This document shows positions 1 to 23,664 of a stretch of 23,664 bases of DNA, piece by piece. Source of the DNA: Streptomyces sp. NRRL F-2580 (lineage in GTDB: Bacteria; Actinomycetota; Actinomycetes; Streptomycetales; Streptomycetaceae); NCBI RefSeq assembly GCF_000720115.1, contig NZ_JOIR01000063.1, positions 1-23,664 of the forward strand, written 5' to 3'. How positions within the stretch are numbered: the stretch's first letter is position 1; the number at the start of each line of letters is the position of its first letter. Below the pieces are notes generated by a model that made no database searches, had not been told where the DNA came from, and saw nothing but the letters and a program-made list of their open reading frames with translations. Made by a program: the position numbers and the translations under genes.

Positions 1-1
1 C

Positions 2-112
2 GTGGACACCGCCTTCGAACCCTGGCGCGACCTGATCACCGACATCCGTACGCTGCGCCTGAGCGTGTACGACGTGGCCGACCGACTGCGCTCCATGCGA
101 CAGGAGTCCTGA
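2..112 (+). CDS. C-terminal 36 residues of an unidentified protein (5' end outside window)
   Basis: An open frame enters from the left edge and stops at TGA 110-112. The visible tail begins VDTAFEPWRDLITDIRTL and ends MRQES. It is charged and amphipathic, compatible with a C-terminal helix. Codon third positions are almost all G or C, as expected for a real gene here, and a strong hairpin follows 33 bases after the stop. It converges on the ectoine remnant. I do not recognise the family; with only 36 residues no function can be assigned. Confidence 0.6.
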   Translation: MDTAFEPWRDLITDIRTLRLSVYDVADRLRSMRQES

Positions 113-145
113 CCGGTCGGGAGACCTGCCGAGGCCGGGCACGGC

Positions 146-169
146 GGGGGGCCGGAGCACCGGCCCCCC
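146..169. terminator. GC-rich terminator hairpin after the partial gene
   Basis: GGGGGGCCGG (146-155) pairs perfectly with CCGGCCCCCC (160-169) around a 4-base loop. The flanks ACGGC (141-145) and GCCGT (171-175) extend the stem past one bulged C. It sits just after the stop at 112 and at the point where ectD homology ends (about 178), so it may also lie at one edge of the deletion that truncated ectD. Confidence 0.7.
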
Positions 170-177
170 CGCCGTAC

Positions 178-552
178 GTAGAAGCCGCTGGCGCCGAACC
201 CGGGCTTGACGTTGATCCGCGACTGGTGCACGTACACGTCGGAGCCCAGGATCTGCCGTGCGCGCCCCACGACGCGCGGCTCGGCGACGGGGGCCGCGAA
301 CACCTCGCTGATCCGGTGGACCTCGAAGACGGAGCGCACTTCGCGGGAGTTCGGCTCCACGATGGACCGCTCGTCGGCCAGCGTCGACGGGTCACGGAGC
401 AGCCGGTCCATCTCGTCCCGGTAGACGTCCACCTCGTCGGGCGTGACGAGTTCGTCCACGGACAGGAAGCCGTCGCGCTCGAAGCTCTCCAGCTCGTGGG
501 CCCACATCCGGCCCGGCGTGCCGAGCTCGGACCAGACGACGGGGTCCACGCG
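178..552 (-). pseudogene. ectD: ectD remnant: internal fragment of ectoine 5-hydroxylase
   Basis: EctD is an Fe(II)/2-oxoglutarate dioxygenase that makes 5-hydroxyectoine. Read on the - strand from 552 the peptide starts RVDPVVWSELGTPG, continues with ERDGFLSVDELVTPDEV and RSIVEPNSREVRSVFEVHR, and ends with the EctD signature HQSRINVKPGFGASGFY. In intact EctD that signature continues into the HSDFE segment with the iron-binding His and Asp; here the reading passes into unrelated sequence after position 178. About 125 codons survive of roughly 300. The N-terminal ~20 codons and the whole catalytic C-terminal half are missing, and there is no start codon in this frame. Upstream it is joined directly to the first codons of ectC. 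It cannot encode an active hydroxylase. Confidence 0.85.
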
Positions 553-556
553 GCAC

Positions 557-592
557 GGTTCCCTCGATGTCCCGGAACGAGCGGACGATCAT
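557..592 (-). pseudogene. ectC: ectC remnant: first 12 codons of ectoine synthase
   Basis: From ATG at 592 the - strand reads MIVRSFRDIEGT, the highly conserved start of EctC, the cyclase that closes the ectoine ring. A GAAGGG ribosome-binding site precedes it at normal spacing. After codon 12 the frame continues into non-EctC peptide, because the next bases belong to ectD in another frame. All the rest of ectC (about 120 codons) is deleted. The short frame can still be initiated and would give a 66-residue nonsense fusion ending at 392. Confidence 0.82.
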
Positions 593-662
593 GGTGGTGC
601 CCTTCGTGGTGCGTGCGTGGTGCGTGGTACGGGCTACGGGCTACGGGGTGACGGTCAGACGG

Positions 663-833
663 TCAGGCGGTCTCGCGGACGGAGCGGGCGAGGATGCCGA
701 GGCCCTCGTCGAGTTCGTCGCCGGTGACGGTGAGCGGCGGGAGCAGCTTCACGACCTCGCCCTCGGGGCCCGAGGTCTCGACGAGGGGACCGTGCCCGAA
801 GGCCCTCCGGCACACCTCCGCGGCGCGCTCCTT
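663..833 (-). pseudogene. ectB: ectB remnant: C-terminus of diaminobutyrate-2-oxoglutarate transaminase
   Basis: EctB is the PLP-dependent transaminase supplying L-2,4-diaminobutyrate for ectoine. The - strand peptide here includes GPLVETSGPEGEVVKLLPPL and TVTGDELDEGLGILARSVRE, ending at a TGA whose complement is 663-665. This matches the final 50 or so residues of EctB. Upstream of about 833 homology ends, and a different frame carries VAAQVLGELADDDADAR, which is not recognisable as EctB. The order ectB-ectC-ectD on the - strand and the ~70 base ectB-ectC gap match the actinobacterial ectABCD operon. No ectA is visible. Confidence 0.8.
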
Positions 834-894
834 CTGGCGTCGGCGTCGTCGTCCGCCAGTTCGCCGAGCACCTGCGCCGCCACCTGCTAGGCAT

Positions 895-1269
895 CCGCCC
901 AGGGTCCCGCAGGCGAGGCCGTCAGCCCGGGCCACGGAGCGCCGAAGGGAGCGACAACCTCTTCGAACGGATCTGGATCGCCGAGAGTTCGGCTACCTGG
1001 TCTCGACCAGGGCAGTGCTCGCTGACGCCCGCGATCTCCTCCTGGGCGTAGCTCTCCCAGCTCTCGCCCGGGATCTGGTCCACTGTGCGTTCGTGCACGC
1101 CCCCCCGATTTCCCCGTCTGTGAAATGAATCGCCGGGAGGCCAACAGCCGCCTCCGACACTGCAAGGGGTGCCGGGCCGCCGCGCGGGCTTGGTGGGTCG
1201 GCGGTGGGGCGGAGGCGGTGCGGCGGAAGGGCGGTTGACACGTCGAACGCGGCAGGTGAGAGTCCTTGC
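895..1269. other. Gap between ectB remnant and next gene; possible coding relic
   Basis: No convincing intact gene. On the - strand between about 1101 and 930 one frame reads VHERTVDQIPGESWESYAQE followed by EIAGVSEHCPGRDQVAELSA. This looks protein-like (balanced composition, unlike shadow frames) but I cannot assign a family. It may be the tail of another decayed gene, or the joint produced when the rest of the ect cluster was lost. The stretch 1105-1269 holds the leader of the next gene and nothing else I can name. Confidence 0.3.
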
Positions 1270-2739
1270 GTGAGCGTGATCAACGAGCTGTCCCCTGCCG
1301 AGGCACGTGTGTGGCGGGCCTATGCCCGCGGCGATTCCTTGGACTTCCGCACCGCGGAGGACGAGGACGCGTCGCTCGGCGACGACTGGGGCCCCGAGCG
1401 GAGCGTACGCGCCACCGTGCTGCGGAGGTTGCTCGTCGAGAACCCGCAGGAGGAGGGGGAGATCGCCGCGCTCGTCATCACGGGAGCGCGAGTCATCGGC
1501 GTACTGGACCTCAGGCACGCCACGATCGACGTCGCCGTCCGGCTGAGCCACTGCCGCTTCGACGACGTCCCCGACCTGTACGGCGCCCAGTTGCGCGAGC
1601 TCGACCTCAGCGGGTCCGTGCTGCCGGGCCTCACTTCGGCGAGCCTGCGGGTCGCGGGCGTACTGAGGATGACGGACTGCCGCCTACGGGGTCCGGTGCG
1701 GCTCAGCGGGGCCGAGATTCCCGGCGCGCTGCACATGGAGCGCGCGCAGTTCACGGCGGCGGACGATTCCGAGCCGGTGCTGCAGCTCAACCAAGCCGCG
1801 ATCGGGGCGGACATGTGGGCGCCGCAGATGCGCGCGGACGGACAGGTACGGCTCACCGGCGCGTCCGTCGCGGGACGGATCAACCTGCAGGACGCGGAGT
1901 TCAACACCCCCGGTGGCACCGCGCTGGACGCACAGAATCTCAACGTCGGCGCGCACGTACGGGCACGGCGCATGCGTGCCCGGGGCCGGGTCGAACTCCG
2001 GGGCTCGCACATAGCGACCCGTCTCGACCTGCTCCACGCCGATCTGTCACATCCGGGCGACACGGCGCTCCGGGCGAGCAGCTGCGTCATCGGTGAACTC
2101 TGGCTCGGCGGGGGCGGCGGCCGTGTCCAGGGCGCTCTGAACCTGCGGCGGTCTCAGATGGAGATCCTGAGCCTGGAACCGGACGTGCTCCGGGACCAGG
2201 TGCTTCTCAGCAATCTCAGGTACACCGTGCTCACCCCGCACGAGCCTGCCGAGCGCCGCCTTCCGATGCTCGAACGCGACGGCGGTCCGTACGAGCCCCA
2301 CCTCTACGAGCAGTTGACGGCCGCGTACCGCCACGTCGGGGACGACCACGCGGCCCGTCTCGTACAGCTCGCCAAGCAACGACGCCGACGCGCCACCCTC
2401 CCGTGGTACGGACGGCTGTGGGGCCACGTTCAGGACGCCACGGTCGGCTACGGCTTCCGGCCGTTGCGCGCGGCAGGCTGGCTGTTGTCCCTCCTGGCCT
2501 TCGGGTCCGTCGCCTACGGTGTGCACCACCCCGATCCCGTCAAGGCGGGCGAGGCCCCTGGCTTCAACGCCGTCTTCTACACCCTGGATCTGCTCCTGCC
2601 GGTCATCAGCTTCGGGCAGGAGACGGCGTTCTCCCCGGACGGCTGGCACCAGTGGCTGTCGTACGCGCTGGTCATCGCCGGCTGGGTGCTGGCCACCACG
2701 GTCCTCACGGGCGTGACCCGCACGGTAAGCCGGTCATGA
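1270..2739 (+). CDS. Membrane-anchored repeat protein (Streptomyces 'membrane-associated oxidoreductase' type)
   Basis: GTG at 1270 is preferred because GGTGAG lies 9 bases upstream and the protein then starts VSVINELSPAEARVWRAYAR; the frame itself is open further upstream. It encodes 489 residues. Residues ~60-330 are a chain of short repeats rich in alternating hydrophobic residues (VIGVLDLRHATI, RELDLSGSVLPG, GRINLQDAEF, TRLDLLHADL), suggesting a solenoid or beta-helix related to pentapeptide repeats. A basic linker (KQRRRRATLPW) leads to a C-terminal membrane part: helix RAAGWLLSLLAFGSVAYGV, re-entrant-like FYTLDLLLPVISFGQE, helix YALVIAGWVLATTVL. Homologues in Streptomyces are often named membrane-associated oxidoreductases, but I see no cofactor motif, so enzymatic activity is doubtful. 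The C-terminal arrangement resembles a two-helix pore module. Confidence 0.85.
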   Translation: MSVINELSPAEARVWRAYARGDSLDFRTAEDEDASLGDDWGPERSVRATVLRRLLVENPQEEGEIAALVITGARVIGVLDLRHATIDVAVRLSHCRFDDVPDLYGAQLRELDLSGSVLPGLTSASLRVAGVLRMTDCRLRGPVRLSGAEIPGALHMERAQFTAADDSEPVLQLNQAAIGADMWAPQMRADGQVRLTGASVAGRINLQDAEFNTPGGTALDAQNLNVGAHVRARRMRARGRVELRGSHIATRLDLLHADLSHPGDTALRASSCVIGELWLGGGGGRVQGALNLRRSQMEILSLEPDVLRDQVLLSNLRYTVLTPHEPAERRLPMLERDGGPYEPHLYEQLTAAYRHVGDDHAARLVQLAKQRRRRATLPWYGRLWGHVQDATVGYGFRPLRAAGWLLSLLAFGSVAYGVHHPDPVKAGEAPGFNAVFYTLDLLLPVISFGQETAFSPDGWHQWLSYALVIAGWVLATTVLTGVTRTVSRS

Positions 2740-2829
2740 GGAAATGGCCTCCCGGGCGCCGGCCGTGGGTAGGGCCGGTCGGACCCGAGCAAGGAGGACC
2801 GGCGCGGCGAGCATCGTGATCCACAGACG

Positions 2830-3017
2830 AGCCTGGACGACGAGGAGAAGGCGTACCAGCTGGCGCGGAGCGCGGTGGAGGCACGGCTGGCGGCCGGTGC
2901 GCACGTCGACGCGTCGAGCGCCACCCGTACGACGTGCCGCAGTGGATCGTGCTGCCGACCGTCGGGACCTCGGACGAGTACCTGGCGTGGGCGGTGGAGG
3001 AGACCACCCCCCAGTAG
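2830..3017 (+). pseudogene. Small hypothetical protein, frameshifted
   Basis: One + frame reads SLDDEEKAYQLARSAVEARL and continues to about 2916. The sense then moves to another frame from 2922, reading HPYDVPQWIVLPTVGTSDEY and ending WAVEETTPQ at TAG 3015-3017. Loss of a single base near 2917-2921 would restore one protein. No start codon with a ribosome-binding site is in frame with the N-terminal part, although AAGGAGG occurs near 2790. The family is a small acidic protein I cannot name. It lies convergent to the HEAT-like gene. Confidence 0.55.
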
Positions 3018-3062
3018 GCGCGGAACCGGGTCGCCTCGCCGGGGACCACAGGACGGCCCCCC

Positions 3063-4277
3063 TCAGTCCTGCCAGTAGAACAACAGCGTGTGCACGTCGA
3101 GCGGTTCGCGCGCCCCGAAGTAGTAGACGCCGAGGCCGGTGACGCGGATCGACCCGGTGGGCGCGTCGATCCAGCGGAAGCCGGCCGCCTCCAGGGCGGC
3201 ACGCGCGGCCGGATCGTCCTCATGGTCCCCGGCGAACCGCCCCAGCGTGCTGACGAAGAGCTCGCTCCTGCCGCCCTCCCCGTACCCGATCACGTGGTAC
3301 GTGCCACCGCCCTGCCGGTTGGCTTCACCGCAGGACAGCGGCGGCCGGGGAGCCAGCCCCGCCGCCGCCAGCGCGGCCGTGGCCAGGACCAGTTGCCGCT
3401 CCTCGTCCGGCGGTTGCGGCGGCTCGGTGCACAGGGCCTCGATCCGCCAGCGCGGGTCGCTCTGCTTCTCGCAGTCGTGCCCGTACTCGTGCACGATCGC
3501 CCTGCGGATCTCCTCGTCCAGCCCCTCGACTTCCACCCGAGGGCGCCCCAACGTCTCGTACACGGCCCGGGTCTGCGCCACGTCACCCGTCAGCCGGTGC
3601 AGCGCGTACGCGGCCCACAGCGCGGCGTCGGCCGTCGGAGCCGCGGCGAGGTGGGCGCGGAGCCGGTCCGGGCAGGTCAGCAGCGACTGCGCGAGGTGGG
3701 CCACCTCCGGATCCGGGTCGGCGAGCGCGTGGGTGACGTCCTCGCCCGCGCGGTCCCGTACACGCACGGCGACGGCCCGGTCCTCCGGCCGCCCGTCTCC
3801 GAGCTCCGAGAGCACCGCCTCCACGCCGTGCCTGTCCATGAGCGCGTCCAGTCCGGCCTCCCCGACCGCCCGCCTGGTCCGCCAGTGGCTGAACGCGAGG
3901 GTCGCCAACTCGGCCGCCGCCGTGCGGTCCCCGAGGGCCCCGCGCGCCTGGAGGACCGCCTCCCGCATGCCGTACGCCTCCTCGCGCCGCCGGTCCTCGT
4001 GCCGAAGCCAGGGGAGGAGCTCAGCCCGGTCCGAGAGGAGCCCCAGCAGTGCCTTGCGGACCGTCCCGGATTCCTCGGTGTCGCGGACGCACGCGAGCAG
4101 TTCGCCGACCCGCGCCCGCGGCACCCGGCCGACCAGCCCCTCCACGCAGGCCGTCCGGCGCCACCAGGGCTGCGCACCGTCGACGGCGCACCGCGCGAGC
4201 AGGTCGGGGTCGTACGCCCGCAGTCCGGCGGAGTCGGTCTGCCCGGCCGCGGGCGTCAAGGTCTCGATGTTCGGCAT
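3063..4277 (-). CDS. HEAT-like repeat hypothetical protein, 404 aa
   Basis: The start ATG at 4277 (MPNIETLTPAAG) has no Shine-Dalgarno, but TAGCAT lies 5 bases upstream, the pattern of a leaderless transcript in Streptomyces. Residues ~25-240 form alternating helices with repeats of the type RTACVEGLVGRVPRARVGEL and DPDPEVAHLAQSLL, consistent with an all-helical HEAT/ARM-like scaffold. The C-terminal ~130 residues are more mixed, with HEYGHDCEKQSDPRW, a possible Gly-rich strand segment (GGGTYHVIGYGEGG) and a final domain ending DVHTLLFYWQD. HEYGH resembles a zinc-protease HExxH-like string but lacks the second His at the HExxH spacing, so I do not infer protease activity. No signal peptide or membrane segment; cytoplasmic, function unknown. 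Confidence 0.85.
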   Translation of the reverse strand: MPNIETLTPAAGQTDSAGLRAYDPDLLARCAVDGAQPWWRRTACVEGLVGRVPRARVGELLACVRDTEESGTVRKALLGLLSDRAELLPWLRHEDRRREEAYGMREAVLQARGALGDRTAAAELATLAFSHWRTRRAVGEAGLDALMDRHGVEAVLSELGDGRPEDRAVAVRVRDRAGEDVTHALADPDPEVAHLAQSLLTCPDRLRAHLAAAPTADAALWAAYALHRLTGDVAQTRAVYETLGRPRVEVEGLDEEIRRAIVHEYGHDCEKQSDPRWRIEALCTEPPQPPDEERQLVLATAALAAAGLAPRPPLSCGEANRQGGGTYHVIGYGEGGRSELFVSTLGRFAGDHEDDPAARAALEAAGFRWIDAPTGSIRVTGLGVYYFGAREPLDVHTLLFYWQD

Positions 4278-4350
4278 CCGGGGATGCTACTGCGCACCCC
4301 GGCGTGCTCCGAAGCGGATTACTCCCGGCCCGTCCGGGAGGCGCGCAGCG

Positions 4351-4697
4351 CTACGGGGCGGCCGTCCGGCTCTCGACGCGGGTCGCCAGCAGGCGCAGGA
4401 TCTGGCCGGCGGCGTGCCGATGAGGATCGTGCTGTCGGGAGCGGCGTGCAGCGAGAGCGGCCCGTACGGGAGCAGGGGACGCCGGTGGAGTACCGTCCCC
4501 GTCGGCCGGGTCGACGGTGAAGAGCACGCTCTCGGCCGCGCCGTCCGGGGCGAGAGCGACCACGTCCCGCCACCCCCGCCGTACGTACAGCAGCTCGGGG
4601 CGCCGGCGGGCGTCGAGCGGGACGAGGTCGTACCGGTCCGGTACGTGGACCGAACCGAGCCGCTGGCGGAGGGTCCGGGCGGTTCGCTGATCCGCAT
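4351..4697 (-). pseudogene. Hypothetical protein broken by at least three frameshifts
   Basis: The start MRISE (ATG 4697) is in one frame. The sense then passes to a second frame reading DRYDLVPLDARRRPELLYVR and WRDVVALAPDGAAESVLFTV. Near 4487 it returns to the first frame with LLPYGPLSLHAAPDSTILIG, and near 4407 it moves again to the second frame, ending GQILRLLATRVESRTAAP at the stop at 4351. Together the pieces describe one ~115-residue protein. No intact frame covers it. I do not recognise the family. It is divergent from the HTH-like gene at 4736. Confidence 0.6.
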
Positions 4698-4735
4698 GTT
4701 ATTGCAACCTGTCCAGGTCGAGCCTGGCGCACGCC

Positions 4736-5053
4736 ATGGCGGTCGTGACGCCCACGTACCTGTCGGCAGCCACCTGCAGCGTGATCGGGGCGGGCCGTAC
4801 GGAGCTGACGCCCCACCTGGTGACCGACTTCGCAGCGCTCCTCGGGATCGATGCCCGCGAACTGGCCGCGCTGACCGGCGTGCTGCTGCCGGAGCCGCCC
4901 AGTCCTCCGGCAGCGGAGGCCGTGGACGCCGCGACGGTGCTGTGGGAGCTCCGCCGCCTGTCCGCGCCCCACGCAGAACGCGTTGCCGAGCCGGCCGAGT
5001 CCATGCGCGGAGACTCCCCGGTCGAGTACTGCATCAACGCGCCGGGATGGTGA
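4736..5053 (+). CDS. HTH (XRE)-like small protein, possibly N-terminally truncated
   Basis: The peptide has the core GRTELTPHLVTDFAALLGID followed by ARELAALTGVLLPEPPSP, typical of short Streptomyces XRE-type proteins in which a helix-turn-helix is followed by a Pro-rich linker and a final helix (here ATVLWELRRLSAPHAERVAE). It ends at TGA 5051-5053. No good ribosome-binding site precedes ATG 4736. In the same frame coding-like sequence runs upstream (NLSRSSLAHA) without a start, so the 5' end may have been lost. If intact it would be a small cytoplasmic DNA-binding protein; its target is unknown. Confidence 0.5.
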   Translation: MAVVTPTYLSAATCSVIGAGRTELTPHLVTDFAALLGIDARELAALTGVLLPEPPSPPAAEAVDAATVLWELRRLSAPHAERVAEPAESMRGDSPVEYCINAPGW

Positions 5054-5330
5054 CGCCGTCGCCGGCGGGTACGGCCGCTGCAGGCGGTCCCTGGTGCTGT
5101 GCACGGGGGCTGGGCTGCCAATTCCCGGCCATGTAGGGCCCGTTGGCGGGAGCTCATCGGTCTCCGGTCATCGGGATCATGCGCTGATTTCTTAGCACGA
5201 GAGGCCAAGTATTCGTTCTGCCGCCGCCAGGAGGACTACAAAGGTCCCAAGCGAACCGAACCCGGCGATGGGGACGTGACACCCGTCGGCGATCGGAATG
5301 ATGTCGAAGGCGGTGGATGTGCATGCGTGA
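5054..5330. other. Non-coding gap before the ribosome-inactivating-protein homologue
   Basis: I find no convincing gene. It is slightly less GC-rich than its neighbours around 5170-5250 and may hold the promoter of the next gene. A - strand frame ends with PLVLRNQRMIPMTGDR but cannot be linked to a family. Confidence 0.3.
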
Positions 5331-5993
5331 GTGCAGCAGAATCGAACCGATTGCGGTCAGATTACTTCCGAGGGGCCCGAGTTCCGGCTCCTTCACCTGA
5401 TACGGGCGGCCATGCTGAAACCCGTGTCGTTTTCCCCGGCGTACGCATCGGTGGACGAGTATCGGGTCCTGACGTCGACCATTCGGTCGAGGGTGGAAGA
5501 TGCTCAGGGCGCTTTCAGCAGGGCCGGGCGCGGGGAGGGGGGAGTGCTCCACCTCCCCGTGCGCATTCAGCTTCGAGGTTTGTTCATCGAGCTCTACGTC
5601 GAGCTCCGCCTGCAGAACGCGGGCCTTCGCATCGTCGGATTCCGCAACACCTTCGAGAACGGGCAGGCGCCACCGGAAGCGTACGTCCGCCATGTGCGGG
5701 ACTCGGTCGCGCCACCGGGAATCCGCCGGGCGCAGGCTCTGCCGTTCGGCGGAGGCCGTTCCGACCTGGAGTCGGCCGCCGACGTTCGGCGTTCGGGGAT
5801 CCTCCTGGGGCGCCGCCCCTTGGGTGACGCGGTGGTCTGGCTGCATCGGAACCGAGATCCGAAGCGCACCGCACACGGAATTCTCGTGCTCTCGGAAATG
5901 CTCTGCGAGGCTGCCCGATTCCCTGCCCTGACCGATGCGATGTCATGCGTCTGGATGACCGGTGGGCGGCTCTCAGCCGCGGCCGTCGTCTGA
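5331..5993 (+). CDS. Ribosome-inactivating protein (rRNA N-glycosylase) homologue, altered active site, C-terminus probably disrupted
   Basis: RIPs depurinate the sarcin-ricin loop of large-subunit rRNA. From GTG 5331 (220 residues) the protein has the RIP N-terminal strand-helix (PVSFSPAYASVDEYRVLTST), the strand pair LFIELYVELRLQN and LRIVGFRNTFENG, the loop LPFGGGRSDLESAADV, and the catalytic helix LSEMLCEAARFPAL, which fits the family pattern E-[AS]-x-R-[FY]. Glu193 and Arg196 align with the catalytic pair of ricin (E177, R180) and Shiga toxin (E167, R170). The two positions that stack the target adenine, Tyr in both toxins, appear as Arg100 and Arg143. Only about 24 residues follow the catalytic helix; in the next frame DDRWAALSRG resembles the conserved Trp-x-x-LS segment, suggesting a frameshift near 5935-5945. 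No signal peptide is visible. The start is uncertain: ATG 5412 is an alternative, and neither has a clear Shine-Dalgarno. Confidence 0.75.
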   Translation: MQQNRTDCGQITSEGPEFRLLHLIRAAMLKPVSFSPAYASVDEYRVLTSTIRSRVEDAQGAFSRAGRGEGGVLHLPVRIQLRGLFIELYVELRLQNAGLRIVGFRNTFENGQAPPEAYVRHVRDSVAPPGIRRAQALPFGGGRSDLESAADVRRSGILLGRRPLGDAVVWLHRNRDPKRTAHGILVLSEMLCEAARFPALTDAMSCVWMTGGRLSAAAVV

Positions 5994-6125
5994 AGTGCCT
6001 CACACAGGCACCATTCTGCGGGAGTTGGGGCGCCGAAGAAGGAGCGAGTCCCCTCAACAGGGGCTGGTCTCCACCCCGTACGACCTGCGATTCCCGCCCT
6101 GGGGATCCACGGAACAGGAGCGAAA

Positions 6126-6950
6126 GTGATAGTCAAGCGCACCGGTCGCCTCGTGGTTCTCGCCGCCGTACCCGCCGCCGTGTTCCTCACCCTCGGCCTT
6201 TCCGGACCAGCTCTCGCGGAGGGCGGAAAGGCGTACCAGATCGACCTGGCGCAGCTGAACGAATCGGGCTCCAGCGGTACGGTCATGCTCGGCCTCAAGG
6301 GAAACCAACTCACCGTGCAAATCGAGTCCAAGGGCATGGTGCCCGGACAGCCCTCGGCCCAGCATCTGCACGGATCGACGAAGGGCCACGACTTCCACTG
6401 CCCGGACGCCACCGACGACACCGACCGCGACGGGGTCCTCAGCAACACCGAGGCCACGCACGACTACGGCGACATCAACATCTCCCTCACCACGACCGGC
6501 GACACCAAGGCCACCAGCGGTCTCGCCGTGGACCGCATGCCCGTCGCCGACAAGCAGGGCAAGGTCTCCTACAAGCGGACGATCACCGTCGGCCAGGACG
6601 TGGTCGACCACATCAAGGACCTGCACGTCGTGCAGCACGGCATAGACCGCAACAAGAACAAGAAGTACGACTTCGAGGGGGCCGGCAAGAGCGAGCTCGA
6701 CCCCAAGCTCCCCCAGGAGGCCACGGCTCCGACCAACTGCGGGGAGGTCAAGGGCGCGGCCGTGGGGTCCATTCCGGTCGGCGGCATCGAGACCGGCGGA
6801 GGTTCCACGGAGCATGCGGCAGCGCCGGTGACGATGCGCGACGGTGGGGCGATCGCCGTACTCGCGGTGGTGGCCGGTGCGGTGGCGGTCGCAACGAGGC
6901 GGGCCGTGGCAGTCCCCGTCCGCAGGGAGACCACCGGGGGCGGCGCGTGA
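6126..6950 (+). CDS. Secreted CHRD-like surface protein with C-terminal anchor, candidate sortase substrate
   Basis: The 274-residue product starts at GTG 6126, 4 bases after AGGAGCGA-type ribosome-binding sequence. A classical signal peptide covers residues 1-31 (RLVVLAAVPAAVFLTLGL, cleavage after ALA). The exported body contains HLHGSTKGHDFHCPD, resembling His-rich segments of CHRD or Cu/Zn-SOD-like secreted proteins, and a DxDxDG-like acidic loop (DDTDRDGVLSN) that could bind Ca2+. Residues 216-228 (IPVGGIETGGGST), a hydrophobic helix at about 241-259 and a basic tail (VPVRRE) form the three-part layout of a cell-wall sorting signal, without LPxTG. Its TGA overlaps the GTG start of the sortase gene (GTGA), so the two are translationally coupled. 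The CHRD assignment is tentative; surface location is well supported. Confidence 0.82.
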   Translation: MIVKRTGRLVVLAAVPAAVFLTLGLSGPALAEGGKAYQIDLAQLNESGSSGTVMLGLKGNQLTVQIESKGMVPGQPSAQHLHGSTKGHDFHCPDATDDTDRDGVLSNTEATHDYGDINISLTTTGDTKATSGLAVDRMPVADKQGKVSYKRTITVGQDVVDHIKDLHVVQHGIDRNKNKKYDFEGAGKSELDPKLPQEATAPTNCGEVKGAAVGSIPVGGIETGGGSTEHAAAPVTMRDGGAIAVLAVVAGAVAVATRRAVAVPVRRETTGGGA

Positions 6951-7777
6951 AGCCGGCCCCCACGCCCTCCGGACCCGGACCTGCACCTGCACCCGGACCC
7001 GCGTCTACACCCCGGTCCCGGCCCCGACCCGGGCCCGCCCCCGTGTCTGCGCCCCGACCCGGACCCGCGCCCGCGGCCTCGGCCGCGCGGCTCCGACGCC
7101 GGACAGCAGGCCCCCTGGCGGCCGCCGCCCTCGCCGGGCTGCTCCTCGCGGGGTGCGCCGGCCAGGACACGGCGAAGCCGCCCGCCCCGGCGGGGCAGAC
7201 CCTCCAGGGCGGGGCGCCGGCCGCCGCGGCACCCGCGGACGGATCGCAGAGCGGCACGGGCGGTACGGGGGGTACGGGCGGAGCGGGTGGTACGGGCGGC
7301 GCGGTCGCGGCCGAGCCCGCCCTCGCCCGGTCGGAGCCGCAGAAGATCACGATCCCCTCCCTCGGCCTGTCCAGTTCCCTGGAGACCCTCCGGCAGAACG
7401 CGGACGGCACCATGCAGACCCCGAAGGACCCCGCGCTCGCGGGCTGGTACGAGCCGGGGCCGACCCCCGGTTCGCAGGGACCGGCCGTGATCGCCGGTCA
7501 CGTCACGTGGAACGGAGCAGCCGCAGTGTTCGAGAAGCTGAAGACGATGAAGGCCGGCGACACCATCAAGGTGGCCCGGCGGGATGGCAAGACCGTCACG
7601 TTCACCGTGGACCGGGTCGCCGAGTACCCGAAGGCCGAATTCCCCACGCTCGAGGTCTACAAGAACCTCGACCACGCGGGCCTTCGCTTGGTCACCTGCG
7701 GTGGGGACTTCGACCCCAAGAAGCACTACTACGACAGCAACGTGGTGGTGTTCGCCCGGATGACGGGCGCCGCGTAG
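6947..7777 (+). CDS. Class F sortase
   Basis: A transpeptidase that would cleave a sorting motif and attach the partner protein to the cell wall. The start GTG 6947 overlaps the previous stop; 276 residues. The N-terminus (residues 1-45) is an unusually long run of Pro-Ala-Gly-Arg, then RRRTAGPLAAAALAGLLLAG forms the membrane signal-anchor with a possible lipobox ending in Cys (LLAGCAG). A low-complexity GTGG linker follows at about 103-122, then the sortase fold from PQKITIPSLGLSSSLE. The catalytic triad is visible: His185 in VIAGHVTW, Cys251 in LVTCGG, Arg271 in VVVFAR. Length and sequence fit class F, the small actinobacterial class. A terminator follows 23 bases after the stop, so this closes a two-gene operon. 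Confidence 0.93.
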   Translation: MKPAPTPSGPGPAPAPGPASTPRSRPRPGPAPVSAPRPGPAPAASAARLRRRTAGPLAAAALAGLLLAGCAGQDTAKPPAPAGQTLQGGAPAAAAPADGSQSGTGGTGGTGGAGGTGGAVAAEPALARSEPQKITIPSLGLSSSLETLRQNADGTMQTPKDPALAGWYEPGPTPGSQGPAVIAGHVTWNGAAAVFEKLKTMKAGDTIKVARRDGKTVTFTVDRVAEYPKAEFPTLEVYKNLDHAGLRLVTCGGDFDPKKHYYDSNVVVFARMTGAA

Positions 7778-7800
7778 CCGGGCCGACGGGCCGGGAAGAC

Positions 7801-7837
7801 GTCCGTCAGCCGCAGGTCCCCACTGCGGCTGACGGAC
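7801..7837. terminator. Strong terminator after the sortase operon (probably bidirectional)
   Basis: GTCCGTCAGCCGCAG (7801-7815) is perfectly complementary to CTGCGGCTGACGGAC (7823-7837), with a 7-base loop. It lies between the convergent sortase gene (stop 7777) and MBL gene (stop 7850) and can serve both. Confidence 0.88.
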
Positions 7838-7849
7838 CCCGCCGCTCTG

Positions 7850-8644
7850 TCAGTCCCGGTTGCCCAGGTCCAGGCGGTCGGCCAGCCCGGCGGTGGTGAA
7901 GGCGGCGACCAACTGGTCGCGGCCCTCGGTGAAGTGGGCCCAGCTGTCGTAGTGGACGGGGACGACCCGGCGGGCGCCGAGGATCTCGGTGGCTTCGGCG
8001 GCCTGCGCACTGCTCAGGACGAGCGGTTCACCGTCGAAGAGGACCGGGAAGCGGGGAGCACCCGCGAAGAGTATGGCGGTGTCCACGGGGGCGAAGCGGG
8101 CGGCGATCTCCTTGACCGCGTCGAGCGAGGCGTTGTCGCCGCTGACGTAGACGGTGGGCAGTCCTTCACCGGTCAGGACGAATCCGACGACCTGGCCGGT
8201 GATCGGCTCGACCTCCTCGCGCGGCCCGGGGCCGTGGATGCCGGGCACGCCCGTGACGGTGACGGTGCCGCCGCCGGGGCGGTCCAACTCGACGGACTCC
8301 CAGTCGGCCAGCCCCTTGGCCCCGCCTCCCAGGCGCTCTCCGCCGCCGGGGGTGGTGAGGGTGAGCGGGACGTCGGCGAGCAGGGCCCGGCCGGAGGTGT
8401 CGAGGTTGTCGGCGTGCTCGTCGTGGGAGAGCAGCACCACGTCGACGGGGCCCAGGTCAGCGGGGGTGCCGGTGGCGGGTGCGGTCTTCACCAGAAGTGA
8501 GCCGCCGGGCACCTGGTAGTCGCCGGGGGCGTCGAAGGTCGGGTCGGTGAGGAACCGCAGTCCGCCGTACTCGAAAAGGGCGGTGGGGCCGCCGAAGACA
8601 CGGACGGGGAACTGCTCGAAGGCGGTGGTGCCGGTGGCAGACAT
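7850..8644 (-). CDS. MBL-fold metallo-hydrolase
   Basis: The start ATG at 8644 is supported by GAGG at 6-9 bases upstream and by the family N-terminus; an in-frame ATG at 8674 adds ten residues without a better site. 264 residues. An UlaG/RomA-like beta-lactamase fold is indicated by GGLRFLTDPTFD near residue 28 and the metal motif SHDEHADNLD (His74, His77, Asp79), followed by VPGIHGPGP, a Gly-Asp strand (VYVSGDNASLD) and a C-terminal VPVHYDSWAHF with a further metal-ligand His. Substrate unknown. It is divergent from the CGNR regulator at 8752 across a 107-base region full of CCGTGA half-sites, so it is the probable regulatory target of that protein. Confidence 0.88.
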   Translation of the reverse strand: MSATGTTAFEQFPVRVFGGPTALFEYGGLRFLTDPTFDAPGDYQVPGGSLLVKTAPATGTPADLGPVDVVLLSHDEHADNLDTSGRALLADVPLTLTTPGGGERLGGGAKGLADWESVELDRPGGGTVTVTGVPGIHGPGPREEVEPITGQVVGFVLTGEGLPTVYVSGDNASLDAVKEIAARFAPVDTAILFAGAPRFPVLFDGEPLVLSSAQAAEATEILGARRVVPVHYDSWAHFTEGRDQLVAAFTTAGLADRLDLGNRD

Positions 8645-8652
8645 GAGCAACC

Positions 8653-8733
8653 TCACGGTTAAGGAGTGGTTCATCCGTGATCACCGTAGATGGTTCTCAC
8701 GGATGAGCGCAAGGTCGAACGTGAGAATCACGG
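8653..8733. promoter_or_regulatory. Operator cluster in the MBL/CGNR divergent promoter
   Basis: Six near-identical half-sites of CCGTGA or its complement occur at 8653-8658 (TCACGG), 8675-8680 (CCGTGA), 8681-8686 (TCACCG), 8697-8702 (TCACGG), 8719-8724 (ACGTGA) and 8728-8733 (TCACGG). They form GTGATCAC (8677-8684), GTGAgaaTCAC (8721-8731) and the 10-base inverted repeat TCATCCGTGA / TCACGGATGA (8671-8680, 8697-8706). The site at 8721-8731 covers the -35 position of the CGNR promoter. The likely binder is the CGNR protein itself. Confidence 0.7.
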
Positions 8734-8747
8734 AAAACCGCGAGTTG

Positions 8748-8753
8748 TACCAT
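8748..8753 (+). promoter_or_regulatory. -10 box of the CGNR gene, leaderless arrangement
   Basis: TACCAT fits the TANNNT consensus and ends 7 bases before ATG 8761, placing transcription initiation at or near that start codon. This favours translation from 8761 rather than from the ATG at 8752 that lies inside the box. Confidence 0.5.
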
Positions 8754-9363
8754 GAGAGTCATGGAAGAGATCGTGACCGCCGAGCCACTGCCGCCCGCAC
8801 CCGGTGCCGAGCAGTACCCCGCCCTCGACCTCGCCAACAGCGCCGTCGCCCTGCCCGGAGGGCACCACGTCGATCTCCTCGGTACCCCCGCCGCCGCCGA
8901 ACAGTGGCTCGTCGACAGAGGACTCGCCCCGGCCGACACCGGCCTGGCGGAGATGTGTGCCAGCCTGCTGCGCTCCCTGCGCGAACAGGTCCGCGCCCTG
9001 CTCGCCGCCCACGTCGCCGGGCTGCCCGCCCCCGTCGCCGCACTGACCGCCGTCAACCACGCGCTCACCCGAGCCCCCGCGGCTTCCCTGCTCCACTGGG
9101 ACTCGGCCCGCGGCCTGTACCGCGAGGCGGCCCACCCCGTCTCCCAGATCGTCGAGCACGCCCTCGCCGTACTCGCGGCCGACGCGGCCGACCTGCTCAC
9201 CGGCCCGGACGCCGAGCGCCTCACCGCCTGCGGCTCCACCCCCTGCACCCGCTACCTCCTCCGGCACGGCCGGCGCCACTGGTGCTCCACGCGCTGCGGC
9301 GACCGCGCCCGCGCAGCCCGCGCCTACGCCCGCCGCACCCAGGCAACGCCGACGAGTCCCTGA
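8752..9363 (+). CDS. CGNR zinc-finger / ABATE-domain transcriptional regulator
   Basis: About 200 residues; start at ATG 8752 or, more likely, 8761 (see the -10 box). The N-terminal ABATE domain shows YPALDLANSAVALPGG, the family's conserved N-terminal segment, and a helical middle with REQVRALLAAHV. The C-terminus is the zinc finger: ACGSTPCTRYLL and HWCSTRCGDRARAARAYARR. The four Cys ligands are present, but the motif naming the family reads CGDR rather than CGNR. Such proteins are DNA-binding regulators, often next to and divergent from a gene they control; here that is the MBL hydrolase. Autoregulation is likely because paired half-sites cover its own -35 region. Confidence 0.9.
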   Translation: MRVMEEIVTAEPLPPAPGAEQYPALDLANSAVALPGGHHVDLLGTPAAAEQWLVDRGLAPADTGLAEMCASLLRSLREQVRALLAAHVAGLPAPVAALTAVNHALTRAPAASLLHWDSARGLYREAAHPVSQIVEHALAVLAADAADLLTGPDAERLTACGSTPCTRYLLRHGRRHWCSTRCGDRARAARAYARRTQATPTSP

Positions 9364-9496
9364 CGTTCCACCCATCCCGAGGGGGAGTGGCCGTACTGCC
9401 CGGCCGGAGCGGCCCCGGAACTGTCTGCGTAGACGGTGTATCGAGGATGAGGGCGGGTGCGGGAACCTGGGCGGGGGCCCAGACGGGCGCCCCGCT

Positions 9497-10543
9497 TTAC
9501 GGTTCCGGCTGAGCCTTGTGGTCCTCGCGGTCGACGTCGGAAGGGTGACCGCTGCCCTGATGGGTGGACAGGAACTCCCGGAACACCTGTGCGGAGCGCG
9601 GGTTCTGCCCGCACTGCCACACACCGTGCGGGCAGTAGTCGGTGATGCTCTGGTAGAGGGGCCTGTGCTCGGCGATCCATGCCAGCATGTCCTGCATGTA
9701 TTCGGGGTTGTCGCCGTTCCGGAACAGCCCCCATTCGGGGTACGAGATCTGCTTGCCGTGCGCCCGCGCGAAGTCGACCTGCAGCTGGAGTCCGTAGGGC
9801 TGCGTGACGTGCTCCTCGAAGGAATCGCCGGGCGGCTGGTCGTAGCTGTCCATGCCGATGATGTCGACCACGTCGTCACCGGGGTAGCACTTGGTCCAGG
9901 CGATCGCGTCACCGCCGCGGTTGGGGGCGAAGTCGAACCGGAAATCCTGCCCCTCCACGGAGCGCATGGCGGCCACGATGCCCCGCCAGTACTTCTTCCA
10001 GTTCTCCGGATCGGGCCGGCACCGGTGGGTGTAGTTGAAGCCGTTCATCTCCCAGCCGAGCACGATCACCGTGTCCGGCACCCCGAGGCCGACCAGACGC
10101 TCGGCCAGCCGCCGGAAGTGGTGGTCGTACTCACCCCGCGCGCCGGAGCGGAGCAGCTCGGCGACCCGGCCGTCGGGGACGCCGGCCTCGTTGCGCTCCA
10201 GCATGGGCACGTTCAGGACGAACAGCCGATCGGCTCTCGCCCTGCGCCACGCGGCCCAGGTGCGCAGGGAGTCGGGTGCCCCCTCGATGTTCGACCAGGT
10301 GTCGCCGGGCAGGTACGTGTGACCCGCGCGCAGCTCGGAGCCCCCGAGCCAGCGCGAGAGCTCCTGCATCCTCTCGACCCCGGGCGAGCCGTAGTGAAGA
10401 TAGGCGCCCACCGCGACCTCGGACTCGAAGTCACCGCCGGACTTCTCTTCCGGCGGCGTGACGACGGCGCCCCCGGTGACGAGCAGGGCGACAGCGATCA
10501 ACGCTGCGCCGGCGCCTGCCAGCCAGCGGCCTCGATGGGACAT
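9497..10543 (-). CDS. Secreted glycoside hydrolase, GH26-like (endo-mannanase type)
   Basis: The start ATG 10543 (MSHRGRWLAG) has GGAGG 6 bases upstream; 348 residues. A signal peptide with hydrophobic core GAGAALIAVALLVTGGAVV occupies about residues 9-28, so the protein is exported. The TIM-barrel body has the GH26-type acid/base at Glu165 in VLGWEMNGFN and the nucleophile at Glu270 in ISYPEWGLF, with FDFAPNRGG and VVDIIGMDSYD between them. Length is right for a single catalytic domain with no carbohydrate-binding module. The likely substrate is a beta-mannan or mixed beta-glucan; this cannot be fixed from sequence. It stands alone, convergent to the CGNR gene. Confidence 0.87.
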   Translation of the reverse strand: MSHRGRWLAGAGAALIAVALLVTGGAVVTPPEEKSGGDFESEVAVGAYLHYGSPGVERMQELSRWLGGSELRAGHTYLPGDTWSNIEGAPDSLRTWAAWRRARADRLFVLNVPMLERNEAGVPDGRVAELLRSGARGEYDHHFRRLAERLVGLGVPDTVIVLGWEMNGFNYTHRCRPDPENWKKYWRGIVAAMRSVEGQDFRFDFAPNRGGDAIAWTKCYPGDDVVDIIGMDSYDQPPGDSFEEHVTQPYGLQLQVDFARAHGKQISYPEWGLFRNGDNPEYMQDMLAWIAEHRPLYQSITDYCPHGVWQCGQNPRSAQVFREFLSTHQGSGHPSDVDREDHKAQPEP

Positions 10544-10769
10544 GACACCTCCACGCGCGTCGTGAACCGAACCGATCCGTCTGCCAGCGACGTTAGGCAT
10601 CTCATCAGACGCGCGGCACGCCCGGTGTCCGGATGCTGGGCCATTCGCGGCAGCGGGCCGCCGCCGATTGGCCCGACCAGGTGAAAGCCGCCACCCTCAC
10701 GCGTAAGTGTTCGGCGCGGCGTGCCGTTGACGCACGTGTCGTCTCCCCGTGGCGATCGTGTTCGACGGG

Positions 10770-11337
10770 CTACTTCCTCGCGTCCTTGAGCGCACCGGCG
10801 ACCAGGGGTCGGAACGGAACCAAATCGCCGCCGCCCTTGATCTTCTCGATCCCGTAAGCGTCATCGCTTTCCCAGTCGGCTGACTCCTCCCGTGCCGCGT
10901 GATACGGCCTGACTCCTGTCCGGAGTACGGCCACTGTCGCTTGCCCACGAAATCCAGTGCCGCGATTGCCGCGACGCCCTGTACCGCGCCCCCTGCCATG
11001 AGCAGGAACCCCGTCATCCTGTGGGCGAAGTACGGGGACCCGAGGGCGTCCACCTGCCCGACGGAAATGAGCAGGACCATGCAGCCGAGGAGCCCGGCCA
11101 CCAGAACGGCGCCGGTCGCGTATCTCGTGGTCGCCCGGTCGGGCCAGACGTCGGGGCCCACCCGTCGCCACTCGACGGCCTGGTCGTCGAGGTCCAGCTC
11201 GGCGAGCCTGGACCGGTCGAGCAGGTCACGCAGCTCGTGCGCCGTCCACACCTGCCCGGCGGGTTCGCCACGTACCCAGACTTCACGGAGTCCCCTCCGG
11301 TCCGGGGATGGACTACCACGATCGGCTCGTCGGTCAT
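10770..11337 (-). pseudogene. Two-helix membrane protein, broken by two frameshifts
   Basis: Starting at ATG 11337 the peptide reads MTDEPIVVVHPRTGG. Loss of one base around 11285-11295 moves the sense to a second frame with REVWVRGEPAGQVWTAHELR, a hydrophilic domain, and two membrane helices (TGAVLVAGLLGCMVLLISVG and MTGFLLMAGGAVQGVAAIAA). A second shift near 10890-10920 leads to a third segment, SADWESDDAYGIEKIK ... VAGALKDARK, ending at TAG 10770-10772. Together the pieces resemble a known type of small Streptomyces membrane protein with an N-terminal HP...TGG motif, whose function is not known. No single frame encodes the whole. Confidence 0.65.
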
Positions 11338-11557
11338 GCCCTCAGCCTCGCCGTCCCCCGGAACACGGGCACGCGCGACTAGGCCGTTCCGCGCATCCGG
11401 ACGACCTTCGACTGAGTGTGCGAGCGGTCGACGAGTCCACCGCTTCCACAAGATCCACGCGCCCCTCCTTCACTACCGCACGCCGTACCACCGAAAGTCA
11501 CTCACTCCCTACTCTCGGTCATGACAGCTGGTCAGGAGAGCGGAACGAGGTAGGCGA

Positions 11558-11851
11558 ATGATGCGACGTACGGCAAGGCTGCTCGGGGCGTGCGCGGCGG
11601 CCGCGATGCTGGCGCTGGCGACCCCGGGCACGGCGCAGGCGGCTCAGGGGGTCCTGCTCATCGACGGCACGCCCAACCGAGACCCGAGCGGTTGCTTCCC
11701 CCTGGGAGACTTCGCCCCGCCGGAGGTCTCCAACTACACCAACGGGACGGCCTGGGTATGGACGGGCCCGAATTGCGACGGCCGGGTGGTGCACGCGATC
11801 TTCGCGTACCAGGTCACCATCGCGCACGGCCGGAGCCTCTACATCGAGTGA
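11558..11851 (+). CDS. Small secreted protein, 97 aa
   Basis: ATG 11558 follows GAGGTAGGCGA; a second ATG follows directly. A signal peptide covers residues ~1-28 (LLGACAAAAMLALATPG, cleavage near AQA|AQG). The mature ~69-residue part contains LLIDGTPNRDPSGCFPLGDF and WVWTGPNCDGRVVHAIF, with two Cys that could form one disulphide. The spacing resembles beta/gamma-crystallin or I36 inhibitor-like folds, but I would not assign one. The 262 bases that follow hold no gene I can support. Confidence 0.75.
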   Translation: MMRRTARLLGACAAAAMLALATPGTAQAAQGVLLIDGTPNRDPSGCFPLGDFAPPEVSNYTNGTAWVWTGPNCDGRVVHAIFAYQVTIAHGRSLYIE

Positions 11852-12113
11852 GCGAGGTGGAGGACGGGGCGGCCGGAAGATTCCCGGCCGCCCGCGCGGG
11901 CATATACGGCGGCGAGAGGCCGGCCGCACCGCCTCTGACGGCGCATCACTGCACCCGGCCCGCCGACAACGGGTCGGCCACGCAGCGGCGCTTTCCGGAC
12001 GTTCGTACCGCCGTTCCCCTGATCCCTGACAGCGGGCCGGTGTTCGGGGCAACCGCAGGAGTGGCTGCGACGTGCAGGCCGCGTGACACCACTGCGAACA
12101 GGGAGAAACAGCC

Positions 12114-12356
12114 ATGCTGATCACGGTCACCCGCTCCGGAGGCTTCGCCGGCCACGAGAAGCTCCGCGCCCTCGACACCTCGGGCCGCGCGGACGCGGGG
12201 GAGTTGGAGGAACTCGCGCAACGGGCCGTCGCCCCCGTGGCCGACGGCTATCACTACCGGATCACCGTCGACGACGAGGTGCTCGACCTCCAGGACCCCT
12301 TCCTCTCCGACGCCCAACGGACACTCATCCGCACGGTCCTCGGCGAAGGCACCTGA
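12114..12356 (+). CDS. Emfourin-like protease inhibitor, 80 aa
   Basis: ATG 12114 has GGGAG about 9 bases upstream. The compact cytosolic-type protein begins MLITVTRSGGFAGHEKLRAL and has DGYHYRITVDDE, the layout of the emfourin family that inhibits M4 metalloproteases such as protealysin. In those systems the inhibitor gene usually sits beside its protease gene; no M4 protease is present in this window. No signal peptide. Confidence 0.72.
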   Translation: MLITVTRSGGFAGHEKLRALDTSGRADAGELEELAQRAVAPVADGYHYRITVDDEVLDLQDPFLSDAQRTLIRTVLGEGT

Positions 12357-12412
12357 CCGGCCTCGACCAGGCAACCCCGCTGCGCTCCCTTACCCGCCAC
12401 CGCGGCGTGAGC

Positions 12413-13321
12413 TCAGCGCAGGGGCGGGTGCGTGGTGAGCCAGTGACGTGCGATCTGTTCGCGCGTGGCGAGCCACGTCCCCCCGCGCTGCACCACGTGC
12501 TTCAGGAACCCGTCGAGCGCGCGGATGCGGCCCGGCCGGCCGATGATCCGGCAGTGCATGCCGATGCTCATCATGCGCGGCCGGTCGGCGCCTTCGGCGT
12601 GGAGCGTGTCGAACGTGTCGACGAGGTACATGAGCAGGTCGTCCGCGGTCGTGAAGCCGTGGACGATCAGGAACTTGAAGTCGTTCGCGTCGAGGCTGTA
12701 CGGCACCACGAGGTGCGGGCGGCCGCCGGTCTCGACGTAGAACGGCAGGTCGTCCGAGTAGTCGTCGGAGTCATAGAGGAAGCCGCCCTCCTCGACGACC
12801 AGACGCCGCGTGTGGGGGCTCGTCCGGCCGGTGTACCAGCCGACGGGGCGGCGCCCGACGAGCCGCTCGATCGTCGCGATCGAACGTGCGATGTCGGCGC
12901 GCTCGACGTCCTCGGGTACGTGGCGATAGTCGATCCAGCGCCAGCCGTGGCTCGCCACCTCCCAACCGGCGGCGCCCATCGCGCGCGCCACCTCCGGGTT
13001 GCGTTCCAGGGCCTGCCCCACGGCGTACACGGTGAGCGGTGCACGGTGAGCCGCGAGCGCGCGGTGGATGCGCCAGAAGCCGGCGCGCGAACCGTAGGCG
13101 AACATCGACTCGACGTTCAGATCGCGTCCGCCGACCACGGGCGGCGCACCGACGAGCTCGTGGAGGAAGCCCTCCGACGCGCGGTCGCCTTCAAGGACGT
13201 TCTGCTCCCCGCCTTCCTCGTAGTTGAGGACGAGGCTGACGGCGACGCGGGCACCGCCGGGCCAGGCGGCGTGCGGCGGCTCGGCGCCGTAGCCGACGAG
13301 GTCGCGTTGAGGCTCGGACAC
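12413..13321 (-). CDS. puuE: PuuE-like allantoinase / polysaccharide deacetylase-family hydrolase
   Basis: GTG 13321 (VSEPQRDLVGYG) is chosen because it matches the family N-terminus and because TATGGT lies 6 bases upstream, giving a leaderless start; the open frame extends further upstream. 302 residues. Markers of the PuuE branch of the NodB fold are PPHAAWPGGARVAVSLVLNY, EEGGEQNVLEGD, MFAYGSRAGFWR, EVASHGWRWIDYR, GWYTGRTSPHTRRL and SIGMHCRIIGRPGR. PuuE hydrolyses allantoin in purine breakdown without needing the metal site of classical allantoinase. No other urate-pathway gene is nearby, so a different amidohydrolase substrate remains possible. Cytoplasmic. Confidence 0.8.
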   Translation of the reverse strand: MSEPQRDLVGYGAEPPHAAWPGGARVAVSLVLNYEEGGEQNVLEGDRASEGFLHELVGAPPVVGGRDLNVESMFAYGSRAGFWRIHRALAAHRAPLTVYAVGQALERNPEVARAMGAAGWEVASHGWRWIDYRHVPEDVERADIARSIATIERLVGRRPVGWYTGRTSPHTRRLVVEEGGFLYDSDDYSDDLPFYVETGGRPHLVVPYSLDANDFKFLIVHGFTTADDLLMYLVDTFDTLHAEGADRPRMMSIGMHCRIIGRPGRIRALDGFLKHVVQRGGTWLATREQIARHWLTTHPPLR

Positions 13322-13522
13322 GGCCGCACCATACCGCTGATCGGTCGCCGCGCCGGAGACGCGGGGCCAATGCAGTCTCCGGAAGCCTCGCAGTATGCGC
13401 TCGCGGGTCTGAGTCGGGTGCACACCCGCAGGGTGAGCGCCCGAACTCACGCGGCTCCACCTCGCGATCGGCCTGCCCTTTAACCGGTGGCGTGGGCGCC
13501 CCTCTGCCGGGAGGCTGAGCGG

Positions 13523-13897
13523 ATGGCTCCTTCCTCTTCCTGTTCCTCTTCCTCTTCCGACTCACCGAACACGGGTGACCGACGGGGCATCGAACGGATC
13601 ACGGGCCGCCCGCTGTGCCAGGACTGGCCGGCCGCCGCGCTGGCCGCGGGCAGCCGGGTCACTGTTGTCCGCGATCCTGCCTGGGACGGACCCTGGCGGA
13701 ACGAGTTCCAGGGCACGATCGACGACATGGCGGCGCCCGAGCCCGTGAGGAGCCCTCATGCCCGCGTCGGATAGCTGGCGTTCTGGGTCACCTTCGACGT
13801 ACCGCAGTACGACAGCGACGGGAACGGCCCGTATCGCAAGGCCCAGATCTGGGACCGGTACTTGCGGCCGGAGCCGGCGCTCGACAGGGAGGCGTAG
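13523..13897 (+). pseudogene. 'Ferrous iron transport protein A'-type small protein with in-frame amber stop
   Basis: The frame reads ITGRPLCQDWPAAALAAGSR, VTVVRDPAWDGPWRNEFQG and PEPVRSPHARVG, reaches TAG at 13772-13774, and continues in the same frame with LAFWVTFDVPQYDSDGNG, PYRKAQIWDRYLRPEPAL to TAG 13895-13897. The continuation matches the remaining part of this Streptomyces family, in which a Glu would fit at the stop (GAG to TAG). The family is often annotated FeoA-like; its real role is unclear. Start ATG 13523 or an upstream GTG at 13487; the N-terminus includes a Ser-rich run. The interrupted gene can only give an ~83-residue N-terminal part. Confidence 0.7.
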
Positions 13898-13950
13898 AAC
13901 GGCCCCCGCCCGGCCGATCACGGTTGTGGGAGGTCGGGCATGATGCCCCG

Positions 13951-14382
13951 GTGAGCAGCATCATCGAGTTTTTCCTGGCGCCGGATGACGTGTGAGCGGG
14001 CCTGGTTCTTCAGACCGGGCAGGGGCGTGCCTTCGAGTCACTCTCCTTCGGCAACTTCGATCCCGAGGAAGCCGTGGTCGACTGGGAATGCCTCCTTGCC
14101 GGCGGTACCTTCGACGAACTCGTCGAAGTCGGTGAGCCTCGTATCGTCGCAGGCCAGGACAACGCCGGGGCTGTCGTCGCGATCTCGCCGCGCCTGTCCG
14201 CTGCACTGGCCGACGCAGAGCGCTCGAAGCTGCGCGAGGTCGCTGCGGTGTGGGCCGCGCAGCGCGCGGAGGATGGTGAGGCCATCGACTCGGAGACCGC
14301 TGACGCGATCATGACTGATCTGGCTGCCCTCGTCAGCACCGCCCGGCGTCAGGGTCAGGGCGTCTACTGCTGGGTCGCGTAG
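13951..14382 (+). pseudogene. Hypothetical Streptomyces protein with in-frame opal stop near its start
   Basis: From GTG 13951 the frame reads VSSIIEFFLAPDDV, meets TGA 13993-13995, then continues in the same frame with AGLVLQTGQGRAFESLSFGN, DWECLLAGGTFDELVEVGEP and so on to QGVYCWVA, stop 14380-14382. The whole would be ~143 residues, matching a common small Streptomyces family of unknown function that begins SSIIEFF and ends YCWVA. A single CGA to TGA change would explain the stop. Re-initiation at ATG 14074 could yield a 102-residue C-terminal product. Confidence 0.68.
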
Positions 14383-14436
14383 GGATGCGCGCTCGAAGCC
14401 GGATCACGGCAGATACTGCGGTGGCGGGGCGAGGAG

Positions 14437-14752
14437 TACGTAGCCGTCCCATGCCGTAGGGCGTAGCGGGTGGCCGCCTACGGCCTGTGCCCCTTGGAGG
14501 TGGCCTCGGCGCGCCTGTTGTAGTGGGGTGACTCGAAGGACGGGGACCGGTTCTTCTGGCGTTCTCTCGTGGGTGACCGGGAGAACTCACTGGTCATTTG
14601 TCTGGTCGGGCAATGGGCCGTGGTGGCACTACGAGGGCGGAATGGGCCAGTTCCTGGCCGAACTCTGCGACGGCACCCTGGAACCGTGGGCACTCCCCAC
14701 GGTCCACCCCGAGGTCACCGGCGTCCACCACGCCCGGCCTGCCACGCCGTAG
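14437..14752 (+). pseudogene. SUKH (SMI1/KNR4)-like protein remnant with stops and a frameshift
   Basis: In one frame EEYVAVPCRRA is followed by TAG 14464-14466, then RVAAYGLCPLEVASARLL and TAG 14521-14523, then WGDSKDGDRFFWRSLVGD. Near 14610 the sense moves to another frame with WWHYEGGMGQFLAELCDG and TLEPWALPTVHP, ending at TAG 14750-14752. The combination W-G-D-x-x-D-G-D ... FW ... EGGMxxFL is typical of the C-terminal half of SUKH-superfamily proteins, which are often immunity proteins for toxins. The N-terminal half is not recognisable. No toxin gene is adjacent. Confidence 0.55.
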
Positions 14753-14830
14753 CGGGATCCGCCCCCACCCCCGGGCCTTCGCACGCTGGTCGTGTCGGCT
14801 GGGCAATGGCGAAGGTGCAGCCGACGCTAC

Positions 14831-14870
14831 CCAGGGCGTGCGAGTGACTGTGGTCTGGCCTACGCCCTGG
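14831..14870. repeat. Inverted repeat, 9-bp arms
   Basis: CCAGGGCGT (14831-14839) is perfectly complementary to ACGCCCTGG (14862-14870) around a 22-base loop. It lies between the SUKH remnant and the convergent DUF4232 gene stop at 14901. The position suits a terminator, but the loop is long and no T run follows. Confidence 0.4.
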
Positions 14871-14900
14871 ACGCCGTTAGGGGACGGCCGGAAGCACGGC

Positions 14901-15596
14901 TCAGCTCTTGCCCGACCTGAACAGGAAGTCCTCGACGGCGCGGAGATCGGTGTTCCAGTACGTGACCCAGGGATTGGGCCCGACCGAGAGGGAGCCGACC
15001 TCGTCCGACAACCTGATGTCGAGCGGCGCCACTTCCTTGTTGCTGTTGAGTGCGCGGTCCTGGTAGCCGAGGGAGAACGACGTGGCGGTCCATGTCTGCT
15101 GTCCCGCTTTGAAGAGGAACACGCCCGCGTACGCCTTCTCTTTCGGCCCGATCGTGGCGATGGCCCGCGGGTTGGACTCTGCCGCACCGTACGGAGCCCC
15201 GATGTCGGTGCCGAAGCGGACGTACGGGTAGTGGTAGAGGGTGCAGGCCTTGTCGGTGAAGTTGGTGGCTGTGATGAGCAGGTGCTGGCCCGAGTCCTGT
15301 CGCCATCCCGACGTGCCGATGGAGAGGTCGTTGTCGTTGCAGGCCACGACGCCGGTGCTGCCGCCGCCAGGGCTCTGCGAGGGACTGGCCGCGCTCCCGC
15401 CGCCGGGCGGGGTGGTGCCGGATGCGCTCGGGGTGCCGGAGGGGGCGGGGGAGCCGGTCGCACCCGGGGGGAAGGAACCGGTGGGGCTCTTGCCGTTGTC
15501 CGTACCGGCGGAATCACAGGCCGTGGACAAGAGGAGGACGGCGATGGCTGCGACCCCAAGGGTGTAAATCTTCCCGCTCTTGCGGACAGCGCGCAT
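14901..15596 (-). CDS. DUF4232 secreted lipoprotein, 231 aa
   Basis: ATG 15596 is preceded by GGGGG at about 6-10 bases. Residues 1-27 are a lipoprotein signal peptide (YTLGVAAIAVLLLSTAC) with Cys27 as the lipidation site. A Ser/Thr/Pro/Gly-rich linker runs to about residue 80 and acts as a wall spacer. The globular domain has VACNDNDLSIGTSGWRQDSG, HLLITATNFTDKACTLYHYP and AYAGVFLFKAGQQTW, the DUF4232 pattern with a conserved Cys pair. It would sit outside the cytoplasmic membrane; the function of DUF4232 is not known. The 210 bases upstream to the next gene show nothing else. Confidence 0.85.
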   Translation of the reverse strand: MRAVRKSGKIYTLGVAAIAVLLLSTACDSAGTDNGKSPTGSFPPGATGSPAPSGTPSASGTTPPGGGSAASPSQSPGGGSTGVVACNDNDLSIGTSGWRQDSGQHLLITATNFTDKACTLYHYPYVRFGTDIGAPYGAAESNPRAIATIGPKEKAYAGVFLFKAGQQTWTATSFSLGYQDRALNSNKEVAPLDIRLSDEVGSLSVGPNPWVTYWNTDLRAVEDFLFRSGKS

Positions 15597-15806
15597 GGTG
15601 GCCCCCGTATGCCTTCACATGGCTTGAATGGTGTGGTCGACGAATCGGTTCTGCCCGGCGGAATCGCTGAAATCCCCGTTCCCGGGGACCGTTACCGACT
15701 CAGGACATGAACGTCACCATTCCATCCCATTGGCCAGCCGGCTCGCCGCCGGGCTCGGCCGGGTGGCGTGCCCCTGCATCGCGTGGGACGCCACGCGGTG
15801 CAACGG

Positions 15807-16331
15807 TCAGGCGGCGCGGCAGAGCGCCGCGGGGCCGGCCGGGGCCGAGGTGCGGGCCACGGTCGCGTGTACGGGAATGGTGGTGCGGATGGTGGCCGTG
15901 GCCTGCGCACGGTTCCGTGCGAAGACGACGAGTCGCAGCACCGCGAACCGCGCGACACCGGCCAGCGCCGAGGCCGACAGGTAGACGACCTGCTCGAGCA
16001 CCGCACCAGGCGTCGCCACCAGCTGCTGCAGGAGCAGCATCGCCATGCAGGTCACCGCGTACGCGGCCGCCGCGGACCCGGCCGACTGCGCATGCTGGCG
16101 CCAGGTCGCGCGCCCGCCCGAGCCAAAGGTGAAGCGGGCGTGCAACTCGGTGGAGAGGAGTGTGGAGCCCACGGTGATCAGGGCGTTGGCCAGCACCCAG
16201 GGAATCCAGGAGCCGAGGGAGGCCACGGCGAAGCTGGAGGCGAGCCCCACCCCGCCGCCGCAGAGCACGAAGCGGGCGAAGGCGGCGAACGCGCCGGGTG
16301 CCGCCTGCTGCGTGCTCTGCGCTGTCTCCAT
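15807..16331 (-). CDS. GtrA-family membrane protein
   Basis: Start ATG 16331 (METAQSTQQAAPG) follows AAGGGG by about 8 bases; 174 residues. Four hydrophobic helices are visible: FVLCGGGVGLASSFAVASLG, IPWVLANALITVGSTLLST, AAAYAVTCMAMLLLQQLVA and VYLSASALAGVARFAVLRLV, separated by the basic loop ELHARFTFGSGGRATWRQHA, typical of GtrA proteins. These move lipid-linked sugars or assist cell-surface glycosylation. No glycosyltransferase partner lies nearby. The basic C-terminus is cytoplasmic. Confidence 0.83.
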   Translation of the reverse strand: METAQSTQQAAPGAFAAFARFVLCGGGVGLASSFAVASLGSWIPWVLANALITVGSTLLSTELHARFTFGSGGRATWRQHAQSAGSAAAAYAVTCMAMLLLQQLVATPGAVLEQVVYLSASALAGVARFAVLRLVVFARNRAQATATIRTTIPVHATVARTSAPAGPAALCRAA

Positions 16332-16425
16332 GATCCGACCCCTTCGCTGCTTCACTCCGCCCCGAGCGCACCTCGCGGTCTACGAACCGAGGGATGCGCT
16401 CCTCGTGGCACCATGATGGCACATT

Positions 16426-16465
16426 TATGGCGCCAACAGGGGCCATATTCGGCGCCGTTGGTGCC
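16426..16465. promoter_or_regulatory. Nested inverted repeats upstream of the GtrA gene
   Basis: TATGGCGCC (16426-16434) and GGGGCCATA (16439-16447) pair with one mismatch around AACA. GGCGCCAAC (16429-16437) and GTTGGTGCC (16457-16465) also pair with one mismatch. CCATGATGG (16411-16419) is another small palindrome. The stretch is more AT-rich than its surroundings and lies ~100 bases upstream of the gtrA-like start, so it is a plausible operator or promoter region. Confidence 0.4.
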
Positions 16466-16545
16466 GTCACGCCATGGGAGTTGTGAATGTGCAGGTCAGC
16501 GGCTTGGTGACATGGCGGCATGGTGGCTCAGCGTCCGCAGCGAGG

Positions 16546-16600
16546 GGGGACAAGGGGACTGTTCTCGTCATGCGACGGGGACAAGGGGACTGTTCTCGTC
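16546..16600. repeat. Tandem 24-bp direct repeat separated by 7 bases
   Basis: The 24 bases at 16546-16569 recur exactly at 16577-16600 (unit starts GGGGACAAGGGGAC and ends GTTCTCGTC), with ATGCGAC between. It lies in the 316-base non-coding gap between the GtrA gene (start 16331) and the VOC gene (stop 16648). The unit is not palindromic. It resembles the dispersed GGGGACA-type motifs seen near some transposases, but no transposase is present. Confidence 0.75.
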
Positions 16601-16647
16601 GGAGACGCGTCGCGGGCGCGGGGGGCGTGAGCGTGAGCGTCAGGAAG

Positions 16648-17022
16648 TCAGGCTGCTCGGTCGGACTCGCTGCGCAGGACGCAGAATTCGTTCCCTTCGG
16701 GATCGGCGAGGATGGCCCAGCCCGAGCCATCGGGATTCCGGTGGTCGGCGACAAACGTGGCACCGAGGCCCAGCAGCCGGTCCACCTCCCCATCGCGCGA
16801 GGTCTCCGGGCGCAGGCACAGATGGATCCGATTCTTGATCGTCTTCGCCTCGGGCACCTGGTTGAAGTACAGCACCGGGCCCTCCGCCAGCAGTACCAGA
16901 GTCTCCTGGTCACCCGGCCTGGCATCCGGATGCAGCGGACGGCCTGTCACACTGCTCCAGAAGCGGGCCAGCTCGTAGGCATCCGCACAGTCAATCGCCA
17001 CGTTCTGCAATACCGAAACCAT
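16648..17022 (-). CDS. VOC-family (glyoxalase/bleomycin-resistance-like) protein
   Basis: ATG 17022 has AGGAAGG upstream and gives a 124-residue protein starting MVSVLQNVAIDCADAYELAR, the standard VOC opening; the frame is open upstream but without a better site. The two beta-alpha-beta modules are visible: ARFWSSVTGRPL with VLYFNQVPEAK and NRIHLCLRPET, then VDRLLGLGATFVADHRNP and GWAILADPEGNEFCVL. The last phrase is characteristic. Such proteins bind metal or small ligands; the substrate is not predictable. Cytoplasmic single gene. Confidence 0.88.
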   Translation of the reverse strand: MVSVLQNVAIDCADAYELARFWSSVTGRPLHPDARPGDQETLVLLAEGPVLYFNQVPEAKTIKNRIHLCLRPETSRDGEVDRLLGLGATFVADHRNPDGSGWAILADPEGNEFCVLRSESDRAA

Positions 17023-17124
17023 GCGTGGAGCCTTCCTGATCTTCGCGCCGAACGCCACAGAGTTGTGCCACACGCCCGCCCACCGTACGCATCCCTGGCC
17101 GGCCGGCCGGCCGGCTGGCCGGCG

Positions 17125-17301
17125 TCAGGTGTCCATCGGCCCGCTACCCGGGGCCTGGGCCCGCAGCGTGCGGAACCGCAGGCGGAGCGCGGGCGGCGCC
17201 CACCAGTTGGCGCCGCGGAGCAATGTCATGGTGGCCGGAACCAGCACGCACCGCACCAGCGTGGCGTCGACGACGGCAACGGTCAGCGCGATCACCGACT
17301 G
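17125..17301 (-). pseudogene. MMPL-family transporter remnant (last helix and tail)
   Basis: On the - strand SVIALTVAVVDATLVRCVLV continues PATMTLLRGANWWAPPAL and ends RTLRAQAPGSGPMDT at a TGA whose complement is 17125-17127. The phrase DATLVR...VPA.M.LL...NWWAP is the hallmark of the last transmembrane helix and tail of MMPL (RND-type) exporters, which are normally ~700 residues. Only ~60 residues remain. The upstream side ends abruptly at 17297-17302, where + strand coding sequence of an unrelated gene begins. A (GGCC)n run lies just downstream of the stop, at 17097-17123. Confidence 0.7.
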
Positions 17302-17836
17302 TGCGTCGCCCCGCACCCGTCCCCCTTCGCGATGGCCCTACGCACCTACGACGCCGAGGTCGAGGTCCACGGTGAATCCTCGCGCGGTGTCGCCGACTTG
17401 TACGGCGACGGCGACCGGCTCTTCCAAGCCGACCACCCTGCTGCCGCCGGAGCGCATCCTCACCACGGTCCACCTGCCCGCGCCCTGGCCCGGCGAACGC
17501 GCCGGCTGCCACCGGGCCATCAGCCGGGCCCACGCGGAATGGCCCCTCGTCGAAGCCACCGCCCGGCTTGCGCTCGACGGCGCCACCATCACGCACGCCG
17601 CCGTCGCGGCGGGCGGGGTGGCGCGGGTCCCGCTGCGGCTGACGGAGGTAGAGGCCGCCCTGATCGGCCGCGAGGCCAACGCCGAGGTCCTCGAGGCGGC
17701 CGCCGCGACGGTACTCGCCCGTTGCCGTCCGCTGCCGCAGACCGGGTACAAGGCCCAGCTGTTCAGGGGCACCGTCCTGGAAGCCCTGGAACAGGCCGCC
17801 GGCTCGGCTGCCGCTGGTTCGGCTGCCGCCGGCTAG
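17302..17836 (+). pseudogene. Molybdenum-hydroxylase FAD-subunit remnant (CoxM/XdhB type), C-terminal domain
   Basis: These FAD subunits pass electrons to NAD in xanthine or CO dehydrogenases. The fragment starts with CVAPHPSPFAMALRTYDAEV EVHGES in one frame, shifts near 17420-17430, and continues LLPPERILTTVHLPAPWPGE, HAEWPLVEATARLALDGATI, RVPLRLTEVEAALIG and LPQTGYKAQLFRGTVLEALE, which is the CO_deh_flav_C domain. Stop TAG 17834-17836 overlaps the convergent monooxygenase stop. The N-terminal FAD-binding half is missing, replaced by the MMPL remnant on the other strand. The C-terminal AAGSAAAGSAAAG is a short repeat. No molybdopterin or FeS subunit genes are nearby. Confidence 0.72.
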
Positions 17837-19101
17837 AGGCGTGAGTCCGGGCCGAGACGTCCGCTCCGGCTCGGGTCGTTGTCATCGGGGAGGCGGAAGC
17901 CGTTGAAGAGGTCGTCCATGCCGCGCAGGGCGAGGCGGGTGGGGGTGGCACGGATCGCGAGGTCGCGGACGGCCACGGCGAGGGGGTTGCGGAGGGCACC
18001 CAGTCGGCCGATGCGGCGGGCACGCAGGCGAACGGCGTTGGTGCGGTCGCGGCGGGCGGTGGTGTAGGTGGCGAGGGCGGCCGGGATGGGGTCCGTACGG
18101 TCCTTACGGTCCGTATGGTCTGGGCTGTCTGTGGTGTTGGTGTGACCGGTGGGGAGCAGGTGGGCGAGGACGGCTGCGTCTTCGATGGCCTGGCAGCCGC
18201 CTTGGCCGAGGTTGGGGGTCATGGCGTGGGCGGCGTCGCCCAGCCACACGATCCGTCCGTGGTGCAGTCGGGGGAGCGGGGCGGCCAGATCGTAGAGGTC
18301 GTTGCGGAGGACGTCAGTGGGATCGAGCCGCTCGATGCGGTCGAGGAGGGCGGGGATCGGATCGTGCCACGAGCCGAAGTGGCGGCGGAGTTCGACGCGG
18401 GGGTCGGGACCGGCGGCCCGGGTGCCGGCCGGGACGAGGGCGGTGGCGTAGAGGTAGAGGCGGCCGTCGGTGAGCGGGGTGACGCCGAACCGCCGGCCGT
18501 GCCCCCAGGTCTCGCTCATGGCCTCGATGCGCAGGTCCGGGGCGTCGACGAGGGCCCGCCAGGCGCTCTCGCCGGTGTAGCGCAGGCCGGGGTGCGTGGG
18601 GAAGTAGGCACGGCGCAGGGGGCTGTTGATGCCGTCGGCGGCGATGACCAGATCGGCGGTGAGATCCTGGCCGACCGCGGTACGGATGATGGGGCGGCCG
18701 GTGGCGTCGTCGACGGCGGTCACCGGGGCGCCGTAGCGAAGGGCCTGTGGCGGCAGCGCGGCGGCGAGGGCGGCGGTGAAGGCGGGGCGGGGGACGGCGA
18801 TCGGCGGTATGCCGTGGCGGGCCGCCATGTCAGCGGTCCGGGTCCGGGTGAGCCACCGGCCGTCGAAGCGGCGCAGGCCCATCGTTTCGGGTACGGCGGT
18901 GCCGGCGGCGTGGGCGGCGTCGATGCCGAGGGTGTCCAGCGCGCGTAGGGCGTTGGGGGCGAGTCCGATACCGGCGCCGGTGGTGGGGAGTTGGGGGGCG
19001 CGTTCGCAGACGGTGACGTGCCAGCCGCGGCGGTGCAGGGCGACGGCGGCGGTGAGGCCGCCGATTCCCGCGCCGACCACGACCACGTGACGTTTCGGCA
19101 T
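17833..19101 (-). CDS. Class A FAD-dependent monooxygenase
   Basis: ATG 19101 has GGAGGTGG about 5 bases upstream; 422 residues. The N-terminus carries the Rossmann FAD motif VVVGAGIGGLTAAVAL (residues ~6-21) and the acidic/basic CERAPQL that binds the ribose. The DG motif appears as LVIAADGINSPLRR near residue 155, and the second FAD motif as IVWLGDAAHAMTPNLGQGG near residue 290, so all three class A fingerprints are present. Such enzymes hydroxylate aromatic or polyketide substrates with NAD(P)H and O2. A low-complexity segment with DHTDRKDRTDP (about 325-340) interrupts the helical region after the GD motif. Single gene; substrate unknown. Confidence 0.93.
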   Translation of the reverse strand: MPKRHVVVVGAGIGGLTAAVALHRRGWHVTVCERAPQLPTTGAGIGLAPNALRALDTLGIDAAHAAGTAVPETMGLRRFDGRWLTRTRTADMAARHGIPPIAVPRPAFTAALAAALPPQALRYGAPVTAVDDATGRPIIRTAVGQDLTADLVIAADGINSPLRRAYFPTHPGLRYTGESAWRALVDAPDLRIEAMSETWGHGRRFGVTPLTDGRLYLYATALVPAGTRAAGPDPRVELRRHFGSWHDPIPALLDRIERLDPTDVLRNDLYDLAAPLPRLHHGRIVWLGDAAHAMTPNLGQGGCQAIEDAAVLAHLLPTGHTNTTDSPDHTDRKDRTDPIPAALATYTTARRDRTNAVRLRARRIGRLGALRNPLAVAVRDLAIRATPTRLALRGMDDLFNGFRLPDDNDPSRSGRLGPDSRL

Positions 19102-19149
19102 GGAAGGCCACCTCCGTTCGGCTCGGCACCCACGACCGCAGCTCGGCCC

Positions 19150-20563
19150 TCACTCTACGTACGTGGCGTGAGGGTGTGTCGAGAGTGTGGCGAGCTGGTC
19201 GCGCAACCTGCGGTCCTGTCTGAGCAGTTGGGACGAGTCCGGCCGTTGGGCGAGTGCGGTGATCTCGGGAAGTTCACCGGCTGCGCCCGCATCCCGGGCC
19301 GCATCCGCGGCGACGGCGAGGAGTGCGCCGTGCGCCTGGGGGCGGGTGGAGGCCAGGAGGCCGGGGAGCGCGGTGGCCAGGACCGGCCCGAGGGCGGAGC
19401 CGTCCGGGGCAGGGCGGCGGCGGCCCGCAGTGACTCGGTCAGCAGGGGCACCTTCATGGTGCCCAGCTGCACGAGCTCGGCGAGGTCGCGGCCCAGCATC
19501 GCCCCGTCCAGCCGGCCGCTCGCGCCGAGTTGGGCCAGCGCCCGTACGGCGGCGTCGCGGTCCTCGTCGGGGACGGAGGCAAGCCCGTAGGCGAGGGCCA
19601 GGCCGTCTCTTTCGGATCTTGCCGGGCCCGCGGCGCCTGGCACCGTACCTGGCCGCGTTGTCGGGGCGTCCGGGTACGTCCAGTACACGGCACGCCCCTC
19701 CGCCTTGCCAGGCACGGCACCAGACGCCGCGGCCGGCGCCGTGAGGACGCGGTGGCTCCGCGGCCGTTCTGGCCGGCGGCCGACGCGATACCGGTCAGCA
19801 GGCGGGCCGCCGCGATCTCCGGATGCCAGGGCGCGGCCGCGACCGTGTGCGCGTCCCGCCCGTCCGGCAGCGACGCGTGCGCACAGCAGATGTGCGGCTC
19901 GAACAGGCGGAACAGCGCCCGCGGCCCTCGATCGCCTCGTGCCCGACCAGGATCCGGCGACCGAAGCGTGCTCCCCGGCGCCTGCTGTGCGGCTCGGGTG
20001 CGCCGGCTTCGCGCTCGCGCTGCCAGCCGCGGTGGGGCAAGGCCGCCCTGGCGCAGCCAGTCGGCCACCCGGGGCGCTTCCTCCAGTTCCAGCTCTTCCG
20101 CGGCGGACACCACGTCGGGATCGGCCGGCCCGCCGCCGCAGCGCAGCAGGGCCTGCCCGAGGTCGGCCGGACCGGGCCGGATGCCGAGGCGTGCGTATGC
20201 GGCAAGGCGGGCGACCAGGTGGTGCGGTTCGACCGCGCCGCTCGCCCTGCTCGGCACGGAGAGCAGGAACAGGAAGTGGTCACCGGCCCGCAGCCGTGCG
20301 CCCATCTCGACAATGCGTGCCCCCGTGACGTAGTCGAGCGCCACGTGCTGGCACAGCTCCAGCCAGCCAGCCCGCCCCGGCACTCTCCCAGCGCTCGGAG
20401 GCCTGTACGGGGCCCACCGCGGCGCCGACGATGCCGGCGAGCTCCCGCACGCGGGGGTGCGGCGCCACCGCGAGCTCGCGCGGGACGGGCCCGAGCGCGG
20501 CGGCAGGGTTTCGCGGTCCCGGTGGCTGTGGCTGACAACGGCGTTGAGCACCCGCTCGAACGG
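19150..20563 (-). pseudogene. DUF6493-family gene, N-truncated and multiply frameshifted
   Basis: DUF6493 proteins are large helical-repeat proteins, often beside SWIM zinc-finger, MoxR and VWA genes in Streptomyces. Sense runs on the - strand through several frames: FERVLNAVVSHSHRDRETL (from 20563), VRELAGIVGAAVGPVQASER, WLELCQHVALDYVTGARIVE, LGIRPGPADLGQALLRCGG, RRILVGHEAIEGRG, FRLFEPHICCAHASL, WHPEIAAARLLTGIASAAG, RDGLALAYGLASVPDEDRDA, LVQLGTMKVPLLTESLRAAA, then TRPQAHGALLAVAADAARDA ending at the stop at 19150. At least five frame changes are needed (near 20510, 20390, 20030, 19700, 19420). The N-terminal part is absent. Not functional. Confidence 0.7.
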
Positions 20564-20595
20564 ACAGCGCCGCACCGGACAGCGCCGCACCGGGC
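20555..20595. repeat. Short tandem duplication at the DUF6493 remnant edge
   Basis: The 14-15 base unit ACAGCGCCGCACCGG occurs twice head to tail within about 20566-20596. It marks the limit of recognisable DUF6493 coding sequence and may be a slippage or deletion scar. Confidence 0.5.
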
Positions 20596-20629
20596 GGGGC
20601 GCTTCGGCGGCTGGTCCCGCGAGCTGTCT

Positions 20630-21145
20630 CTACAGAGTGGCCGGAGTGTCGGCCGGGGTGTTCAGGGGGAGTACCCCGACGCGTTGGTCGCCGGCGTACT
20701 CGCCGGTGGGGCGGAAGCCGAGCCCGAGATAGAAGGGTTCAGGACTGCCCTGGCCGGTGTGCCAGCTGACGTAAGCCTCGTCGGTACCGCGGGAGCGGAT
20801 CTCCTCGCAGGCCGCGTGGATGGCGAAGCGGCCGTAGCCCTTGCCCTGGTGACCGGCGTGGATGTTCAGGCGCCAGATGCCGCTGCGGTGGTCGGTGGGG
20901 TCGGTGGCCGGGTCCCAGGCGATGTCGAGGAAGGCCATGATGAAACCGACGACCTCCTCGCCGTCGACGATGGCGCGCGGCCAGGCGGCGGTGTGGACGT
21001 AGGCCTCGGCGAGCGACTTGACCACGGGGGAGACCAAGTGGGTCTGGTCGGGGCGTACCTGTATCGCGCAGACGGCGTCGAAGTTCTCGGCGGTGACGGG
21101 TTCGAGGCGCAGCGGGCGGGCTGCCGGGGTGATCGCGGCGGACAT
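20630..21145 (-). CDS. GNAT-family N-acetyltransferase
   Basis: ATG 21145 lies 6 bases after TAGGCT, indicating a leaderless transcript; 171 residues. The acetyl-CoA site is seen in WRLNIHAGHQGKGYGRFAIH (the Q/RxxGxG/A motif as QGKGYG), preceded by the strand VVGFIMAFLDI. The N-terminal RLEPVTAENFDAVCAIQVRP and the C-terminal PEPFYLGLGFRPTGE match the diamine/spermidine acetyltransferase branch, so a polyamine substrate is possible. Cytoplasmic; stop at 20630, next to the decayed DUF6493 gene. Confidence 0.88.
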   Translation of the reverse strand: MSAAITPAARPLRLEPVTAENFDAVCAIQVRPDQTHLVSPVVKSLAEAYVHTAAWPRAIVDGEEVVGFIMAFLDIAWDPATDPTDHRSGIWRLNIHAGHQGKGYGRFAIHAACEEIRSRGTDEAYVSWHTGQGSPEPFYLGLGFRPTGEYAGDQRVGVLPLNTPADTPATL

Positions 21146-21473
21146 GGCACCAGCCTAGGCGGTGTCCACACGGGTGGCTGTGCGGACCCGGGTGGCGAGG
21201 TGGATGTCGGCGCGGGCGGCGTCGAGTTCGGAGCTGGTGATGACGGCGGTGACCGCGCTTTCGGGGTGGCTCAGTGCGCACATGGCCCGGGTACCTGTGC
21301 TGACCGTGTGGTCTTTGGGGGCGAATGTGCTGTGGTGACTAAAGATTCGCTCAAGGGTCGGCTGGAATCGGGTAGGAGATCGAGCGGGTGGTGCCACGAT
21401 CGGGCGCATTCGTGTTCAGGGCGTAGCGCACTTGCGTACCCGCCGACGACCGTGGAAATGAGGACGCTCTCTC
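21146..21473. other. 328-base gap between divergent GNAT and DUF1772 genes
   Basis: TAGGCT on the - strand just outside the GNAT start is its -10 box. On the - strand around 21170-21290 a protein-like stretch reads AMCALSHPESAVTAVITSSE followed by LDAARADIHLATRV and a stop, which I cannot assign and which may be a further relic. Nothing else recognised. Confidence 0.35.
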
Positions 21474-22061
21474 ATGAGTACAAGCCCGCCCCCGGTCACG
21501 CCGCCCCCACCCCCTGCCTCGGAGCCACCGACCCTCCCGGGGCAGGGCGGAGGCGGGGGCGGGGGCCGGTTCGCCGTCGTCCTGCTGACTCTTTCCACGG
21601 TGTTGGTGGGGCTGATGGCGGGGCTGTTCTTCGCGTTCGACGTTTCGGTCATGCCGGGGCTGGCGGCCGGGGACGATCGGACCTACGTCACCGCGATGCG
21701 CGCTTTCAACGCGGCCATCGACGGCAACCCGCTCTTCGGCATGGCGTTCGTGTTGGCGTTGCTGGTGGCCGTCGGTTCGGCGGTGCTCGAGTTCCGTGCC
21801 GGCCGGCGCACCACCACCTTGTGGGTGGGGGCGGCCGCCGTGGCCTATCTCGTGGTGTTGGTGATCACGTTCGCGGTGAACATCCCCCTCAACAATGAGC
21901 TCGCGAGCGGGGGTGACGTCGCGCAGATGACCGACTTCGCGATCGTGGAGAAGTTCAAGTCGACCTGGGTCGCCACCAACATCGTCCGTACGGTGTTGTG
22001 TACGGCGTCCTTAGTCGCTCTGACCCGTGCCCTGGTCCTGCACGGCCGCGCCACCCGCTGA
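21474..22061 (+). CDS. DUF1772 (anthrone-oxygenase-like) membrane protein
   Basis: ATG 21474 has GAGG about 10 bases upstream; 195 residues. A Pro/Gly-rich cytoplasmic N-terminus (PPVTPPPPPASEPPTLPG) precedes four membrane helices: VLLTLSTVLVGLMAGLFFAF, LFGMAFVLALLVAVGSAVL, TLWVGAAAVAYLVVLVITFA and VRTVLCTASLVALTRALV. The phrases FFAFDVSVMPGL, FAVNIPLNNEL and EKFKSTWVATNIVRT are diagnostic of DUF1772, some members of which oxidise anthrones. No polyketide genes are near, so the actual substrate is open. Confidence 0.88.
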   Translation: MSTSPPPVTPPPPPASEPPTLPGQGGGGGGGRFAVVLLTLSTVLVGLMAGLFFAFDVSVMPGLAAGDDRTYVTAMRAFNAAIDGNPLFGMAFVLALLVAVGSAVLEFRAGRRTTTLWVGAAAVAYLVVLVITFAVNIPLNNELASGGDVAQMTDFAIVEKFKSTWVATNIVRTVLCTASLVALTRALVLHGRATR

Positions 22062-22209
22062 GTCCCCTGTCTGGCTGTCTGCGAGTCTCTCCGGCTGTCC
22101 ATGAAGGGGGCTGAGGCTGCCGAACTCGCATCGCGCCCGGAGCCGGCGGCCGGTCCCTGAACGGTCAAGTCCCGCCGATCACGGGTTCGGTCGCCCGTGC
22201 CGTCCCACG

Positions 22210-22215
22210 TAGGCT
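22210..22215 (+). promoter_or_regulatory. Candidate -10 box of the acyl-CoA synthetase gene
   Basis: TAGGCT matches the Streptomyces TANNNT -10 consensus and would start the transcript near 22222, about 35 bases before the ATG. Its sequence is identical to the -10 of the leaderless GNAT gene. No convincing -35 is seen. Confidence 0.4.
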
Positions 22216-22256
22216 GGCCGGGCCAGCTGCACCCATCGCCGATCGGAGTCGCCGCC

Positions 22257-23630
22257 ATGCTGACCGCTCTCACCGGTGCCTACGGGGACCGCGCGGACGC
22301 CGTCACCGTCGCCGGCCGTACCGCTTCCTACGAGGAGATCCTCGGCGCGGCCCGCGCGGTCGCCGCCGACCTCTCCGGCACCCACCCGCCCGCGTTCGCC
22401 GTGACCGCGACGGCCTCGCTGGAAACGGTCGCCGCTGTGGTCGGCGGACTCCTCGCCGGAATCCCCTGCGTACCGCTGCCGCCCGACGCGGGCCCGGCCG
22501 AGCGCGGGCACATCCTGCGTGATTCCGCGGCCCGCCTCATCGAGGTGGACTTCGCCCGCCGCTCCACCGCCACCCCTACCCCCGCCCCGACCTCCGTGGT
22601 GCGGGGCTCGGACGATCCCGCGCTGATCCTCTACACCTCCGGTACGACCGGCGCCCCCAAGGGCGTGGTCCTCAGCACCGCGGCGATCACCGCCGATCTC
22701 GATGCCCTGGCCGAGGCCTGGCAGTGGAGCGCCGCCGACACCCTCGTCCACGGACTGCCCCTGTTCCACGTCCACGGCCTGGTCCTCGGGGTCCTGGGAG
22801 CCCTGCGTACCGGCAGCCGTCTCGTGCACACCGGCCGCCCCACACCCGAGGCCTACGCCGCGGCCGGCGGCAGCCTGTACTTCGGGGTGCCCACCGTCTG
22901 GTCCCGCATCGCCGCCGATCCGCACGCCGCTGCCGCCCTGTCAGGGGCCCGGCTGCTGGTGTCGGGCAGCGCGGCCCTCCCCGCGCCGATCTTCCGTGAC
23001 CTGGAGCGGCTGAGCGGGCACCGCATCGTCGAGCGGTACGGGATGACCGAGACGCTGATCACCGTCAGCGGCCGGGCGGGCGGCCGTTTGAGCCCCGGTA
23101 CGGTCGGCACCCCCCTGCCCGGCATCTCCACCCGTATCGCCGCGGAGGACGGGGCCGAGATCGGTGAACTCCAGCTCACGGGGCCCACCCTGTTCTCCGG
23201 CTACCTGGGACGGCCCGAGGCCACCGCCGCCGCGTACACCGAGGACGGCTGGTTCCGTACCGGGGACATCGCCGCCGTCGACGACAGTGACGGCGTTCAC
23301 CGCATCGTCGGCCGTGCCTCCACCGACATGATCAAGTCGGGCGGGTACCGGATCGGCGCGGGTGAGATCGAGAACGCCCTCCTGGACCATCCCCGCGTCA
23401 CTGAGGCGGCCGTGGTCGGCGTCCCGGACCCGGACCTCGGCCAGCGCATCGTCGCCTTCGTCGTCGCCCAGCAGGTCACCGGCACCGAGCTCACCGACTT
23501 CGTGGCGGCCCACCTGTCGGTCCACAAGCGCCCGCGCGAGGTCCGCTTCGTGGCCGCCATCCCCCGCAACGCCATGGGCAAGCCACAAAAGCGCCTCCTG
23601 CTGAGCGAGGACGGCAAGCCCCGGCCCTGA
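22257..23630 (+). CDS. matB: Malonyl-CoA synthetase (MatB-like acyl-CoA synthetase)
   Basis: ATG 22257 follows GGAG by about 9 bases; 457 residues, the usual compact MatB length. It is an ANL adenylating enzyme that activates malonate (or methylmalonate) to the CoA thioester, a source of polyketide and fatty-acid extender units. The P-loop YTSGTTGAPKG is at residues 126-136. The MatB-specific PLFHVHGLVLGVLGALR follows, then LLVSGSAALP, ERYGMTETL, GWFRTGDIA, IKSGGYRIGAGEIENAL and the C-terminal NAMGKPQKR with the catalytic Lys. All core ANL motifs are intact. It closely resembles the MatB protein described from Streptomyces coelicolor. No malonate decarboxylase or transporter gene is adjacent. 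Confidence 0.92.
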   Translation: MLTALTGAYGDRADAVTVAGRTASYEEILGAARAVAADLSGTHPPAFAVTATASLETVAAVVGGLLAGIPCVPLPPDAGPAERGHILRDSAARLIEVDFARRSTATPTPAPTSVVRGSDDPALILYTSGTTGAPKGVVLSTAAITADLDALAEAWQWSAADTLVHGLPLFHVHGLVLGVLGALRTGSRLVHTGRPTPEAYAAAGGSLYFGVPTVWSRIAADPHAAAALSGARLLVSGSAALPAPIFRDLERLSGHRIVERYGMTETLITVSGRAGGRLSPGTVGTPLPGISTRIAAEDGAEIGELQLTGPTLFSGYLGRPEATAAAYTEDGWFRTGDIAAVDDSDGVHRIVGRASTDMIKSGGYRIGAGEIENALLDHPRVTEAAVVGVPDPDLGQRIVAFVVAQQVTGTELTDFVAAHLSVHKRPREVRFVAAIPRNAMGKPQKRLLLSEDGKPRP

Positions 23631-23664
23631 GCCTCTGCACCCCACCCCCCCCGCCCCACCCCCC

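Follow-up and report, generated by a model that had tools for sequence, protein, structure and literature searches.

Most likely loss of ectoine and hydroxyectoine synthesis in a Streptomyces that retains a probable remnant of its native ectABCD operon

The window analysed here, the whole stretch of 23,664 bases, is the beginning of contig C63 of the Streptomyces genome G000, a draft assembly of 8.45 Mb in 156 contigs that is rated 100% complete. EctA, EctB, EctC and EctD as encoded by the intact operon in a near relative, G054 (reference coordinates in L063: ectB 5482-6744, ectC 6781-7185 and ectD 7262-8164; an ectABCD operon measures 3.6 kb), were used as tblastn queries against the whole window, and three gene pieces were found near its left end, all on the minus strand. 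The 3' end of ectB, its last 57 codons and the stop codon, lies at 663..836; EctB residues 364-420 match window 836-666 with 89.5% identity (E 2.5e-25) and the stop codon is at 665-663. It is followed by the ectB-ectC intergenic stretch (593..662, minus, by alignment to G054), in which the ectC leader is conserved and the remainder is longer than in G054, and by the ectC start codon and first 12 codons at 557..592 (EctC 1-12 to window 592-557, 12/12 residues identical, E 0.001). The longest piece, at 178..552, is an ectD fragment comprising codons 25-149 of 300 (EctD 25-149 to window 552-178, 89.6% identity, E 1.3e-71). In the case of EctA no match was found in the whole window (best E 0.32).

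Two of these pieces are also recognised by NCBIfam profiles, ectD by TIGR02408 ectoine hydroxylase (E 2.1e-48, profile positions 4-127 of 277) and ectB by TIGR02407 (E 1.4e-13, positions 357-411 of 412), with scores far below the curated whole-protein cut-offs, as expected of fragments. At the DNA level the match to G054, which contains all three gene pieces, covers window 178-837 in two parts that are 91% and 83% identical. The ectC piece, though short, is not taken as a chance match, because the 42 bases up to the ectC/ectD junction are identical to G054. Homologous pieces of ectB, ectC and ectD are thus present in operon order, beyond what chance would give, as a sequence-only reading of this DNA had proposed from signature peptides for the three genes, all of which were found in the window. 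The extent given there for the relic, 178..833, is nearly exact, with one end off by at most 4 bases. Its description of the copy as shredded is right in that the operon is broken; more exactly, the damage consists of truncations and a deletion, since neither an internal stop nor a frameshift was found by tblastn within the retained ectB and ectD stretches.

The internal deletion junction joins ectC codon 12 to ectD near codon 24 and lies at 553..559 (minus) by alignment to G054, the two aligned DNA pieces meeting at window 556-559. In G054 the bases ACCG occur both at ectC codons 12-13 and at ectD codons 23-24, and the relic reads as ectC through ACCG and then as ectD, with ~510 bp missing compared to G054; from this sequence, the deletion possibly arose by joining at the ACCG common to both sides. 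One extra base is present at the junction, and the ectC and ectD frames mismatch across it. At the left break (177/178) ectD ends directly after ...GFGASGFY, where the relatives go on with WHSDFETWHA, and at the right break (836/837) ectB is cut just before AAGGAGCGC. We infer at least three breaks in total: that at 836/837 would have removed ectA and most of ectB, the internal deletion would have taken most of ectC together with the ectD start, and that at 177/178 would have removed the second half of ectD. Deletion-type bacterial pseudogenes show truncations and a short sequence shared at the internal junction. The locus is like them in both respects and nothing distinctive was found; it represents a well-known operon reduced to a relic by deletion.

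According to excerpts of PMC3979721, the iron ligands of V. salexigens EctD are His146, Asp148 and His248, and its signature stretch of 17 residues runs from Phe143 to Pro159. Mapped by eye, the missing WHSDFETWHA holds residues matching two of the three ligands, and the ectD relic stops two residues into the signature stretch, so that the fragment has neither the HxD...H iron triad nor the complete signature. With the EctD iron site lost and almost the whole of EctB and EctC missing, no function is possible from the relic. Compared with a Streptomyces ectABCD operon, it agrees in gene order, in the ectC leader and start and in protein segments ~90% identical to those of G054, but ectA is absent, ectB, ectC and ectD are reduced to 57, 12 and 125 codons, and no catalytic site remains.

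Profile searches of the 156 draft contigs found no intact ectABCD in the rest of the genome. TIGR02408 (ectD) matches the G000 contigs at the relic only. TIGR02407 (ectB) gives 12 matches including the relic, none over the cut-off, the best of the others being on C8 (342.5 bits against a cut-off of 552.2, 41% identical to EctB), and TIGR02406 (ectA) gives two weak matches only (22.8 and 22.1 bits against 120.6). The EctC domain PF06339 is found in one gene, on C41 (129.5 bits), whose product is 36% identical to EctC and passes the NF009806 'ectoine synthase' model (139.5 against a cut-off of 128). Surrounded by BioF-like, FabF-like, adenylation, acyl-dehydrogenase and trp-like genes, it could make automated annotation report an ectoine synthase from another cluster. 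The C41 cluster (L002:15-10435, corresponding to G000:C41:36015-46435) also has trpD, trpA and trpC paralogues, and its dehydrogenase is nearest to PigA and prolyl-carrier dehydrogenase models, below their cut-offs. Solitary (orphan) ectC genes are described in excerpts of Czech et al. 2018 (PMC5924519), and in G000, too, an EctC-like gene stands alone, on a contig other than that of the relic; the case differs in that the relic in the window has lost ectC and that the lone protein is only 36% identical to EctC.

Because no ectA, ectB or ectD passes the profile cut-offs in the draft assembly, and given the low identity of the single EctC-like protein, the known route to ectoine should be closed to the strain. 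It is unlikely that a near-identical intact copy was collapsed into the relic during assembly, because the contig runs through all of the breaks. Judged from this draft genome, the living strain has most likely lost both ectoine and hydroxyectoine synthesis. Of the two alternatives offered by the sequence-only reading, the absence of ectA, ectB and ectD over cut-off elsewhere supports loss of the trait; as for a redundant second copy, no first copy was found in the draft genome alongside the relic.

How usual an ectD gene is in the genus was estimated from several searches. Full ectD (TIGR02408 over cut-off) is present in 53 of 60 same-genus relatives and in 54 of 100 genomes searched, G000 being among the 100 and the 54th lying outside the genus. 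In a larger sample of 391 other same-genus genomes, at least 361 show an ectD-like match, most of them not checked as intact: 313 by a DNA match of E 1e-60 or better to window 150-900 (314/392 including G000; among the matches listed, intactness unchecked), 42 by TIGR02408 over cut-off among 72 genomes searched, and 6 more from the profile search of the 60 relatives. Thirty same-genus genomes are without ectD over cut-off, G111 and G284 among these. Absence of ectD is uncommon yet recurrent among the sampled assemblies, and the earlier statement that ectoine genes are near-universal in Streptomyces is roughly correct, these 30 apart.

The companion statement, that these genes are chromosomal, is correct in part, as ect genes also occur on Streptomyces and Embleya plasmids. 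Eleven plasmid records match window 150-1260, none over 80% of the query; annotated ect genes are found on Streptomyces plasmids and whole-looking ectABCD on two Embleya megaplasmids. Three matching plasmid loci carry no annotated feature, namely the two Embleya ectABCD and a broken ectD (L211:3549-4685) on the 292-kb linear plasmid of Streptomyces sp. NBC_01001 (NZ_CP108713.1, L211). The latter is likewise broken and unannotated but lies on a plasmid and is broken differently, with residues 4-41, 113-262 and 249-299 in overlapping, shifted frames; it adjoins an EctC-like gene piece that is, by eye, nearer to the G000 C41 protein than to EctC. It is independent of the relic in the window. A search of genome contigs gave 80 loci at 70-77% identity (source genome possibly left out, intactness unchecked). 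No published ect relic in Streptomyces was noticed in the literature search, which is not proof of absence.

Several other assemblies drew attention during these comparisons. G111, at the ends of C1 and C3 (L206, L207), and G284, at the starts of C9 and C13 (L208, L209), show ectD tails exactly at contig ends; these comprise the last 34 and 23 codons, twice per genome, with a shared stretch of 105 or 78 bases. They are taken as possible assembly gaps and may represent duplicated operons lost in assembly. G385 has ectA-ectB-ectD without ectC on C56 (L078) and ectABC-ectD on C55 (L188), both stretches ending at the same ectD residue; its C56 locus, a 73% match from ectB to ectD, was considered as a second relic and rejected, because its ectB is complete and its ectD starts normally. 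Relics suspected from short matches in G035 and G046 were also rejected, given that tblastn found nothing in the former (L203) and that the latter (L204) is a 52%-identical EctB-like gene (residues 7-420).

The age of the relic was approached through ectD. The DNA of the ectD piece is 90-92% identical to the intact operons of eight near relatives, among the matches listed. In a tree of 92 ectD fragments (those matching a peptide pattern, the first of each identical set being retained), the relic falls inside the clade of these relatives with support 100/99; the clade holds seven distinct sequences of the eight genomes, G266 being identical to G238 there. The relic branch measures 0.045 compared to 0.018-0.066 for the relatives, and no faster drift is evident because it falls within their range. 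Private changes were counted over 369 bases of ectD in the relic and the seven distinct relatives (G266 omitted, identical to G238). The relic has six protein-changing changes and one silent, five of them at second codon positions in a sample of only seven, while the seven relatives pooled have 17 protein-changing and 30 silent. The difference (6/7 against 17/47, Fisher p 0.034) is based on only seven relic changes, and the intact-operon genome G248 is likewise skewed, with three protein-changing private changes and none silent. The skew weakly suggests, from this small sample of sequence differences, a resemblance to a young pseudogene. The relic may have evolved free of selection for a short time, and inactivation some time after the split from the near relatives would fit these few data.

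The DNA around the relic is a mosaic. Its left neighbour, outside the relic, is a short gene inside which the contig begins, so that only the 3' end is present (2..112, plus strand, 36 codons and stop), with a homologue in G042 (L062:5728-6108, 126 aa) that has no Pfam match and is preceded by a small ORF; by layout the two are possibly a toxin-antitoxin pair. Relatives of the 2..112 gene are found in several places per genome, namely C18 (58/58 bases) and C61 in G000 and at least three places in G054. Between its stop and the relic, a GC-rich hairpin at 141..175 (fold of 113-180, -46.6 kcal/mol, z -3.7) is possibly, judging by fold and position, the terminator of this gene; the terminator scan made no intrinsic-terminator call there. 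To the right, the sequence at 838..1203 is likely debris or non-coding: ORFs tried there, outside the ectB piece, gave no Pfam match, and 838-1203 has only short weak matches among the matches listed. For 838-1277 no relative was found at 1e-20 in nine relatives' genomes. The right-hand neighbour is a pentapeptide-repeat gene, relatives of which, 65-69% identical, occur in nine genomes, and farther to the right pieces of the window match several relatives in patches.

For the eight near relatives (L063, L177-L183), neighbourhoods were compared all-against-all in stretches of 15-20 kb that include the operon and about 4.6-10 kb on each side of it. Five different neighbourhoods were found, the common DNA being the operon itself: G317, G296 and G113 have flanking DNA in common, G238 and G266 have flanks alike that are in part shared with G041 and G039, and G248, G360 and G054 each stand alone. 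In none of the eight does window DNA lie beside the operon, only 177 window bases being left of the relic, so that an intact cluster at the same site, which the earlier reading had proposed to look for in relatives, was not seen in these eight. Directly next to the operon of G054 is a 5-kb block whose counterpart in G000, 90% identical and without ect genes, is on C48. Six of the other seven near relatives carry this block away from their ect operon (~43 kb from it on the same contig in G360), whereas G248 has no match to it; in the seven that have it, it is 87-90% identical to that of G000. On G000 C48 (L175), two neighbouring blocks stand in the opposite order to G054 (L063), where alone the ect operon is beside them. 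Because the block is mostly away from the operon in the other relatives, C48 may never have held ect genes, and we do not claim it as the emptied ancestral site.

The relic is very probably a non-functional remnant of the native ectABCD operon of a Streptomyces that lost ectoine and hydroxyectoine synthesis, even though none of the eight near relatives has its operon beside the window's DNA and an assembly gap in this 156-contig draft might conceal an intact operon. A different history would be that a second, redundant set of ect genes came in from outside, or from another place in the genome, and decayed here, the ancestral copy having been lost separately elsewhere. Five neighbourhoods among eight nearest relatives, the block on C48 that follows the operon in G054 and lies in G000 without ect, and the ect genes and an ectD relic on plasmids would all suit it; moreover, G039 is 89% identical to G000 in the C48 block and 78% in ectD, among the matches listed, and therefore ect and genome lineages need not match. 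Against this stand the lack of any other ect copy over cut-off in the draft genome, the grouping of the relic with relatives that resemble G000 to a similar degree in the C48 block (87-90%), and the position of that block away from the operon in six of seven other near relatives, G248 having none; we consider this history unlikely.

That the fragments are an assembly artefact near a contig end, the real genome having an intact operon, is highly improbable. The relic does begin at base 178 of the contig, whose first 58 bases recur at C18:111069-111126, and ectD tails stand exactly at contig ends in G111 and G284, but the ectC/ectD junction is inside the contig with ~4 shared bases, presumably too few to mislead an assembler, and the missing operon parts were not found elsewhere in the draft assembly. 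It is scarcely credible that the remaining frames are still used, for instance for a short EctD-like protein or a regulatory RNA. The ectD frame meets no stop over the 183 codons that lead to the contig start and a 66-codon frame begins at the ectC ATG; yet the iron-binding motif is absent, the open frame runs into unrelated DNA and protein-changing differences prevail, on few data. A promoter scan found none in the relic region, where none was expected either, which says nothing on use.

Set beside the native-remnant reading, a broader proposal is that ectABCD is a relocatable cassette in this subgroup and that the relic is the footprint of another of its sites, left when the cassette was lost. 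Homology among the eight relatives ends near the operon edges, and we put the proposal forward tentatively, with some doubt. If true, gain, relocation and loss of a stress trait typical of the genus would all take place within short times. The compounds with which Streptomyces protects itself against salt stress include ectoine and hydroxyectoine, and excerpts of a review (PMC10117811) state that S. coelicolor becomes salt-sensitive when ectA or ectC is disrupted. The case is one of ordinary gene loss, though well preserved, and a strain with an apparently recent loss of the pathway would be a natural knock-out in which to study the cost of ectoine and its replacement.
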